Assembly (NCBI RefSeq): GCF_900155985.1
Contig: NZ_FTMA01000001.1
Location: forward strand, 1,870,655-1,934,654
From: Maribacter ulvicola
GTDB lineage: Bacteria; Bacteroidota; Bacteroidia; Flavobacteriales; Flavobacteriaceae
Reading direction: 5' to 3'
DNA length: 64,000 nucleotides
Shown: positions 1 through 64,000 of the stretch, in pieces
Position numbering within the stretch: the first letter of the stretch is position 1
How the letters are laid out: every line of letters starts with the position of its first letter
Position numbers and translations under genes: made by a program
Notes under the pieces: generated by a model
Database searches by the model: none
What the model was told of the DNA's origin: nothing
The model's input: the letters and a program-made list of their open reading frames with translations, nothing else

Positions 1-919
1 TGAAACCTACTTGAGTGCCCTCGTATAATTTAGGTGTTTTTCCATTACCGTTTAAGAAAGGATATGATACTGATGCTGCGTTGGTATGACCGGGCATATC
101 GATCTCTGGGATAATGGTCATGTATCTTTCTGCAGCATAACGTACAATTTCCTTGTAATCTTCTTGGGTATAGAACCCGCCAGACTCACCGCCAACTTCT
201 GTACTGCCACCAACTTCTGTTAGTTTGGGCCATGATTTAATTTCAATTCTCCAACCTTGGTCATCACTAAGGTGTAGGTGAAGTACGTTTATTTTGTAGT
301 AAGCTAATAGGTCAATATATTTTTTTACATCCTCAACACTAAAAAAGTGTCGTGCCACATCTAACATAGAGCCTCTATACGCAAAATTAGGGTTGTCCGT
401 AATTTTACCTGATGGTACTGGCCATATTTTTTGTAAAGCTAAAGTATCGTTACTTTTTAAAGGAACTAATTGTCTTAAGGTCTGTATACCTCTAAACGCA
501 CCTTCAGCGGTATTTGAGTTGATAATAATAGAATCTTGATTTATGTATAACTGATAGGCTTCTGGTGATGCTAAATCTGTGCTATCGCTCTGGTTAATGT
601 AAATTACCCTTTCTACCGTATTGGTACCTTCACTGTTCACCGGAATAGTAAGGTTAATTTTGTCCTTTAATTTTTCTGCCAAAAATGTACCCACCTTGTC
701 AAAGCCAGTAGCGTTTTTAGAGGTGTAAATTGCCGTAAACTGATCTAAGGCAAAAGCGGAGTTGGTTGGTATTGTTTTTAAAGGCTTTGGTATTAAGCTT
801 GCCTTAGACAGATCTGTCGTAGGCATTGCAATTCGTTCTTTCTTTTCGTTGGCACAAGCAATGAACAGTAGTGTTAAGCTTGTAAAAAATAGACTTCGAA
901 TACAAAAGGTTTTGATCAT
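1..919 (-). CDS. Beta-N-acetylhexosaminidase, GH20 family (partial, C-terminus outside window)
   Basis: This gene was read directly from the minus strand and runs off the left edge, leaving 306 codons. The product starts with a lipoprotein signal (LLFIAC, lipid-modified Cys22), so it is probably an envelope lipoprotein. An N-terminal GH20b-like domain is followed by the start of the catalytic barrel: HLHLSDDQGWR from about residue 214 and PEIDMPGH near residue 270 are hallmark GH20 motifs. The catalytic Asp-Glu pair of the family normally lies further on and is not in the window. The family removes terminal GlcNAc or GalNAc from glycans. It is last in a minus-strand cluster, 9 bp after the SGNH hydrolase gene, so it is probably co-transcribed. 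The family call is firm; the substrate is unknown. Confidence 0.9.
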   Translation of the reverse strand, partial: MIKTFCIRSLFFTSLTLLFIACANEKKERIAMPTTDLSKASLIPKPLKTIPTNSAFALDQFTAIYTSKNATGFDKVGTFLAEKLKDKINLTIPVNSEGTNTVERVIYINQSDSTDLASPEAYQLYINQDSIIINSNTAEGAFRGIQTLRQLVPLKSNDTLALQKIWPVPSGKITDNPNFAYRGSMLDVARHFFSVEDVKKYIDLLAYYKINVLHLHLSDDQGWRIEIKSWPKLTEVGGSTEVGGESGGFYTQEDYKEIVRYAAERYMTIIPEIDMPGHTNAASVSYPFLNGNGKTPKLYEGTQVGF

Positions 920-928
920 CTTTTTTAA

Positions 929-1618
929 TTAGGGTTGGTTTACTAAATCTTTCATGGCTTCATACCAAATATCGTAACCTTTTTGGTTCATATGAAGTCC
1001 GTCTTCAATAAATATATCAGTTTTTAGTTTTCGTTTGTTCAACATAGGTTTCCAAACGTCTACATAAAATAGGGTAGGATCGTTTTGGGTAAAACGATTC
1101 ATTTTTCTATTTAGCCTTTTATATTTTCCACGAATTTTCCATCGGCTGATACTTGGTTTTGCCGCAATTAAAATAATCTGTGTTGATGCATTTTTTGCTT
1201 TTATTCGACGGATGATCTCTGCAATGGTATCAAGAACATTAGTAGGTCTTTTTTTAGCCCATAGGTCATTATCGCCCTCATAGATAAAAACCTTTTTAGG
1301 GTTATAAGATAAAACCAATTCATCTATAAATAGCAATAAATCTGATGCCTGAGAACCGCCAAAACCGCTATTTACAATTTGATGTTCAGGAAATGCATCT
1401 TGTAAATTTCGCCATAAACGCACACTAGAGCTTCCGGTAAAAACTATGGTTTCTTTATTGGGGTCCCATATACTGTCATAGGTAACAGTGATATCTTTAA
1501 CCTCTTTTGTAAATACATTTTCTGTTTGGGAAAAACTTGATAGGGAAACTATAATTGCAAAAACGGTAAGTATTTCTATTTTCTTAAAGCTATTTAAAAG
1601 CGGTGATATCTTAAGCAT
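929..1618 (-). CDS. Secreted SGNH/GDSL-family hydrolase
   Basis: This is a 229-residue protein with an N-terminal hydrophobic signal ending near residue 31. All SGNH blocks are visible: GSSS at 62-65 (nucleophile Ser), NSGFGGS around 83-89, GDND at 115-118, and DGLH at 206-209 carrying the catalytic Asp and His. Such enzymes are mostly esterases that remove acetyl or acyl groups from carbohydrates. It lies between an esterase gene (6 bp away) and a GH20 hexosaminidase gene (9 bp away), so deacylation of a glycan in the periplasm is a reasonable inference. The exact substrate cannot be read from sequence. Confidence 0.85.
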   Translation of the reverse strand: MLKISPLLNSFKKIEILTVFAIIVSLSSFSQTENVFTKEVKDITVTYDSIWDPNKETIVFTGSSSVRLWRNLQDAFPEHQIVNSGFGGSQASDLLLFIDELVLSYNPKKVFIYEGDNDLWAKKRPTNVLDTIAEIIRRIKAKNASTQIILIAAKPSISRWKIRGKYKRLNRKMNRFTQNDPTLFYVDVWKPMLNKRKLKTDIFIEDGLHMNQKGYDIWYEAMKDLVNQP

Positions 1619-1624
1619 ATTTTG

Positions 1625-2500
1625 TTATTTTTTGGCAGTTGCGGTAAATCCTTCGGTTAACGCCCATTCGTAAAATCTTGAAATCCAATTGTCAGATGGC
1701 AGGTTTTGTGCTTTCATTCCAAAACCATGCCCACCTTTGGCGTACATGTGCATTCCTGTATTTTTTCTATTTGTCAACCAGGCGGAATATAGATCTGCAC
1801 TTGGTTTTGCTAATTCTAATGGATCGTCTGAAGCACAAATAACCAACATTGGCGGTGCATCTTTTGGCACGGTGTATTCGCCAACAACCGTCATCCAAGG
1901 GTAAACAGGTACTATGAAATTTGGTCTGGTGGCTTCCGTGTAGTTAAAAGTGACCCCCATGGTTACCGCACCACCGGCAGAGAAGCCCATAAATCCAATT
2001 TTGTTAGGATCTAATTTCATTACATCGGCATTTGCTCTAACATAGGAAACTGCAGAAAGACCATCTGCAATTGAAAGCGGTAAAACGGGAGTTACCCGTT
2101 CACCGATTTTGGTTGGGTTTGTTGCGCCTTCATCCGTAATTTCTTTAATTCCATCAATACCTGTAGGCACTAATCTATATTTTAATACAAAAGCTGTAAT
2201 GCCTTTTTTGTTCAGCCATTTTGCTACAGCTCTTCCTTCACTTTCAATACTTAAACCGTAAAGACCGCCGCCGGGAGCCACAATGACACTTGTGCCATTT
2301 GGTGTGTCCGCTTCAAAAACTTCTAATCTTGGAACAGAAACATTGGTGATCACTTCATTTTTCCAGATGTCAGAATAATATTCCCTTTCTGATGTTGACC
2401 ATGTTACATCAGCACTTTTTTCATAAGGTAAGTCTACCGTTTTTTGCGCAATTACATTCATAGGGATAAAAATACTGGTGAGTAAAATGAAAAGCTTCAT
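1625..2500 (-). CDS. Secreted alpha/beta-hydrolase, carbohydrate-esterase-like
   Basis: This is a 291-residue protein with a signal peptide ending at about residue 19 (NVIAQ). It shows PGGG at 76-79 (oxyanion region), the nucleophile elbow GFSAG with Ser174, ASDD around 223-226 (acid) and GGHGFG with His258. The pattern matches the bifunctional acetyl/feruloyl esterase and acetylxylan-esterase-like group found in Bacteroidota polysaccharide clusters. Spacing of 6 bp to the SGNH hydrolase and 10 bp to the aquaporin gene indicates one operon. A role in stripping ester groups from plant or algal polysaccharide is inferred from the family and context. Peptidase activity is a less likely alternative. 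Confidence 0.82.
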   Translation of the reverse strand: MKLFILLTSIFIPMNVIAQKTVDLPYEKSADVTWSTSEREYYSDIWKNEVITNVSVPRLEVFEADTPNGTSVIVAPGGGLYGLSIESEGRAVAKWLNKKGITAFVLKYRLVPTGIDGIKEITDEGATNPTKIGERVTPVLPLSIADGLSAVSYVRANADVMKLDPNKIGFMGFSAGGAVTMGVTFNYTEATRPNFIVPVYPWMTVVGEYTVPKDAPPMLVICASDDPLELAKPSADLYSAWLTNRKNTGMHMYAKGGHGFGMKAQNLPSDNWISRFYEWALTEGFTATAKK

Positions 2501-2510
2501 ATTTTATTTT

Positions 2511-3242
2511 TTATTGTATTGTTTCAATAACCATGAATAATAGCGCTGCTAAAACACCACCTATTATTGGTCCTACAGTTGGTATCCAAGCATAGCCCCA
2601 GTTACTGTTTCCCTTATTTTTTATTGGAAGAATTGCGTGTAATAGCCGTGGACCTAAATCACGTGCAGGGTTAATGGCATAACCTGTAGGTCCGCCCAAA
2701 CCAAAGCCAATACCCATAACTAGTAAAGCGACGGGTAGTGCATCTAGGGATCCTAATGATACAGCATTGTCGCCTATGCTGCCGCTGGCAATGTAGAATA
2801 CACCAAAAACGAGCGCGAATGTCCCAATTATTTCAGTGACCAAGTTCCAAAACGGACTTTTAATAGCTGGTGAAGTGGAGAAGGTGGCTAGTATGGCATC
2901 TGTATCTTTTGTAGCTTCATATTGTTTTTTGTAGTTGAACCATACAAAAAGGTTGCCCATCATAGCACCTAAAATTTGGGCAATTATATAACCGGGTACC
3001 AATGTCCATGAAAATTTTCCTGCAACGGCTAGGCCTATACTAACTGCAGGATTAAGATGAGCACCACTTGTATCGGCAGAAATAAAAACACCGATGAATA
3101 CCGCAATACCCCAAGCAATAGAAATACCTGTCCATCCGGCATCTGATCCTTTTGTTCCTTTTAAAACAACGTTGGCGACAATACCATTTCCTATTAGAAT
3201 TAACATTGCAGTGCCGATGAATTCAAAAATATAGGTATTCAT
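2511..3242 (-). CDS. MIP family channel, aquaglyceroporin type
   Basis: This 243-residue inner-membrane channel has six expected transmembrane helices and both NPA half-helices: HLNPA at 63-66 and NPARD at 191-195. The Asp after the second NPA-R is typical of glycerol facilitators (GlpF type) rather than strict water channels. Length fits the family. It probably passes glycerol or other small polyols. No glycerol kinase or glycerol-3-phosphate dehydrogenase gene is adjacent; instead it sits among carbohydrate hydrolases, so the solute is uncertain. The 195 bp upstream contain repeated elements that resemble LytTR sites (listed separately), and it may head the transcript that continues to the hexosaminidase. 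Confidence 0.9.
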   Translation of the reverse strand: MNTYIFEFIGTAMLILIGNGIVANVVLKGTKGSDAGWTGISIAWGIAVFIGVFISADTSGAHLNPAVSIGLAVAGKFSWTLVPGYIIAQILGAMMGNLFVWFNYKKQYEATKDTDAILATFSTSPAIKSPFWNLVTEIIGTFALVFGVFYIASGSIGDNAVSLGSLDALPVALLVMGIGFGLGGPTGYAINPARDLGPRLLHAILPIKNKGNSNWGYAWIPTVGPIIGGVLAALLFMVIETIQ

Positions 3243-3290
3243 GTTTTAATTGGATTTTAAGTTGTTTAAGATAAAGAAAATTGATGAATT

Positions 3291-3335
3291 ACGAATGGTT
3301 AATATCGTTAGTTGAAGTATTGACAATAGTTAGTT
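3291..3335. promoter_or_regulatory. Candidate LytTR-type site upstream of the aquaporin gene
   Basis: Two 10-bp direct repeats, ATCGTTAGTT (3304-3313) and ATAGTTAGTT (3326-3335), are 22 bp apart start to start. As 9-mers each matches 8 of 9 positions of the AlgR/AgrA/LytR consensus [TA][AC][CA]GTTN[AG][TG], with a 13-bp spacer, the arrangement known for that class. Next to them, ACGAATGGT (3291-3299) is the reverse complement of the ACCATTCGT element found upstream of small secreted protein genes elsewhere in the window. The regulatory role is inferred. Confidence 0.35.
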
Positions 3336-3437
3336 TATAATTATTTGAAAAGGATTGCTTAAAGACTTTTCTATGTCAAAAAAGTAATCAAAAAAATGTA
3401 GTGCGCTTTGTATTGACTTAATTCATAAATGAACTAT

Positions 3438-4340
3438 TTAGTATCTTACACCTTTTACGTTCATCTTTAAAGTATACACTGATCCCATTGCCGTAATAAA
3501 TAGGATATCTTGATTTTTACCACCAAAAGTTACATTGGCTGTCCAATCTTCCTTAATAGGTATGTGGTGTATCTGTTGCCCTTTGTTATTAAATATGGTA
3601 ACACCATTACCGGTCAAGTAAATGTTTCCTTTATTGTCCACGGTCATACCATCGGAACCCATAGCTGTAAATAATTTTTTATCCGTTAAAGAGCCGTCTT
3701 TTTGAACGGAGTAGGAATATGTTTTTTTATCTCCTATATCTGCAATATAAAGTGTTTGGCCGTCTGCAGTGCCAATGATGCCATTAGGTCTTACAAAGCC
3801 ACTGGCAATTATGTTAACTTCATTTGTGTCTGGTAATATGTAATACACGTTCTTTTCTTCAATTTCAGGTTCAGACCTGTCCCAATATTCTCTTTGGTAG
3901 TACGGGTCGGTAAAGTATATGCCTCCTTTTAAATCTACCCAAATATCATTTGGTCCGTTCAACTTTTTTCCTTCATAAGAGGTTACTAAAGTGTCCACAT
4001 AGCTATTTTCATCTATTTTCCATAATTCATTTTTTTCATCTGCGGCAGCCAATAAATTTCCTTCATGGTCAAAATACAGGCCATTTGCTCTGCCAGCCGG
4101 TTCTTTAAATATGCTTAAAGAGTTATCAGTTGCGTTCCATTTTATAATTTGGTTATTAGGCTGATCGGTGAAATAAACATTGCCCAATTTATCGGCTGCA
4201 GGTCCTTCGGTAAAGCTGTACGCATTGGAAACTTGAACCAATTTGGCTTCATCTTTCACTAGAGAAGATTGTTGGGCTTTACAAGAGCAAATAACCATAC
4301 TTATTGTAATAGCACTGAAGAATGTATAGTTGATTTTCAT
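3438..4340 (-). CDS. SMP-30/gluconolactonase family lipoprotein
   Basis: This 300-residue protein has a lipobox ending at Cys20 (VICSC) and so is probably anchored in the envelope. The body is a six-bladed propeller of the SMP-30/gluconolactonase/LRE type: NGPNDIWVDLKGGIYFTDP, RPNGI and SDGMTVDNKGNIYLTG are the expected metal and substrate loops. Family members hydrolyse sugar lactones using a divalent metal. It is 10 bp downstream of the TIM-barrel isomerase gene and likely co-transcribed with it. That pairing suggests oxidative sugar catabolism, but the substrate is not determined by the sequence. Confidence 0.85.
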   Translation of the reverse strand: MKINYTFFSAITISMVICSCKAQQSSLVKDEAKLVQVSNAYSFTEGPAADKLGNVYFTDQPNNQIIKWNATDNSLSIFKEPAGRANGLYFDHEGNLLAAADEKNELWKIDENSYVDTLVTSYEGKKLNGPNDIWVDLKGGIYFTDPYYQREYWDRSEPEIEEKNVYYILPDTNEVNIIASGFVRPNGIIGTADGQTLYIADIGDKKTYSYSVQKDGSLTDKKLFTAMGSDGMTVDNKGNIYLTGNGVTIFNNKGQQIHHIPIKEDWTANVTFGGKNQDILFITAMGSVYTLKMNVKGVRY

Positions 4341-4349
4341 TTTTTCTAC

Positions 4350-5183
4350 TTATATATTCTTCAAGTAATTCATATTGTGTTGCATGCTTTTAAAGGGAGT
4401 ACTGGCATATTCCTCTTGTTCAATATAAATATGCTCAACGCCAGAAAGCTCTTTTAATTCAAGCATTAACGGTACATTAAGTACGCCTTTTCCAAATTCG
4501 GTACTTACTTTTTCATGTATATTCATATCTTTTAAATGCCATAGTGGAAACCTACGGGGGTATTTTTTAAAATAGTGTAGAGGGTCTTTGCCTGCAACAA
4601 CTACCCAACCCAGATCTAGTTCCATATGTACCAAATCTTTTTGGGTGTTATCCATAAGTACATCATATAGTACTTCTCCGTTTTCAGAATCAAATTCATA
4701 TTCATGATTGTGATAACCAAATTTTAAACCTTGTTTTTTACAAGCTTCACCGGCTATATTAAATTGTTCTGCCACCCTTTTGTAGTTTTCTACGGTTTGT
4801 CCGTTAGAAGGTAGTGATGAACATATTAAATATTCTTGTCCGGAGATTACGGCATTGGCCATTGTTTGTTCAAATTTGTCATCTAAAAGTACATGACCAC
4901 TTGTTAGGGACATTCCTAGCTCTTTGCATATGGTAGCCATTTCTTTAGGAGATAATCCATAATAATATCCTTTACTAGAACCTGCACTTTCTATCTCCTT
5001 AAAACCTAAACTTGCAATTTGTTCTAAAGTTTTTATTGGGTTTGCTAGCATGCCATCTCTAAAAGAATAAAGCTGAACGCCATAGCCTGAGTTTTTAGTT
5101 GCCGCTAAGCTAATTTCTGGCATCAAGAAGGTGGTAGCACTGAACAGAGCTGCATTTTTTAAAAAGTGTCTACGTGTTTTCAT
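4350..5183 (-). CDS. Sugar phosphate isomerase/epimerase-like TIM-barrel protein with Tat-like signal
   Basis: This 277-residue protein begins with MKTRRHFLKNAALFSATTF, a Tat-like signal with an RR pair, so export in folded form is likely; tatC is in this window (53093-53974). The remainder matches the xylose-isomerase-like TIM-barrel superfamily. Visible metal and active-site strands are FKEIES, GYHNHEYEF, LDLGWV, WHLKDM and IEQEEY. Members isomerise or epimerise sugars or inositols, or lack activity. It heads a two-gene unit with the SMP-30 lactonase gene. The fold is confident; the reaction is unknown. Confidence 0.82.
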   Translation of the reverse strand: MKTRRHFLKNAALFSATTFLMPEISLAATKNSGYGVQLYSFRDGMLANPIKTLEQIASLGFKEIESAGSSKGYYYGLSPKEMATICKELGMSLTSGHVLLDDKFEQTMANAVISGQEYLICSSLPSNGQTVENYKRVAEQFNIAGEACKKQGLKFGYHNHEYEFDSENGEVLYDVLMDNTQKDLVHMELDLGWVVVAGKDPLHYFKKYPRRFPLWHLKDMNIHEKVSTEFGKGVLNVPLMLELKELSGVEHIYIEQEEYASTPFKSMQHNMNYLKNI

Positions 5184-5329
5184 CAGTATGTCGTTGTTTG
5201 TTGTTGTGTTTAAAAAAGCTGATTTTATTTAGGAAGATTGCCTGAGTAATGAAAATGGTCATACCATATTTATGTTTTTAAAAGTACGAAATCTAAACGG
5301 TATTTTTAGCGAGACGATGTAGGGTTATG

Positions 5330-5337
5330 TACTTTTG
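5330..5337 (+). promoter_or_regulatory. Bacteroidota -7 box upstream of mazG
   Basis: TACTTTTG matches the Bacteroidota -7 consensus TAnnTTTG. It ends 14 bp before the ATG at 5352 and overlaps the in-frame GTG at 5337, which argues against that GTG as the start. Confidence 0.5.
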
Positions 5338-5351
5338 TGAAAAGAGCATTC

Positions 5352-6128
5352 ATGAATAGCAGAAAAGAACAATTAGAAGCAATAGATAGACTTTTGACCA
5401 TTATGGACGAGTTGCGAGAGCAGTGCCCGTGGGATAAAAAGCAGACCATGCAATCTTTACGACATTTAACTATTGAGGAAACGTATGAACTAGGTGATGC
5501 TATTTTGGATAATGACCTCAATGAAGTAAAATTAGAGCTGGGAGATGTATTGTTGCACATTATGTTTTATGCTAAAATAGGCTCTGAAACCAATGATTTT
5601 GATATTGCCGATGTGGCCAATGCAATATGTGATAAACTTGTGAACAGGCATCCTCATATTTATGGTGATGTTAAGGTAATAGATGCTGAAGATGTAAAGA
5701 GAAACTGGGAACAAATCAAATTAAAAGAAGGTAAAAAAAGTGTTTTAGAAGGGGTGCCACGAAGTTTGCCCGCCTTGGTAAAAGCTAATAGAATTCAAGA
5801 TAAAGTCTCTGGTGTTGGATTTGATTGGGAGGAGCCACAACAAGTTTTCGAGAAAGTAAAAGAAGAACTGGAGGAACTGCAGGATGAGGTGAAGGCTGGT
5901 AATAAAGAAAAAATAGAGGCAGAATTTGGTGACGTACTTTTTTCTATGATCAATTACGCTAGGTTTTTAGGGGTAAATCCTGAAAATGCTTTGGAACGAA
6001 CCAATAAGAAGTTTATAAAACGTTTTCAGTACCTAGAAACTAAAGCACAAGAAATAGGTAAAGTAATGAACGATATGTCATTAGAGGAAATGGATGTGTA
6101 TTGGAACGAAGCAAAAACTAAAGAGTAA
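5352..6128 (+). CDS. mazG: Nucleoside triphosphate pyrophosphohydrolase MazG
   Basis: This 258-residue cytoplasmic enzyme has two tandem MazG domains. The first carries the metal-binding EExxE (42-46) and ExxD (62-65). The second has EELEEL and EAEFGDV near 180-205. It hydrolyses NTPs and dNTPs to monophosphates plus pyrophosphate, a house-cleaning and starvation-response function. Length is normal for the full two-domain bacterial form (about 260). I chose ATG 5352 over an in-frame GTG at 5337 because the GTG lies within the -7 promoter box. It is transcribed divergently from the TIM-barrel isomerase gene and converges on the receiver gene with a 2-bp gap. Confidence 0.93.
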   Translation: MNSRKEQLEAIDRLLTIMDELREQCPWDKKQTMQSLRHLTIEETYELGDAILDNDLNEVKLELGDVLLHIMFYAKIGSETNDFDIADVANAICDKLVNRHPHIYGDVKVIDAEDVKRNWEQIKLKEGKKSVLEGVPRSLPALVKANRIQDKVSGVGFDWEEPQQVFEKVKEELEELQDEVKAGNKEKIEAEFGDVLFSMINYARFLGVNPENALERTNKKFIKRFQYLETKAQEIGKVMNDMSLEEMDVYWNEAKTKE

Positions 6129-6130
6129 TT

Positions 6131-6535
6131 TTATTGCTTTAATTCTACACTCATAATTCTAGCTAAGTCGCCATGTTTTATAGGCTTAATAAAGTAATCA
6201 GTTATTGCAGGTAAAGTTTTGGCATAATCAACATCTTGGGTGTTAATAGAAGAGGTCAACATAATTATATGTATTTGTTTATCAATCTTGTCAGCTACCA
6301 ATTGATAGTCCCTAATAAAGTCAAAACCATTTAGAACAGGCATATGTAGGTCTAAGAAAATAATGTCGGGTAATTCATCTATTGAATTGTAGTTGTTTTG
6401 TATAAATTTTAAAGGTTGAACTGAGTCGGGGAAATCGGTAATTCTGGTTACCGCTAACTGATTTAAATACCGCCTCATTACATATTTGGATATATCGTCA
6501 TCATCGATAATCCATACCAAAGGATTTTGAATCAT
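6131..6535 (-). CDS. Single-domain response regulator (receiver only)
   Basis: From the ATG at 6535 this is 134 residues, essentially a bare receiver domain. It has the acidic cluster at 11-14 (IIDDDD), phospho-acceptor Asp62 in FLDLHMP, Thr94 in MLTSS and Lys117 in FIKPI. There is no output domain, so it probably relays phosphate or binds a partner, like CheY-type regulators common in flavobacteria. An in-frame ATG at 6583 would add 16 residues (MCLDVVILSNTPNSIN) that look unlike a receiver N-terminus, so I prefer the internal start. No kinase gene is adjacent; the histidine kinase at 28009-29229 is not a demonstrated partner. Confidence 0.85.
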   Translation of the reverse strand: MIQNPLVWIIDDDDISKYVMRRYLNQLAVTRITDFPDSVQPLKFIQNNYNSIDELPDIIFLDLHMPVLNGFDFIRDYQLVADKIDKQIHIIMLTSSINTQDVDYAKTLPAITDYFIKPIKHGDLARIMSVELKQ

Positions 6536-6876
6536 ATTAATGGAGTTAGGTGTGTTTGACAATATAACGACATCCAAACACATAATAGTATTTTTTTGAG
6601 GTGCCGATTGTAATTTTTTAAAGTTTTTTTATATCGTTCAAGGTATGCATGGTTAAATTTTAGTTGGTGTAATGTATTGAAAATTAGATATATAATTTTG
6701 ATTTTTAATGTGTTTTATAGAAATTGGTTGTAGGTTAAAATAAAATAAAATAGTACTCTTTATTTTACATTTTTGGGCGTTTATATTATTAGAACCTACA
6801 TTTTATTTTAACTCTTTTTTACAACATATTAATCGTGCAATTATCGATACCTTTGCCCAAAATTTTAGTTTAAGTT
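6536..6876. other. AT-rich divergent intergenic region with inverted repeats
   Basis: No gene is visible here. It separates the receiver gene (minus) from the MATE gene (plus). GTTAAAATAAAAT (6734-6746) and its exact reverse complement ATTTTATTTTAAC (6800-6812) flank 53 bp. TGTAGGTT (6729-6736) is also repeated inverted as AACCTACA (6793-6800). In such AT-rich DNA this may be chance. A -7 box lies at 6848-6855. Confidence 0.4.
6848..6855 (+). promoter_or_regulatory. Bacteroidota -7 box upstream of the MATE gene
   Basis: TACCTTTG fits TAnnTTTG and lies 21 bp before the TTG start at 6877, giving a short leader. Confidence 0.5.
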
Positions 6877-8244
6877 TTGTTACAGAATTACACCAAAGAA
6901 TTTCGTTATAATATTAAGCTCTCCGTTCCGGTCATTTTAGGAATGTTAGGGCACACTTTTGTACAATTGGCAGACAATATTATGGTAGGTCAATTAGGAA
7001 CCGCAGAATTGGCAGCGGTATCTTTAGGCAATAGTTTTGTGTTCATAGCCATGTCCTTAGGTATTGGTTTTTCAACGGCAATTACCCCTTTGGTGGCAGA
7101 AGCTGATGGTGCTGGACTTAAAGGAAATGCGAAAAGTGCTTTAAAACATGGTTTGATACTATGTACGGTTTTAGGGCTAACGTTGTTTGGAGTCATTTTA
7201 CTGGCAAAGCCCATCATGTATGCTATGAAGCAACCTCTTGAGGTCGTTGAGTTAGCCATGCCATATTTAGACTTAGTTGCCTTCTCATTGGTGCCTTTAA
7301 TTATTTTTCAAGCATTTAAACAGTTTTCAGAAGGTCTATCACAGACCAAATACCCCATGTATGCAACTATCGTTGCTAACGTTATTAATATTCTATTGAA
7401 TTATCTTTTGATCTTTGGTAATTTTGGATTTCCAGAATTGGGTATTGTTGGCGCAGCTATTGGTACATTGGTTTCAAGATTTTTTATGGTATTTTATCTT
7501 TGGTTTATTTTGAGAACCAATATAAAGTTCAAGTACTATGTTACTGGATTTAATTTTGCGAAAATTGAAAAAACGGTCATGAAAAAGATTGTTGAATTAG
7601 GTTTTCCTTCTTCTTTACAAATGTTTTTTGAGGTAGGTATCTTCACCTCGGCAGTATGGTTAAGTGGTGTTTTAGGTAAGAACGCTCAAGCTGCCAACCA
7701 GATAGCTCTTAATTTAAGTAGTATGGCCTTTATGTTCGGTATGGGACTCGGTATTACAGCGATGATAAGGGTTGGTAATCAAAAGGGATTGTCAAACTTT
7801 AAAGAATTGCGCCGTATTGCACAGTCAATATTTCTACTTACTTTCTTGTTGGAAATTCTTTTTGCGGCTTTGTTTTTCATCGGTAGGCACTGGTTTCCAA
7901 CCTTATATTTGGACTTTGAGGATATGACCAATTTTGCCGACAATACCGAAGTGTTGGTTATTGCTGCGGAACTGTTGTTGGTAGCAGCTTTCTTTCAAAT
8001 ATCAGATGGAGTGCAGGTAGTTGTTTTAGGAGCCTTACGTGGCTTGCAAGATGTAAAAATACCAACAGTAATTACTTTTATCTCTTACTGGTTGATCGGG
8101 TTTCCTACCAGTTATTATTTATGTCTCCATACAGATTTAAAAAGTACAGGAATTTGGATAGGTTTGCTTACAGGTCTATCGGTATCAGCTATTATGTTGT
8201 ATCTTCGATTTAATTATTTAACTAAAAAATTAATTGCCGCATAA
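6877..8244 (+). CDS. MATE family multidrug/Na+ efflux transporter
   Basis: This is a 455-residue inner-membrane protein with about 12 hydrophobic helices arranged as two MatE halves. The N-terminal signature PVILGMLGHTFVQLADNIMV is typical of NorM-like exporters, which use Na+ or H+ gradients to expel cationic drugs or metabolites. I use the TTG at 6877. The first in-frame ATG would remove 22 residues and part of helix 1, while TTG preserves the usual N-terminus and sits just after the -7 box. Length is normal. It is followed after 55 bp by a conserved acidic small protein gene. Confidence 0.9.
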   Translation: MLQNYTKEFRYNIKLSVPVILGMLGHTFVQLADNIMVGQLGTAELAAVSLGNSFVFIAMSLGIGFSTAITPLVAEADGAGLKGNAKSALKHGLILCTVLGLTLFGVILLAKPIMYAMKQPLEVVELAMPYLDLVAFSLVPLIIFQAFKQFSEGLSQTKYPMYATIVANVINILLNYLLIFGNFGFPELGIVGAAIGTLVSRFFMVFYLWFILRTNIKFKYYVTGFNFAKIEKTVMKKIVELGFPSSLQMFFEVGIFTSAVWLSGVLGKNAQAANQIALNLSSMAFMFGMGLGITAMIRVGNQKGLSNFKELRRIAQSIFLLTFLLEILFAALFFIGRHWFPTLYLDFEDMTNFADNTEVLVIAAELLLVAAFFQISDGVQVVVLGALRGLQDVKIPTVITFISYWLIGFPTSYYLCLHTDLKSTGIWIGLLTGLSVSAIMLYLRFNYLTKKLIAA

Positions 8245-8299
8245 CGGTTTTTTTACCGCTGTGAACAATTATGTTTTCAATATATAGATTACAATTTTT

Positions 8300-8527
8300 A
8301 TGGAATTTCCAAAATTTTTATTAGGTGATAATACTGATTACCCAACAGCAATATTTGTAGTACATACAGAGTTTCCAAGATTTATCATCAATCTTGAAGA
8401 TGATGAGGTAGAATGGCTAGAAGAGTTTTCAAAGGAAGATGAAAAAGAGTTGGAAGAAGAGGCTGAAAACCTAATTAAAGCTGCAACGGCATTTTACGAT
8501 CGCGAAGTTTCTAGATACGAAGATTAA
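8300..8527 (+). CDS. Conserved small acidic protein of unknown function
   Basis: This 75-residue protein has no signal or membrane segment. The first half (FPKFLLGDNTDYPTAIFVVH) is mixed; the second half is strongly acidic and helical (many Glu in EWLEEFSKEDEKELEEEAE). I recall similar short proteins in flavobacteria but know no function. The gene is 5 bp upstream of the PAP2 phosphatase gene and probably forms an operon with it. The clear codon pattern and tight spacing support a real gene. Confidence 0.75.
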   Translation: MEFPKFLLGDNTDYPTAIFVVHTEFPRFIINLEDDEVEWLEEFSKEDEKELEEEAENLIKAATAFYDREVSRYED

Positions 8528-8532
8528 CGATT

Positions 8533-9102
8533 ATGTTAGAAGAGCTTTTACAGTTAGATAAAGACTTTTTTTTGTACCTCAATGGATTAGGAACGCCCAA
8601 ATGGGATGGTTTTTTTCTATTTTTATCCAATAAGTTCAGTGCTATTCCTCTCTATGTATTTTTGCTTATTCTTTCATTTCAGAAGTATGGAAAAAAGCGA
8701 AACCTGGTTCTTTTGGTTTCGGTAGCTCTTTTGATAACGGTTACCGATCAATTGGGTAACTTTTTTAAGTACGGTGTTGCTAGATTAAGACCTTGCCATG
8801 ACCCGGAAATAGAGCCATACATGCGTTTGGTTAAAAGTTACTGTGGTGGTAAGTTTGGATATTTCTCTGCGCATGCTTCAAACTCATTTGCATTGGCTGT
8901 TTTTTTTGGAAGCATTTTAAAATCTAGGATGAAATATGTAGGTTTCTTTTTAGTACTGTGGGCAGCTTTGGTCGCTTATAGCCGCGTCTATATTGGTGTA
9001 CACTTTCCTCTTGATATTATTACAGGAGCCCTTATAGGCTCGTTATGTGGTTGGTTATTTGTAAAGTTATTTATATTGGCACTTCGCAAATTCTCCCTAT
9101 GA
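8533..9102 (+). CDS. PAP2-family membrane phosphatase
   Basis: This 189-residue inner-membrane enzyme has the three phosphatase motifs: KX6RP (Lys79 to Pro87), SAH with His114 (a variant of PSGH), and SRX5HX3D (Ser150 to Asp161), the catalytic His pair being 114 and 157. The family dephosphorylates lipid phosphates such as undecaprenyl pyrophosphate, phosphatidic acid or lipid A. Its stop overlaps the ATG of the GT39 gene (ATGA at 9099-9102), indicating translational coupling. With the neighbouring lipid-linked glycosyl transfer genes, a role in recycling the polyprenyl carrier or in lipid A dephosphorylation is plausible but inferred. Confidence 0.88.
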   Translation: MLEELLQLDKDFFLYLNGLGTPKWDGFFLFLSNKFSAIPLYVFLLILSFQKYGKKRNLVLLVSVALLITVTDQLGNFFKYGVARLRPCHDPEIEPYMRLVKSYCGGKFGYFSAHASNSFALAVFFGSILKSRMKYVGFFLVLWAALVAYSRVYIGVHFPLDIITGALIGSLCGWLFVKLFILALRKFSL

Positions 9103-10757
9103 TATATAATCTAAGGTATTGGTCTTTAATAGTTCTGGTTATTTTGGTATACGTTGCCGGTATGTTTGTAACGTTATTTGAAAATGATTCAGCGCAATTT
9201 TCTGTGATGGCCATGAGAATGGTACAAGAGAATGATTTTTTTAGCCTCTTTAAGGGGCCTGAAGAGTATTTAGACAAGCCACACATGCATTACTGGCTTG
9301 CTGCCTTATCCTATAAAGTATTCGGTATTCACGAATGGTCTTATCGTATTTCTGGCATATTGGCCACCTTATTGGCGGCTTATAGTTGTTATGGATTAGG
9401 AAACCTTCTTTATAATAAATACGTTGGTAAACTTGCTGCGCTGATTTTTATGACCGCGCAAACCATTATTTTAGGAGCAATAGACGTGCGTACCGATGCG
9501 GTTTTAACGGGTTTTAGCATTTTAGCTATTTGGCAACTTGCTAAATATATTGAAAAAGGAAGTGTATCTGCTATAGTAATAGGAGGTTTTGCAGCGGGTA
9601 TTGCATTTTCTACAAAAGGGCAGATTGCCCTTTTGGTTATAGGGCTGCCTATTTTATGTCACTTATTTTATACCGGTAAATGGAAGGCATTTATAAGTTG
9701 GAAAGTGCTACTGGCACTTTTGGTTTTTGCAGTTTCCATTACGCCTATGTTATATGCCTATTACTTGCAATTTGATCTGCACCCTGAAAAGGTAATTCGT
9801 GGCAAAGACCACAGAAGTGGTATATTTTTTATCTTCTGGGAACAAAGTTTTGAGCGCTTAAGCGGTGAAGGAATTGGAAAAAATAGTAGCGATTACTTTT
9901 TCTTTTTTCATACGTTTCTTTGGGTTTTTCTACCTTGGACTATTTTAGGAATCGCGGCATTTTACACTAAAATACAGGCATTTATAAAACATAAATTTAA
10001 GAACGTTCAAGGTTCTGAATTCTTGACCGTAGGTGGTATCACCCTAATATTTATCATCATTAGTTTTGCCCAATTTAAATTACCGCATTACTTAAATATT
10101 ACCATTCCGTTATTTGCGGTAATTACTGCGGCATATATTTATAACTTGTATACTTTAGATAAGGTTAAAGTTTTGAAATACTTAATGATCGGGCAATACT
10201 TTGTACTTAGTATAGTTTTCATAGCCTCGGCATTGATATGCCTCTATGTCTTCAAATTAAATAGTGTTGTAGCATACGTATTCTTAATAGTAGCGGCTAT
10301 TATAATCATATATTTTGTTTTTAAAAAAGAAGGTGTTTGCATGAAATTGATAACCATTTCTGTCTGTGCTTCATTACTTCTAAATGCGGTTTTAAATCTA
10401 CATTTTTACCCTAATCTATTAGATTATCAGGGAGGGTCGTCTATGGCTAAGGTTATCGCTGAGAAAGATATTCCGGTAGACCGTATTTATAAAGTAAATA
10501 GCAATCATACTTGGTCCTTAGATTTTTATAATCAATTTCCTGTTCAGATCACTACGCCAGAAGTCTTAAAAGGTATAACGGATGTTTGGGTTTATGTCAA
10601 CGAGGATGAAATGGCTATGTTAAAGGAAAGGGGTTTTGATTGGGATTCCCAACTTTCCGTAGATCAATTTAGAATTACACGTTTACAGGGGAAGTTTTTA
10701 AACCCTAATACACGGAAGAAAGTGACCCGAAAAATGCACCTGTTGCATCTTCACTAA
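9099..10757 (+). CDS. ArnT-like glycosyltransferase, family 39 (GT-C fold)
   Basis: From the coupled ATG at 9099 the product is 552 residues with about 11-13 membrane helices and a periplasmic C-terminal domain. The first periplasmic loop (ENDSAQF, then LDKPHMHYW) resembles the catalytic loop of ArnT/PMT enzymes, which take a sugar from a polyprenyl-phosphate donor and put it on lipid A or protein. A longer reading from 9045 would overlap the PAP2 gene by 58 bp and is unlikely. It converges with a gap of 6 bp on the flippase-like and GT2 genes, which encode the other expected steps of the same pathway. The acceptor is unknown. Confidence 0.85.
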   Translation: MIYNLRYWSLIVLVILVYVAGMFVTLFENDSAQFSVMAMRMVQENDFFSLFKGPEEYLDKPHMHYWLAALSYKVFGIHEWSYRISGILATLLAAYSCYGLGNLLYNKYVGKLAALIFMTAQTIILGAIDVRTDAVLTGFSILAIWQLAKYIEKGSVSAIVIGGFAAGIAFSTKGQIALLVIGLPILCHLFYTGKWKAFISWKVLLALLVFAVSITPMLYAYYLQFDLHPEKVIRGKDHRSGIFFIFWEQSFERLSGEGIGKNSSDYFFFFHTFLWVFLPWTILGIAAFYTKIQAFIKHKFKNVQGSEFLTVGGITLIFIIISFAQFKLPHYLNITIPLFAVITAAYIYNLYTLDKVKVLKYLMIGQYFVLSIVFIASALICLYVFKLNSVVAYVFLIVAAIIIIYFVFKKEGVCMKLITISVCASLLLNAVLNLHFYPNLLDYQGGSSMAKVIAEKDIPVDRIYKVNSNHTWSLDFYNQFPVQITTPEVLKGITDVWVYVNEDEMAMLKERGFDWDSQLSVDQFRITRLQGKFLNPNTRKKVTRKMHLLHLH

Positions 10758-10763
10758 AACTAA

Positions 10764-11654
10764 TTAGTCTATTGAACTGGTAGTACTGCCCGCCAGTTCT
10801 AATTTAATTTTCTTGAAATGATACAATACTCCGGTCAAAGAAACCAAAGCGGTTATTAGAAAGAAGAGTACACTTGTCCCAACCGATACATTTTGATCTA
10901 ACCCTAAAAACTTTGCTCCATAAAAAAAGGTTACTTCTCGACTTCCAATTCCGCCTAAAGTCAAAGGAACTACCGCTACAATGGAAGAAATTAAGAATAT
11001 AATAAGATACGAAATCTGATTAGTATCTATATTCAATGCTAATAATATAAACCAAATGCTTACCAATTGTGCTGCTTGTACCAATGCGGATAGTGCTGTA
11101 GTTTTCCAAAAAATGGGTAGTACATAATTAAAGAACTTCTTGTTCAATAACCAAAAGACAATTACTGACAAGGGTATGGCTATCATAAGCAACCAACGAT
11201 AACCATTTAATATTTCTAACTCAATAAAGACAAGTAGGGTACAAGCGTAAATGAACAGTAGCAACAAACCGCTTAAACGATCTAGTATAAGGACACTTAC
11301 CATTTTTTTTGTTTTTACATCAAAGGTTTTCTTTAAAATGTAGCCTTTGTAAGCATCGCCACCTATACCACCCGGTAAAAATAGATTGTAGAACATACCC
11401 AGTAAGTACAATTTAAAATTGCTTTTATGGGTAAGCATAATAGAAAGTTGATGAAAATATAAATTAAGGCGTATGGCCCCAATGAATTTAGATAGTATAA
11501 AGAATATGGCTGCTAATATCAAGTAAAACGGATTACTTGTGATCAGTATGTCTTTTATCTCACCTACATTTATTTTTGTAAAAATGAAATAAATTAAAAT
11601 GGCACTGATCAGTACTTTTAATCCGGTGGTTACTTTCTTATTTAACTTCTCCAC
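10764..11654 (-). CDS. Flippase-like membrane protein, LPG-synthase transmembrane family (UPF0104)
   Basis: This 296-residue protein has about eight hydrophobic helices and matches the transmembrane half of lysylphosphatidylglycerol synthase without the aminoacyl-transferase domain. The conserved features GMFYNLFLPGGIGGDAYKGY and VPLTLGGIGSREV are characteristic. Stand-alone proteins of this kind are often beside GT2 genes and are thought to move lipid-linked sugars or lipids across the membrane. The start overlaps the end of the GT2 gene by 17 bp, so the two are one transcription unit. The flipping role is inferred. Confidence 0.83.
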   Translation of the reverse strand: MEKLNKKVTTGLKVLISAILIYFIFTKINVGEIKDILITSNPFYLILAAIFFILSKFIGAIRLNLYFHQLSIMLTHKSNFKLYLLGMFYNLFLPGGIGGDAYKGYILKKTFDVKTKKMVSVLILDRLSGLLLLFIYACTLLVFIELEILNGYRWLLMIAIPLSVIVFWLLNKKFFNYVLPIFWKTTALSALVQAAQLVSIWFILLALNIDTNQISYLIIFLISSIVAVVPLTLGGIGSREVTFFYGAKFLGLDQNVSVGTSVLFFLITALVSLTGVLYHFKKIKLELAGSTTSSID

Positions 11655-12597
11655 CTACACTTATTTTTTTAATGCGGTACGGTCTTTTGTTCTGAGATTC
11701 ATAATAGGTACGTATTAATAATTCCATTACAATACCTATGGTGAATAATTGAATACCTGCAAAAATAAACATCATACCTACGGTCAACAAAGGTCTTGTG
11801 CCAATATCTTCGCCCAAGCCAAACTTAACGATCATGAGGTAAATGTTGATAAAAACACCTATAATGATCATTAATGAGCCAGAAATACCGAATAGGTGAA
11901 TGGGGCGTTGAAAGTATTTGCGAATAAAGAGTAATAGCATCATATCTGCAACTACTTTAAAGACACGTTCTAATCCGTATTTGGATACCCCGGCATTACG
12001 TGCGTGGTGCTTTACGGGTACTTGCTTTATTTGTCCGCCTTCAAGAAATGCCAGGAGGGTAATAAATCTGTGCATTTCTCCATATAAATTTAGGTCTTTG
12101 GCAATATCTCTTGTAAAAACCTTTAAGGCACAACCATTATCTTTAATATCTAATTTAGTTACCCGGCGTACCAGAAAATTAGCAATTTTAGAAGGTATTT
12201 TTTTAACCAAAGAATCTTTTCGTTTTTGCCGAATACCGGTTACTACATCATACTCACCGCTAACCGCATAGGTCAGCATTTGTGGAATATCAGACGGGTC
12301 GTTCTGTAAATCACCGTCCATGGTAATAATATATTCTCCTTCCGCATAGTCAAGACCAGCAGCCAAGGCTAGACTTTGACCATAATTTTTCTTTAGTTCT
12401 ATTAAATGAACTTTATCATCCTTTAGATCTTTGACTACTTTTTTAGTCTTATCCTTAGAAAAATCATCTATGTAAATGATTTGATAATCATAGCCTACCA
12501 AGCTTTCGTGGATTTTTTGTGTCAAAAGAGTCACATTATCTTCCTCGTTATATAAAGGGACAACGACCGAAAGTAGGGAAGTGGTAACAGGTTGCAT
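11638..12597 (-). CDS. Family 2 glycosyltransferase, polyprenyl-phosphate sugar transferase type
   Basis: This 319-residue protein has a cytoplasmic GT-A domain at residues 8-220 (VVVPLYNEEDN, YIDDFSKD, and the DxD element in MDGDLQNDP) followed by two membrane helices near 233-300. This is the layout of ArnC, DPM1 and GtrB-type enzymes, which charge a polyprenyl phosphate with a sugar from a nucleotide donor. A -7 box (12620-12627) precedes it and the flippase-like gene follows with overlap. Together with the GT39 enzyme it would supply a lipid-linked sugar to an envelope acceptor. Confidence 0.9.
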   Translation of the reverse strand: MQPVTTSLLSVVVPLYNEEDNVTLLTQKIHESLVGYDYQIIYIDDFSKDKTKKVVKDLKDDKVHLIELKKNYGQSLALAAGLDYAEGEYIITMDGDLQNDPSDIPQMLTYAVSGEYDVVTGIRQKRKDSLVKKIPSKIANFLVRRVTKLDIKDNGCALKVFTRDIAKDLNLYGEMHRFITLLAFLEGGQIKQVPVKHHARNAGVSKYGLERVFKVVADMMLLLFIRKYFQRPIHLFGISGSLMIIIGVFINIYLMIVKFGLGEDIGTRPLLTVGMMFIFAGIQLFTIGIVMELLIRTYYESQNKRPYRIKKISVGGEVK

Positions 12598-12619
12598 TGA
12601 GTTGTTTTTTAAATCGCTG

Positions 12620-12627
12620 CAAAGTTA
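12620..12627 (-). promoter_or_regulatory. Bacteroidota -7 box upstream of the GT2 gene
   Basis: On the minus strand this reads TAACTTTG, fitting TAnnTTTG. It lies 22 bp before the ATG at 12597. Confidence 0.5.
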
Positions 12628-12680
12628 TGTTTTTTATCCTTAAGATAATGTACATGAACCGGGGTAAGATAATAAACGAT

Positions 12681-13670
12681 TTACTGCTCTTTTAAAGCTT
12701 TCAACAGCTTTTCTGCAGCTAAAAAAGGCGAAGCATTACCGCTAATAACTTCTTTTTTTAATTGGGGTAACATTTCTTTGGTCTTTGGGTGATGGTAGAA
12801 TTCAGATAATAGCTCCTGCTCTAAATATTGAATTAGCCAATTTTCATTTTGCTGCTGTCTGTTGGTGGTAAAGAATCCGGATGTCTGCATGTTTTTGCAA
12901 TAGTTGTCAATCAACTCCCAAATCTCATTCAATCCTTTTTTTTCTAATGCAGAACAGGTTAACACTTCTGGAGTCCAACCATTTTCTTTTGGGGGAAACA
13001 TATGCAGTGCCCGTGCAAATTCCATTTTGGCAAGATCGGTGCGCTGCATGTTATCACCGTCTGCTTTTGTAATGACAATAGCATCGGCCATTTCTATAAT
13101 GCCTCTTTTTATACCCTGTAATTCATCGCCGGCACCGGCCAATTTTAATAGTAGAAAGAAATCTACCATATCATGAACAGCTGTTTCGCTTTGCCCAACG
13201 CCAATAGTTTCTATTAAAATACAATTGAAACCTGCTGCTTCTAAAATAACAATACTCTCTCTTGTTTTACGGGTTACACCACCTAATGAAGCACTAGAAG
13301 CAGATGGTCTTATATATGCATTTGGATTTTTAACCAGATTTTCCATTCGGGTCTTATCACCAAGTATACTACCTTTTGTTCTACTGCTAGAGGGGTCTAC
13401 GGTAAGTACGGCCACTTTTTTGCCAAAATCAGTGAGCATGCCGCCAAATTCCTCAATAAAAGTACTTTTACCTGCGCCTGGTACACCTGTAATACCAATT
13501 CTAATGGTGTCATATTTTTTTGAAATACAACCGGCAATTATTTCATTGGCAAGTACGCGGTGCTCTGGTTTTGTACTTTCTACTATGGTGATAGCCTTAC
13601 TTACTATGGCAACATTGTTGGCATAGATACCTTCAAGAAAATCTGATGTGGTAAGTTTGGCTAAATTCAT
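12681..13670 (-). CDS. meaB: Methylmalonyl-CoA mutase-associated GTPase MeaB
   Basis: This 329-residue cytoplasmic G-protein chaperone protects and reloads adenosylcobalamin-dependent methylmalonyl-CoA mutase. It shows the P-loop TGVPGAGKST (61-70), the switch region VDPSSSRTKGSILGDKTRM (91-109), ETIGVGQSE (154-162) and the guanine-specificity motif TKAD (201-204). Length is typical of MeaB/ArgK. No mutase gene is adjacent, but a PduO-type cobalamin adenosyltransferase at 33481-34056 would supply the cofactor. It is the first gene leftwards of the DUF2911 gene, with a 41-bp gap. Confidence 0.95.
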   Translation of the reverse strand: MNLAKLTTSDFLEGIYANNVAIVSKAITIVESTKPEHRVLANEIIAGCISKKYDTIRIGITGVPGAGKSTFIEEFGGMLTDFGKKVAVLTVDPSSSRTKGSILGDKTRMENLVKNPNAYIRPSASSASLGGVTRKTRESIVILEAAGFNCILIETIGVGQSETAVHDMVDFFLLLKLAGAGDELQGIKRGIIEMADAIVITKADGDNMQRTDLAKMEFARALHMFPPKENGWTPEVLTCSALEKKGLNEIWELIDNYCKNMQTSGFFTTNRQQQNENWLIQYLEQELLSEFYHHPKTKEMLPQLKKEVISGNASPFLAAEKLLKALKEQ

Positions 13671-13711
13671 TGTAATTACATTACTTCAATTCTAAAAGAG
13701 GAATAAAGATA

Positions 13712-14284
13712 CTATTTGTAGATAGGAACCATAATTTTTGTAGCATCCCAGGCTAAACTTAAAAAATCTTGCGTTTTTTGATCCTCTTCTATATGTTCAA
13801 AATTTATAGATAAATGTTCTACCGGCTCTTCTAATTTTCTAACGGGTACTTCAACGGCAAGGTAATCGAACTTGTTTTCATGAGTGGTTTTGTTGCCATC
13901 TATGCGAGTAACGCCCCAATCAGGAATTTTAGAATTGAAGATGACCTTCCAGCTATCTTTATTTGGTATGGTCCATAATGAATATTTACCCGCAGGTAAC
14001 GTCTTATCTATAATTTTAATAGGTAGAGAGGTAGTAAAAGTTGTGGGCTCATTGGCACCTGTTCTCCATATTTTATTGAAGGGTACCAGGTCTCCGAAAA
14101 TAGACCTTCCCTTTTTTGACGGACTGGAATAAGCCACCGCTAACTTACTTCCCTGTAAATCTAAAAGAGCCGTTTTTGCGGGACTAATTTTTTTAGCTTC
14201 GCTGTGTATATAGGGTATAGCAACCAAATAAACGAGTGCTATAATTACTAAAACACCTATAATAAGATTTTTTAATAGCTTCAT
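13712..14284 (-). CDS. DUF2911 domain protein, membrane-anchored or secreted
   Basis: From ATG 14284 this is 190 residues: one N-terminal hydrophobic segment (residues 5-24), then a DUF2911 domain. Characteristic segments are VAYSSPSKKGRSIFGDLVP, IWRTGANEPT, LPAGKYSLWTIP and WGVT. The domain is common in secreted Bacteroidota proteins and its function is unknown. An in-frame upstream ATG at 14368 would overlap the galM gene and place 28 extra residues before the signal, so I reject it. The gap to galM is 28 bp, suggesting co-transcription. Confidence 0.85.
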   Translation of the reverse strand: MKLLKNLIIGVLVIIALVYLVAIPYIHSEAKKISPAKTALLDLQGSKLAVAYSSPSKKGRSIFGDLVPFNKIWRTGANEPTTFTTSLPIKIIDKTLPAGKYSLWTIPNKDSWKVIFNSKIPDWGVTRIDGNKTTHENKFDYLAVEVPVRKLEEPVEHLSINFEHIEEDQKTQDFLSLAWDATKIMVPIYK

Positions 14285-14312
14285 ATAAAAAATAGAAAGG
14301 ATAAACTTAGGC

Positions 14313-15227
14313 TTAGCTTGGTGTGCTTGTTCCAAATTTAAAAATAGATATATTGTTGTAAATATCACCAGGCCTTAAGAGGCTTTTAGGAAAATCTGGT
14401 TGATTAGGGGCATCTGGGTAATTTTGTGCCTCAAAACAAATACCGGGAAAGTCTGGCGGAGTATATACAACCAATGCTGGTTGATTGGTGTATACTTTCA
14501 TGTTAATGCCAGATGTCTTTGAATGTATTTCTGCGACCTTCTCATTCCCTATATCTTTTACAAAAATTGTATCTAAGCGTTGTACACCTATTTTTCTGGG
14601 AAGTAAAAAATCGTACTCCGTTTTACGAACAGGTATAATATCTCCTGTTGGCAATAAATTTTCTTTTGTTTCTACTCTGTAGGGACAATTTAATTGTAAA
14701 TCATACTCATCTATATACGGATTTTCATCTAATTTAAAATAAGAATGATTAGTTAGATTAATTACCGTACTTCTATCGGTAATTCCTTCATAAATAACCT
14801 GTAAGGCATTATTCATTAATTTATAGGTTACACTGACAGATAAATTACCTGGGTAGCCTTCTTCTAAATGTTTGCTTAAGTAGGTAAGTTTTACAAAAGG
14901 TTTATCACTGTTGTCAACCTCTTCTATGGTCCAATATTTTTGGTGAAATCCCTCTTTACCGCCATGTAAGTGTACCCCATCTTCTTGAAATAGATCATAT
15001 CTAGCTCTATCAATTTCAAAGCCACCATTAGAAATTCTACCTGCATAACGACCTACACTAGCTCCTAATACATTGTCATCTAAACGATATCTGCTAGGGT
15101 GATTGAAACCCACGACCACATTGGTGTAGTTGCCGTCTTCCCCTTTAACAAGCAATTTTTGAATGGTAGCTCCGTAATCAAGCACCATTAAGGTTAAATA
15201 GTTATTGGAAATTGTAACTTGTTTCAA
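14313..15227 (-). CDS. galM: Aldose 1-epimerase (mutarotase)
   Basis: This 304-residue enzyme interconverts alpha and beta anomers of galactose, glucose and related aldoses. Seen in the sequence: GRYAGRISNGGF, HLHGGKEGFHQKYW with the first catalytic-site His, NLTNHSYFKL with the second, and CFEAQNYPDAPNQPDFP, where the Glu of the E-x-Q segment acts as base. There is no signal peptide, so it is cytoplasmic. It heads the minus-strand run galM, DUF2911, meaB and is divergent from the ECF sigma operon. Confidence 0.93.
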   Translation of the reverse strand: MKQVTISNNYLTLMVLDYGATIQKLLVKGEDGNYTNVVVGFNHPSRYRLDDNVLGASVGRYAGRISNGGFEIDRARYDLFQEDGVHLHGGKEGFHQKYWTIEEVDNSDKPFVKLTYLSKHLEEGYPGNLSVSVTYKLMNNALQVIYEGITDRSTVINLTNHSYFKLDENPYIDEYDLQLNCPYRVETKENLLPTGDIIPVRKTEYDFLLPRKIGVQRLDTIFVKDIGNEKVAEIHSKTSGINMKVYTNQPALVVYTPPDFPGICFEAQNYPDAPNQPDFPKSLLRPGDIYNNISIFKFGTSTPS

Positions 15228-15267
15228 AGGAATTATTTAATTGTGTGGTGTAAAAATATAAATTTTT

Positions 15268-15292
15268 GCAACATTCTAATTTTTATGTCGTC
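15268..15292 (+). promoter_or_regulatory. Candidate ECF-type promoter for the sigma factor operon
   Basis: GCAAC (15268-15272) and CGTC (15289-15292) are separated by 16 bp, upstream of the sigma gene start at 15332. AAC and CGTC cores with this spacing are typical of ECF-dependent promoters, so autoregulation is possible. No TAnnTTTG box is evident here. Confidence 0.35.
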
Positions 15293-15331
15293 CTTATTAT
15301 AACAACAAACTAAAACCAATCAATTTAACCA

Positions 15332-15877
15332 ATGCTTCAAAGCAATGTTGTAGAGAAATGCAAAGCAAACGACCGGGTTGCGCAGTTACAGTTATATCGT
15401 AAATATTGCGACGGAATGTACATTGTAGCAATGCGATTTGTAAAAAATGCCGATGATGCAGAAGACATCTTGCAAGAATCCTTTATAAAGGCATTTGAAA
15501 AAATACATCAATTTAAAGGTGATGTTACTTTTGGAGCTTGGTTAAAACGGATAGTGGTGAATAAAAGTATTGATTTTTTAAAATCAAAAAAGGATAAAGA
15601 GGTCTCGCTAGATGATAGTTACGTGCAGGTTGTTGCAGAGGATGATAATTGGAATGTACCGGTAACAATAACTATAGCGCAGGTAAGATGTGCCATTAAT
15701 GAATTGCAGGAGAAATATAAATATGTGGTACTGATGTTTTTGGTAGAAGGGTATGATCATCAAGAAATTGCAGAGGTGTTAGATATTTCGGCATCAGCTT
15801 GTAGAACCAGATTGTCAAGAGGAAAGGGTCATTTGAAAGAATTATTAAAAGGAAAAAAATATGGAACAGGATCTTAG
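15332..15877 (+). CDS. RNA polymerase sigma factor, ECF subfamily
   Basis: This 181-residue protein has sigma region 2 (about residues 20-85: YIVAMRFVKNADDAEDILQESFIKAFEKI and FGAWLKRIVVNKSIDFL) and region 4 (about 120-172: INELQEKYKYVVLMFLVEGYDHQEIAEVL, then the helix-turn-helix SASACRTRLSRGK). It lacks regions 1 and 3. The end overlaps the next gene by 17 bp, the usual sigma/anti-sigma coupling. The operon controls an envelope protein gene, so an envelope stress role is inferred. Confidence 0.92.
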   Translation: MLQSNVVEKCKANDRVAQLQLYRKYCDGMYIVAMRFVKNADDAEDILQESFIKAFEKIHQFKGDVTFGAWLKRIVVNKSIDFLKSKKDKEVSLDDSYVQVVAEDDNWNVPVTITIAQVRCAINELQEKYKYVVLMFLVEGYDHQEIAEVLDISASACRTRLSRGKGHLKELLKGKKYGTGS

Positions 15878-16442
15878 GGAGATGTTCAATAAGGATAGGA
15901 AGGCGCAAAAGCATACCATTAAACCAGGTCATGAAGAACGCTTTCTTAAAAAACTAGAAGAAGCATTGCCAGCAGAGCGTAAATCTGTAAGTGGCTGGTT
16001 TAAGATCGCAGCATCTGTAGCGGTCATCATAAGTATGGGTTTGGGCTTCTTATACTTTAATAATGATGGTAATACAACGGTAGTGGTAGATACCACTTCA
16101 GCTGAAGAACAAAAGCCTGAATTTACTTTCGGTGACCTCTCACCAGATCTTAAAAAGGTAGAGAATTTTTACGTTGCCAATATTAATATGGAATTGGCAA
16201 AGCTAGAAGTATCTCCAGATACTAAAGGCTTAATAGACAGTTTTATGGAGCAGCTTAATAATTTAAATGTAGAATACAAAACGTTACATATCGAACTAAA
16301 AGAATTAGGACCTAATGATCAAACCATTACGGCTCTGATAGAGAATTTACAATTACGATTACAATTATTACAGAAATTAAAAAGAAAATTAAACGAATTA
16401 AAATTATCAAAAAATGAACAGATCAATGAAAACAGTATCTAA
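15861..16442 (+). CDS. Putative anti-sigma factor with one membrane helix
   Basis: This 193-residue protein has a charged cytoplasmic N-terminus of about 45 residues, one membrane helix (about 46-66, WFKIAASVAVIISMGLGFLYF), and a periplasmic domain ending in a long Leu/Lys/Glu helix (about 155-190) likely to form a coiled coil. No zinc-binding HxxxCxxC motif is present, so it is not a ZAS-type anti-sigma factor. The call rests on topology and on 17-bp overlap with the ECF sigma gene. It overlaps the next gene by 29 bp. Confidence 0.65.
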   Translation: MEQDLREMFNKDRKAQKHTIKPGHEERFLKKLEEALPAERKSVSGWFKIAASVAVIISMGLGFLYFNNDGNTTVVVDTTSAEEQKPEFTFGDLSPDLKKVENFYVANINMELAKLEVSPDTKGLIDSFMEQLNNLNVEYKTLHIELKELGPNDQTITALIENLQLRLQLLQKLKRKLNELKLSKNEQINENSI

Positions 16443-17832
16443 GCAACTCATCATTGCATTGGGGCTTTTAATTTCTACGTCTTTTATGGCGCAAGAAGAA
16501 AATAAAACATATCAAGAGCGGTTTATTGTGGCAGAAGATGCCGTTGTAAATATCAATACCAGTTATGCTGATATTGAGTTTGAAAGTTGGGATAAGGATG
16601 AAGTGGCCATTTCGGCCACTATTACCCTAGAAGGAGCTACCAAAGAAGAAGCTGAGAGCTATTTTAAAAATAGCCCTATTGAAATATTAGGGAATAGCAA
16701 GGAGATTAAGATTTCTTCTAAGTCAAAAAATAACGACTTCTTTGCCAGTTTTGATGCTGATCATATTTTTAATCACGGCGGTATGGGTATTGAAGTGCCT
16801 GAAATTGCATCGTTTGTTGTGAATGTACCACAAATTGCTCCGTTCCCAGAAATGCCACCATTACCACAGACTGAAGCTTTTATCTTTAATTACGAGAAGT
16901 ATCAAGAAGAGGGAGATAAGTACATGAAAAAATGGCAAAAGAATTTTGAAAAGAGCTTTGATAAAAAACATCAAAAGCGATTGGAAGAATGGGCAGAACG
17001 AATGGAAGAAAAAGCTGAGGCTATGGAACAAAGATTGGAAGCACATAATAAGAGACGAGCTGAATTAATGGAGCGGCATCATGAAAAAATGGAGAAAAGA
17101 CAAGAGGAGTTGCAAGAGAGACAAGAGAAAATGGAAGAAGAAAGAGAAGAACGTAGGATTATTATTCAATCTAATGAAAATTCGCCTAATATATTTTATT
17201 ACTCCAATGAAGGGGAGCAAAAGAACTTTAAAATTAAAAAGACTATAAAGATAAGCTTACCAAAGTCTACCAGAATTAAAATGGATGTACGCCATGGGGA
17301 GGTTAAATTAGCTGAAAACACCAAAAATTTGAATGCGAACCTTTCGCATTCAAGCCTTTGGGCAGTTACAATTGAAGGGGAAGAGACTACTGTTTCTGCT
17401 TCGTACACTCCGGTAAGTGTTCAAAAATGGAACTACGGACAATTGAGTACTTCGTATTCAGAAGAAATTTCGTTGTCAGAAGTGGTGCAATTACAATTAC
17501 AAGCAACTTCATCTGACGTTACCATTCAAAAATTATTCAAAAATGCATTTATAAAGAATGATTTTGGTGCCGTACATGTACTTGAATTGGGTAACGATTT
17601 TAAGGAGTTGGATGTAAGTGTAAAAAATGGAGAGCTAAATGTAAATGTGCCTAATGTTGCTGCCAATATTTATGTAAAAGGAAATTCATCTACATTGAAG
17701 CTACCAAAAAGTGTTCAAATGGTAGAAACTAAAAATGGTAACACAACAATTCATAAAGGACATCATATTAAAAATGATAGTAAGCGATCCATTGTAATCA
17801 CATCAGATTATAGCGAAGTGGTGCTACAGTAG
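16414..17832 (+). CDS. Secreted DUF4097-like envelope protein with a charged coiled-coil insertion
   Basis: This 472-residue protein has a signal peptide ending at about residue 26 (TSFMAQ). Residues 35-145 and 250-470 look like repetitive beta structure of the DUF4097/adhesin-like kind (NINTSYADIEFESWDKDEVAI at the start, VKNGELNVNVPNVAANIYV near the end). Between them, residues about 160-250 are almost entirely Glu, Lys, Arg, Met and Gln and should form a long charged coiled coil. It is the third gene of the ECF operon and overlaps the putative anti-sigma gene. A second ATG at 16426 is possible. It may be sensor, target or structural partner of the sigma system; function is unknown. Confidence 0.8.
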   Translation: MNRSMKTVSKQLIIALGLLISTSFMAQEENKTYQERFIVAEDAVVNINTSYADIEFESWDKDEVAISATITLEGATKEEAESYFKNSPIEILGNSKEIKISSKSKNNDFFASFDADHIFNHGGMGIEVPEIASFVVNVPQIAPFPEMPPLPQTEAFIFNYEKYQEEGDKYMKKWQKNFEKSFDKKHQKRLEEWAERMEEKAEAMEQRLEAHNKRRAELMERHHEKMEKRQEELQERQEKMEEEREERRIIIQSNENSPNIFYYSNEGEQKNFKIKKTIKISLPKSTRIKMDVRHGEVKLAENTKNLNANLSHSSLWAVTIEGEETTVSASYTPVSVQKWNYGQLSTSYSEEISLSEVVQLQLQATSSDVTIQKLFKNAFIKNDFGAVHVLELGNDFKELDVSVKNGELNVNVPNVAANIYVKGNSSTLKLPKSVQMVETKNGNTTIHKGHHIKNDSKRSIVITSDYSEVVLQ

Positions 17833-18240
17833 TTTTTTGGCAATGGTAAGGTCTTAAAAACCATTAGTAGGTAACCTTTCCATGTTTTATTTTCTCCTAC
17901 AACGAATTCACATCTTATATAATTCGCAAGCTTTTCGCTGTTTTCATTGTCTGCATAAGCGAGGGCAAAACCAATTTTTTATTTTCTTTTAGCACAACCG
18001 GCTTTATGTTTGGTTCATCATTATATTCACCAAGGTATAGCTTTGCAACTATTTAGCAGTAAGTAATGTGGCCTACTTTTAGGTGTTTAGTCACATGATT
18101 ATTTTATAGCGTAGGTTTTTTGTTAATACTTAAAGCTTAAAAATTACCATCTAAGGCTACATATTTAGTAAAAACATTTTGATTAAATCTGTGCTGTATT
18201 CCATAATTATCTTGATCTACCGAAACTATAGCACAGGTAT
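17826..18240 (-). pseudogene. Decayed gene, at least two in-frame stops and a frameshift
   Basis: The 620-bp gap after the DUF4097-like gene is not empty. On the minus strand three coding-like blocks follow each other: DTCAIVSVDQDNYGIQHRF leading to YVALDGNF and a stop (about 18146-18240); TKHLKVGHITYC, stop, then LYLGEYNDEPNIKPVVLKEN (about 17975-18090); and after a one-base shift at an A6 run near 17970, FALAYADNENSEKLANYIR continuing to about 17826. Amino-acid composition and codon use look like a former real gene. I do not recognise the family; the KVGH element recalls HIRAN-like domains only weakly. The rest of the gap, to 18400, shows nothing clear. Confidence 0.6.
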
Positions 18241-18398
18241 CCTTTTAGCAGAGTTTTAAAGAATCTTTCGACTTATCTAAACTGCAGTAAGATCTGTAGT
18301 GTTTAAGTATGTAGCAGAGAGATGGCATAAAGTAAATATGACCCAACTCTTATTGAGTAAATTATTTTGGTATTACGTTTCTAAAACCAAACGGGTAA

Positions 18399-18424
18399 TA
18401 AAAAAGCACCCCGTTTTGGGTGCT
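18399..18424 (-). terminator. Rho-independent terminator of msrA
   Basis: AGCACCC (18405-18411) pairs with GGGTGCT (18418-18424) around a 6-base loop. On the minus strand the stem is followed by a run of T (18404-18399). It lies just after the msrA stop. Confidence 0.75.
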
Positions 18425-18452
18425 CTTATTTTGAAATTTCTTGGGAGATCTT

Positions 18453-19160
18453 TTAATGGGCACTCTTCTTCAGATAATCTCCAAAGTTTTCTTTAAACCT
18501 ATTCAGTCTTGGTATAGATACATTTCTTATATATGAGTTGTTAGGATTGTTCTTTTCATAATCCTGATGGTATGACTCTGCTTTATAAAATACAGTATAA
18601 GGTACAACTTCTGTCGTAATTGGATCGTTATCATACACTTTATTATCAGTTAGTGCTTGCATATAGCGCTCTATAATCTGCTTTTGTTCATCAGTTTTAT
18701 AAAAAGCGATAGAACGATATTGTCTTCCACGATCAGGACCTTGTCTATTTAACTGTGTGGGATCATGAGATCCAAAAAATACTTGAACCAATTGGGTAAA
18801 CGAAATTTCATTAGCGTCATAATACACCTCTACAGCTTCTGCGTGGTCTGTTTTACCATAGCCTACTTCTTCATAGGTAGGGTTCTTTTGTTTACCACCA
18901 GCATAACCTGATACCACCTCTTTTACGCCTTTAACACTTTCAAAAATAGCTTCAACGCACCAAAAACATCCGCTTGCAAAATAGGCAGTTTCATATTTAC
19001 TTAATTGTCTTGGAGTCAATTTTATTTCCTCCTCTATTTCCACTTGTTCATTTTCCATCGTATTAGGGTCTTCTACAATGGTATTTTTCTTGGCCTTAGA
19101 TTGGCAACTGGTGGCAACTAAGGTAGCACAGACCAATAATGTTATTTGTAAAAATTTCAT
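18453..19160 (-). CDS. msrA: Peptide-methionine (S)-S-oxide reductase MsrA, lipoprotein form
   Basis: This 235-residue enzyme reduces methionine-S-sulfoxide in proteins. A lipobox ends at Cys19 (ATSC), so it is envelope-anchored, unlike the cytosolic form. The catalytic motif GCFWC is at 64-68 with Cys65 as nucleophile; GYAGG, DHAEAV and DPTQLNRQGPDRGRQYRS are also diagnostic. No MsrB domain is fused. About 45 acidic residues link the lipid anchor to the catalytic domain. It is monocistronic, with a terminator downstream and a 490-bp gap upstream. Confidence 0.94.
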   Translation of the reverse strand: MKFLQITLLVCATLVATSCQSKAKKNTIVEDPNTMENEQVEIEEEIKLTPRQLSKYETAYFASGCFWCVEAIFESVKGVKEVVSGYAGGKQKNPTYEEVGYGKTDHAEAVEVYYDANEISFTQLVQVFFGSHDPTQLNRQGPDRGRQYRSIAFYKTDEQKQIIERYMQALTDNKVYDNDPITTEVVPYTVFYKAESYHQDYEKNNPNNSYIRNVSIPRLNRFKENFGDYLKKSAH

Positions 19161-19721
19161 AATAATTTTCTTTTAGCAATTGGTAGGTAATTTACAAAGA
19201 CCTTACAGGGTAAACGGTTAAAAAATGTTAATACCATTGAAGAAAATTATATTTTTCGATAAAATTATGTACATATTCTAGTCGTTGATTCTTACTTGAT
19301 ATAAGGCACAAGCATGTTAGATACTAAAATGTTTAAAGGTGCTAAAACATCTCTAAGTATTTTAAGACTATAATTAATTTTGATATTGAGGGTCTTTTTT
19401 TGTAATTATTAAATGGATAGGTTTCTAACAACTACTTACCAAGTTCAACTTGATTTTTGAGTTTGTATTTGCATTTAACCTTTCTCTTGTAGGTGTGTTA
19501 TCTAATTGAAATAATATTTTGTAAGAAAAAGCTTATTAATCCGATAAAGTGTATAATTGTAACGTTTAATGGGAAATATTTTTGTAGGAAACGGACTACA
19601 AAAATCAGTAGTACATCGATAAGTATGCATTTCATCGTTAAAATTAAACTTTTTGTCGAATGAGAAATACGTTTACTTACGAGTAAGTGGTTCTTTATAT
19701 ACCAAATTTACCTACTTAATT
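19161..19721. other. Long intergenic region between msrA and a small secreted protein gene
   Basis: No convincing gene is seen in 561 bp. It holds a 22-nt stretch (19450-19471) repeated exactly at 35420-35441, a possible -7 box TATTTTTG near 19579, and LytTR-like 9-mers AACGTTTAA (19561) and TACGTTTAC (19668), each with one deviation and no correctly spaced partner. An open frame from 19653 continues into the small protein but looks like leader sequence. Confidence 0.4.
19450..19471 (+). repeat. Dispersed 22-nt repeat, copy 1
   Basis: Identical over 22 nt to 35420-35441; T/G-rich. Both copies are close to genes of the small secreted ARxY family. Confidence 0.5.
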
Positions 19722-19961
19722 ATGCGTACAATTATTTTTTTACTCCTTGTTATCTGTTTAGGAACTCAGTCCCAGGCACAATCAAAATCACCAGACATAA
19801 AAGTACAGTCCGTTGTTATGCCTATGTTAGATGTAACCATTAAGTCTGACGTAAACATTCAGGGTTTCCAAACAGCTGCAAGGTTTTATAAAGTTAAAAA
19901 TGCAAGGGTTAAACAAGCTTTACTTTTTAAAATAGGAGTGAAAACAGTTTCTTTCGCCTAG
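19722..19961 (+). CDS. Small secreted protein, ARxY-KN family, member A
   Basis: From ATG 19722 this is a 79-residue protein: signal peptide MRTIIFLLLVICLGTQSQAQ (cleavage at the AQ), a short variable middle, and a C-terminus ARFYKVKNARVKQALLF plus ten residues. That last 27-residue block aligns without gaps with the C-termini of the products at 25874, 34901 and 35470. A longer reading from 19653 adds 23 residues before the signal peptide and is unlikely. Its stop overlaps the stop of the convergent TesA-like gene by 4 bp. Function unknown; the basic C-terminal module suggests binding or interaction in the periplasm or outside the cell (inferred). Confidence 0.75.
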   Translation: MRTIIFLLLVICLGTQSQAQSKSPDIKVQSVVMPMLDVTIKSDVNIQGFQTAARFYKVKNARVKQALLFKIGVKTVSFA

Positions 19962-20683
19962 TTTAATTCTTTTACATGATCTTCGGTTTCGCGTGGTAAC
20001 ACAAGTGTTTTCAAGATTTCCCAGACATTTTCTGCTACTATGCGCTGACCTTCAGCAGTAGGGTGTATTCCATCTTCTAAGTTTAAACTAGGAATACCGG
20101 CAACACCTTCCAACAAAAAAGGAATCAACAATATATTATTAGATTTTGCCAAAGTAGGATACATCATCTTAAATTGCGATGCATAATCTGCGCCCATATT
20201 TGGTGGTATTTGCATACCTGCCAATATAATTTGCGTTTCAGGATTTTTATCTTTGACCATATTGATCATCAATTGTAAATTATTCATGGATTCAGTAATG
20301 GGTATTCCCCGTAATCCGTCATTGGCACCTAACTCCAATACAAAAATATCTACAGGTTGATTTAGCACCCAATCTAACCGATTTAATCCGCCAGAGGTGG
20401 TTTCTCCGCTTAATCCGGAGTTGATAACTTTGTAATCTAGTCCCAAAGAATCTAATTTTAATTGAATTCTATTAGGAAACCCTTCCTTGGTATCTAAGCC
20501 ATACGCAGCGGTAAGGCTGTTTCCGTAGAACAAAATCACTTTGTCATCGGCAGAAATAGTCTCTTTTTCAGGGCTGCTAACTGCTTCGGTTTGGGTGTCA
20601 GTTTGCTTTTTTTCTGGCGTTTCTCCACATCCAAGGAACAACAATACCACTAAAAAATAACGAAACTTTAATACTTTCAACAT
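19958..20683 (-). CDS. tesA: TesA-like arylesterase/lysophospholipase, SGNH family lipoprotein
   Basis: This 241-residue protein has a lipobox ending at Cys19 (FLGC), a Gln/Thr/Glu linker to about 48, then a TesA-type SGNH hydrolase: GNSLTAAYG with Ser56, NSGLSGETT (88-96), LGAND (118-122) and DGIHPT with Asp204 and His207. TesA enzymes hydrolyse acyl esters, thioesters and lysophospholipids. It is divergent from an ABC ATPase/permease pair; the same arrangement (tesA beside ybbA-ybbP) exists in E. coli, which supports the assignment. Here the enzyme is lipid-anchored rather than soluble. Confidence 0.88.
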   Translation of the reverse strand: MLKVLKFRYFLVVLLFLGCGETPEKKQTDTQTEAVSSPEKETISADDKVILFYGNSLTAAYGLDTKEGFPNRIQLKLDSLGLDYKVINSGLSGETTSGGLNRLDWVLNQPVDIFVLELGANDGLRGIPITESMNNLQLMINMVKDKNPETQIILAGMQIPPNMGADYASQFKMMYPTLAKSNNILLIPFLLEGVAGIPSLNLEDGIHPTAEGQRIVAENVWEILKTLVLPRETEDHVKELN

Positions 20684-20745
20684 AGGCTTAACTTATTAGA
20701 TTCCAAATCATTTGTTTATTTTGTTGACTTGTACCAAATTAATTT

Positions 20746-21435
20746 ATGACAAAGATATTAAACGTACGTAATCTAAAGAAAACGTATACCAGCGGATCTA
20801 AGAATTTGACAGTAATTGATGATATTTCTTTTTCTATTGAAGAAGGCGATACTTTTGCTATTGTGGGTCCGTCAGGAAGTGGAAAAACAACCTTACTAGG
20901 ACTTTGTGCCGGATTAGATGAAATTAACGAGGGCGTAATAGCACTTTGCGGAGAAGATTTAAGTGCCTTGAACGAAGATCAACGTGCACTTTTAAGAAAT
21001 GAAAAGGTAGGATTTATTTTTCAAGACTTTCAATTACTACCTACTTTGACCGCATTAGAAAATGTAAGTGTTCCTTTAGAATTACAAGGCGCTGCCAATG
21101 CTTCTAAAGATGCGATAGAGTTATTGGCAAAGGTAGGTTTAGGAGATCGTCATGATCATTATCCATCTCAATTATCTGGTGGTGAACAGCAGCGAGTTGC
21201 TTTGGCAAGGGCATTTTCAAACAAACCTTCTATTCTTTTTGCAGATGAGCCTACTGGTAATTTGGATGAAGAAACAGGTGAAAAAGTCATAAAGCTTTTA
21301 TTTGACCTGAATAAAGAAATGGGAACCACTTTGGTTATTGTTACCCATGATTTAGAACTGGCCAACCTGAACAAACATGTATTACGACTTAAAGGTGGTA
21401 AAATAGTAATTAACGAAACCACGGCAATATCTTGA
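20746..21435 (+). CDS. ABC transporter ATP-binding protein, YbbA/LolD-like
   Basis: This 229-residue ATPase shows Walker A GPSGSGKTT (41-49), Q-loop FQDFQLLPT (92-100), signature LSGGEQQR (143-150), Walker B ILFADEP (163-169) and the switch His in VTHDLE. It belongs to the MacB/LolD/YbbA clade that energises permeases with large periplasmic domains. It overlaps the permease gene by 4 bp (TTGA), so the two are coupled. The divergent TesA-like gene suggests a link to lipid or toxin export, as proposed for YbbA-YbbP. Confidence 0.92.
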   Translation: MTKILNVRNLKKTYTSGSKNLTVIDDISFSIEEGDTFAIVGPSGSGKTTLLGLCAGLDEINEGVIALCGEDLSALNEDQRALLRNEKVGFIFQDFQLLPTLTALENVSVPLELQGAANASKDAIELLAKVGLGDRHDHYPSQLSGGEQQRVALARAFSNKPSILFADEPTGNLDEETGEKVIKLLFDLNKEMGTTLVIVTHDLELANLNKHVLRLKGGKIVINETTAIS

Positions 21436-23981
21436 GTATAATACAAAGAACTTCAAAAGCGTCAAATAGCTGGTTGTTGAAAATGGCTTGGCGCGATGGT
21501 AAGGCAAGTGGTAAACGCTTGTTACTTTTCATGGCTTCAATTATTCTGGGTATTGCCGCGGTGGTGTCTATTCAATCTTTCAGCGATAACCTAAAAGATA
21601 ATATTGGTTTGCAATCAAAAGCACTTATGGGTGCAGATTTTCTTGTAGATAGTAATCAACCGGCAAATGAAAGGGTAACGGAATTAATGGATTCTTTAGG
21701 CGGTTATGATGCCCGTGAGGTCAAATTTGCTTCAATGGCGGCATTCCCCAAAAGCTTGTCTACAAAATTGGTTCAGGTTCGTGCTATTGAAGGTGCTTTT
21801 CCTTTTTACGGTGAGTTAGAAACAGAACCGGCCATTGCCGCACAACAGTATTTGGAAAAAGGCGGGGCACTTGTTGATGCTACGGCAATGTTGCAATACA
21901 ATTTAAAACCTGGCGATAGCGTAAAGCTTGGTACTATAACTTTCCCTATTGTTGGCTCATTGATTACCGCTCCTGGAAGTACAGGCATTGGTGCCACTGC
22001 TGCGCCACCCATTATTGTGCCTTTTCGTTTTATGGAAGAAAGCGGTCTCCTGCAACGTGGTAGTCGTTTAGGGTACAATTATTATTTTAATAATGACAAG
22101 GCAAATTTAGAAGTGCTAAGTGAAGAAGTTGATCTGTTACTAGATGCTGAAAATGCAGATATGGACACCCATACGGATACTAGCGAACGCATGGGGCGTA
22201 GATATGATAATGTAGGTAGGTTTTTAAACCTGGTCGCATTTATTGCACTGCTCTTAGGATGCGTTGGTATTGCCAGCTCTGTACATATCTATATAAAAGA
22301 GAAATTAAAAGCGGTAGCAGTGCTAAAATGTTTGGGTGCTACAAGAAAACAAACCTTTTTAATATACCTGATTCAAATTGCAGGTATGGGATTGTTGGGA
22401 GGACTCATTGGTACAGTGATAGGATTGTTGTTGCAACAGACCTTTCCACTTATATTACAAGGGTTTTTACCTTTTCAAGTTGAGATATCTACCTCATTTC
22501 AAGCCATATTCGTTGGGTTGTTACTTGGTGTTTGTATGTCCATATTATTTGCTTTGTCTCCGTTAATACATACTTGGTTTGTGTCTCCATTACAAGTATT
22601 ACGGGTACAGGAAGATACGGGTAAAAAAGCTAGACCTTATCAAATTTGGGTAATCGTTGCTGTAGTACTTTTTATATTCTTATTCGCCTTTTGGTTATTG
22701 GGCAGATGGGTGTTTGCATTGAGTTTTGTTGCGGGTATATTGGTGACATTTTCAATTTTGGCGGGAGTGTCAATTTTATTCATGCGATTGATAAAAAGAT
22801 ACTTCCCCAAGTCTTGGAGTTTTGCCGCAAGACAAAGTTTACTGAATTTATACCGACCAAATAATCAGACCGTAGTGCTGATTTTAGCTATTGGGATAGG
22901 TACATTTTTAATTAGTACATTATACTTTACAAAAGATTTTCTCCTTGCCAAAACCTCGTTCGAGGCAAGTGCTGAAAGTCCGAATTTAATAATGTTTGAT
23001 GTGCAAACAGACCAACGTGATGAAGTAGCAAATACCATCACCCCAAAAGGTCTTCCTGTGATAGATAATATTCCTATCGTGACTATGCGTTTAGAACGAA
23101 TAAAAAATAGAAATGTCAATGATATTCGATTAGATACTACCACCCGTGTGAACAAATGGATTTTGAACCATGAGTTTAGAACTACCTATAGGGATTCTAT
23201 GATCGGTTCCGAAAAGTTGTTGCAAGGGGAGTGGATACCATCTGTGGATCCTAATGATAAAGTAATACCAATTTCATTGGCAGATAATGTGGCAAATGAT
23301 GCGTTGGTAACTTTAGGAGATACCTTGCTTTTTAATGTTCAAGGGAAATTAATGACTACCGTAGTAGGTAATATTCGCCAAGTAGATTGGGCACGTATGC
23401 AGCTCAATTTCTCTATAGTATTCCCAAAGGGAGTATTAGAAAATGCACCTCAGTTTCATGTGGTGACTACCAATGCCCCAGATAAAAAATCATCGGCCGT
23501 TCTGCAGCGAGAGTTGGTGAAGAAATTCCCTAATGTATCCATCATTGATTTAAGACAGGTAGTTACCTTGGTCGAGGATATACTAGATAAAATTTCATGG
23601 GTCATTTCCTTCATGGCATTTTTCAGTATTCTAACGGGAATTATTGTTTTAATTGGCTCTGTGCGTAACAGTAAATATCAGCGAATTCGTGAAAGTGTAT
23701 TGTTAAGAACGCTAGGTGCACAGAGTAAACAGATATTGAAAATTAATGCTTTAGAGTATCTTTTTCTTGGTGTTTTGGGTAGTGGAGTAGGGGTTTTACT
23801 TTCTTTACTAAGTAGCTTTCTACTGGCATATTTTATTTTTGATACGCCATTTGTGCCTTCATGGGTTCCATTTTTAGTGGTATTGCCGGGTATTACCTTA
23901 CTAGTCTTAGCTATCGGATTAATGAACAGTAGAGGGGTATTAAATAGTCCGCCATTACAGGTTTTGCGAAAAGAAGGGTAA
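21432..23981 (+). CDS. ABC transporter permease, YbbP-like (FtsX family, two permease domains)
   Basis: This 849-residue membrane protein has an N-terminal helix (about 28-50), a large periplasmic domain, a first FtsX permease domain (about 265-400), extra helices, a second periplasmic domain (about 515-715) and a C-terminal FtsX domain (about 725-845). It thus has the duplicated FtsX layout of YbbP. The phrases VLKCLGATRKQTF and LLRTLGAQSKQIL are the matching loops in each half. The TTG start overlaps the ATPase stop; an ATG at 21483 would lose part of the N-terminus. Its substrate is unknown. Confidence 0.88.
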   Translation: MSIIQRTSKASNSWLLKMAWRDGKASGKRLLLFMASIILGIAAVVSIQSFSDNLKDNIGLQSKALMGADFLVDSNQPANERVTELMDSLGGYDAREVKFASMAAFPKSLSTKLVQVRAIEGAFPFYGELETEPAIAAQQYLEKGGALVDATAMLQYNLKPGDSVKLGTITFPIVGSLITAPGSTGIGATAAPPIIVPFRFMEESGLLQRGSRLGYNYYFNNDKANLEVLSEEVDLLLDAENADMDTHTDTSERMGRRYDNVGRFLNLVAFIALLLGCVGIASSVHIYIKEKLKAVAVLKCLGATRKQTFLIYLIQIAGMGLLGGLIGTVIGLLLQQTFPLILQGFLPFQVEISTSFQAIFVGLLLGVCMSILFALSPLIHTWFVSPLQVLRVQEDTGKKARPYQIWVIVAVVLFIFLFAFWLLGRWVFALSFVAGILVTFSILAGVSILFMRLIKRYFPKSWSFAARQSLLNLYRPNNQTVVLILAIGIGTFLISTLYFTKDFLLAKTSFEASAESPNLIMFDVQTDQRDEVANTITPKGLPVIDNIPIVTMRLERIKNRNVNDIRLDTTTRVNKWILNHEFRTTYRDSMIGSEKLLQGEWIPSVDPNDKVIPISLADNVANDALVTLGDTLLFNVQGKLMTTVVGNIRQVDWARMQLNFSIVFPKGVLENAPQFHVVTTNAPDKKSSAVLQRELVKKFPNVSIIDLRQVVTLVEDILDKISWVISFMAFFSILTGIIVLIGSVRNSKYQRIRESVLLRTLGAQSKQILKINALEYLFLGVLGSGVGVLLSLLSSFLLAYFIFDTPFVPSWVPFLVVLPGITLLVLAIGLMNSRGVLNSPPLQVLRKEG

Positions 23982-24209
23982 TAAAAGAATGTGTAATCTT
24001 TATTTTATGAGCTTAATTATTTGTTGAGGTGGGTTTGCCTATGTAAGTATAGTAAATGGGTTCTGTTCTTTTATTTAACAAAAGGGAAAAGCAGGCGTAT
24101 TTTAAAGGTTTAACTTTAAACTCCTTATATTATTTTAAGCTTTCATAGCCACTTTTGACTTAATTACCGATAAATCTCTTACTATGCGTGATTTGTCAAC
24201 TAATCAGCA

Positions 24210-24217
24210 TAGCTTTG
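24210..24217 (+). promoter_or_regulatory. Bacteroidota -7 box upstream of the DEAD-box helicase gene
   Basis: TAGCTTTG fits TAnnTTTG and is 25 bp before ATG 24243. The 260-bp gap before it shows nothing else recognisable. Confidence 0.5.
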
Positions 24218-24242
24218 CACCAGAAATACAAAAGTGATTGTT

Positions 24243-25598
24243 ATGCCGTTGTTTACCGATTTAAAAATATCTAGAAACTTAGAAAAAGCACTTGAGGATT
24301 TAGGTTTTGAAAATACTACTCCCATTCAAGAGAAAGCTTTTCCTATTGTAATGAGTGGTAGTGATGTTGTAGGTATAGCACAAACAGGTACCGGTAAAAC
24401 ATTCGCTTATCTGCTTCCCATTTTGAATACGCTTAAGTTTTCTAAGGAAATACATCCTAAAGTGATAATTCTTGTACCTACACGTGAGTTGGTGGTACAA
24501 GTGGTAGAAGAGGCTGAAAAGCTGGCTAAATACGCAGGAATTCGTGTTCTGGGTGTGTTTGGTGGTAAAAGTATGCTACGCCAAAAAGATGCGTTGGCAT
24601 TGGGTACGGATGTTCTGGTAGCAACACCGGCTAGGTTGTATGATTTAATTTTGACCAAAGCGGTTCAATTAAAACAAGTGAAGAAGCTTGTTATTGATGA
24701 GGTCGATGTTATGCTTGATCTAGGTTTCAGGTTTCAGCTCGTAAATATTTTTGAGCTATTACCAAATAAGAGACAGAATATTATGTTTTCTGCTACCATG
24801 ACCGATGATATTGAATTATTTATTACCGATTTCTTTACGGGCGTTCAAAAAATTGCCATTGCGGTTAGTGGAACTCCTCTAGAGAATATTACCCAATACG
24901 GTTACGCTACACCTAACTTTTATACAAAAGTGAATTTGTTGGTCCACTTATTACAGGATGTAGAAACCTACCATAAGGTGCTAGTCTTTGTATCAAGTAA
25001 GCGAAGCGCAGATTTATTATTTAAAGAACTGGCAGAGTTTTTTAGTGAAGAAATATGTATTATTCACTCTAACAAAACGCAAAATTACAGACTACGCTCT
25101 ATTAATCAGTTTGATGAAGGTAAGAACCGTATTTTGGTAACTACCGACGTTATGGCCCGTGGATTGGATCTACAGGAAATATCTCATGTCATAAATTTTG
25201 ATACACCAACGTACCCAGAAAACTATATGCACAGAATTGGTAGAACGGGTAGGGCAGAGAAAGAGGGTACCTCTATATTACTATTTACGGAAAAGGAAGA
25301 AGAAGCTAAAGATGCTATAGAAGATTTAATGTCATATAAGGTAAATGAATTACCATTACCTAATGGCGTTGAAATTGCCACGCAACTTACTTTTGACGAG
25401 CAACCTAAGCATAGAGAACGTGAGAATCCGCTTAATATAAACGAAGAGGAGCGTGGGGCAAGTTTTCATGAGAAATCTGATAAGAACAAAAAAGAAAACC
25501 AAGGAGGTTCTTATAAGCGTATCATTAAAAAGAAATATAGTAAACCCAAAACCCGTGGAGATAAAAACTACGGTAAACGTGGTAGAAACAAAAAATAA
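24243..25598 (+). CDS. DEAD-box ATP-dependent RNA helicase
   Basis: From ATG 24243 this is 451 residues. The two RecA domains carry the Q motif (TTPIQEKAF), motif I AQTGTGKT (46-53), motif Ia PTREL, motif II as DEVD instead of DEAD, motif III SAT, motif V TDVMARGLD and motif VI HRIGRTGR. A basic Lys/Arg/Gly-rich tail follows from about 400 and probably binds RNA. The family remodels RNA in ribosome assembly and cold response. I prefer the ATG to the GTG at 24234 because it starts with the usual N-terminus MPLFTDLKIS. It appears monocistronic. Confidence 0.92.
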   Translation: MPLFTDLKISRNLEKALEDLGFENTTPIQEKAFPIVMSGSDVVGIAQTGTGKTFAYLLPILNTLKFSKEIHPKVIILVPTRELVVQVVEEAEKLAKYAGIRVLGVFGGKSMLRQKDALALGTDVLVATPARLYDLILTKAVQLKQVKKLVIDEVDVMLDLGFRFQLVNIFELLPNKRQNIMFSATMTDDIELFITDFFTGVQKIAIAVSGTPLENITQYGYATPNFYTKVNLLVHLLQDVETYHKVLVFVSSKRSADLLFKELAEFFSEEICIIHSNKTQNYRLRSINQFDEGKNRILVTTDVMARGLDLQEISHVINFDTPTYPENYMHRIGRTGRAEKEGTSILLFTEKEEEAKDAIEDLMSYKVNELPLPNGVEIATQLTFDEQPKHRERENPLNINEEERGASFHEKSDKNKKENQGGSYKRIIKKKYSKPKTRGDKNYGKRGRNKK

Positions 25599-25744
25599 GT
25601 TTCAACTTTTTCATTTTGATTAATTCTATTTTTTTACATAAAAGTTAGTCTTTTAACTTGTAATTTCTTGGTGTTGTAAATTTCATATATTTAAAAATAC
25701 CGATGAAATACATACCGTATCGGTGTGGTGTTTTTAGACCAAAA

Positions 25745-25774
25745 ACCATTCGTCGGCACTATTTATCTGTTTGT
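25745..25774 (+). promoter_or_regulatory. Candidate LytTR-type direct repeat upstream of a small secreted protein gene
   Basis: ACCATTCGT (25745-25753) and TCTGTTTGT (25766-25774) are each 8 of 9 matches to [TA][AC][CA]GTTN[AG][TG] and have a 12-bp spacer, the known LytR/AlgR-class arrangement. They lie about 73 bp upstream of the -7 box at 25847. No LytTR regulator gene is in the window. Confidence 0.45.
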
Positions 25775-25846
25775 CAAAGTTTCTTACACTAGCCGAAAAT
25801 TAGCGCAGTTCAGCGAGGGGAAGAGGTTTACTTTTTGGTCTGAAAG

Positions 25847-25854
25847 TACTTTTG
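25847..25854 (+). promoter_or_regulatory. Bacteroidota -7 box of the small secreted protein gene (member B)
   Basis: TACTTTTG fits TAnnTTTG and is 19 bp before the ATG at 25874. Confidence 0.55.
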
Positions 25855-25873
25855 TATTGTTCAATATTACAAT

Positions 25874-26131
25874 ATGAAAACATTATTTACCTTACTAATA
25901 GTCATTTTCGCCGGAGCATTGGCATTGGCACAAACTCCCCTAACAGATGATGAAATTAACACTACTGAAGTGGGTGTTGTTTTGGCTGATAGCTTTGGCA
26001 ATACTGGCAACGAAAAAACGATTGAAATCACTGATAAAACGTCTGTAGCTCGTTTGTACAGGTACAAAAATGCAAGGGTAAACAAAGAATTAGCATTTAT
26101 TGCTACTAAAAACTATGTTAAGTTGGCATAA
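25874..26131 (+). CDS. Small secreted protein, ARxY-KN family, member B
   Basis: This 85-residue protein has a signal peptide ending ALALAQ (residue 20), an acidic middle (about 21-57) and the C-terminal block ARLYRYKNARVNKELAF plus ten residues. The last 27 residues align without gaps with the C-termini of members A, C and D: Ala1, Arg2, Tyr4, Lys7, Asn8, Arg10, Leu15 and Phe17 of the block are invariant. It has its own promoter with a LytTR-like site, and is followed by a 40-residue membrane protein ORF. Function unknown. The acidic middle and basic tail could pair or be separated after processing (inferred). Confidence 0.82.
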   Translation: MKTLFTLLIVIFAGALALAQTPLTDDEINTTEVGVVLADSFGNTGNEKTIEITDKTSVARLYRYKNARVNKELAFIATKNYVKLA

Positions 26132-26183
26132 TCTTTGCTCAATATAAAATGGTGCAATGAAGCACTTTTTAAATTTTAAAATT

Positions 26184-26306
26184 ATGATGTTACTTTCAAT
26201 TATAGTACCAACAGTTATTGTTATTGCAACTATTGCTTTTACTTCATCAAGAAACGAAAAAAAAGTACGTCCGGTTAAAATACCAGTGAACAAGCGTAAG
26301 TTTTAA
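26184..26306 (+). CDS. Putative 40-residue membrane protein
   Basis: A short open frame starts MMLLSIIVPTVIVIATIAF, one membrane helix, and ends in a Lys/Arg-rich tail (NEKKVRPVKIPVNKRKF). It follows the member B gene by 52 bp and its stop overlaps the stop of the convergent amidohydrolase gene by 4 bp. Single-helix proteins with basic tails are common in flavobacteria, but its short length means it could be chance. Confidence 0.45.
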   Translation: MMLLSIIVPTVIVIATIAFTSSRNEKKVRPVKIPVNKRKF

Positions 26307-27892
26307 TTTTTTATGCCAGGTTGCTTAATAGTATAATTACTTTTAGCCTTGGCCACGTCTACTTGGCGTTTTACATCTGCCAGTAGTGCTTTGGAATCAT
26401 AGACGATTCCGTCCTTTATGGTGTATTTTACACCACCAACCCGAACCACCTCGTTGTCCTCGGTAAGTTTAATAGCTCCCGTACCATACAACACTTTTAA
26501 ATTTTGAAGCGGATTTTCCTCAACAATAACAAAATCGGCTAATTTACCAATGGTTACTGAACCTAATTTATCATCCATACCTAATGCTTCTGCGCCTTTT
26601 AATGTTGCAGATTGTATAATTTCTAAAGGATGAAAGCCAGCTTCACGCATTAACTCCAGTTCTCTTATGTAAGCGAAACCATATAATTGAAAAATGAATC
26701 CGGAGTCTGAGCCTGTAGTTACTCTACCACCTCTGTTTTTATATTCATTGATAAAGGTCATCCAAAGTTTATAATTTTTTCTCCAAGCGACTTCTTGTTC
26801 TGTACCCCAATCATGCCAGTACGATCCATGAGACACTTTACTAGGTTGATAAAATTCCCATAAAGACGGTAATGTATAATCTTCATGCCATTCTGCTCTT
26901 CTAGTACGTTGTAAATCTCTACTGGCTTCATAGATGTTGAAAGTAGGATCCAAGGTGAAATCAAGTTCCAATAGTTCGTTCATTACGTTATTCCAATGTT
27001 CTGAATACGGTTCTGCAGCTTGTGCCCATAGTTTTCCGGCATTTTCAAAGCGATGTTGTTCGTTTTGGTAATTATAGTCCAACGGAAAATCTTGTACTGT
27101 TCTATTGCTGAACAAAGCTTCTGGTAAACCGTACCAATGCTCCATAGAGGTTAAACCTGCTCTGGCAGAATGTAAAACATTCCAACGGGCAACGCTCATT
27201 TGTGCATGATGGCAAGCAGAACCTAACCCCAATTTCTTATTCTCCTCTAATGCCGCTGCCATAATTTCCCGTTCGGCTCCAAAAAACTTAATACCATCAG
27301 CTCCTTTTTTAGCATTTGCACGTACCCATTCCCTCGCTTGCTCGGGAGTAGAAATAGGTATGTCGTTCAAGGGATTAAATGATGCACTGGTTTGTCCAAA
27401 GGCAGTATACGATATAATGCGCGGAGCGATGATTTCATTTTTCTCACTTTTGCGTTTTAAGTTGAGCGTAACATCAATGCCTCTTCCGGCAACCTCACGG
27501 ACCGTAGTAACCCCATGCGCCATCCAAAGTTTAAATACATAATCAGGGTCTGCACCTTGTGCATCACCGCCAATATGTGTGTGCATATCAATAAAACCGG
27601 GCATTAAATACATGCCGGTACAATCTAGTTCTTTTCCACCAGCTTTTAATTGAGGTCTTTTGGCATCATCAATGGCGACACCCGGGTAGCCAACAACTTT
27701 TACGTCTTTAATAATATTGTTTTCTACCACAATATCAATAGGGCCTTGTGGTGGTGCACCGTTGCCGTTAATAAGCATAACGCCTCTAATAATCAATTGC
27801 GAATGTGGGCCATCGCCTTCTAATGATTGGGCGTTGACGGAAAGCAAAACAGAAAAAGTCATTGCTGTGGTAAGCAGTAATTTGCGGAACAT
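26303..27892 (-). CDS. Secreted amidohydrolase-superfamily metalloenzyme
   Basis: This 529-residue protein has a signal peptide ending VNAQ (residue 21). The amidohydrolase fold is shown by YLMPGFIDMHTHIGGD (metal-binding HxH), SACHHAQ and SMEHWYG (His residues on later strands), and TTGSDSGFIF with the catalytic Asp. The C-terminal KLGSVTIGKLADFVIVEENPL closes the composite beta domain. Family members cleave C-N bonds of cyclic amides, peptides or imidazoles. Export suggests a peptidase- or imidazolonepropionase-like role in the periplasm, but the substrate is unknown. It is monocistronic. Confidence 0.87.
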   Translation of the reverse strand: MFRKLLLTTAMTFSVLLSVNAQSLEGDGPHSQLIIRGVMLINGNGAPPQGPIDIVVENNIIKDVKVVGYPGVAIDDAKRPQLKAGGKELDCTGMYLMPGFIDMHTHIGGDAQGADPDYVFKLWMAHGVTTVREVAGRGIDVTLNLKRKSEKNEIIAPRIISYTAFGQTSASFNPLNDIPISTPEQAREWVRANAKKGADGIKFFGAEREIMAAALEENKKLGLGSACHHAQMSVARWNVLHSARAGLTSMEHWYGLPEALFSNRTVQDFPLDYNYQNEQHRFENAGKLWAQAAEPYSEHWNNVMNELLELDFTLDPTFNIYEASRDLQRTRRAEWHEDYTLPSLWEFYQPSKVSHGSYWHDWGTEQEVAWRKNYKLWMTFINEYKNRGGRVTTGSDSGFIFQLYGFAYIRELELMREAGFHPLEIIQSATLKGAEALGMDDKLGSVTIGKLADFVIVEENPLQNLKVLYGTGAIKLTEDNEVVRVGGVKYTIKDGIVYDSKALLADVKRQVDVAKAKSNYTIKQPGIKN

Positions 27893-28008
27893 AAAGTGGT
27901 GGTTTTAGTTAGTTACATTAAATATAGCTAAAGCACCAGAAATTGAGGTGATTACAAAGGAATTTTAAGTGTTCAAATAATGAATTTGGTATTTTAGGGA
28001 TATGCCCT

Positions 28009-29229
28009 TTAGGCAACAGGAAACAATTGCTGTTTAATTTCTCGAAACTTTATAATGTAGTTGGTTCCTTTTTTAGAAGTATCCCGTTGTATAGTTCCTC
28101 TTAATTGACGTGTTAGGTTATGTATTAATTTTAGTCCTAAAGACTTTGTGTTTTTATGACTAACGGTTTCAGGGAATCCTATTCCGTTATCACCAATTTC
28201 TAGTATATAACAATGTTTTTGTTCAGTGTCTTTTTTTAGTTTTATACTAATTTCGCCTTCGTTATCACTTTCAATACCATATTTTAGTGCATTCGTCAAA
28301 GTTTCATTAATTAACAGACCTAGCGGAATAGCGGTATCTATACCCAGCTTAATATCAGGAATATCAATTTTTAAATCTACTTTATTGTCGTTTCCTTTTA
28401 TGGATCGAATTAAATAATCACCTAATTCTTGCACGTAAGACTCGTACTCAATATGGCTGATATCATTACGCATGTATAACATTTCGTGTACCATAGCCAT
28501 AGCAATAACCCTATTCTGCGTACCTTTTAAAAGACCTTTCATAGGTCCTGATTCTATGTTTTTAGATTGTAAGCTTAAAAGACTAGAAACTGTTTGTAGG
28601 TTATTTTTTACCCTATGGTGAACTTCTTTTAATAAATTCTCTTTTTCATATACTTGAATAGCTAAAGCCCGTTTTGAATTGTACATGGCATTATAGGTTT
28701 TTAGTAAGGTTCTACCTAAAGTATTACCTAAAATGAAAACGGCAAGTAAAACGGAAACCAAACTAAAAATTGAATTTGATTCTTCAGGTACTAAATTTTC
28801 TGTAATACGTAATTCAGGTATGGTCTGTGAAAAAACTAATAGAATAAGAATAGTTATGATATTAAAATATACGCTACCATATTTTGCACTATTTATGAAA
28901 CCACCGAAAGCAATTAAAGGAATCATGAAAATAAACGGACTGTTAATTCCACCGCTATAAACTGTTACCGCTAAGGCTGTAATTAAGCCTATAATAAAAG
29001 AAAAATTAAAAGTAGGTATGATGTTTTTGTGAAACTTGAAGTATTGTAAATTGATAATATTTAAAATAGCAAAGCCGACAAGAACAAAAGGAATTACTTG
29101 GGTGATATTCAAAAAGAAATAGCATAAACCTCCAAAAAGAATGGAAATAATGCTCGTGGTATAATTTACCCTTATAAAAAGTTTGGTTTTATCCTGTAGA
29201 CGTTCGTTGTCAATGGTAAATCCGGGCAT
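28009..29229 (-). CDS. Membrane sensor histidine kinase, HisKA_2 type
   Basis: This 406-residue kinase has about six membrane helices (roughly 20-180), a short linker, a HisKA_2 phospho-acceptor (LLKEVHHRVKNNLQTVSSLL, near 205) and an HATPase_c domain (NETLTNALKYG, GDNGIGFPE, LGLKLIHNL). HisKA_2 kinases often pair with orphan receivers or LytTR-like regulators. No response regulator gene is adjacent. There is no periplasmic sensor domain of note, so sensing may be within the membrane. The 112-bp gap to the amidohydrolase gene shows no feature. Confidence 0.9.
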   Translation of the reverse strand: MPGFTIDNERLQDKTKLFIRVNYTTSIISILFGGLCYFFLNITQVIPFVLVGFAILNIINLQYFKFHKNIIPTFNFSFIIGLITALAVTVYSGGINSPFIFMIPLIAFGGFINSAKYGSVYFNIITILILLVFSQTIPELRITENLVPEESNSIFSLVSVLLAVFILGNTLGRTLLKTYNAMYNSKRALAIQVYEKENLLKEVHHRVKNNLQTVSSLLSLQSKNIESGPMKGLLKGTQNRVIAMAMVHEMLYMRNDISHIEYESYVQELGDYLIRSIKGNDNKVDLKIDIPDIKLGIDTAIPLGLLINETLTNALKYGIESDNEGEISIKLKKDTEQKHCYILEIGDNGIGFPETVSHKNTKSLGLKLIHNLTRQLRGTIQRDTSKKGTNYIIKFREIKQQLFPVA

Positions 29230-29546
29230 AGAAATTATTTATGTACTAGAAAACATACGAATTACGTACTGTAAATCTAATTATGTTTTTATCATTATAC
29301 TAGTATTTTTCTACTTTAGTATGATAAAAACCACAATTATTTTTCTGATTTACATATTTTTTTTGCTTAAATAATGGTTAAAAATATAAATGATATGATC
29401 AATTGCTATTGGAATTGATTTTTAAAGGAATCTACTATTAGATAATAAATGTAACATATACACTTAACATATAGTTGGTTATATGTAGACATTAAAAAAA
29501 GGCATCTGATAAAGATGCCTTTTTTTGAATTGATTTTTAGACAATA
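29230..29546. other. AT-rich intergenic region, no gene
   Basis: This separates the kinase gene from the secA terminator. I see no open frame with coding character and no clear promoter box; only the terminator at 29494-29526 is convincing. Confidence 0.5.
29494..29526. terminator. Strong bidirectional terminator after secA
   Basis: A7 then GGCATC (29501-29506), 7-base loop, GATGCC (29514-29519) and T7. It lies 20 bp after the secA stop on the minus strand. Confidence 0.85.
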
Positions 29547-32500
29547 TCAGTCTTGGGTAAGTACCCATGATCCATCTTGTAATAGTGGTTCTGCTTGTTT
29601 ATACTTTACCGTTTTACTTTCACCGCTCATTATATTTTTAATGGTAACGCGCTCATTTCTTCCAATTTTAGGCTGTTCCCTTGTTATAGTTTCTGTAACT
29701 GCAGGGCGTTCAGCTTGGTTTTGGCTAACTGCTCTACTACGTGCCGCCAATTCATCGCTATTAGGAATTTCCTCTTTTGTTGTCTGTAAATTATCTTTAC
29801 GCTGAACATTTCTTTCTTCTTGAATAGCATTAGGATTTTCTGAAGGTAATTCACCTTTAAACAAGAAAGAGACTACCTCTTTGTTTACTTTCTCTATCAT
29901 TGATTTAAAAAGTTCAAATGCTTCGAACTTATAAATTAATAAAGGATCTTTTTGTTCGTGAACCGCTAATTGTACAGATTGTTTCAGCTCATCCATTTTA
30001 CGTAAATGTGTTTTCCATGAATCATCTATAATGGCCAAAGAAATGTTCTTCTCAAAATCTGTGATCAATTGCTTACCGTTACTGTCATATGCCTCTTGAA
30101 GATTGGTAACAACATTTAAACTTTTTATTCCATCGGTAAAAGGAACTACAATACGCTCAAAGTTATTGGCATTATCTTCATGTACCTTTTTAATTACTGG
30201 GAAAGCTGCAGCGGCATTACGCTCCATCTTATCATTATAATGCTCATATGCGGCTTTATAAATTTTACCGGTAATTTCTTGGGCAGACAATTTGCCGAAT
30301 TCGGTTTCATCTACAGGTGCCGTGATAGAGAAGTATTTGATCAATTCAAATTCTAGATTCTTATAATCACTGGCAGCCTTATTGCTCTCTACGATAACCT
30401 CACAGGTATCATAGACCATATTTGCAATATCTAGTTTTAAACGCTCTCCTTGCAATGCATGGCGTCTTCTTTTGTATACAACTTCACGTTGCGCGTTCAT
30501 AACATCATCATACTCCAATAAACGCTTACGTACGCCAAAATTGTTCTCTTCAACTTTTTTCTGTGCACGTTCAATAGATTTTGTCATCATGCTATGCTGA
30601 ATAACTTCACCATCTTCCAAGCCCATTTTATCCATCATCTTAGCAACTCTGTCAGAACCGAATAAACGCATTAGGTTATCTTCTAATGAAACATAGAATT
30701 GTGAACTTCCTGGGTCTCCTTGACGACCAGAACGACCACGTAATTGTCTATCTACACGACGAGAATCATGTCTTTCCGTACCAATAATTGCTAATCCGCC
30801 TGCTTTCTTAACAGCATCAGACAATTTAATATCAGTACCACGACCTGCCATGTTGGTTGCAATGGTTACAATACCGGCATTACCTGCCTCAGCAACAACA
30901 TCTGCTTCTTTTTTGTGAAGTTTTGCGTTCAGTACATTATGTGGCACTTTACGAACACTCAGTAATTTAGATAACAATTCAGATATCTCTACAGAAGTTG
31001 TACCAATCAAAACAGGTCTTCCTGCCTTACTAATTTTGGTAACCTCTTCAATAATAGCATTGTATTTTTCTCTTTTTGTCTTGTAGATTAGATCATTTTT
31101 ATCTTGTCTGGCAATAGGTCTGTTGGTGGGGATTTCCATGACATCTAACTTGTAGATTTCCCAAAATTCACCGGCTTCGGTAACAGCTGTACCTGTCATA
31201 CCTGCAAGTTTGCTGTACATTCTAAAGTAGTTCTGCAGGGTAACCGTTGCAAAAGTCTGTGTTAAAGCTTCAATCTTTACATTTTCTTTTGCTTCTATTG
31301 CCTGGTGTAATCCGTCAGAGTATCTACGACCGTCCATTATACGACCGGTCTGTTCATCTACGATCATTACCTTATTGTCCATTACCACATACTCGGTATC
31401 TTTTTCAAATAACGTGTATGCCTTAAGTAATTGGCTCATAGTGTGTATGCGCTCACTCTTAATAGTGAAATCTTTAAAAAGCTCTTCTTTTAATTCTGCT
31501 TCTTTTTCAATTTCAAGATTTTGATTTTCAATCTTGGCAATCTCGCCACCAATATCCGGCATTACGAAGAAATCTCTATCCTGCTCACCAGAAATATAAT
31601 TGACCCCTTTGTCGGTCAGCTCTATTTGGTTGTTCTTTTCATCAATTACAAACAGTAAGTCTTCATCAACAACCGGCATTTCCCTGTTGTTATCTTGCAT
31701 GTAGAAATTTTCTGTTTTTTGAAGTAATTGTTTTACCCCTTCTTCACTTAAGAACTTAATTAAAGCTTTGTTTTTGGGTAAACCTCTGTATACTCTTAAT
31801 AATAAGAAACCACCTTCTTTGGTGTCACCTTCTGAAATTAATTTTTTAGCCTCTGCTAAAACTCCCGTTAAATGCTGGCGTTGCTTTCTAACAATTTCGT
31901 CAACCTTTGGTTTTAGTTCATTGAACTCATGACGGTCTCCTTCTGGCACTGGTCCAGATATAATTAAAGGAGTACGGGCGTCATCTACCAAAACTGAATC
32001 GACCTCATCTACCATGGCATAATTATGTGGACGTTGTACCAAATCTTTAGGTGTGTGCGCCATATTATCCCTTAGGTAGTCGAACCCGAATTCATTGTTC
32101 GTTCCATAGGTAATATCCGCATTGTAGGCTGCACGTCTACCATCAGAGTTTGGCCTATGGTAATCTATACAATCTACAGATAATCCATGAAATTGAAATA
32201 TAGGAGCCATCCAAGCACTATCTCTTTTTGCCAAATAATCATTAACGGTTACTAAATGTGCACCTTTACCGCTTAATGCGTTTAAATATAACGGTAGGGT
32301 TGCAACTAGGGTTTTACCTTCACCTGTTTGCATCTCTGCAATTTTTCCCTGGTGCATGGCTATGCCGCCAATAAGTTGTACATCATAATGTACCATATCC
32401 CAGGTAACTTCTTTACCTGCGGCATCCCAAGAATTTTTCCAAATTGCATTGGTTCCATCTAAAGTGACATATTCTTTAGTACCTGACAAGGTTCTGTCAT

Positions 32501-32906
32501 ATTCAGAGGCAGTTACTTCTAATGTTGGGTTATTGGCAAAACGCTTGGCGGTTTCTTTAACCACTGCAAAAGCCTCCGGTAGAATTTTATTTAAAGTCTC
32601 TTCAGAAATTGTATAGGATTCTTCTTTAAGCTTATCTATTTCGGTATATAAATCTTCATTTTTGTCAATATCGGTAGAGTTTTTTACCTCTTCCTCTAAA
32701 GCATTGATTTGATCGGTTTTTTCTTTAATAGATTCTTGGATAGCCTCTTTAAATTCTATTGTTTTCTGCCTGAGCTCATCATGGCTAAGGCTTTCTAACT
32801 TAGATTCGAACGATTTTATTTGGTCTACTAAAGGCTGCAATTCTTTTACATCTTTTTGTGATTTATCACCAACGAATGCCTTTAGGATGGAATTAATGAA
32901 ACTCAT
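29547..32906 (-). CDS. secA: Preprotein translocase subunit SecA
   Basis: This 1119-residue ATPase drives secreted proteins through SecYEG. It shows Walker A in [15 protein letters not shown], the motif II region [18 protein letters not shown], motif GTSVEISE and the GRGTDIKL and [14 protein letters not shown] segments of the second motor half. Compared with E. coli SecA (901 residues) it has long Bacteroidota-type insertions (about residues 40-115 and 330-470). It lacks the C-terminal CxCx8CH zinc finger, ending in WVLTQD. It is monocistronic with a strong terminator. Confidence 0.97.
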
Positions 32907-33075
32907 ATATCTTAATCTGTTAAAATTGAAGCTTTTCTGGCTAATTTATTAGTAAGAATCGCTTTCGAAATATTTTATAATCGACAATTATAATCGATGC
33001 TATTAGAGAGCAAAAGGTATTCCAGTCTTAATTTTTCAACCAAATTACCTATGAACCTGTCAAAATTACATAAAA

Positions 33076-33099
33076 AAAAAGCCTCCGAAGAGACTTTTT
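33076..33099 (-). terminator. Imperfect terminator after the DUF2795 gene
   Basis: AAAAAGCCTC and GAGACTTTTT form a 10-bp stem with one mismatch and a 4-base loop, followed by T on the minus strand. Confidence 0.55.
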
Positions 33100-33122
33100 A
33101 CTAGTTATTATGATATCGAATA

Positions 33123-33347
33123 TTAATATTCGTCCTCGTTCCAGAGGTAGTCTTCTTCCGTTGGATAGTCAGGCCAGATCTCTTCGATAGATTCATATAT
33201 TTCGCCACCTTCTTCTTCCATAGATTGTAAATTTTCTACAACTTCAAGAGGGGCTCCAGTTCTGATGGAGTAATCTATTAACTCATCTTTACTTGCCGGC
33301 CAAGGTGCATCACTTAAATAAGATGCTAATTCTAATGTCCAATACAT
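33123..33347 (-). CDS. DUF2795 family small protein
   Basis: This 74-residue acidic cytoplasmic protein matches DUF2795: helical N-terminus LASYLSDAPWPASKDELIDYS, then GAPLEVVENLQSM and a very acidic tail ending WPDYPTEEDYLWNEDEY. The family is conserved in Bacteroidota with no assigned function. A -7 box at 33374-33381 and a terminator at 33076-33099 make it a single-gene unit. Confidence 0.85.
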   Translation of the reverse strand: MYWTLELASYLSDAPWPASKDELIDYSIRTGAPLEVVENLQSMEEEGGEIYESIEEIWPDYPTEEDYLWNEDEY

Positions 33348-33373
33348 AGTAATTGTTTGATTTTAATTTTTTG

Positions 33374-33381
33374 CAAAAGTA
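33374..33381 (-). promoter_or_regulatory. Bacteroidota -7 box of the DUF2795 gene
   Basis: On the minus strand it reads TACTTTTG, 26 bp before the ATG at 33347. Confidence 0.5.
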
Positions 33382-33480
33382 ATTTTTAAATTGAGACAGC
33401 AAAGAAATTAACAATAAATTTCGTAGTATCTATATGTTTTTTTGCATTTGTTAATTGATAACGAATAAATTACGGATTTA

Positions 33481-34056
33481 TTAGTCCTTTTTTTTAGGAA
33501 CCCATTTTATTTCATTTGTTTGTAAATCATATGACAATTTTCGTGCCAATACAAACAGATAATCTGAAAGCCTATTTATAAAAGATAGCACATTTTTATC
33601 AAATGGCTCATTTTGGTGTAATAAAGTTGATATGCGCTCCGCCCTTCTACATACTGTACGGGCAATATGACAGTATGACACTGTGGTGTGTCCGCCTGGT
33701 AGAATAAAATGGGTCATTGGCGGTAATTGCGAATCCATTTGGTCTATAGCTTCCTCTAAGAAGTTGATTTCAGTAGTACCTACTTTCGTTATTTTTAAAC
33801 GCTCGGTACCATTCTTTAACAATTCTTTTTCTGGATTGGTAGCTAAAATAGCGCCAACGGTAAACAAATGTTCTTGTATAGCAATAAGCTGGTGCTGGTA
33901 AATAGGGTCAATATCTTGATCTCTTATGAGTCCAATCCAAGAATTTAGCTCATCTATTGTGCCATAACTGTCAATACGAATGTGATGTTTTGGTACACGC
34001 GTGCCACCAAAAAGTCCAGTTGTGCCATCATCACCTGTTTTAGTATATATATTCAT
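33481..34056 (-). CDS. Cob(I)alamin adenosyltransferase, PduO type
   Basis: This 191-residue enzyme transfers adenosyl from ATP to cob(I)alamin, making adenosylcobalamin. It begins with the nucleotide-binding IYTKTGDDGTTGLFGG and carries SYGTIDELNSWIG, then FILPGGHTTVSYCHIARTVCRRAER, the family signature. It probably supplies cofactor to methylmalonyl-CoA mutase, whose chaperone gene meaB is at 12681. The next gene leftwards is the DUF2795 gene, 133 bp away with its own promoter. Confidence 0.94.
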   Translation of the reverse strand: MNIYTKTGDDGTTGLFGGTRVPKHHIRIDSYGTIDELNSWIGLIRDQDIDPIYQHQLIAIQEHLFTVGAILATNPEKELLKNGTERLKITKVGTTEINFLEEAIDQMDSQLPPMTHFILPGGHTTVSYCHIARTVCRRAERISTLLHQNEPFDKNVLSFINRLSDYLFVLARKLSYDLQTNEIKWVPKKKD

Positions 34057-34129
34057 TGAAAATGAGTGTTAGTAAGAAGTAAAGATTAAACTGGGGTTGA
34101 TATTGATATTTTAAATAATAGCTTAGCTT

Positions 34130-34279
34130 TTAATCCTTGTTACCCTTATTTTTTCTTTCATAATCACCCATGAATTTTCTTGATTTTCGGTCTTTAGATT
34201 TTCCTTTACTGCTAATGCGAATGGCTAAGTAGATAGCGAAAACGACACCAAGGGTAATGTATATAGTATTACTGCTCAT
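34130..34279 (-). CDS. Small single-helix membrane protein (49 residues)
   Basis: Read from the minus strand: MSSNTIYITLGVVFAIYLAI, one membrane helix, then a basic tail RISSKGKSKDRKSRKFMGD continuing to GNKD. It lies between the methyltransferase-like gene (30 bp) and the adenosyltransferase gene (73 bp), in the same direction. Function unknown. The clear topology and operon position support it. Confidence 0.65.
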   Translation of the reverse strand: MSSNTIYITLGVVFAIYLAIRISSKGKSKDRKSRKFMGDYERKNKGNKD

Positions 34280-34309
34280 TAAAATTTGCTTTAGTCTAAA
34301 ATTACTGGT

Positions 34310-34804
34310 TTATATCCGTATTTTAAAATGTTCCTTTACTTGTTCTTTTCTAAAGAATATGGCGCCACAATAAAACATATCTATGGTAACCCTAACGTTA
34401 TCTTCTGTTTTAAGATTTTTCCAGCTTTCTACATTATCTTTGTGTTGATGTATTTCGTCTACAAGAAGCATACAGTCGTTAGGTAAATTACTGAGGTCTA
34501 GATTGCTGTTTTTTAGGTCATTGATATTTGAAAGAATAACGTCTGCATTGTTTTCAACGAAAGCTATCTTCGGGCAATGTTTTTTAATAATCTCTTTAGA
34601 TTTTTTATAATCGCCCACAAGAAAAATGGACTCGTACTTAAAGTATTCTAAACTCTTAACAAGGACTTTTAGGGTTACCGGTAGCTTCAATTCTTGTTTT
34701 ACATAAAGACATTTGGTAATATAATCATACACAAAAGGAGAATGAATTCCGTGCTGATTGTTAGAAGTAAGAAGAAATTTAATATAGGATATAGAACGAA
34801 ACAC
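34310..34804 (-). CDS. Short methyltransferase-like protein, SAM core apparently reduced
   Basis: This 164-residue protein starts like flavobacterial class I methyltransferases (QHGIHSPFVYDYITKCLY) and ends like them (VRVTIDMFYCGAIFFRKEQVKEHFKIRI). Those proteins, as I recall, are near 230-240 residues. The missing part would include the glycine-rich SAM loop, since I find no E/DxGxGxG. It has its own -7 box (34827-34834) and an intact frame, so it is probably expressed. It may be a degenerate or non-catalytic form. Family assignment is from remembered end motifs only. Confidence 0.6.
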   Translation of the reverse strand: MFRSISYIKFLLTSNNQHGIHSPFVYDYITKCLYVKQELKLPVTLKVLVKSLEYFKYESIFLVGDYKKSKEIIKKHCPKIAFVENNADVILSNINDLKNSNLDLSNLPNDCMLLVDEIHQHKDNVESWKNLKTEDNVRVTIDMFYCGAIFFRKEQVKEHFKIRI

Positions 34805-34826
34805 TAGTTACTTTTTCAAATTTCTT

Positions 34827-34834
34827 CAAAAGTA
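34827..34834 (-). promoter_or_regulatory. Bacteroidota -7 box of the methyltransferase-like gene
   Basis: On the minus strand it reads TACTTTTG, 22 bp before the ATG at 34804. Confidence 0.5.
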
Positions 34835-34900
34835 AAGATTGTCATTGAACTTAAGTTTAATTTTTGAATTTGAGTATGGATTTGAACTTGAATTGTTGTG

Positions 34901-35161
34901 TTAAGAAAGTTTAGCTCTGTTCAATTTTGTTGAGAATTTTAAAGCTTTGATAATTCTGTTGTTTTTGTTTTTGTACAATCTAGCAACCTCAATGGTGTTT
35001 TCAGTTTCAATTGTAGGAACAACGATATCATTATTTTCAATAGTCTGAACCAGCTCTACTTGTGCAGTTTCTATTTCTACGGAAACATTCTCGTTGTTAG
35101 CTTGCGCTTGTACTAAGAAAGAAGAGAAGAAAAGAGCGGTTAAAAGAATAATTGATTTCAT
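34901..35161 (-). CDS. Small secreted protein, ARxY-KN family, member C
   Basis: This 86-residue protein has a signal peptide ending LVQAQ (residue 20), an acidic middle rich in Glu, Val and Thr (21-58), and the C-terminal block ARLYKNKNNRIIKALKF plus ten residues shared with members A, B and D. It differs from member D only at residue 14 (Ser against Thr), within the signal peptide, so the mature proteins are identical. The single-residue change with one silent difference shows very recent duplication or gene conversion. Function unknown. Confidence 0.82.
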   Translation of the reverse strand: MKSIILLTALFFSSFLVQAQANNENVSVEIETAQVELVQTIENNDIVVPTIETENTIEVARLYKNKNNRIIKALKFSTKLNRAKLS

Positions 35162-35179
35162 AACAGTTGTTTTACACTG

Positions 35180-35187
35180 CTAAAGTA
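35180..35187 (-). promoter_or_regulatory. -7-like box of member C
   Basis: On the minus strand it reads TACTTTAG, one base off TAnnTTTG, 19 bp before the ATG. The same box precedes member D. Confidence 0.45.
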
Positions 35188-35241
35188 CAGGCAAGCCCAA
35201 ATATATTTTGCCGCCGGTCGTTGGGCGTCATTTAACTATAG

Positions 35242-35250
35242 ACGAATGGT
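35242..35250 (-). promoter_or_regulatory. ACCATTCGT element upstream of member C
   Basis: The minus strand carries ACCATTCGT, 8 of 9 matches to the LytTR half-site consensus, 54 bp upstream of the -7 box. The second arm of the palindrome seen in the other copy is diverged here (GCTTCGTTTA, 7 of 10). Confidence 0.4.
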
Positions 35251-35419
35251 AAATAGGCTTCGTTTATCAATTTTAAGGAAGATGAATAATCAATCAGATT
35301 CAGTATGCGGCAGTACGTGCAATAACCGTAAGTACTGGTGTTACTGCTTTAGTTTTTGGGATAAGCTAGCAATGGATAGAGTGTATGGTATACGGATGAA
35401 CAGTTATTTGAATTTGAAT

Positions 35420-35441
35420 TTGATTTTTGAGTTTGTATTTG
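35420..35441 (+). repeat. Dispersed 22-nt repeat, copy 2
   Basis: Identical over 22 nt to 19450-19471; embedded in TTGAA-type low-complexity sequence. Confidence 0.5.
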
Positions 35442-35469
35442 ATTTTGAACTTGAACTTGAATTGTTGTG

Positions 35470-35730
35470 TTAAGAAAGTTTAGCTCTGTTCAATTTTGTT
35501 GAGAATTTTAAAGCCTTGATAATTCTGTTGTTTTTGTTTTTGTACAATCTAGCAACCTCAATGGTGTTTTCAGTTTCAATTGTAGGAACAACGATATCAT
35601 TATTTTCAATAGTCTGAACCAGCTCTACTTGTGCAGTTTCTATTTCTACGGAAACATTCTCGTTGTTAGCTTGCGCTTGTACTAAGAAAGTAGAGAAGAA
35701 AAGAGCGGTTAAAAGAATAATTGATTTCAT
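35470..35730 (-). CDS. Small secreted protein, ARxY-KN family, member D
   Basis: This 86-residue protein is the tandem twin of member C, with Thr14 in place of Ser14 in the signal peptide and an identical mature sequence. The layout is signal peptide (1-20), acidic middle, then the 27-residue basic C-terminal block ARLYKNKNNRIIKALKF plus ten. Its upstream region keeps the full palindrome at 35808-35835, so this copy may represent the ancestral control region. Function unknown; high dosage of the mature protein may be the benefit (inferred). Confidence 0.82.
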   Translation of the reverse strand: MKSIILLTALFFSTFLVQAQANNENVSVEIETAQVELVQTIENNDIVVPTIETENTIEVARLYKNKNNRIIKALKFSTKLNRAKLS

Positions 35731-35748
35731 AACAGTTGTTTTACACTG

Positions 35749-35756
35749 CTAAAGTA
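35749..35756 (-). promoter_or_regulatory. -7-like box of member D
   Basis: On the minus strand it reads TACTTTAG, 19 bp before the ATG at 35730. Confidence 0.45.
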
Positions 35757-35807
35757 CAGACGGGCCCAAACATATTTTGCCGCTGGTCGTTGGGCGTCAT
35801 TTAACTA

Positions 35808-35835
35808 TAGACGAATGGTAAAAATCATTCGTCTA
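35808..35835. promoter_or_regulatory. Perfect palindromic operator-like element upstream of member D
   Basis: TAGACGAATG (35808-35817) and CATTCGTCTA (35826-35835) are perfect 10-bp inverted repeats with an 8-bp spacer. The minus strand includes ACCATTCGT as in the other family promoters. No T-run follows, so it is not a terminator. It lies about 52 bp upstream of the -7 box. Confidence 0.5.
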
Positions 35836-35884
35836 CTATTTTTATGAATCTAAAAAAAGTGAAATATGTATGCTATAATCAGGG

Positions 35885-37756
35885 TTAATTTTCCATTAAC
35901 GCAGAAAGCTCAAACCAACGTTCTGTTTTGGTGTCTATAGCGTCTGTAATCTCTTTAAGTTCAATAGAAAGATTCTTAATATCCTCACCATTTAAAGAAC
36001 TATCAGTGAATTTCTCCTGTAGTGCTACTTTAGATTTTTCCAATTTCTGAATCTCTCTTTCTAACTTCTTGTACTCTTGCTGTTCTGCATAAGAGATTTT
36101 TGGCGAAGCATCTGGTTCTTTCCAATTGGTCTTGGTAGTGGTTTGTGTTTCTTTTTGTTCTCTTTTCTCTAAAATCTGACTGTCTTCATATGCTCTGTAG
36201 TCAGAATAATTACCAGGAAAATCCTCTACAACCGCATTACCTCTAAATACAAATAGGTGATCTACGATCTTATCCATAAAGTAACGGTCGTGAGAAACCA
36301 CCATTAAACACCCTTGGAAATCCATTAAAAAACTTTCCAATACGTTCAGCGTTACAATATCCAAATCATTGGTAGGCTCATCCAATATTAAGAAATTCGG
36401 ATTCTGTATCAATATGGTACAAAGGTATAATCGTTTACGCTCACCACCACTTAACTTATCTACAAAGTCATATTGCTTTTTTCTATCAAATAGAAAACGC
36501 TCCAATAACTGCTGTGCAGAAATCTGCCTGCCTTTCATTAGTGGAATGTAATCTCCGAATTCACGTATAACATCGATTACTTTTTGCCCTTCCTTTATTT
36601 CAATACCCTTTTGTGTGTAATACCCAAATTTAATGGTTTCACCCACAACCACTTTACCGCTGTCCGGTTGGTCGCGTCCACTTAATATATTTAAGAATGT
36701 AGATTTACCGGTACCATTCTTTCCTATGATACCAATACGTTCTCCTTTCTGAAAAACATATTCAAACCTATCAAGGATCGGTTTGTTTGGGAAAGATTTT
36801 GAAATCTTGTGTAGTTCAAGAATTTTACTTCCCATACGTTCCATATTCAATTCTAACTGAACTTGATGGTCTTTTCTACGTTGACTTGCTTTATCTTTTA
36901 TTACGGCGAAATCATCTATTCTAGACTTAGACTTGGTAGTACGTGCTTTTGGTTGCCTACGCATCCAATCTAACTCCTTTTTAAATAGTAACTCTGTTTT
37001 ATGTTGCTCAGTAGCCTCTTGCTCTAAACGGGCTTCTTTCTTTTCTAAGTAATAAGAATAGTTTCCTTTATACGGATAAAGTTTTCCGTTTTCTAATTCT
37101 ATAATTTCATTGCATACACGCTCTAAAAAGTAACGGTCGTGCGTTACCATAAACAAGGTCATGTTTTCTTTCGCAAAAAACTCTTCTAACCATTCGATCA
37201 TTTCTAGATCTAAATGGTTGGTAGGCTCATCTAGTACTAAAAGGTCTGGTTTGTTAATTAGCGCATTTGCTAAAGCCAAACGCTTTTTTTGTCCGCCTGA
37301 TAATTTACCGACCTTAGCGTTTAAATCATCTAACTTTAATTTAGATAGAATCTGCTTGTACTGTGTTTCAAAATCCCAAGCTTCAAAACGGTCCATTGCC
37401 TCAAATGCTTTTTGGTAGGCATCTGCCTCTTCTATATTTAAAAGTGCCTTTTCATAGTTCTTAATGACTTGTAATACCTCATTATCAGACGCAAAAATAG
37501 TTTCTTCAACGGTTAGTTTAGGATCCATTACCGGCTCTTGAGCCAAAAAGGATACACGGGTAGATTTACGGTAGTTCACCTGACCAGAATCTGGAGTGTC
37601 AGCTCCTGAAAGTATATTAAGAATAGATGTTTTTCCTGTACCGTTTTTAGCGATCAAGGCAATTTTTTGGTCTTTGTTGATACCAAAAGAGAGGTTTTCA
37701 AAAAGAACATGTTCGCCATAGGATTTAGAAATGTTTTCAACGGTAAGTAGATTCAT
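35885..37756 (-). CDS. ABC-F family ATPase, Uup-like
   Basis: This 623-residue soluble protein has two ABC domains and no membrane segment. Domain 1 has AKNGTGKTS, LSGGQKKRLAL and VLDEPTNHLD; domain 2 has GKNGTGKST, LSGGERKRLYL and ILDEPTNDLD. A Lys/Arg-rich linker sits between them (about 240-300). The C-terminal coiled coil from about 540 is typical of Uup. ABC-F proteins act on ribosomes in translation; Uup also affects recombination intermediates. It starts 16 bp after the DUF4105 gene ends, so it may be its operon partner. Confidence 0.92.
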   Translation of the reverse strand: MNLLTVENISKSYGEHVLFENLSFGINKDQKIALIAKNGTGKTSILNILSGADTPDSGQVNYRKSTRVSFLAQEPVMDPKLTVEETIFASDNEVLQVIKNYEKALLNIEEADAYQKAFEAMDRFEAWDFETQYKQILSKLKLDDLNAKVGKLSGGQKKRLALANALINKPDLLVLDEPTNHLDLEMIEWLEEFFAKENMTLFMVTHDRYFLERVCNEIIELENGKLYPYKGNYSYYLEKKEARLEQEATEQHKTELLFKKELDWMRRQPKARTTKSKSRIDDFAVIKDKASQRRKDHQVQLELNMERMGSKILELHKISKSFPNKPILDRFEYVFQKGERIGIIGKNGTGKSTFLNILSGRDQPDSGKVVVGETIKFGYYTQKGIEIKEGQKVIDVIREFGDYIPLMKGRQISAQQLLERFLFDRKKQYDFVDKLSGGERKRLYLCTILIQNPNFLILDEPTNDLDIVTLNVLESFLMDFQGCLMVVSHDRYFMDKIVDHLFVFRGNAVVEDFPGNYSDYRAYEDSQILEKREQKETQTTTKTNWKEPDASPKISYAEQQEYKKLEREIQKLEKSKVALQEKFTDSSLNGEDIKNLSIELKEITDAIDTKTERWFELSALMEN

Positions 37757-37772
37757 GTAAAGTAACTTGTTT

Positions 37773-38957
37773 TTATTTTTTACCTAGTTGTTTACTCTTA
37801 AAATAATAGATAAGGTAAACGTAGCGTATAGCTAATGCTAGTAATACGATGATTAATAATATGGAAAACACTTGAATTTTAAACATCCAAATCATACAGG
37901 TGATGCCTAGTAATATGGTCAAAAATATGATGTAAGTGATCATCCATGACGGAAGCTGTTTTTTGATTACTATAAATGCGATTATTATATTGGGAGCAAA
38001 TGCCCAAAGGGAATTAAAGTTGGCTTTGGTGGCTAAGTGATCTGTAGCAAACCATAGGAACAAAATAAGAACACCTGCAAGTCCGGTCACTGCAAATAGT
38101 CCAAAGTCTAACCATTTATTTCTGCGGAGATTTTTATAATCCGTATACGTTATGTAGCAGACTAGCACCAATATTATACTAAGCCAAAACAAAGGGGTCA
38201 AAAATAGGGGTGACCTGTCTTCTTGCTCTGGTATATCTAATATTACCGTCTCTTTTTTAACTATAGGTTTGCCATTTAAAGTGGTGTGTTTCATTTGCTC
38301 ATACACGTAAATGGGCAGGAACAAATGCTCATATGGCGATGCTTCTCTATCAATTACGGAACCTAGCGCAAGGTCAATACCGAAATTGGACCAAGAATTC
38401 GGATTCAATTTTAAGCGTATCAACTCTCTAAATGTCATTTGCTCTTCTAGGTAGTTGTAATCGAATTTGAAGGAGTCACCAAAGGTTTTTTCAAATACCG
38501 TTGGTATTCTGGTGGCACAATTATCGAATAAAAAGTCATATTTATACTTCTTGTTCTCGGGTAGCAAATTATGCTCTAAAAAGGTTACAATACTGTTGCG
38601 CTGTTCTAAATTGACATTCAACTCTTGTTCCTTAACCCAACGTTTTTCTTGTTGGTATGAATATTCAAAATATTTGAACGGAATTCTAGAAATGGTGTAG
38701 GATAATTTACCACGAGTAAAATTCAGGTAGAAATTAGGATCTTCAAAATCATAAGTTCCGTATCCATATACTTCATCAATACCTAAGGTAGGGTCTTGTA
38801 AACGAATGGCGCTATGTCCAAATTTGGCAGCTAAATCTTCACCTGTACCAACGGTAAGCAAACTAATTTTTGATAATGGTGATAGTTGTGCATTTTGAGC
38901 GTGACCCAAGAATGCAGTAAAAAGGAGGACTAAAAGAAATGTGATTTTTCTGAACAT
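37773..38957 (-). CDS. DUF4105 (Lnb N-terminal-like) membrane protein
   Basis: This 394-residue protein has a signal peptide ending GHAQ (residue 20). The periplasmic domain (21-250) contains SLLTVGTGEDLAAKFGHSAIR and YDFLFDNCATRIP, the His and Cys segments of the DUF4105/Lnb periplasmic domain, which recalls a papain-like fold. At least four membrane helices follow (about 255-390). Function unknown. The conserved His and Cys suggest hydrolase activity in the periplasm (inferred). Confidence 0.85.
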   Translation of the reverse strand: MFRKITFLLVLLFTAFLGHAQNAQLSPLSKISLLTVGTGEDLAAKFGHSAIRLQDPTLGIDEVYGYGTYDFEDPNFYLNFTRGKLSYTISRIPFKYFEYSYQQEKRWVKEQELNVNLEQRNSIVTFLEHNLLPENKKYKYDFLFDNCATRIPTVFEKTFGDSFKFDYNYLEEQMTFRELIRLKLNPNSWSNFGIDLALGSVIDREASPYEHLFLPIYVYEQMKHTTLNGKPIVKKETVILDIPEQEDRSPLFLTPLFWLSIILVLVCYITYTDYKNLRRNKWLDFGLFAVTGLAGVLILFLWFATDHLATKANFNSLWAFAPNIIIAFIVIKKQLPSWMITYIIFLTILLGITCMIWMFKIQVFSILLIIVLLALAIRYVYLIYYFKSKQLGKK

Positions 38958-39076
38958 ACCTTTACTAGTTCATAGCAACTGCAAAGATGCAAATAATAAC
39001 AGAATTGAAGCAGGTTGGGTTTTTTAAATTTTTCTCAATTAACTATTTATTTAAAGTGCTCGTTTTTAGAAATATA

Positions 39077-39102
39077 AAAGCCACCACTAGAGGTGGCTTT
39101 TT
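39077..39102 (-). terminator. Terminator of the pyruvate carboxylase gene
   Basis: AAAAGCCACC (39077-39086) pairs with GGTGGCTTTT (39092-39101), with T-runs on either strand. It lies 27 bp after the pyc stop. Confidence 0.85.
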
Positions 39103-39128
39103 AAAATACATTATGAACATTTTAATTG

Positions 39129-42100
39129 CTATTCAATTGTAACGACCAAATCATCTTGCTTTACCATACTACCTTCTTTTAAACTAATGGATGTTACCTT
39201 ACCGGCTTTGAAGGCGGTTACCGTAGTTTCCATTTTCATGGCTTCAATAACGAATAAAGGATCGTTCTCTTTTACTTCTTGCCCTTTTTTGATCAAAACC
39301 TTGTACAAAGACCCTTGTAACGGTGCACCGATCTGATCATCGTTTGCTGGGTCTATTTTTTCGTTTTCTTCAATTTTAAGGTTTAAAGAGGTGTCTAAAA
39401 CATCAACGAATCTATTTTCACCGTTTACCTGAAAGAATACGGTTCTCATACCTAACTCATTCGGTATACCTACAGAAAGTAACCTTATTATTACGGTTTT
39501 GCCAGGCTCTAATTCTATTAAGGTTTCTTCACGTAATTTCATGCCGTAGAAGAAATATTTGGTGGGTACCAAAGCTAAATTTCCGTATAGCTTATAATTC
39601 TCATGTGCTTGTTCAAACACTTTAGGGTATAGGGTGTAGGAAAGAAAATCTTCCATTTCTATAGCACGTGTAAACCCTTTTTGAAACTTCTTTTTAAAGG
39701 CTTTGAAATCCTTATCAAAATCTGTTGGTGCTAAATGTGCATTTGGTCTGTTCGTGTATGGCTTCTTATTTTTTAGTATGATTTTTTGAAGCTTTTTAGG
39801 AAATCCGCCAACGGGCTGACCTAAATCTCCCATGAAGAAACTAATTACTGAATCTGGGAACGATATTTCCTCTCCACGCGTCATGACATCTTCTGTAGTA
39901 AGTTCATTCGTAACCAAAAATATGGCCATGTCGCCAACGACTTTTGAGCTTGGCGTTACTTTAATCAGGTTTCCAAAAAGCTTGTTGACATCGGCATACA
40001 TTTTCTTTACTTCATCAAATCTATCACCAAGACCCAATGCGGTTGCTTGCGGACGCAGATTGGAATACTGCCCACCCGGAATTTCATGCTCATATACTTC
40101 TGCGGTACCAGATTTTAATCCGGATTCAAAGGGGTAGTACAACTCTCTTGTATCTTCCCAGTAGTTAGAAAATTGATTCAGCTTCGGCATATCGAACTCA
40201 TTTGCCCTTGGCTGACCCTTCATCATCTCTACTACAGAATTAAAGTTGGGCTGCGATGTTAATCCAGATAATCCGCCCAATGCTACATCAACAACATCAA
40301 CGCCTGCTTCAATTGCTTTTAAGTAGGTAGTTGTTTGTAAAGAAGAAGTATCATGCGTATGTAAATGAATAGGTAGCTTTACCGTGTCTTTTAATGCGCT
40401 TATCAATTCTGTAGCGGCGTAGGGCTTTAAAAGTCCCGCCATATCTTTAATGGCAATCATATGTGCACCGGCATTTTCTAAGTCTTTGGCAAGCTCTGTA
40501 TAATATTTTAGATTGTATTTGGTTTCATTTACATCTAGAATATCACCTGTATAACTTAAGGCTGCTTCTGCAATACCGCCAGTTTTATTACGGACATAGC
40601 TAATACTAGGTTCCATTGCTTTTACCCAGTTCAGCGAGTCAAAAATTCTAAAGATATCTACACCGTTCTCCCATGATTTTTCAACGAATTTTTCAATCAA
40701 ATTGTCAGGGTATGCTTTGTAACCTACTCCGTTAGAACCACGAAGAAGCATTTGAAACAAGATATTAGGTATTGCTTTTCTAAGTTCCCGTAATCTAGTC
40801 CACGGACTTTCGTGCAAGAATCGCATACTCACATCAAAAGTAGCGCCGCCCCAAACTTCCATACTAAAGGTGTTTGGGTGATTTTTGGCATAACTCTCCG
40901 CAACGCGCAACATATCATACGTACGCATTCTTGTTGCCAATAAAGATTGATGGGCATCTCTCATCGTAGTATCCGTATAATGAATCTTCTTTTCATCCAT
41001 CAACCAAGCACAAAATTTCTCGGGACCCATTTCGGTCAGCATATCTTTTGTTCCCTTTGGATGAGCTTCTAGCGGATTGAATTTTGGAACCTTCGCATTT
41101 CTAAAGACTTTGTTTTCGTCTATATATTTAACGTCAGAATTACCATTGACAATTACCTCTGCCAAAAAGTTCACCACCTTAGAGGTCCTGTCTTGAGATA
41201 GTTTTATATCAAATAGGGCAGGAGTGTTCTGTATAAAGTTTACCGTAACCTTACCATCCTTAAAAGAAGGATGCTGAATGACGTTCTGAAGGAAATGAAT
41301 ATTGGTTTCAACACCTCTAATTCTAAATTCCTTTAGTGCACGTACCATTTTACGGGTAGCGCCATCTAAAGTTCTACCGTGAGACGATACTTTTACCAAC
41401 ATGGAGTCAAAAAATGGACTTACCTGGTACCCTTGATAAATACTACCGGCATCTAAACGAATTCCCATACCAGAGGCACTTCTGTAGGTGGTTACCGTAC
41501 CGTAATCGGGAGTAAAATTGTTACCTGGATCTTCGGTCGTTAATCTACATTGTAATGCAAAGCCATAAGTGGCAATGGTTTCTTGACCATATATTTTAAT
41601 TTGTTTACTATCTAATTTGTAATTGCCAGCAACAAATATTTGTGTTTTTACCAAGTCAATACCGGTAACCATTTCTGTAACCGTATGTTCTACTTGTATT
41701 CTTGGGTTTACTTCAATAAAGTAAATGTTGTCATTAGGGTCAACTAAAAACTCCACCGTACCAATATTGTTATAGTTTACCTCTTTGGCAATGTCAACGG
41801 CATATTTGTAAAGATCTTGTTTTACTTTTTCACTAACATTATGTGAAGGCGCAATTTCTGTCACTTTCTGGTGGCGCCGTTGAACCGAGCAATCGCGTTC
41901 ATGCAAATGGCGAATATTACCGTGGTTATCGGCTACGATCTGTACCTCTATATGTTTAGGGTCTTCTACATATTTTTCAAGGAACATGGTGTCATCGCCA
42001 AAAGCATTTAGTGCTTCGTTACGGGCAGAATCAAAATTCATTTCTAGATCTTCATCTTTTCTTATGATTCGCATACCACGACCGCCACCACCAGAGGCAG

Positions 42101-42581
42101 CTTTTAACATTATTGGATATCCAATAAGTGCAGCTTCTGTCAAGGCAACTTTTAAAGAAGTCAATTTTTTCTTGTTGCTCTCAATGATGGGTACGTTGCA
42201 TTTTACGGCAACTTTTTTGGCAGTTATTTTATCGCCTAAAGCATCCATCACTTTTGGATCAGGACCTATGAATATGATATCGTTGGCAGCACATTGTCTT
42301 GCAAATTCAGAGTTTTCAGATAAGAAGCCGTAACCTGGGTGTATGGCATCTACATTTTTAGCCTTTGCCAAAGCTATGATCTGCGGAATGTCCAAGTAAG
42401 GTTTTAATGGCTGATGGTCTTCCCCTATTTGGTAAGATTCATCGGCTTTGTTCCGGTGTTGAGAATAGCGGTCTTCATAAGTATAAATGGCAACTGTTTT
42501 AATGTTCAGCTCCGTACAGGCGCGTAATACACGAATTGCTATTTCACTTCTATTGGCTACTAAAACCTTTTTGATCTTCAT
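39129..42581 (-). CDS. pyc: Pyruvate carboxylase
   Basis: This 1150-residue single-chain enzyme turns pyruvate, bicarbonate and ATP into oxaloacetate, refilling the TCA cycle. Domains in order: biotin carboxylase (1-460; KAASGGGGRGMRII ATP loop, EVNPRIQVEHTVTE), carboxyltransferase TIM barrel (about 535-810; TMRDAHQSLLATRMRT, LHTHDTSSLQ metal site), PYC/OADA domain, and biotinyl domain with the acceptor Lys in EAMKMET near the C-terminus. Length is normal. It appears monocistronic with a strong terminator. A long hairpin lies 100 bp upstream of the start. Confidence 0.97.
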   Translation of the reverse strand: MKIKKVLVANRSEIAIRVLRACTELNIKTVAIYTYEDRYSQHRNKADESYQIGEDHQPLKPYLDIPQIIALAKAKNVDAIHPGYGFLSENSEFARQCAANDIIFIGPDPKVMDALGDKITAKKVAVKCNVPIIESNKKKLTSLKVALTEAALIGYPIMLKAASGGGGRGMRIIRKDEDLEMNFDSARNEALNAFGDDTMFLEKYVEDPKHIEVQIVADNHGNIRHLHERDCSVQRRHQKVTEIAPSHNVSEKVKQDLYKYAVDIAKEVNYNNIGTVEFLVDPNDNIYFIEVNPRIQVEHTVTEMVTGIDLVKTQIFVAGNYKLDSKQIKIYGQETIATYGFALQCRLTTEDPGNNFTPDYGTVTTYRSASGMGIRLDAGSIYQGYQVSPFFDSMLVKVSSHGRTLDGATRKMVRALKEFRIRGVETNIHFLQNVIQHPSFKDGKVTVNFIQNTPALFDIKLSQDRTSKVVNFLAEVIVNGNSDVKYIDENKVFRNAKVPKFNPLEAHPKGTKDMLTEMGPEKFCAWLMDEKKIHYTDTTMRDAHQSLLATRMRTYDMLRVAESYAKNHPNTFSMEVWGGATFDVSMRFLHESPWTRLRELRKAIPNILFQMLLRGSNGVGYKAYPDNLIEKFVEKSWENGVDIFRIFDSLNWVKAMEPSISYVRNKTGGIAEAALSYTGDILDVNETKYNLKYYTELAKDLENAGAHMIAIKDMAGLLKPYAATELISALKDTVKLPIHLHTHDTSSLQTTTYLKAIEAGVDVVDVALGGLSGLTSQPNFNSVVEMMKGQPRANEFDMPKLNQFSNYWEDTRELYYPFESGLKSGTAEVYEHEIPGGQYSNLRPQATALGLGDRFDEVKKMYADVNKLFGNLIKVTPSSKVVGDMAIFLVTNELTTEDVMTRGEEISFPDSVISFFMGDLGQPVGGFPKKLQKIILKNKKPYTNRPNAHLAPTDFDKDFKAFKKKFQKGFTRAIEMEDFLSYTLYPKVFEQAHENYKLYGNLALVPTKYFFYGMKLREETLIELEPGKTVIIRLLSVGIPNELGMRTVFFQVNGENRFVDVLDTSLNLKIEENEKIDPANDDQIGAPLQGSLYKVLIKKGQEVKENDPLFVIEAMKMETTVTAFKAGKVTSISLKEGSMVKQDDLVVTIE

Positions 42582-42973
42582 TTTTTGACAATGTATTTAA
42601 TGGTTAGAATTATTTAATTTTGATATGAAATTTTATTTTTTAGTTTATGTTTTTAATAGGACATGACCTAAATCTAATTAGTCTACAAACCATCCTAATG
42701 CATACATAGGATGGTTTGTAGAATTTTCAATTTTTGAAATGTTGATGTAAAAGTTAGCTTATAATTTAAAGAAAACAGCATAACTCATAGTAAATCTGAT
42801 AATTATGTCGTTGATTTTTTATAAATCCGAATGTGTTGACCCAATGCGGTCAGGCCTTCGATCTGTATTTTTAATACGATTATCCAAAGCACCATTTAAT
42901 TGTATTATTTTAGAGCAATTATTGGTGAAAGGCTATATTTACGTTCGCTTTTTTTGATATTATTTAAGTTATT
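42582..42973. other. Divergent intergenic region between pyc and pssA
   Basis: A 16-bp perfect hairpin lies at 42682-42722. From 42805 an open frame of about 50 codons and, on the minus strand, a 30-codon frame exist in 42800-42930, but neither resembles a known protein. A TATATTTA box at 42934 may serve pssA. Confidence 0.4.
42682..42722. repeat. Long perfect inverted repeat in a divergent promoter region
   Basis: 16-bp arms TCTACAAACCATCCTA (42682-42697) and its exact complement (42707-42722) flank a 9-base loop. Neither flanking gene ends here, so it is not an ordinary terminator for them. In the minus direction it may be in the pyc leader. Confidence 0.7.
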
Positions 42974-43711
42974 ATGAAAAAACATATACCTAATTTTATT
43001 ACCCTATTAAACGTTTTTTGTGGATGTGTGGCAACAGTTTTTGCTGTACTGAACAAATTGGAGATTGCCGCTATTTTTGTGGCTTTAGGTATATTCTTTG
43101 ATTTTTTCGACGGATTGGCAGCGCGTGTTCTTGATGTGAAAAGCGAATTAGGTTTGCAGTTAGACTCTCTGGCGGATATGATTACTAGCGGTTTAGTGCC
43201 AGGGATTGTAATGTTCCAATTATTGGCAATGTCGCAAACAAGCGGATGGGGAGATGGGTCTCATTTTTTTCTAAGTTCTGAAGAATTGAAGTTGGTCCAC
43301 CTATTGCCATTTTTTGGATTTGTAGTTACCATGGCTTCTGGATATAGATTGGCGAAATTCAACATCGATGAAAATCAGACTTCTTCTTTTATTGGTTTGC
43401 CAACTCCTGCTAATGCTTTATTGATACTTTCGTTGCCGCTTATTTTAATGTATCAAAATAATGAATTCTTAAACGGAATTATATTGAACCAATGGTTCTT
43501 GGTTATCCTAACATTGGTAAGTGCTTATTTGCTAAATGCCAACTTACCATTGTTCGCATTGAAATTCAAGAATACAAGCTTTAAGGATAATGCTATGCGT
43601 TATATCTTTTTGATTATAAGCCTTGTACTTATCGTTACCATGAAATTTATGGCAATTCCTTTAATTATTCTTTTTTATGTGGTAAGTTCCGTTATACAAG
43701 AGAGACTTTAA
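42974..43711 (+). CDS. pssA: CDP-diacylglycerol-serine O-phosphatidyltransferase
   Basis: This 245-residue inner-membrane enzyme makes phosphatidylserine from CDP-diacylglycerol and serine, the precursor of phosphatidylethanolamine. The CDP-alcohol phosphotransferase motif is seen as DGLAARVLDVKSELGLQLDS with the final Asp in SLADM (D-G-x2-A-R-x8-G-x3-D-x3-D, about 49-71). About seven or eight hydrophobic helices fit the family. It is 27 bp upstream of the DinB gene; a terminator at 44334 closes the pair. Confidence 0.93.
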   Translation: MKKHIPNFITLLNVFCGCVATVFAVLNKLEIAAIFVALGIFFDFFDGLAARVLDVKSELGLQLDSLADMITSGLVPGIVMFQLLAMSQTSGWGDGSHFFLSSEELKLVHLLPFFGFVVTMASGYRLAKFNIDENQTSSFIGLPTPANALLILSLPLILMYQNNEFLNGIILNQWFLVILTLVSAYLLNANLPLFALKFKNTSFKDNAMRYIFLIISLVLIVTMKFMAIPLIILFYVVSSVIQERL

Positions 43712-43738
43712 GAATAGAATTATTCAGGAAGATAGATT

Positions 43739-44251
43739 ATGGAAAATGAAGAATATGAATTTTGGTTAAGTGGACCTGTTCAGGGCGTTCCAGATTTGTT
43801 GCAGCCAGCAGCACATGCCTTATTACAGTCTGAAAGAGAACTTAAAAAGTATACTACAGATTTCCCAAAAGAATTACTTTGGGCTAAAGCCGCTGGTAGG
43901 GCTTCTGTTGGTTTTCATATGAATCATATTACAGGCGTTTTAGACAGAATGTTGACCTATTCCAAAGATGAATCGCTATCAGAGGAGCAATTCCAGTTTC
44001 TGAAAACAGAAGGTTCTTTTAATTTAACTACTGAAGTAGCTGATTTACAAGAGCAGTTTTCAACTAAAGTAGCGGAAGCTTTAGCATATTTTAAAACGTT
44101 ACCAGAATCTTCACTTACCGAAAAAAGAACGGTGGGTAGAAAGAAATTACCAACTACCGTAATCGGTCTCTTATTTCACGCAGCGGAGCATAGCCAGAGG
44201 CATATTGGTCAGTTATTGGTTACAGTGAGCGTACTGCAATCAAAGCTTTAA
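43739..44251 (+). CDS. DinB-family metal-binding protein
   Basis: This 170-residue protein is predicted as a four-helix bundle. Two of the His expected for the DinB/YfiT metal site are visible in FHMNHITGVLDRML and HAAEHSQRHIGQLLVTV. DinB-like proteins include thiol transferases and many of unknown function. No signal peptide. It is probably co-transcribed with pssA. The fold is likely; the reaction is unknown. Confidence 0.8.
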   Translation: MENEEYEFWLSGPVQGVPDLLQPAAHALLQSERELKKYTTDFPKELLWAKAAGRASVGFHMNHITGVLDRMLTYSKDESLSEEQFQFLKTEGSFNLTTEVADLQEQFSTKVAEALAYFKTLPESSLTEKRTVGRKKLPTTVIGLLFHAAEHSQRHIGQLLVTVSVLQSKL

Positions 44252-44333
44252 CGTTGTTTTTCGGAATGAGTGTAAAAGTAAAAGCGTTAGTTCGAGTGCT
44301 TTATTTTACAATATTTTCATTGAAAAATTAAGT

Positions 44334-44376
44334 GTATCGAGAACCTATTTGAATAAAAGGTTCTCGATACGATTTT
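44334..44376 (+). terminator. Strong terminator after the DinB gene
   Basis: A 13-bp perfect stem, GTATCGAGAACCT (44334-44346) with AGGTTCTCGATAC (44358-44370), 11-base loop, then GATTTTT. Confidence 0.8.
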
Positions 44377-44486
44377 TACTCCTGAAAAGGGAACAAAATC
44401 ACCCGAACGGACAGTAGATTTAAAAATTCAATAAAGTTGGCAATGGTTATTTTATAATACATTTTTAATAAGAATAACTTTATATC

Positions 44487-45551
44487 ATGAATACATCGGT
44501 AGTTATTATCGGCGCAGGATTAACGGGGTTATTAGCCGCGTATCGTTTGCAAGAACTTGGTTTTGAAGTCAAAGTATTAGAGGCAAGGGATAGAATAGGT
44601 GGTAGAATACACACCTTGCATTCGGGGAACGCTAAAGTTGAAATGGGTGCTACTTGGTTTAACCAAGCTCATTACCATTTAGCTGATGTTATTGAGGAAT
44701 TTAAAGTTCCGTACTTCGAACAATTTATGACAGGTATCTCTTATTTTCAAACATTTTCAAATGTGCCACCCCAAGAAATAGCTGTTCCAAATGACAGCCC
44801 TAGTTACCGATTTAAAAACGGAACTATTGATTTACTCCATTCAATAGCTATTAAACTGATGCCAAATACTATCTTTTTAAATAAAGAGGTCAATGAAATA
44901 AATGTGATTGACAATGAAGTTGAAGTGAAAACCAATTCTCGCACATTAAATGCAGATATAGTGATCACTACATTGCCCCCTGCAACGTTAATAGATCAAA
45001 TAACATTTACGCCAGAGTTACCAAATGATTGGATTGCATTGGCAGAACAGACCCATACTTGGATGCAAGACTCCATAAAAGTTGCCCTAACGTATAAAAA
45101 GCCATTTTGGAGAGCGCAAGGTAAGTCGGGTACGATATTTAGTAATGTGGGACCTTTGACCGAATTCTACGATCAATCTAATTTAGAAAATGAGTCATAT
45201 GCCTTGGTCGGTTTTGCTTCTGGTAGCTGTGCGCGTTTTACCAAAGAACAACGCATAGAGAAGATTGAAGCGCAATTGAAAATGGTTTTCGGGGAAGAGG
45301 CTTTGCAATATGAATCGTATCATGAAACGGCTTGGTGTCAAGAAGAATTCACCAAATCTGATAGACAAGCAGATAACTTATTTCCGCATCAAAATGGCGG
45401 TCATGCATTATATCAAGAACCATTATTTGATAATAAACTGTTTATTTCTGGTGCAGAAACCTCAAAACATCACTCTGGTTACATGGAAGGCGCTATTTTT
45501 GCAGTAGAATCTGTTGTTGCAAAACTGAAAGGTTTGCACCTAACGCAGTAA
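44487..45551 (+). CDS. FAD-dependent amine oxidase-like protein
   Basis: This 354-residue flavoprotein has the N-terminal Rossmann motif VVIIGAGLTGLLAAYRL, then EARDRIGGRIHT, and the C-terminal flavin motif FISGAETSKHHSGYMEGAI. This is the monoamine oxidase/flavin-containing superfamily layout. It is shorter than typical members (about 430-500), with a reduced substrate domain. No signal peptide. It sits 7 bp before the dihydrouridine synthase gene, so the two are probably co-transcribed. The substrate is unknown. Confidence 0.85.
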   Translation: MNTSVVIIGAGLTGLLAAYRLQELGFEVKVLEARDRIGGRIHTLHSGNAKVEMGATWFNQAHYHLADVIEEFKVPYFEQFMTGISYFQTFSNVPPQEIAVPNDSPSYRFKNGTIDLLHSIAIKLMPNTIFLNKEVNEINVIDNEVEVKTNSRTLNADIVITTLPPATLIDQITFTPELPNDWIALAEQTHTWMQDSIKVALTYKKPFWRAQGKSGTIFSNVGPLTEFYDQSNLENESYALVGFASGSCARFTKEQRIEKIEAQLKMVFGEEALQYESYHETAWCQEEFTKSDRQADNLFPHQNGGHALYQEPLFDNKLFISGAETSKHHSGYMEGAIFAVESVVAKLKGLHLTQ

Positions 45552-45558
45552 TATATAC

Positions 45559-46503
45559 ATGTCAGTTACCTTATTATCATCCCCATTACAGGGTTTTACC
45601 GATTTTAGATTCCGCAATGCATTCCATAAATATTTTGGAGGTATCGATACCTTCTATGCGCCATACATTCGTTTAAACGGTAAAATGGTGATTAAGAATT
45701 CTTATCAGAAAGATTTACAACCTGAGAACAACACCACCTTAGAAGTAATACCACAGGTAATGACTGGCGATGCCGATGAATTCCTGTTTGTGGTAAAATA
45801 TATTCAGAGTTTAGGCTATAAAGAGCTGAATTGGAATTTAGGTTGCCCTTACCCCATGGTGACTAAACAAGGTATGGGTAGCGGACTCATTTGTAATCCC
45901 GAGAAAATAGACCATATTTTAAAACGAACGCACGAAGAAACTGATGTGGTGGTTTCCATGAAAATGAGAATGGGATATGAAAATGCAGAAGAGATATTAG
46001 ATGTTTTCCCTATTCTAGATAAATATCCGTTAAAGAATATTGCTATTCACGCCCGTATTGGAAAGCAGTTGTATAAGGGCGGAGTAGACCTTGATGCTTT
46101 TCAGAAGTGTGTTGATAGTACTAAACATATATTATATTATAACGGTGATATTACTACAGTAGCGAAGTTTCAGGAAATGAAAGAGCGCTTCCCAACAATT
46201 GAAAACTTTATGATGGGAAGAGGCTTAATTGCAGACCCATTTCTGCCAAGTATGATTAAAAACAATACGACCGAGTACCCAAAAGACCGCTGGAAGATAT
46301 TTTCAGAATTTCATGACACCATCTATCAACAATATGATGAAGCATTATCAGGGCCAACACCTATAAAAATGAAAATGCGTGGTTTTTGGGAATACTTTGC
46401 GCTTTCAACTTCTAATCCGCATAAATCATTCAAAAAAATAAAGAAAGCTAATAATCCAAGAGCATATCAGCAGGCGGTGCGCGAGATATTGAATAATGAA
46501 TAA
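45559..46503 (+). CDS. dus: tRNA-dihydrouridine synthase family protein
   Basis: This 314-residue FMN enzyme reduces uridine in tRNA. It shows the TIM-barrel start LLSSPLQGFTDFRFRNAF, the catalytic-Cys segment WNLGCPYPMVTKQGMGSGL, KMRMGYENAEE and IHARIGKQLYKGG, and the FMN phosphate site MMGRGLIADPFL. It is nearest to the Dus C-type branch by eye. The final codons (QAVREILNNE) lie inside a direct repeat whose second copy is 571 bp downstream, after the next gene (see findings). Confidence 0.92.
   Translation: MSVTLLSSPLQGFTDFRFRNAFHKYFGGIDTFYAPYIRLNGKMVIKNSYQKDLQPENNTTLEVIPQVMTGDADEFLFVVKYIQSLGYKELNWNLGCPYPMVTKQGMGSGLICNPEKIDHILKRTHEETDVVVSMKMRMGYENAEEILDVFPILDKYPLKNIAIHARIGKQLYKGGVDLDAFQKCVDSTKHILYYNGDITTVAKFQEMKERFPTIENFMMGRGLIADPFLPSMIKNNTTEYPKDRWKIFSEFHDTIYQQYDEALSGPTPIKMKMRGFWEYFALSTSNPHKSFKKIKKANNPRAYQQAVREILNNE
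46474..46501 (+). repeat. 28-bp imperfect direct repeat, left copy (end of dus)
   Basis: 25 of 28 bases match 47045-47072. This copy encodes the last codons of the dihydrouridine synthase. Confidence 0.85.
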
Positions 46504-46536
46504 TTTTTCTTTATATTGGTGTAAATCATTTAATTA

Positions 46537-47055
46537 GTGCTCTGTTATGCGAAACAAATCCACCAAGTTTTTATTAAAAATGCTTATGTTTTTCCGTTTT
46601 GCTTGGCTTTTGGAATATTAAGTACTCAATTTAATTTCGATGATTGGATTTTTTTAGTGGTTGTAGGATTTGTGGGAGCATTTGGTGTTACTTTTTGGCA
46701 CCTTTTTGACTATGAAAAGTTTAATGAGATTTCTTACGAAGATTTTTTAGAATCTAAACATACGTTGGAATTAGAGTACAGTAAAGAAAACTGGGACCAA
46801 TTTTACGAAATGATTAAAAACCCATTATTGGATTTAGAAATCATTGAGAGTACAGAGAATACATTAAAGGTTCAGTTTGAACGAAAATTTTCGGATTCTA
46901 TTCTTACCATAAATAAAACACCAGATGCTATTATAATAAGCATTGAAAAAAAGTTCTTTTCGTTTTTGTCAGATCGTGCAGAAAATTACCGTACTATCCA
47001 GAAGTTTGCAAAAAGTAGCAAAAAATTAAACAGCATAGCAACAAGCGGTACATGA
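46537..47055 (+). CDS. Unknown protein with N-terminal membrane hairpin
   Basis: This 172-residue protein has two hydrophobic segments (about 15-33 and 36-58) and a soluble C-terminal domain (LELEYSKENWDQFYEMIKNPL, then IIISIEKKFFSFLSDRAEN). I do not recognise it. The GTG start is taken; an ATG at 46546 is in another frame and ends after 24 codons. Its last five codons lie within the right copy of the direct repeat, so the original C-terminus may have been replaced. The segment bounded by the repeats looks inserted between dus and the radical SAM gene. Confidence 0.65.
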   Translation: MLCYAKQIHQVFIKNAYVFPFCLAFGILSTQFNFDDWIFLVVVGFVGAFGVTFWHLFDYEKFNEISYEDFLESKHTLELEYSKENWDQFYEMIKNPLLDLEIIESTENTLKVQFERKFSDSILTINKTPDAIIISIEKKFFSFLSDRAENYRTIQKFAKSSKKLNSIATSGT

Positions 47056-47072
47056 GATATTGAATAATGAAT
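47045..47072 (+). repeat. 28-bp imperfect direct repeat, right copy
   Basis: Read in one frame with the preceding codon, it encodes QAVHEILNNE and a stop, the C-terminus of the dihydrouridine synthase with one changed residue. Differences are mostly at third codon positions. Confidence 0.85.
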
Positions 47073-47083
47073 GAGGTAACCAT

Positions 47084-47091
47084 TATCTTTG
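47084..47091 (+). promoter_or_regulatory. Bacteroidota -7 box of the radical SAM operon
   Basis: TATCTTTG fits TAnnTTTG and is 23 bp before the GTG at 47115. Confidence 0.55.
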
Positions 47092-47114
47092 CAGCATAGT
47101 TTTAAAATAACTTT

Positions 47115-49295
47115 GTGAAAGACCTTCTTTTAATAACTCCTCCCTTTACTCAATTAAACACTCCGTATCCGGCAACGGCTTACATTAAAGGTTTTTTGAA
47201 TACAAAGGATATTTCTTCTTTTCAGTCCGATTTAGGAATTGAGGTGATTCTAGAACTTTTCAATAAAAATACATTTCAGCAACTTTTTGATATGGCTTTT
47301 TCGTCGGATGCCATAGTGACTGAAAATTGCCAAAGAATTTATGCCCTTCGTAAGGATTATTTGAAAACACTAGATGCTGTCATTCTTTTTTTACAAGGAA
47401 AAAATGACACCTTGGCAAGGCAGTTATGTACTGATAATTTTTTACCACAAGCTTCTCGTTTTCAGCAGTTAGATGATTTGGAATGGGCTTTTGGTACTAT
47501 GGGTATGCAAGATAAAGCCAAACATTTGGCGACCTTGTACCTTGAAGATTTATCGGATTTTATAGTAGAATGTATAGACCCAAATTTTGGATTCAGTAGG
47601 TATGCTGAACGATTGGGACGCAGTGCTAATTCATTCGATGAGCTTTATAATCATCTTAAAGAAAAACCTACTTTTATTGATGAATTAACATTAGCCATTT
47701 TAAAAGAACAATTGGAAGAAGAGGAACCTAAATTGGTGTGCTTTTCGGTTCCTTTTCCGGGTAATTTATATAGTGCTTTTCGTTGTTCGCAATTTATAAA
47801 AGCAAATTATCCTGATGTAAAAATTGCCATGGGTGGCGGATTTCCAAATACAGAATTGCGCAGCCTAACCGATGTTCGTGTATTTGAGTTCTTTGATTTT
47901 ATTACGTTAGACGATGGTGAGCTTCCTTTAGAATTGGTACATGAATATGTGGTCAATGGAGAAGGGGAGTTAAAACGTGCTTTTATTTTAGAGGATGGCA
48001 AAGTTGTTTATAAAAACGATAGTTTAAGGCAAGATTACAAACAACAAGATGTGGGTACGCCAGATTATGCTGACCTGCAATTAACCAACTATATTTCGGT
48101 TATTGAAATTGCCAATCCCATGCACAGTTTATGGAGTGACGGCCGTTGGAATAAATTGACCATGGCTCATGGTTGCTATTGGGGGAAATGTACATTTTGT
48201 GATATCTCATTAGATTATATAAAAATATATGAACCTGTAGCCGCTAGTCTTTTGGTTGATCGCGTAGAAACCTTAATGGAGCAAACAGGGGAATCAGGTT
48301 TCCATTTTGTGGATGAAGCCGCACCGCCATCATTGATGAAAGCTTTTGCGCTAGAAGTATTAAAAAGAAACCTGACCATTACCTGGTGGACGAATATCAG
48401 ATTTGAGAAAAACTTTACCCAAGATTTATGTTTTTTATTGAAAGCATCGGGTTGTATCGCGGTTTCTGGAGGATTGGAAGTAGCATCTGACCGATTGTTA
48501 AAACTTATTGATAAAGGTGTAACGGTAGAACAAGTAGCTCAAGTAACACGCAATTTTACCGAAGCCAACATTATGGTGCATTCCTATTTAATGTACGGCT
48601 ACCCAACACAGACTGTTCAAGAAACAGTTGATAGTTTAGAAATGGTGCGTCAGTTGTTTGAATTGGGTATTATTCAATCTGGTTTTTGGCATCAGTTTGC
48701 ATTAACAGCTCATAGTCCCGTTGGATTACATCCAGAGGAATACGGAGTTATGCCAGATTTAAAAAACATCACTTTTGCCAACAATGATATTGATTTTAAG
48801 GATAGAACAGGAGTAGATCATAGTAAGTTCAGTTTCGGGTTAAAGAAATCGCTCTTCAACTTTATGCATGGTATCGGTTTTGATATGAGCTTGCAAGAGT
48901 GGTTCGACTTTAAAATTCCGCCATCAAACATATCCGCAGATTACATTTATAATTGCTTACAACAAGAGCAGGTATTAAGTACAAAATCAACCGCAAAAAT
49001 TGCCTGGATAGGTTCTATGCCTATTACTGCCGAAAGGGTAAAGAAGAAAAAAGGAATGACCTGGCAGCAATTAGAATTCCGTTTTCATACCAATTCTGAT
49101 GTGTATGAAATAACCGTGGATAAAGATAATGGAGAATGGTTGCTATCTATGTTAGAGCAATTAAAGCCTGAAAATAAGCCTTTAAGTTACGGTCAGTTGA
49201 AAAAGAATTATGAAACACGCTTAGAAGATTTTGAGCTGTTTTGGTATTCGAAGCAAATAACTGGTTTGCGTAACCACGGACTGCTGGTTTTATAA
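47115..49295 (+). CDS. B12-binding-domain radical SAM protein
   Basis: This 726-residue protein has an N-terminal region like the B12-binding domain (LLITPPFTQLNTPYPATAYI at the start, IKANYPDVKIAMGGGFPN near 230) and a radical SAM core. The cluster motif is GCYWGKCTFCD, with Cys354, Cys359 and Cys362: spacing CX4CX2C, not the usual CX3CX2C. FVDEAAPPS, VSGGLEVASDRLLKLIDKGV and HSYLMYGYPTQT follow as in the MiaB/B12-radical SAM group. It heads an operon with GNAT, GyrI-like, MFS and DUF4345 genes. Substrate unknown; a methyl transfer or rearrangement is likely from the family. Confidence 0.88.
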   Translation: MKDLLLITPPFTQLNTPYPATAYIKGFLNTKDISSFQSDLGIEVILELFNKNTFQQLFDMAFSSDAIVTENCQRIYALRKDYLKTLDAVILFLQGKNDTLARQLCTDNFLPQASRFQQLDDLEWAFGTMGMQDKAKHLATLYLEDLSDFIVECIDPNFGFSRYAERLGRSANSFDELYNHLKEKPTFIDELTLAILKEQLEEEEPKLVCFSVPFPGNLYSAFRCSQFIKANYPDVKIAMGGGFPNTELRSLTDVRVFEFFDFITLDDGELPLELVHEYVVNGEGELKRAFILEDGKVVYKNDSLRQDYKQQDVGTPDYADLQLTNYISVIEIANPMHSLWSDGRWNKLTMAHGCYWGKCTFCDISLDYIKIYEPVAASLLVDRVETLMEQTGESGFHFVDEAAPPSLMKAFALEVLKRNLTITWWTNIRFEKNFTQDLCFLLKASGCIAVSGGLEVASDRLLKLIDKGVTVEQVAQVTRNFTEANIMVHSYLMYGYPTQTVQETVDSLEMVRQLFELGIIQSGFWHQFALTAHSPVGLHPEEYGVMPDLKNITFANNDIDFKDRTGVDHSKFSFGLKKSLFNFMHGIGFDMSLQEWFDFKIPPSNISADYIYNCLQQEQVLSTKSTAKIAWIGSMPITAERVKKKKGMTWQQLEFRFHTNSDVYEITVDKDNGEWLLSMLEQLKPENKPLSYGQLKKNYETRLEDFELFWYSKQITGLRNHGLLVL

Positions 49296-49304
49296 TTTAA
49301 GCAT

Positions 49305-49841
49305 ATGAAAATGAAAGTAGAAAATATTAGTGTAGAGGAAATAGAAGATGTTTTCAATTTATATGATATTGCCTCAGCTTATCAGAAAAGTAAAAAATCT
49401 GTAGTAGTCTGGCCTGAATTTGATAGGAATATGGTTTCTGCTGAAATAGTTGAACAAAGACAGTTTAAATTGGTCATTGATAATCAGATTGCTTGTATCT
49501 GGGCCATCACTTTTTCTGATGCTCAAATTTGGATGAAAAGAAATGAAGACCCAGCCATTTATATTCATCGCATAGCCACAAACCCAGGTTTTCGTGGTCA
49601 TAATTTTGTTGCTTCAATTGTAGATTGGGCAAAAGATTATGCAGTAGTGTATGCTAAACAATTTATACGTTTAGATACCATTGGAAATAACGACCGCTTA
49701 ATTAAGCATTACTGTGCTTGTGGGTTTAATTTTTTAGGCATGTTTAATCTATCAGATGTTGATGAACTTCCATCTCACTATAAAGAAGGACCTGTTTGTT
49801 TATTTGAAATTGATTTAAAAAAAGAGCATAATGAATCCTAG
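49305..49841 (+). CDS. GNAT-family N-acetyltransferase-like protein
   Basis: This 178-residue protein has the GNAT acetyl-CoA region IYIHRIATNPGFRGHNFVASIVDWAK (the R/QxxGxG/A position is degenerate here) and DTIGNNDRLIKHYCACGFNFLG, the usual C-terminal strand-helix. It acetylates an unknown amine. It overlaps the GyrI-like gene by 11 bp and follows the radical SAM gene by 9 bp. Confidence 0.8.
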   Translation: MKMKVENISVEEIEDVFNLYDIASAYQKSKKSVVVWPEFDRNMVSAEIVEQRQFKLVIDNQIACIWAITFSDAQIWMKRNEDPAIYIHRIATNPGFRGHNFVASIVDWAKDYAVVYAKQFIRLDTIGNNDRLIKHYCACGFNFLGMFNLSDVDELPSHYKEGPVCLFEIDLKKEHNES

Positions 49842-50310
49842 AATCGTTGAATTAAAATCGAAACAACTATTAGGGCTCAATCAAGAAATGAGCCTAGTGG
49901 ATAATAAGACTTTTGAACTTTGGAAAAATTTTAGACAACGTAGTAAGGATATTTTAAATAAGTCGTCTCAAGATTTTATCTCATTACAAATTTATCCTAA
50001 AGGTTATTTTGAAACCTTTTCTCCCGCTAAAAGATTTGTAAAGTGGGCTTGTGTAGAAGTAGATGATAATGAAAATATTTCTACAGATTTTCAGCGTGTA
50101 ATTCTAGAAGGCGGATTTTATGCTGTTTTCAATTATAAAGGTACTGTAGAAAGTGCCCCCGCTTTTTTTCAATATATTTATGGGGAATGGATACCCAATT
50201 CTGATTATAATTTAGATGACCGCCCGCATTTTGAAGTGCTGGGAACCAAATACAAAACCAACGATCCTAACTCAGAAGAAGAAGTTTGGATTCCGATAAA
50301 AGCGAAATGA
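49831..50310 (+). CDS. GyrI-like small-molecule-binding domain protein
   Basis: This 159-residue protein resembles the GyrI/AraC effector-binding domain. Characteristic parts are VILEGGFYAVFNYKG, APAFFQYIYGEWIPNS and RPHFEVLGTKYK. No DNA-binding domain is attached. Such stand-alone domains bind amphipathic or drug-like compounds, and some hydrolyse them. It overlaps both neighbours (11 bp before; ATGA after), so it belongs to the radical SAM operon. Confidence 0.82.
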   Translation: MNPRIVELKSKQLLGLNQEMSLVDNKTFELWKNFRQRSKDILNKSSQDFISLQIYPKGYFETFSPAKRFVKWACVEVDDNENISTDFQRVILEGGFYAVFNYKGTVESAPAFFQYIYGEWIPNSDYNLDDRPHFEVLGTKYKTNDPNSEEEVWIPIKAK

Positions 50311-51590
50311 AAAACCCCGAAAAAGCACCTTGGTATTATTTGTTATTGCTGATTCTGGCAGGGGAAAGTGTCTTTATTTTGCCTTTTGTATTGCAGCGCG
50401 TTTTTAGACCTACCGTTTTAAAGGTTTTAGAGCTTGATAATGTTTCATTAGGGTTGTGCTTTTCTGTATACGGATTTGTAGCCTTGGTGTCGTATTTGCT
50501 GGGCGGACCTTTAGCCGATAAATATCAGCCAAGAAAATTAATAGCCATAGCGCTGTGGATGACTGCCTTGGGAGGATTGGTTTTTGCTACATTTCCCGAT
50601 TATTTCATCTTGCAGGTGCTCTATGGTTTCTGGGGATTCACTACTATTTTTCTATTTTGGTCACCTATGATTAAAGCTACACGAGTTTGGGGCGGTCAAA
50701 GCTCTCAGGGAAAGGCCTTCGGATTTTTAGATGGTGGTAGGGGATTGGTAGGTGCGCTATTTGGTACTTTGGGGGTGCTTGTTTTTTCTCATTTTATGTC
50801 GGCAGATTTAGAAGTTGCCACTTTAGAAGATAGTAGGTTTGCTTTTAGGTATGTGATATTGACATCTTCAGCAATAGTATCGATTGTAGGTGTTCTGGTT
50901 TGGTTTTTTATGCGATTGCCTGTAAGTCTTGAAAACGATATTGTCATAGAAAGAATCACCGTTTCGCAAATTAAAGAAGTGCTGCGCTTGCCTTCGGTCT
51001 TATTATTAATGATTATTATTTTATGTGCGTATGTAGGATATAAAATCACCGATGTTTTTTCGCTTTATGCACAAGATGTTATGTTGTACAATGAGGTAGA
51101 ATCTGCAGAAGTAGGTACGTTTTTATTATTCGCAAGACCTATTGTGGGTATTTTTATAGGGGTCATTGCAGATCGCTCTAGACCAAGTCTGTTTTTATTG
51201 TTAGGCTTTGTAGTTGCTTTAATAGGCTCGTTAATCTTTGCTTCTGGATTGGTTGCCGATGTTACTTATTTTATGTTCTTATTTTCTATCATGATTGTAG
51301 CACTAGGGGTATATGCCATTCGTTCATTATACTTTGCGGTGATGCAAAGTGGTAAAATTCCGTTGGTGCTTACCGGCACTGCTGTGGGGTTAATTTCATT
51401 GATAGGCTATACTCCAGATATTTTTGCTGGTCCGGCAATGGGGTATTTATTAGATGCATCACCCGGCTTAAAAGGGCATCAACATGTTTTTTGGATGTTA
51501 GCCGCATTTTCTTTTATTGGTGGAATAGCCGCGTTTAGATATTTTCAACTTTATGGCAAACCATTTAATGACAAGACCCAAAAATCTTAA
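50307..51590 (+). CDS. MFS transporter
   Basis: From the coupled ATG at 50307 (ATGA with the previous stop) this is 427 residues with 12 hydrophobic helices. The first intracellular loop GGPLADKYQPRKL is the MFS motif A (G-x3-D-x2-Q-x-R-K/R) and a second, weaker copy is IADRSRPSLFL. It exports or imports an unknown small molecule. A TTG reading from 50286 is not needed. It ends within the DUF4345 gene (23-38 bp overlap, depending on start). Confidence 0.88.
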   Translation: MKNPEKAPWYYLLLLILAGESVFILPFVLQRVFRPTVLKVLELDNVSLGLCFSVYGFVALVSYLLGGPLADKYQPRKLIAIALWMTALGGLVFATFPDYFILQVLYGFWGFTTIFLFWSPMIKATRVWGGQSSQGKAFGFLDGGRGLVGALFGTLGVLVFSHFMSADLEVATLEDSRFAFRYVILTSSAIVSIVGVLVWFFMRLPVSLENDIVIERITVSQIKEVLRLPSVLLLMIIILCAYVGYKITDVFSLYAQDVMLYNEVESAEVGTFLLFARPIVGIFIGVIADRSRPSLFLLLGFVVALIGSLIFASGLVADVTYFMFLFSIMIVALGVYAIRSLYFAVMQSGKIPLVLTGTAVGLISLIGYTPDIFAGPAMGYLLDASPGLKGHQHVFWMLAAFSFIGGIAAFRYFQLYGKPFNDKTQKS

Positions 51591-51960
51591 TTTATTATTA
51601 TCTGGTGTTGTGGTCATCATAGCTGGTGTAATCTATGGTGGTCACCCAACGTATATTATGCCCGAACTCTTGGGTTTTGAAGTAGAGGATTTAGAATTGA
51701 AAAATATGCTGCGTGCAGTAATGGGTATTTATATGGGCGTAGGGCTATTCTGGATTCTAGGCTCTTTTAAAACGAAACTTTGGTATGGAGCAACCTTATG
51801 TAATGTGCTTTTTATGGGCGGAATTTCTTTTGGTAGAATAGTAAGTACACAGTTCGATGGAGTTTCGCCATTATTTACGCCCGCATTAATTCTAGAACTA
51901 TTGTTCTTTGGTTGGGGATTATTTAATCTTAAAAAATATACGAAAATAGAGCAGGTATAG
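51568..51960 (+). CDS. DUF4345 family membrane protein
   Basis: This 130-residue protein has four hydrophobic helices and fits DUF4345 (LRAVMGIYMGVGLFWILG and GGISFGRIVSTQFDG). Function unknown. I take the ATG at 51568; one at 51553 would add five residues and a longer overlap. It is the last gene of the operon and converges on lptB with a 6-bp gap. Confidence 0.78.
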   Translation: MTRPKNLNLLLSGVVVIIAGVIYGGHPTYIMPELLGFEVEDLELKNMLRAVMGIYMGVGLFWILGSFKTKLWYGATLCNVLFMGGISFGRIVSTQFDGVSPLFTPALILELLFFGWGLFNLKKYTKIEQV

Positions 51961-51966
51961 TGCTTC

Positions 51967-52707
51967 TTAAAAATCTAACTTCTTCTTGCGAAGTTCGAAG
52001 TTTTGACCTAGATAAACCTTACGTACCATTTCATCGGCGGCCAAATCTTCTGGAATACCAGATTTTAAAATTCCTCCTTCAAACATTAAGTAAGAACGTT
52101 CTGTAATAGCAAGCGTTTCTTGAACGTTGTGGTCAGTAATAAGTATACCAATGTTCTTGTTCTTTAACTGTGCTACAATACGCTGTATGTCCTCTACAGC
52201 AACCGGATCAACCCCCGCAAAAGGCTCATCTAGCAGAATAAATTTTGGATCGGTAGCCAAAGCACGTGCAATCTCGGTTCTTCTTCGCTCACCACCGGAT
52301 AATAAATCGCCACGGCTTTTGCGAATATGACCTAAACCAAACTCTTCTATAAGCGACTCCATTTTCATGTGTTGCTCTTTTTTGCTCAATTTGGTCAGTT
52401 GAAGTACACTTAGAATATTCTTTTCAATACTTAGCTTTCTAAAGACGGATGCTTCTTGTGCCAAGTACCCAATACCATTTTGGGCTCTTTTGTACATGGG
52501 GAATTTTGTTATCTCCATGTCATCTAAATAGATGCTGCCTCCGTTTGGTTTTATAAGTCCAACAATCATATAAAAGGATGTGGTTTTACCGGCACCGTTA
52601 GGACCTAGTAATCCTACAATTTCACCTTGGTTTACTTCAAGTGAAATTCCTTTAACCACCCTACGACCTCTGTAGGACTTCATTATATTGTCGGCACGTA
52701 ACTTCAT
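51967..52707 (-). CDS. lptB: LPS export ABC transporter ATP-binding protein LptB
   Basis: This 246-residue ATPase powers the LptBFG complex that extracts lipopolysaccharide for transport to the outer membrane. It shows [20 protein letters not shown] (Walker A), the Q-loop [28 protein letters not shown] and [13 protein letters not shown], followed by the LptB-typical [12 protein letters not shown]. Gap to the AhpD-like gene is 51 bp. With kdsD in the same run it belongs to an LPS-making block. Confidence 0.96.
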
Positions 52708-52758
52708 ATTTTCAAATCTATTGGTTATTGGTCTGTTAGAAAAGTAATTGGCGATTTT

Positions 52759-53109
52759 TTAACCTTGTTGGTTTTCTAATTCTTCCCAATATTCATACGC
52801 TTTTCTTAAATGTGGTATAACTATGGTACCACCAACTAAAGTAGCAATACTTAAAGTTTCCATGACCTCTTCTTTAGAAACGCCTTCGTTAAAAGAGCTT
52901 TCTAAATGATATTTTACACAATCATCGCAACGTAAAACTGTAGACGCTACAAGACCTAATAACTCTTTTGTTTTTACATCTAAAGCACCGGCAGCAAATG
53001 CATTAGTGTCTAAATTAAATATGCGCTTTACAATTTTATTATTATCAGCCAACAACTTATCGTTCATTTTAGAACGATACGCATTAAATTCTTCAATTTG
53101 ATTTGACAT
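52759..53109 (-). CDS. Carboxymuconolactone decarboxylase/AhpD-like protein
   Basis: This 116-residue protein has the AhpD-like active site CDDCVKYHLESSF (CxxC-x3-His) in an all-helical fold. It is probably a peroxidase or a disulfide reductase rather than the lactone decarboxylase. Its start overlaps the tatC end by 17 bp, so translation is coupled. Confidence 0.9.
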   Translation of the reverse strand: MSNQIEEFNAYRSKMNDKLLADNNKIVKRIFNLDTNAFAAGALDVKTKELLGLVASTVLRCDDCVKYHLESSFNEGVSKEEVMETLSIATLVGGTIVIPHLRKAYEYWEELENQQG

Positions 53110-53974
53110 TTTTATTTGCTTTTTTTTCTTTTTCAGCTTTTTTTCTTTCTTTTCTCAATACCATCTTAGAAATAAAAATACTTATTTGATAAAGTACAAT
53201 TACCGGTATGGCAACTATAATCTGACTTGTAACATCTGGAGGTGTAATTACCGCAGAAAGTATTAGAACAACGACCAGGGCAATCTTTCGATATTTCTTC
53301 ATCAATTCAGGAGTAACCAAACCTACTTTGGTCAAAAAGAAAATGATGATCGGCAACTCGAATAATATACCACAGGCGAGTACGGATATTTTTAACGTGC
53401 CTATGTAAGAGTCTAGATCGAACTCGTTTAAAACAGAATCACTTACAACGTAGGATCCTAAGAAGTTAATAGAAAGTGGTGCTACAATGTAGTAACCAAA
53501 TAACACTCCTATGAAAAATAACATGGAGGCGATCAGTATAAATCCGCGAGAGTTTTTGCGTTCATTGGCATGTAACCCCGGACTAATAAACTTCCACATT
53601 TCATATAAAATATACGGAAACCCAATAATGACACCTGCCCAGATAGAAGTCCAGATATGGGCTGAAAATTGCCCGCCCATTTCTCTACTTTGGATCGTAA
53701 AAGGAAATTCGTCTCCGCAGAAAGAAGAGTTTATTACCGTAAACGATTGCACTTTATTTAGCCAAGTAGCAATATCGCAAAAGAAGCGATATGTTGGGAA
53801 ATTCATGTTTTTAGGACCGAAAATAACGGTGTCAAAAATGAAACCTTTCATTAAAAAAGCAACACTTCCTATGATGACAACTGCCAATACAGATCTTATT
53901 AAATGCCATCTTAATTCTTCTAAATGATCAAGAAAAGACATTTCGTTCGGTGGCGTGGTAGTTTTGGAACTCAT
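53093..53974 (-). CDS. tatC: Sec-independent protein translocase TatC
   Basis: This 293-residue inner-membrane protein has six helices and the family start SFLDHLEELRWHLIRS. The Tat substrate docking segment is MSFLDHLEELR, and the conserved FISPGLHANERK loop is present. It recognises twin-arginine signals; the product of 4350-5183 is a candidate substrate. A large insert between helices 1 and 2 (about 45-110) is a Bacteroidota feature. Its start overlaps the kdsD stop by one base (TAATG). Confidence 0.95.
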   Translation of the reverse strand: MSSKTTTPPNEMSFLDHLEELRWHLIRSVLAVVIIGSVAFLMKGFIFDTVIFGPKNMNFPTYRFFCDIATWLNKVQSFTVINSSFCGDEFPFTIQSREMGGQFSAHIWTSIWAGVIIGFPYILYEMWKFISPGLHANERKNSRGFILIASMLFFIGVLFGYYIVAPLSINFLGSYVVSDSVLNEFDLDSYIGTLKISVLACGILFELPIIIFFLTKVGLVTPELMKKYRKIALVVVLILSAVITPPDVTSQIIVAIPVIVLYQISIFISKMVLRKERKKAEKEKKANKNVKSN

Positions 53975-54939
53975 TATAAAATACCTTCGTTTATTAAATT
54001 ATGTAAATGGATAACGCCAACATAAGAATCTTCATGCATGGCTAGCAATTGTGATATTCCTTTTTTTTGCATATGCTCTAAAGCTTTAATAGCTAAGGTG
54101 TTTGCAGGAATCGTTTTTGGGTTTGTGGTCATAATATCTTGAGCGGTCAACCCTTTGATATTGTCATGTTTGTTTAACATACGTCTAATATCGCCATCGG
54201 TTACGATACCTACAACTTTTTTACCATCAAGAACAGCGGTGACTCCCAACATTTTTTTGGAAATTTCTACTATTACCTTTTTGACCTCTTCATCTTTTTG
54301 CACTTGAGGAACTTGATTTTTGCTTACCAAATCAGCAACTCTTAGATATAATCTCTTGCCTAGTGAACCGCCTGGGTGGTATTTTGCAAAATCAGCACTG
54401 CTGAAACCTTTTATTTCTAAAAGAACAACGGCAAGTGCATCGCCCATGACTAATTGTGCTGTGGTACTCGTTGTTGGAGCCAGACCATTAGGGCAAGCTT
54501 CCTTGTCTACATGAGTGTTTAAAATAAAATCTGCTTGTTTTGCCAAAAAAGAATCCGTGTTCCCGGTCATGGCAATTAGCTTATTTGTACCTCTTTTTAT
54601 GAGTGGGACCAGCATCTTGATTTCTGGTGTATTTCCACTGTTAGAAATGCAGATGACCACATCATTATCTTGTACGGTTCCCAGGTCTCCGTGTATGGCA
54701 TCGCCAGCGTGCATGAAGATGGCGGGAGTTCCCGTAGAATTCAGAGTAGCAACAATTTTGGTAGCAATGATAGCGCTCTTGCCAATACCTGAAATTATTA
54801 CCCTTCCTCTTGCTTGGATAATGCAGTTTACGATACTAGCAAAATCATCGGTCAAAAGAGAGGAAAGTTGTGCAATAGCGTCACGCTCAATTTCAATGGT
54901 TTTTTTCGCTAAGCCAATAATGGTGTCCGTTGCAATCAA
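53974..54939 (-). CDS. kdsD: D-arabinose 5-phosphate isomerase (KdsD/GutQ type)
   Basis: This enzyme makes arabinose 5-phosphate, the precursor of KDO for lipopolysaccharide. It has a SIS domain (VIISGIGKSAIIATKIVATL and SNSGNTPEI) and two CBS domains (about 200-321). I take the TTG at 54939 (321 residues, normal length). The longer frame from ATG 55008 adds 23 residues unlike the family, and a -7 box at 54996-55003 lies within that extension, so a transcript would not include that ATG. Confidence 0.92.
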   Translation of the reverse strand: MIATDTIIGLAKKTIEIERDAIAQLSSLLTDDFASIVNCIIQARGRVIISGIGKSAIIATKIVATLNSTGTPAIFMHAGDAIHGDLGTVQDNDVVICISNSGNTPEIKMLVPLIKRGTNKLIAMTGNTDSFLAKQADFILNTHVDKEACPNGLAPTTSTTAQLVMGDALAVVLLEIKGFSSADFAKYHPGGSLGKRLYLRVADLVSKNQVPQVQKDEEVKKVIVEISKKMLGVTAVLDGKKVVGIVTDGDIRRMLNKHDNIKGLTAQDIMTTNPKTIPANTLAIKALEHMQKKGISQLLAMHEDSYVGVIHLHNLINEGIL

Positions 54940-54995
54940 TCTATTATTCAAATTATGGATTGTATTCCTAAAAGAATGTATTATCTTTAAGTTGA

Positions 54996-55003
54996 CAAAA
55001 TTA
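54996..55003 (-). promoter_or_regulatory. Bacteroidota -7 box of the kdsD-tatC run
   Basis: On the minus strand it reads TAATTTTG. It lies downstream of the ATG at 55008 and so supports the TTG start at 54939. Confidence 0.4.
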
Positions 55004-55123
55004 AACAAACTTAATTTTAAATGCTGATTATCGCATGATAAATTAGAAATACCCAGCTAGGTATTTCATAATTTTGTTCACTAATAAATTTTAAAGTAAG
55101 TAGTGTCCCCTTAAATGTAACAT

Positions 55124-57334
55124 GTGACAGACAGTAAAGAATTTGATAATATAGATTTACGTTCCTCATTAAAAAAATATTTTGGTTTTTCTAAGTTCAA
55201 AGGACTTCAAGAAGATGTAATTAAAAATGTTTTAAATAAGAATAATACGTTTGTAATTATGCCAACGGGTGGTGGTAAATCTATGTGCTACCAGCTTCCG
55301 GCCCTAATGCAAGAGGGAACGGCTATTATTGTTTCCCCGTTGATTGCTTTAATGAAGAATCAGGTAGATGCCATTCGTGGGGTGTCTTCTGAAATTGGAA
55401 TAGCCCATGTGCTAAATAGTTCATTGAACAAAGGAGAAATAAAACAGGTAAAACAAGATATAACCAATGGTGTTACCAAGTTGTTGTATGTGGCGCCAGA
55501 ATCATTGACCAAAGAAGAAAATGTTGAATTCTTGCGTTCGGTTACGGTTTCTTTTGTAGCAGTAGATGAAGCGCATTGTATTTCAGAATGGGGCCATGAT
55601 TTTAGACCTGAGTATAGAAACCTTAAATCTATTGTGGAGCGTTTGGGAGATAATATTCCCATAATAGGGCTTACCGCTACGGCGACCCCAAAGGTTCAAG
55701 AAGATATTATTAAGAATTTGGGAATTGGTGGTGCAAAGCTTTTTAAAGCTTCTTTTAACCGACCAAACCTATTCTATGAAGTACGTACCAAAACAGAAAA
55801 TATTGAAGCGGATATTATCCGTTTCGTGAAACAGAATTCTGGAAAATCAGGAATTATATATTGTTTAAGTCGTAAAAAGGTAGAGGAATTAGCACAAGTA
55901 TTACAAGTTAATGGAGTAAGTGCCGTGCCTTATCACGCAGGGTTCGATGCTAAAACTAGATCTAAATATCAAGATATGTTCTTGATGGAAGATGTAGATG
56001 TTGTGGTGGCAACCATTGCCTTTGGTATGGGAATAGACAAGCCAGATGTACGTTTTGTAATTCACCACGATATTCCAAAAAGTATTGAAAGTTATTACCA
56101 AGAAACAGGTAGAGCCGGTAGAGATGGAGGTGAAGGTCATTGTTTGGCTTATTACTCCTATAAAGACATTGAGAAACTAGAAAAGTTCATGTCAGGTAAA
56201 CCGGTAGCTGAGCAAGAAATTGGCAATGCTTTATTGCAGGAGGTAGTAGCATATGCAGAGACATCAATGTCTAGACGTAAATTTATGCTTCATTATTTCG
56301 GTGAAGAATTTGATGATATCAACGGAGAAGGTGCCGTTATGGATGATAATACCCGAAACCCTAAAGAGAAAGAAGAAGCTAAAGACAATGTTGAAAGACT
56401 GCTTACCGTTGTAAAGGGCACTAGTGAAAAGTTTAAATCTAAAGAGATTGTAAATGCTTTACGAGGCAAAACCAATGCTATTATTTCCTCACATAAAACC
56501 AATGAAAAGGAATTCTTTGGAATAGGTTCTGATAAAGATAAAAGCTATTGGATGGCCCTTATTCGACAGACATTGGTTGCGGGGCTTCTAAGAAAGGAAA
56601 TAGAACAATACGGAGTACTACATGTAACGGATATTGGGAAGGAATTTTTAGCGAACCCTTCATCATTTATGATGACCAAAGATCATGTGTATAATGCAGA
56701 AAATGATAATGCTATTGTTGGTGCTGCCAAATCTGGAGGTATTGCAGATGAGAAATTATTAAAGCAGTTAAAAGATTTACGTAAAGCACAGGCCAAGAAA
56801 TTAGGTGTTCCGCCTTTTGTAGTATTTCAAGACCCTTCATTAGAAGATATGGCGTTGAAATACCCTATTTCACATGAAGAACTATTAAACGTTCATGGTG
56901 TGGGTGAAGGTAAAGCTAAGAAATATGGTAAGCCGTTTATTGTATTCATAGCTGCCTATGTTGACGAAAACGAAATTATTAGGCCAGATGACCTTGTGGT
57001 TAAAAGTACAGGTGCAAATTCTGCGTTGAAATTATATGTGATACAGAATGTAGATAGAAAATTGCCATTGTCCGATATTGCTTCTTCTAAAGGATTGGAA
57101 ATTCCTGACCTTATCAAAGAGATGGAGCAAATTGTGTATAGTGGTACAAAATTGAATCTAAATTATTGGATCGATGAGATTTTAGATGAAGATCAACAAG
57201 AAGAAATTCATGAGTATTTTTTAGAATCTGATTCAGATGATCTAGAAGAAGCCATGTCAGAATTTGATGGTGAGTACGAAGAAGAAGAATTACGATTGTA
57301 CCGACTAAAATTCATTAGTGAAGTTGCGAACTAA
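55124..57334 (+). CDS. recQ: ATP-dependent DNA helicase RecQ
   Basis: This 736-residue 3'-5' DNA helicase works in recombination repair. It shows MPTGGGKSMCYQLPAL (Walker A), VDEAHCISEWGHDFRPEY (motif II and the aromatic loop), TATATPKVQED, and the QETGRAGRDG motif VI. The RecQ zinc-binding region, winged-helix and HRDC domains follow (HRDC about 545-620), then an acidic tail. It starts with GTG at 55124. A terminator follows at 57355. Confidence 0.95.
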   Translation: MTDSKEFDNIDLRSSLKKYFGFSKFKGLQEDVIKNVLNKNNTFVIMPTGGGKSMCYQLPALMQEGTAIIVSPLIALMKNQVDAIRGVSSEIGIAHVLNSSLNKGEIKQVKQDITNGVTKLLYVAPESLTKEENVEFLRSVTVSFVAVDEAHCISEWGHDFRPEYRNLKSIVERLGDNIPIIGLTATATPKVQEDIIKNLGIGGAKLFKASFNRPNLFYEVRTKTENIEADIIRFVKQNSGKSGIIYCLSRKKVEELAQVLQVNGVSAVPYHAGFDAKTRSKYQDMFLMEDVDVVVATIAFGMGIDKPDVRFVIHHDIPKSIESYYQETGRAGRDGGEGHCLAYYSYKDIEKLEKFMSGKPVAEQEIGNALLQEVVAYAETSMSRRKFMLHYFGEEFDDINGEGAVMDDNTRNPKEKEEAKDNVERLLTVVKGTSEKFKSKEIVNALRGKTNAIISSHKTNEKEFFGIGSDKDKSYWMALIRQTLVAGLLRKEIEQYGVLHVTDIGKEFLANPSSFMMTKDHVYNAENDNAIVGAAKSGGIADEKLLKQLKDLRKAQAKKLGVPPFVVFQDPSLEDMALKYPISHEELLNVHGVGEGKAKKYGKPFIVFIAAYVDENEIIRPDDLVVKSTGANSALKLYVIQNVDRKLPLSDIASSKGLEIPDLIKEMEQIVYSGTKLNLNYWIDEILDEDQQEEIHEYFLESDSDDLEEAMSEFDGEYEEEELRLYRLKFISEVAN

Positions 57335-57354
57335 ATAATTGTGATAATAAAAGT

Positions 57355-57402
57355 AAAAATCCCTTTGCTATTCTATGCTATAGACTAACAAAGGGATTTT
57401 TT
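57355..57402. terminator. Bidirectional terminator between recQ and the carboxypeptidase-regulatory-like gene
   Basis: AAAAATCCCTTTG (57355-57367) pairs with CAAAGGGATTTTT (57389-57401), followed by T. The loop is about 21 bases. Confidence 0.8.
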
Positions 57403-57432
57403 ATTGAACACTATTTTTAATAAAAAAAGGTT

Positions 57433-58743
57433 TTAACGCGCTGCTGTTCCGTTAATAGTTTTATTTTTTCGTAATTGTCTTTGTATTTTTTTTATGGCAG
57501 ATTCTATAGATTTTTCTGGTTCTATAATATTGTATTCTCCCCAAAAATAGGGATCTGCAAAACCAATTGCTTCATCACTTAGTATAATGGAAGACTTCAT
57601 TCTATCTTTATGTTTTGGGTAGGTTTTATCAGGGTTCTTTTCCCAATCCGTAATAGCCATTTCGCAATTCATACTATACACAGAATTGAATAAGCGTTTT
57701 TTCCAATTAATTTTAAATTCTAGTAAAACATTACTATACCCATAATACCATTTGCCGTCTTTTTCCCTATAGTCTACACGGTATGATACTTCTGTTGGCC
57801 ATACCTCCGCATTTTTTGGTTTTTTTCTGACAAACATTTGAGAAGCCAATCTCTTATCTGTGATGTTAAGGGAATATATGGCGCTAGTTAATATTTTATT
57901 CTCCGCATCTATGTATAATTTACCATGGTATAAGGGATCTATGATTTCAGGTTTTTGCTTAAAATCTATGACATAAATTAATTGATCATTTACACGTGTA
58001 GAGGTGTCAAAAGAGAAATCGTAATAGGCTAATGTCTCTACGGTAAAAATGTAATTAGGATATTTTACCATATCAATAAATAAGGTGTTGAACGGACCAC
58101 CTTGTAGTTTTAAAGCTACGGTGTCCAACTTGGTGTAATCAGTACTTTTACGTGCTTTGTACAGTTCAAGGGCATCGGTCTTTTTAGAAGAATATGGAGT
58201 TTTGTAAATGTTCACTACCGCTTCGGAAAGGCTCACATTGGTTCTTCTTTTTTTTATAGTTTCCCGGTAAAAAGCAGTCATGACGGTGCTTTCGTTTAAG
58301 TAGTTGTCACCTTTTTTGTTCAGTGTTTCTTTTACCAGTGCCTCTGCATCGTTAGGTGCATCAATACGGGCTTCGGATAATGCCATGACAAATTCTGTCA
58401 TGAAGATTTTGTTCTTTTTTTGCTCTAATTCTGTAATAGCAATTTGTTTGGTTTTATATCCTAAAAAAGCAATGGTTAAATTGTTTTCCGTATATTCATT
58501 TGGCACTTTTAAAGAAAACTGCCCTTCAGAGTTAGTAATGGTGGTAACATTGGTATTGTTTACAGTAAGTGTAGCAAAAATGAGCGGTTTTTTGCTATCG
58601 GCATCCAAAACTTCACCAGAGTATTCGGTATAAGTAATAGCTTGTGCCAATACTATATCAGTCCCCATTCCTATATATAGAAAAAATACCAACAAGTATT
58701 TGACACTATAATGTCTTGCAGAAAAAATGTACTCTTGAAACAT
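57433..58743 (-). CDS. Carboxypeptidase-regulatory-like domain protein, outer-membrane associated
   Basis: This 436-residue protein has a signal peptide with cleavage at about residue 34 (VLAQA). The N-terminal domain (about 38-120) is a CarboxypepD-regulatory-like beta domain (SGEVLDADSKKPLIFATLTV, ITNSEGQFSLKVP, FLGYKTKQIAI). The remainder is a beta-rich envelope domain of unknown role. Proteins of this kind are common in Bacteroidota. It is monocistronic; no SusC/D-like gene is adjacent. Confidence 0.8.
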   Translation of the reverse strand: MFQEYIFSARHYSVKYLLVFFLYIGMGTDIVLAQAITYTEYSGEVLDADSKKPLIFATLTVNNTNVTTITNSEGQFSLKVPNEYTENNLTIAFLGYKTKQIAITELEQKKNKIFMTEFVMALSEARIDAPNDAEALVKETLNKKGDNYLNESTVMTAFYRETIKKRRTNVSLSEAVVNIYKTPYSSKKTDALELYKARKSTDYTKLDTVALKLQGGPFNTLFIDMVKYPNYIFTVETLAYYDFSFDTSTRVNDQLIYVIDFKQKPEIIDPLYHGKLYIDAENKILTSAIYSLNITDKRLASQMFVRKKPKNAEVWPTEVSYRVDYREKDGKWYYGYSNVLLEFKINWKKRLFNSVYSMNCEMAITDWEKNPDKTYPKHKDRMKSSIILSDEAIGFADPYFWGEYNIIEPEKSIESAIKKIQRQLRKNKTINGTAAR

Positions 58744-58845
58744 GGCGTATCTTTTCTTATTAAGATAGTGATTTATAATGAATTATGTGTGTAATTTTTT
58801 TTAAATCGTTATGCATGTAGATGTACAAAAGAAAAAATAGGGTAA

Positions 58846-59577
58846 TTATATGTTCTTTGATGATGTGCTAACCAATCTCTTAATTTCTTTTAATTCTTCT
58901 TCGGTTAAATCACGCCATTTACCAACGGGTACATCTAGTTGGATATTCATAATTCTAATTCGTTTCAACTTTTTGACTCTATAATCTAAATGTTCGCACA
59001 TTCTACGGATCTGTCTGTTAAGACCTTGAGTAAGAATGATTCTAAATTGATAAGTGCTGACTTCAAAAACATTACACGGTCTAGTTACCTGATCAAGAAT
59101 AGGAACCCCTTTGCGCATTTTATTTAAAAAATCTATTGTAACTGGTTTGTCTACCGTTACCAAATATTCTTTTTCATGGTTATTACGAGCGCGTAAAATC
59201 TTGTTTACAATATCACCATCATCGGTTAAGAATATGAGTCCCTCGCTTGGTTTGTCCAATCTGCCAATAGGGAAAATTCGTGTAGGATAGTTGATGAAAT
59301 CAATAATATTATCTTTTTCAACGGCTGTATCAGTAGTGCAAACAATACCTACGGGTTTGTTGAATGCCAAGTAAGTTGATTTTCTTTTGCTTTCCTTTAT
59401 TAGTTCCCCATCTACTTTTACGATATCGCCAGCTGATATTTTAGTGCCCATTTCCGGTACTTCTCCATTTATGGTTACTCTACCTTGGTCAATTAATTTG
59501 TCTGCAGCTCTGCGTGAACAATAACCAGCTTCGCTGAGGTACTTGTTTATTCTTGTTTTATTGGTGTTGTCTTGCAT
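58846..59577 (-). CDS. rluF: 23S rRNA pseudouridine synthase, RluF type
   Basis: This 243-residue enzyme converts a uridine of 23S rRNA to pseudouridine. It has an N-terminal S4 RNA-binding domain (INKYLSEAGYCSRRAADKLI) and the catalytic GRLDKPSEGLIFLTDDG with the catalytic Asp. The segment ILTQGLNRQIRRMCEHL is typical of RluB/RluE/RluF; its pattern is nearest to RluF. The gap to the beta-lactamase-like gene is 23 bp, so they may be co-transcribed. Confidence 0.9.
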   Translation of the reverse strand: MQDNTNKTRINKYLSEAGYCSRRAADKLIDQGRVTINGEVPEMGTKISAGDIVKVDGELIKESKRKSTYLAFNKPVGIVCTTDTAVEKDNIIDFINYPTRIFPIGRLDKPSEGLIFLTDDGDIVNKILRARNNHEKEYLVTVDKPVTIDFLNKMRKGVPILDQVTRPCNVFEVSTYQFRIILTQGLNRQIRRMCEHLDYRVKKLKRIRIMNIQLDVPVGKWRDLTEEELKEIKRLVSTSSKNI

Positions 59578-59600
59578 AGTTACCGTGATGTTTCTTATGT

Positions 59601-60728
59601 TTATTTTCTACTCGCTTCTTGCTGGTAGATTTCTCTTCCTAATTGTGCTAGAAATGGTATTCCAATTTCATCGTACTCAAAGGTGTCGTCATTAAATATA
59701 CCATCTTTGTTTACTAGAATTGTGGCGGTCAAAAGAAAATCAATATTGTTTTTTGTATCTTTTATATATGCACAATCTGTTAACGTACCATAGGCATATC
59801 CTACTTTATTATATATTTCTATGTGTTCTGGTATGTCTTTTTTAGTATCGCCAAACATGAAAAATTTACAATAGCTATCGTAATACGTAACTGGATCGTA
59901 ACCTGCTTTTTGTGGTGTAGTATGCATTGCTTGTAGCAAAAGTTGTCTTTGCAATTCACTGATTTTAAAACGTTGGGATAATTTAAAGTTTTGTGGAAAC
60001 AATACTCTTTTTAATAGGTTGTGCTGTGCTGAAATTGGATAATAGTTCTTTTGACTAAAATTAAATGGAGCTTCAATTAACGCATCATCTTCATAATACC
60101 CTATGCCTTTATCAATTTGTGAAAGTTGTAAATGTTCTGGAGTTTTATTCAAAAGTGATTGGGTGATTCCGGTGGTAGAATCGTTCAAATAAATAATTAA
60201 AGGTTTTGTTCTTAGGTCATCTGAATGATATTCTAGTCTATGGCTTAATCTTACAGGTGAAATTCCTTTATTCGTTAAATTCTGATTAATGGCTTCAAAA
60301 CCTAAAAACTCTACCAATCTATTGTTCGCTAAATTGTCACTAACTACAAAAATTTCAGAGATATCTTTTGCAAACGTACTTTCAATTGTGTCGCCTTCAA
60401 TATAATATCTGGTGTTGATCGCTAAGGTGTCTATTTCATTCAACTTTTCTAAGGCTAACACTGCCGTAGGGAATTTAACCGTGCTTGCAGGATAAAAATA
60501 CATACTGTCATTCACCTGAAAATCATAATCGGTAAAAATTATACTGTCATTTCTCCTATTGATCTGTGTGTATTTTATTTGTACCTGATGGTTTTCTAGA
60601 CTATCCATAACCCTTTTTATTCTAGGGTCACTTGATGATAATGCAACCTCAAGAAGATTTAAGTGCTGCCTTTCTTGAACGCAAGCGGTTAATAGGGTAC
60701 AACATAAGAAAAATAGTAAGAGTTTCAT
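59601..60728 (-). CDS. Class A beta-lactamase-like serine hydrolase lipoprotein
   Basis: This 375-residue protein has a lipobox at Cys16 (LTAC). It shows the S-x-x-K tetrad as Ser82-Thr-Val-Lys85 and SDN at 130-132, as in class A beta-lactamases, with a possible third motif KVG near 325. No known beta-lactamase signature (E166 region) is clear, so it may be a peptidoglycan or D-Ala-peptide hydrolase rather than an antibiotic-degrading enzyme. It is 15 bp after the small unknown gene at 60744. Confidence 0.82.
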   Translation of the reverse strand: MKLLLFFLCCTLLTACVQERQHLNLLEVALSSSDPRIKRVMDSLENHQVQIKYTQINRRNDSIIFTDYDFQVNDSMYFYPASTVKFPTAVLALEKLNEIDTLAINTRYYIEGDTIESTFAKDISEIFVVSDNLANNRLVEFLGFEAINQNLTNKGISPVRLSHRLEYHSDDLRTKPLIIYLNDSTTGITQSLLNKTPEHLQLSQIDKGIGYYEDDALIEAPFNFSQKNYYPISAQHNLLKRVLFPQNFKLSQRFKISELQRQLLLQAMHTTPQKAGYDPVTYYDSYCKFFMFGDTKKDIPEHIEIYNKVGYAYGTLTDCAYIKDTKNNIDFLLTATILVNKDGIFNDDTFEYDEIGIPFLAQLGREIYQQEASRK

Positions 60729-60743
60729 GCTCGGCTGTTTGGT

Positions 60744-60983
60744 TTACGGTGTATAAACTTCACCACGGTGAGGTTTAAGTAGGTCTCTGACGGTAATCAT
60801 TTCCCTTTCTTCTACGACCATGAATGCAATACTGTACATGTCGTTTATTTCTTTAAACCCGGTAATGCTTAACGCCGTTTTTTCAGAAATTATAAATTCA
60901 TTCAAGTGTTTAACATGGTGTTCTGCTGTTTTTAATGCCGCAGGGCCTCTAAAATCCCAAATTAGTTTTATTTGTCGCTCCAA
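60744..60983 (-). CDS. Conserved small protein of unknown function
   Basis: This 79-residue cytoplasmic protein starts MERQIKLIWDFRGPAALKTA and ends MITVRDLLKPHRGEVYTP. It has no signal or membrane segment. I recall similar proteins in flavobacteria but know no function. A -7 box at 61017-61024 precedes it. It begins the run leading to the beta-lactamase-like and rluF genes. Confidence 0.75.
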   Translation of the reverse strand: MERQIKLIWDFRGPAALKTAEHHVKHLNEFIISEKTALSITGFKEINDMYSIAFMVVEEREMITVRDLLKPHRGEVYTP

Positions 60984-61016
60984 GAATTTGTGGTGTTAAG
61001 TTGTAAAATGAGTTGG

Positions 61017-61024
61017 CAAATTTA
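61017..61024 (-). promoter_or_regulatory. Bacteroidota -7 box upstream of the 60983 gene
   Basis: On the minus strand it reads TAAATTTG, 33 bp before the ATG at 60983. Confidence 0.45.
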
Positions 61025-61177
61025 CCTAAAAATTGGCAGTTTATAGGCTGTTTAAAACGAGAATACAGCGTATCGAATTGCTATTTTTAATTGATTATTA
61101 GCTATTTGTTTTATCTTGTACTCCTTAAAAACGTGTTAAGTAAATGATTATGTATTTGCACACGTTTTGGTTATTGC

Positions 61178-61185
61178 TATTTTTG
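61178..61185 (+). promoter_or_regulatory. Bacteroidota -7 box upstream of the PPIase operon
   Basis: TATTTTTG lies only 4 bp before the ATG at 61190. The leader would be almost absent, so ATG 61208 (Met7) may be the true start. Confidence 0.4.
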
Positions 61186-61189
61186 TTCG

Positions 61190-62089
61190 ATGTTTTTTAA
61201 AAAATTAATGTTTTTACTTTCTAAGGTTCATCCCATTTTGATTATAGGGATGATTTCTGTGATTTTTATTTCTTGTGACGGCCTTTTTAAGAAAGTAGAT
61301 GACAAGAAGGTCATTGCTAGAGTAGGTGAGTCTTTTTTGTATAAAGAGGACCTAGCTCCGTTGCTAACTGAAAACATGACAAAAGGGGATAGTGCTTCGT
61401 TCGCTATTAATTATATAAATAATTGGGCTTCAAAGCAATTGTTGCTATCCAAGGCTAAAATCAATTTATCAGAAGATAAACTGGCAGAATACAATGCTTT
61501 GGTAGATGATTATAGAACTGAATTATATACAAGTGTTTATAAAGAGGCGTTAGTAGCCCAGGCTATAGATTCGGTTATTACCAATGAACAGCTGAATACG
61601 TTCTATGAGAATGCTAAAGAGAATTTTAAACTTAAAGAGCGAATTGCAAGAATTAGGTTTGTTGCCCTTCCGAAAGGATTTTTAGATCAAGATGAAGTTG
61701 GTAAACGTTTAAAAAGATTTAAAAAAGAAGATATTAGATATTTAGATTCTATTGGTGTTCAGTTTACTAAATTGAATTTTAACGATTCTATTTGGGTGCG
61801 TTACTCTAGAATATTCGAAGAAATACCCCCAATTACAACAGATAATGCCAATATGTACTTAAAAAATTCACAATTTTTTGAATTGGAGGATTCAATCGGG
61901 GTATATTTGGGGAAAATAGAGGAAACGAAAGATGTAAACGATATTGCACCTTTGACCTTTATTAAGCCTACAATTGAACAAGTTTTATTAAGTCGTAGAA
62001 AATTAGACTACCTACGCAAATTAGAAACTGAATTATTAGATGAAGCAATCAAGGATAATGAATTTGAAGTTTTCGAAAACAAAAAATAG
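61190..62089 (+). CDS. Peptidyl-prolyl isomerase-like periplasmic lipoprotein
   Basis: This 299-residue protein has a hydrophobic N-terminus with a lipobox at Cys29 (IFISC). Residues 40-150 resemble the SurA/PrsA-type N-terminal chaperone helix bundle (VIARVGESFLYKEDLAPLL, then AINYINNWASKQLLL). No clear parvulin active-site segment is present, so it may act only as a chaperone. It overlaps the next PPIase gene by 32 bp. Met7 at 61208 may be the true start. Confidence 0.8.
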   Translation: MFFKKLMFLLSKVHPILIIGMISVIFISCDGLFKKVDDKKVIARVGESFLYKEDLAPLLTENMTKGDSASFAINYINNWASKQLLLSKAKINLSEDKLAEYNALVDDYRTELYTSVYKEALVAQAIDSVITNEQLNTFYENAKENFKLKERIARIRFVALPKGFLDQDEVGKRLKRFKKEDIRYLDSIGVQFTKLNFNDSIWVRYSRIFEEIPPITTDNANMYLKNSQFFELEDSIGVYLGKIEETKDVNDIAPLTFIKPTIEQVLLSRRKLDYLRKLETELLDEAIKDNEFEVFENKK

Positions 62090-63521
62090 TATTTACATAG
62101 GTGCAGTATTACTGTTCTCTGGTGTGTTGACAGCACAGGAAGAGGAACAAAATGGTTCGGCAAATGAAACAACACCTATGATTGCTTTAACGGAAATAGT
62201 CCCGGTTAAAAAAGATACTTCCATAAATTTCAAAAGAATTAAATTAGATGGTATCGCTGCAGTTGTAGGTGACTATGTAATTTTAGACTCTGATATTGAA
62301 AAAACGTTGATAGATCTCAAGAGTCAAGGTGCATCTACGGAAGATATTACCCATTGCGGTCTTTTGGGCAAGTTAATGGAAGATCGTTTGTATGCTAACC
62401 AAGCTGTTCAAGATAGTATTTTGGTTTCTGATGATGAGGTAAACGCAACCGGTGACCGTCAGCTACAGTCTTTAGTTCAGCAAATAGGTTCTATGGACAA
62501 GGTTTTAAAGTACTATAAGAAAACCGATGAAGCTAGTTTTAGAGAAGAACTTTATAAAATTAATAAACTGCGTATGCTTTCTGAGCGTATGCAACAAGAT
62601 ATCATTAAAGAGATTGAAATTACACCTGAAGAGGTTCGTCAGTTCTTTAATAAGATTCCAGAAGATGAGCGTCCGGTATTTGGTGCTGAATTAGAGATTG
62701 CACAGATTACCAAAGAGCCAGAACCATCTGAAGAAGAAAAACAAAAGGTAATTGATAAGTTAAATCAAATTAAGGCTGACGTTGATGATAATGATGCTAG
62801 TTTCAGTGTAAAGGCAATTCTATATTCTCAAGATCCAGGTTCTAAGTCTAAAGGTGGGTTTTATAGTATTACAAAAGACACCGGTTTTGATAAAAAATTT
62901 AAAGATGTTGCCTTTAGTTTAAGAGAAGGTGAAGTTTCTGAGCCTTTTGAAACGGTATTTGGTTTCCATATCATCTACATTGAAAAGATTAGAGGTCAAG
63001 AGTTAGATTTGAGACATATTCTGATTCAGCCAGAAATATCCCAAAATGTAATGGATGAAGCGAAAGCCGAGTTGGATAGTATCCGGAAAAAAATAATAGA
63101 TGGAAAATTCACTTTTGCAGAAGCGGCCTTGAATTTTTCTGATGAGAAAGAAACGAAGTTTGATGGTGGATTATTACGTAATCCAGTAAACTTTGATTCT
63201 AAGTTTGAGTTGACTAAGATGGATCCTACCCTTTATAACCAGGTGCAGAATTTAAAGGATAATGAAATAACACATCCTGTTTTGGAACAAGATCCAAGAG
63301 GTGGGGCTCCTAAATATAAAATTCTTAAGATTACCAATAGGTATGATGAGCATGTGGCAGATTTCTCTAAAGATTATACTAAGATTCAAGAATTAGCGCT
63401 TACCGAAAAGAAGTATAATGCCATTAAAAAGTGGATGGATGAGCATATAAAGGATACTTATATTAGTGTTAACGATGAGAACAAAGATTGTGAGTTCGCT
63501 AACAACTGGGTAAAAGAGTAA
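62058..63521 (+). CDS. SurA-like periplasmic peptidyl-prolyl isomerase
   Basis: From ATG 62058 this is 487 residues: signal peptide (to about GVLTAQ, residue 26), a SurA N-terminal domain ([20 protein letters not shown]), then two parvulin domains (about 205-310 and 320-430). The second has DLRHILIQP and FDGGLL, the first GGFYSITKD. SurA helps outer-membrane proteins fold. A longer frame from 62040 is not needed. The MoxR gene follows after 4 bp. Confidence 0.9.
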
Positions 63522-63525
63522 ATAT

Positions 63526-64000
63526 ATGTCAGACGTTGCAGCAATAGAACGCCTAGTAGTAAAACATACGGAGCTTAAAAAGGAAATAGCCAAAATCATT
63601 GTAGGTCAAGATGAGGTTATTGAACAAATTTTGCTTTCTATTTACACAGGTGGTCATTCATTGTTGATCGGCGTGCCAGGTTTGGCAAAAACATTAATGG
63701 TAAATACCATTGCACAAGCTTTAGGGCTTGACTTTAAAAGAATTCAGTTTACACCAGATTTAATGCCAAGTGATATTCTTGGTAGCGAGGTATTGGATCA
63801 GAACAGAAACTTTAAGTTTATTAAAGGTCCCATATTTTCAAATATTATTTTGGCGGATGAAATTAATAGAACTCCGCCAAAAACGCAGGCTGCACTTTTA
63901 GAGGCTATGCAAGAACGCGCGGTAACCATTGCCGGTCATCAACATAAATTAGATTTGCCATATTTTGTACTGGCAACACAAAACCCAATTGAGCAAGAGG
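63526..64000 (+). CDS. MoxR-family AAA+ ATPase (partial, C-terminus outside window)
   Basis: This gene was read directly from the sequence and runs off the right edge after 158 codons. It starts [20 protein letters not shown] and shows [12 protein letters not shown], Walker [23 protein letters not shown], Walker [21 protein letters not shown] and sensor 1 ATQNPIEQE. MoxR ATPases help metal-centre or complex assembly with VWA-domain partners, which probably lie further to the right. The 4-bp gap to the SurA-like gene indicates one operon. Confidence 0.95.

Follow-up and report, generated by a model that had tools for sequence, protein, structure and literature searches.

A family of small, putatively exported proteins with a constrained C-terminus and a conserved upstream repeat array in marine Flavobacteriaceae

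Results

Four small genes and a fifth paralogue

The window (the whole stretch of 64,000 nucleotides of Maribacter ulvicola DNA that was analysed) contains a class A gene on the plus strand (19722-19961, 79 amino acids), a class D gene on the plus strand (25874-26131, 85 amino acids), and two copies of a class C gene on the minus strand (copy 1 at 34901-35161 and copy 2 at 35470-35730, each 86 amino acids). These are the four open reading frames that the original prediction had described as one family of secreted proteins, and all of them are present. Each protein starts with a hydrophobic, export-signal-like stretch that runs to near an AQ dipeptide (judged by eye), in keeping with the claimed signal peptide ending in AQ. 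Our alignment also reproduced the ungapped C-terminal block of 27 residues, which is encoded at 19878-19958 (class A), 26048-26128 (class D), 34904-34984 (class C copy 1), and 35473-35553 (class C copy 2). Eight positions of the block (A, R, Y, K, N, R, L, and F) are invariant in the four proteins, and they are kept when we add a fifth paralogue of 78 amino acids, which lies outside the window in the same genome (G000:C9:156269-156502, where G000 is the M. ulvicola genome).

All four proteins are homologous, as predicted, but they represent only three independent sequences, not four, because the class C genes arose by a single tandem duplication. They lie in repeat units of 300 nucleotides (34845-35144, strand unassigned, and 35414-35713) that are 95% identical and 569 bp apart, and their proteins differ at one residue. 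A single-sequence query with one paralogue finds the others in the genome at E = 5e-7, 4e-4, 8e-4, and 0.019. (The class A member matches the class D paralogue at E = 0.019 and is also found by profile.) A profile built from four paralogues found no additional full-length copy in this genome, the remaining matches being at E = 0.003 or weaker. One of these, a 59-residue open reading frame without a signal peptide (positions 1429-1608 of locus L010; G000:C5:844452-844553) has a degenerate block that aligns to its very end. It is possibly a decayed or cytoplasmic relative.

Distribution and inheritance

By profile search, the family is present in all 36 genomes of the genus (M. ulvicola included) and in the single genome from another genus of the same family in our search of relatives, with a best E value per genome of 3e-17 or lower; 23 genomes from other families reach E = 0.0017 at best. 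Among 397 genomes of Flavobacteriaceae, 120 reach E = 1e-3 and 71 have a solid match (best E < 1e-8), which leaves 326 with no match below E = 1e-8. Across 395 genomes from the entire phylum, nine match at E = 1e-4: six are strong and are all Flavobacteriaceae, and the other three cover just the first 41 to 52 positions of the profile. Members occur in Arenibacter, Zobellia, Maribacter, Pseudozobellia, Kriegella, Saonia, and Eudoraea, at no fewer than 73 distinct loci.

We compared 20 extended loci from other genera with the block of genes in the window, using msrA, GDSL, ABC ATPase and permease, DEAD, amidohydrolase, HisKA_2 kinase, secA, DUF2795, and cobO as markers. Two or more of the markers, with family genes among them, are found at 13 of these loci, and 7 loci share none. 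(The DEAD marker was found only in L074 among the extended loci.) The longest tandem runs are of five copies (G033, locus L113) and four copies (G114, locus L086). We read the shared marker genes and the tandem runs as vertical inheritance with repeated duplication, and it is well supported that this is a real, unnamed family of some marine Flavobacteriaceae, as are the constraint on its proteins and the conservation of the array described below. We also considered a mobile element and dropped this reading since the positions are syntenic at 13 of the 20 extended loci. At two loci from two genera (L072 9580-12576 and L083 12093-16233), family copies flank ArsR-like and other apparent arsenic-resistance genes (named by eye from the starts of their proteins).

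The original prediction knew of no named family that fits, and our searches bear this out. Across 55 members, Pfam and NCBIfam gave nothing better than E = 3.8e-4, with each match coming from one or two members, and the best match in the PDB had E = 0.045, so no convincing relative emerged from either search. Judged by titles or the starts of abstracts, the open-licence literature contained no description that we found of the family or of the array described below. The nearest candidate is DUF4969 (PF16339), which 1 of the 55 members hits; in the class C copies it weakly covers residues 3-58, with E = 4e-4 for one and 8e-4 for the other. However, these matches score 21.2 and 20.1 bits, below the cut-off of 31.4, and they stop before the C-terminal block, so we do not place the family in DUF4969.

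Anatomy and constraint of the proteins

We could measure 242 of the 246 unique relatives (4 could not be measured), and their median length is 79. The middle region had been described as mostly acidic, and its charge is indeed negative in 198 relatives, with a median of -3, but the rule is not universal: the middle is neutral in 26 and positive in 18. The C-terminal block is strongly basic, with a median net charge of +8 and a minimum of +4. Its amphipathicity is modest (the median z of the helix moment is about 1). All 242 measured relatives terminate 10 residues beyond the LxF pair. Distant family members in G115 end 9 residues past LxF, so the claim that the block always ends the protein stands for the measured relatives, but the 10-residue spacing is not absolute. 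The original interpretation is partly supported: the family and its terminal block hold up, and the proposal that the block is a binding, sorting or processing signal, or a secreted peptide, stays a conjecture.

The dN/dS ratio is lowest in the block (0.12; the last 28 codons), followed by the signal region (0.17) and the middle (0.29), as computed from 251 coding sequences and 2921 pairs (the sequences are related and the pairs are not independent). We rejected chance similarity of the blocks, given the single-sequence matches between paralogues, the profile matches in the family and in every one of the 36 genus genomes, and the low dN/dS of the block; the blocks are homologous, as had been proposed. 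Synonymous divergence is 0.36 in the signal region, 0.59 in the middle, and 0.63 in the block. The lower value in the signal codons (the first 20) implies extra constraint on those codons, hinting at selection at the nucleotide level in the part encoding the putative signal peptide. An AlphaFold2 model from 55 sequences places a helix at residues 56-74 behind a disordered middle; means of confidence over ten residues range from 67 to 86, and the model is weak overall (pLDDT 66.9, pTM 0.28).

A conserved array of repeats upstream

Many family members share an unusually conserved putative promoter in which repeats stand at even intervals, pointing to a single regulator that turns these genes on. 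The original prediction did not mention this array, the strongest feature of the family. In 59 member upstream sequences that are less than 70% alike, about 180 columns before the ATG align across genera and then conservation drops: the mean fraction of the major base is 0.55-0.71 inside these columns and 0.35-0.54 beyond. CGA/TCG cores return at spacings of 20 bp (z = 16.8) and 21 bp (z = 26.5), as well as 40-41 bp and 61 bp; because the 59 non-redundant upstream sequences are related, the z scores overstate their independence. By eye, each array has about six half-sites, with two in one orientation and four in the other.

An RNA leader, riboswitch, or cis-regulatory RNA was rejected. In an alignment of 36 upstream sequences (A5; none from M. 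ulvicola, 67% mean identity), 0 base pairs were predicted. The Flavo-1 motif is part of Rfam. It is described as a widespread motif of Flavobacteriaceae (PMC9723704). When the window stretch and 13 loci were compared with Rfam up to E = 1, no family matched an array.

We searched with two models of the array, R1, which includes no sequence from the M. ulvicola genome, and R2. Upstream of the class D member, the array lies at 25695-25847 (plus strand; R1 E = 3.6e-13), and the array of the C9 paralogue has an R1 E value of 1.8e-30. The class A member is preceded by a diverged array at 19526-19706 (plus strand) that is not significant by R1 alone (E = 0.40); R2 matches it at 19517-19588 with E = 2.3e-5, but R2 was built with this same sequence included. 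The class C copies have upstream sequences that differ from the arrays of the other classes, with no R1 match at E = 10 and no R2 match at E = 0.5. They share another upstream element, TAGACGAATG, at 35239-35267 and 35807-35835, and copy 2 is also preceded by an inverted partner of it. This element is unlike the 20-21 bp array of the other classes.

The top-listed R1 matches lie mostly beside family genes. R1 matches at E = 1e-3 occur in 103 of the 397 Flavobacteriaceae genomes. Among the 127 top-listed matches from these 397 genomes, 117 end -5 to +40 bases from the start of a listed family gene, and inspection showed that 7 more adjoin a family gene (two each in G159 and G217, and one each in G084, G248, and G268). 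Hence 124 of 127 adjoin an intact member; of the others, one adjoins a decayed member (G090) and two are not assignable (G274, at a contig end, and G183). In the reverse direction, 117 of 150 listed family genes have an R1 match and 33 have none, among the matches listed. In the M. ulvicola genome, two R1 matches that outscore the class A array (E = 0.046 and 0.135) were counted as chance rather than as further targets since they sit inside coding frames, and R1 and R2 together gave no further convincing target (the best other R2 match has E = 0.02). R2 also has two matches in G039, which is from another family (E = 7e-5 and 2e-4), and one in G005 (E = 8.6e-5), with no clear target gene, which counts against strict specificity of short pieces of the array.

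Array-like sequences before other genes

Of the 103 genomes with R1 matches, 34 have only weak ones (best E above 1e-9), and we opened ten of these. In four genomes (G082, G451, G087, and G127), we found the array next to a pair of sixA-like and ppk1 genes and before a gene for a secreted protein. (The pair was tested against Pfam for G127 only and was recognised by eye in the others.) In G082 and G451, the secreted protein has a PKD_4 domain above the Pfam cut-off and an SprB repeat below it; the proteins tested at this position in G087 and G127 had no domain match. These array-like matches before PKD/SprB-type adhesin genes, and one before a porP/sprF gene, are weaker than the family arrays. 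The latter is in G159, in which the family is present, and has an R1 E value of 8.6e-5. Other weak matches accompany distant family members (G115), another small secreted protein (G424), two similar secreted proteins (G382), or a 307-residue protein (G204), and in G167 and G357 we found no convincing target gene. The relatives of the array before adhesin genes and before the one porP/sprF gene would place the small proteins in a regulon for surface attachment or a surface lifestyle, a reading that draws on few loci, as ten of the 34 genomes were opened and two of the four proteins at the adhesin position lack a domain match.

A candidate regulator and a neighbouring kinase

According to PMC4847170, a LytTR site has two repeats, each of 9-11 nucleotides, with spacers of 11-13 nucleotides; such sites lack a common consensus, and YpdB recognises GGCATTTCAT. 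The array has the layout of a LytTR operator, with at least two repeats at a period of about 20-24 bp, and in several promoters site 1 is GCATTT-like on the opposite strand. By analogy, the most likely binder of the array would be a LytTR-type response regulator, and because the sites are described as having no common consensus (PMC4847170), the resemblance is only a lead. The M. ulvicola genome encodes 20 LytTR domains. One LytTR gene, together with a TPR-HisKA_2 kinase, is about 2 kb from the C9 paralogue, with a DEAD helicase in between. At another locus (L330), genes for a LytTR regulator and a TPR-type kinase flank a weak array-like match to R2 (G000:C10:91173-91255; E = 0.235), and this may hint at autoregulation.

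The window also encodes a histidine kinase (28009-29229, minus strand) with HisKA_2 and HATPase_c domains (Pfam) and a hydrophobic N-terminal half; a simple scan found six candidate hydrophobic segments, two of them overlapping. It is a candidate partner of the family. At E = 1e-60, the kinase is found in 75 of the 397 Flavobacteriaceae genomes, and 69 of these are among the 71 that have the family. It occurs without the family in six genomes, and the family occurs without it in two, one of which has a contig end at the locus. The kinase often directly adjoins family genes, and both are duplicated in several genera. However, in G436, G313, and G280 the kinase is beside secA and we did not find a family gene nearby; in G134, G334, and G344 the kinase is located elsewhere; and in G260 there are family genes at the secA locus with no kinase match, where the contig ends. 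Given these exceptions, the co-occurrence may reflect shared synteny and ancestry, and we do not uphold the kinase as an obligate partner. In several genera there are two to four copies of the secA-adjacent HisKA_2 kinase itself (loci L075 and L077; genomes G036, G186, G229, and G284).

Discussion

Our preferred explanation, which we offer tentatively and with less than even confidence, is that the family belongs to a LytTR-controlled regulon for a surface lifestyle and that the small exported proteins act through a basic C-terminal helix. Under this model, a single type of promoter of about 180 bp, with about six operator half-sites spaced two turns of DNA apart, would drive many copies of the gene. 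A LytTR-type response regulator would bind the half-sites and switch on the family genes, which would share with the adhesins a regulon for attachment to surfaces or a surface lifestyle. In the exported protein, the variable and mostly acidic middle may serve as a flexible spacer, and the working part would be the conserved, strongly basic helix, whose most likely docking site would be an anionic component of the envelope or matrix, either a polymer or a lipid. The number of gene copies would set the dose of the small protein.

We weighed three other explanations. The block might instead be an unvarying contact surface for a single protein or lipid carrier of the envelope, so that the family would be a housekeeping factor of the envelope, similar to a small periplasmic chaperone or inhibitor. 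Vertical inheritance, with genes of the window block at 13 of 20 extended loci, and the fixed C-terminal end in all 242 measured relatives agree with such a role. A housekeeping factor would not usually be amplified in tandem again and again or have so elaborate a promoter of its own, though, and 326 of the 397 Flavobacteriaceae genomes seem to do without the family at E = 1e-8, so we think it unlikely. A signalling role strikes us as less probable still: the exported protein, or its C-terminal part, would be the ligand of the neighbouring multi-segment HisKA_2 kinase, and the kinase would in turn activate the array promoters via a LytTR regulator, closing a positive loop. The presence of the kinase in 69 of the 71 genomes with the family, often as a direct neighbour, and the duplication of both kinds of gene in several genera are what this idea would lead us to expect, and LytTR-type regulators are described as governing peptide-responsive systems elsewhere (PMC8895600, PMC6193735). 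Against it are the six genomes named above in which the kinase is beside secA with no family gene nearby or is located elsewhere, the family genes of G260 that have no kinase match (albeit at a contig end), and the lack of any known route out of the cell or known processing site.

Finally, the C-terminal part could be an antimicrobial or bacteriocin-like peptide that is basic, is neutralised by the acidic middle, and is set free outside the cell. The charge pattern fits this and the genes are multi-copy, but no immunity or export gene travels with them, as 7 of the 20 extended loci share no marker gene with the window; 44 of 242 relatives have a neutral or positive middle; the block is conserved rather than diversifying (dN/dS 0.12); and Pfam matches to a defensin propeptide are weak (E = 0.05-0.14). 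We consider an antimicrobial role very improbable.

Whatever its role, the family and its array are conserved and amplified across several marine genera and have no convincing family model. If the array is a LytTR operator, then it provides a sequence handle on the surface-lifestyle regulon of these bacteria. The C-terminal block, being compact, lends itself to direct testing, and if the signalling explanation were true, peptide communication in the Bacteroidota would become testable.

The array resembles the LytTR operators of YpdB and HdrR/BrsR in having repeated half-sites with a period of about 20-21 bp, as far as those sites are described (PMC4847170, PMC6193735), and in the GCATTT-like core of some of its sites. 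In contrast to the one pair of repeats in LytTR sites, it has about six sites in two orientations. Another parallel is with the LytTR-controlled genes for secreted peptides in Gram-positive bacteria, the points in common being a small exported product, a repeat-type promoter, and a HisKA_2-type kinase nearby. However, the kinase in the window is HisKA_2 by Pfam and not of the AgrC type, the family genes do not form an operon with the regulator, the envelope is Gram-negative, and processing is only hypothetical. It is a very doubtful proposal that these genes are a Gram-negative counterpart of LytTR peptide signalling, in which HisKA_2 kinases would read the multi-copy exported proteins or their basic C-termini, with LytTR feedback on the six-site array, and would coordinate surface adhesins in marine Flavobacteriaceae.
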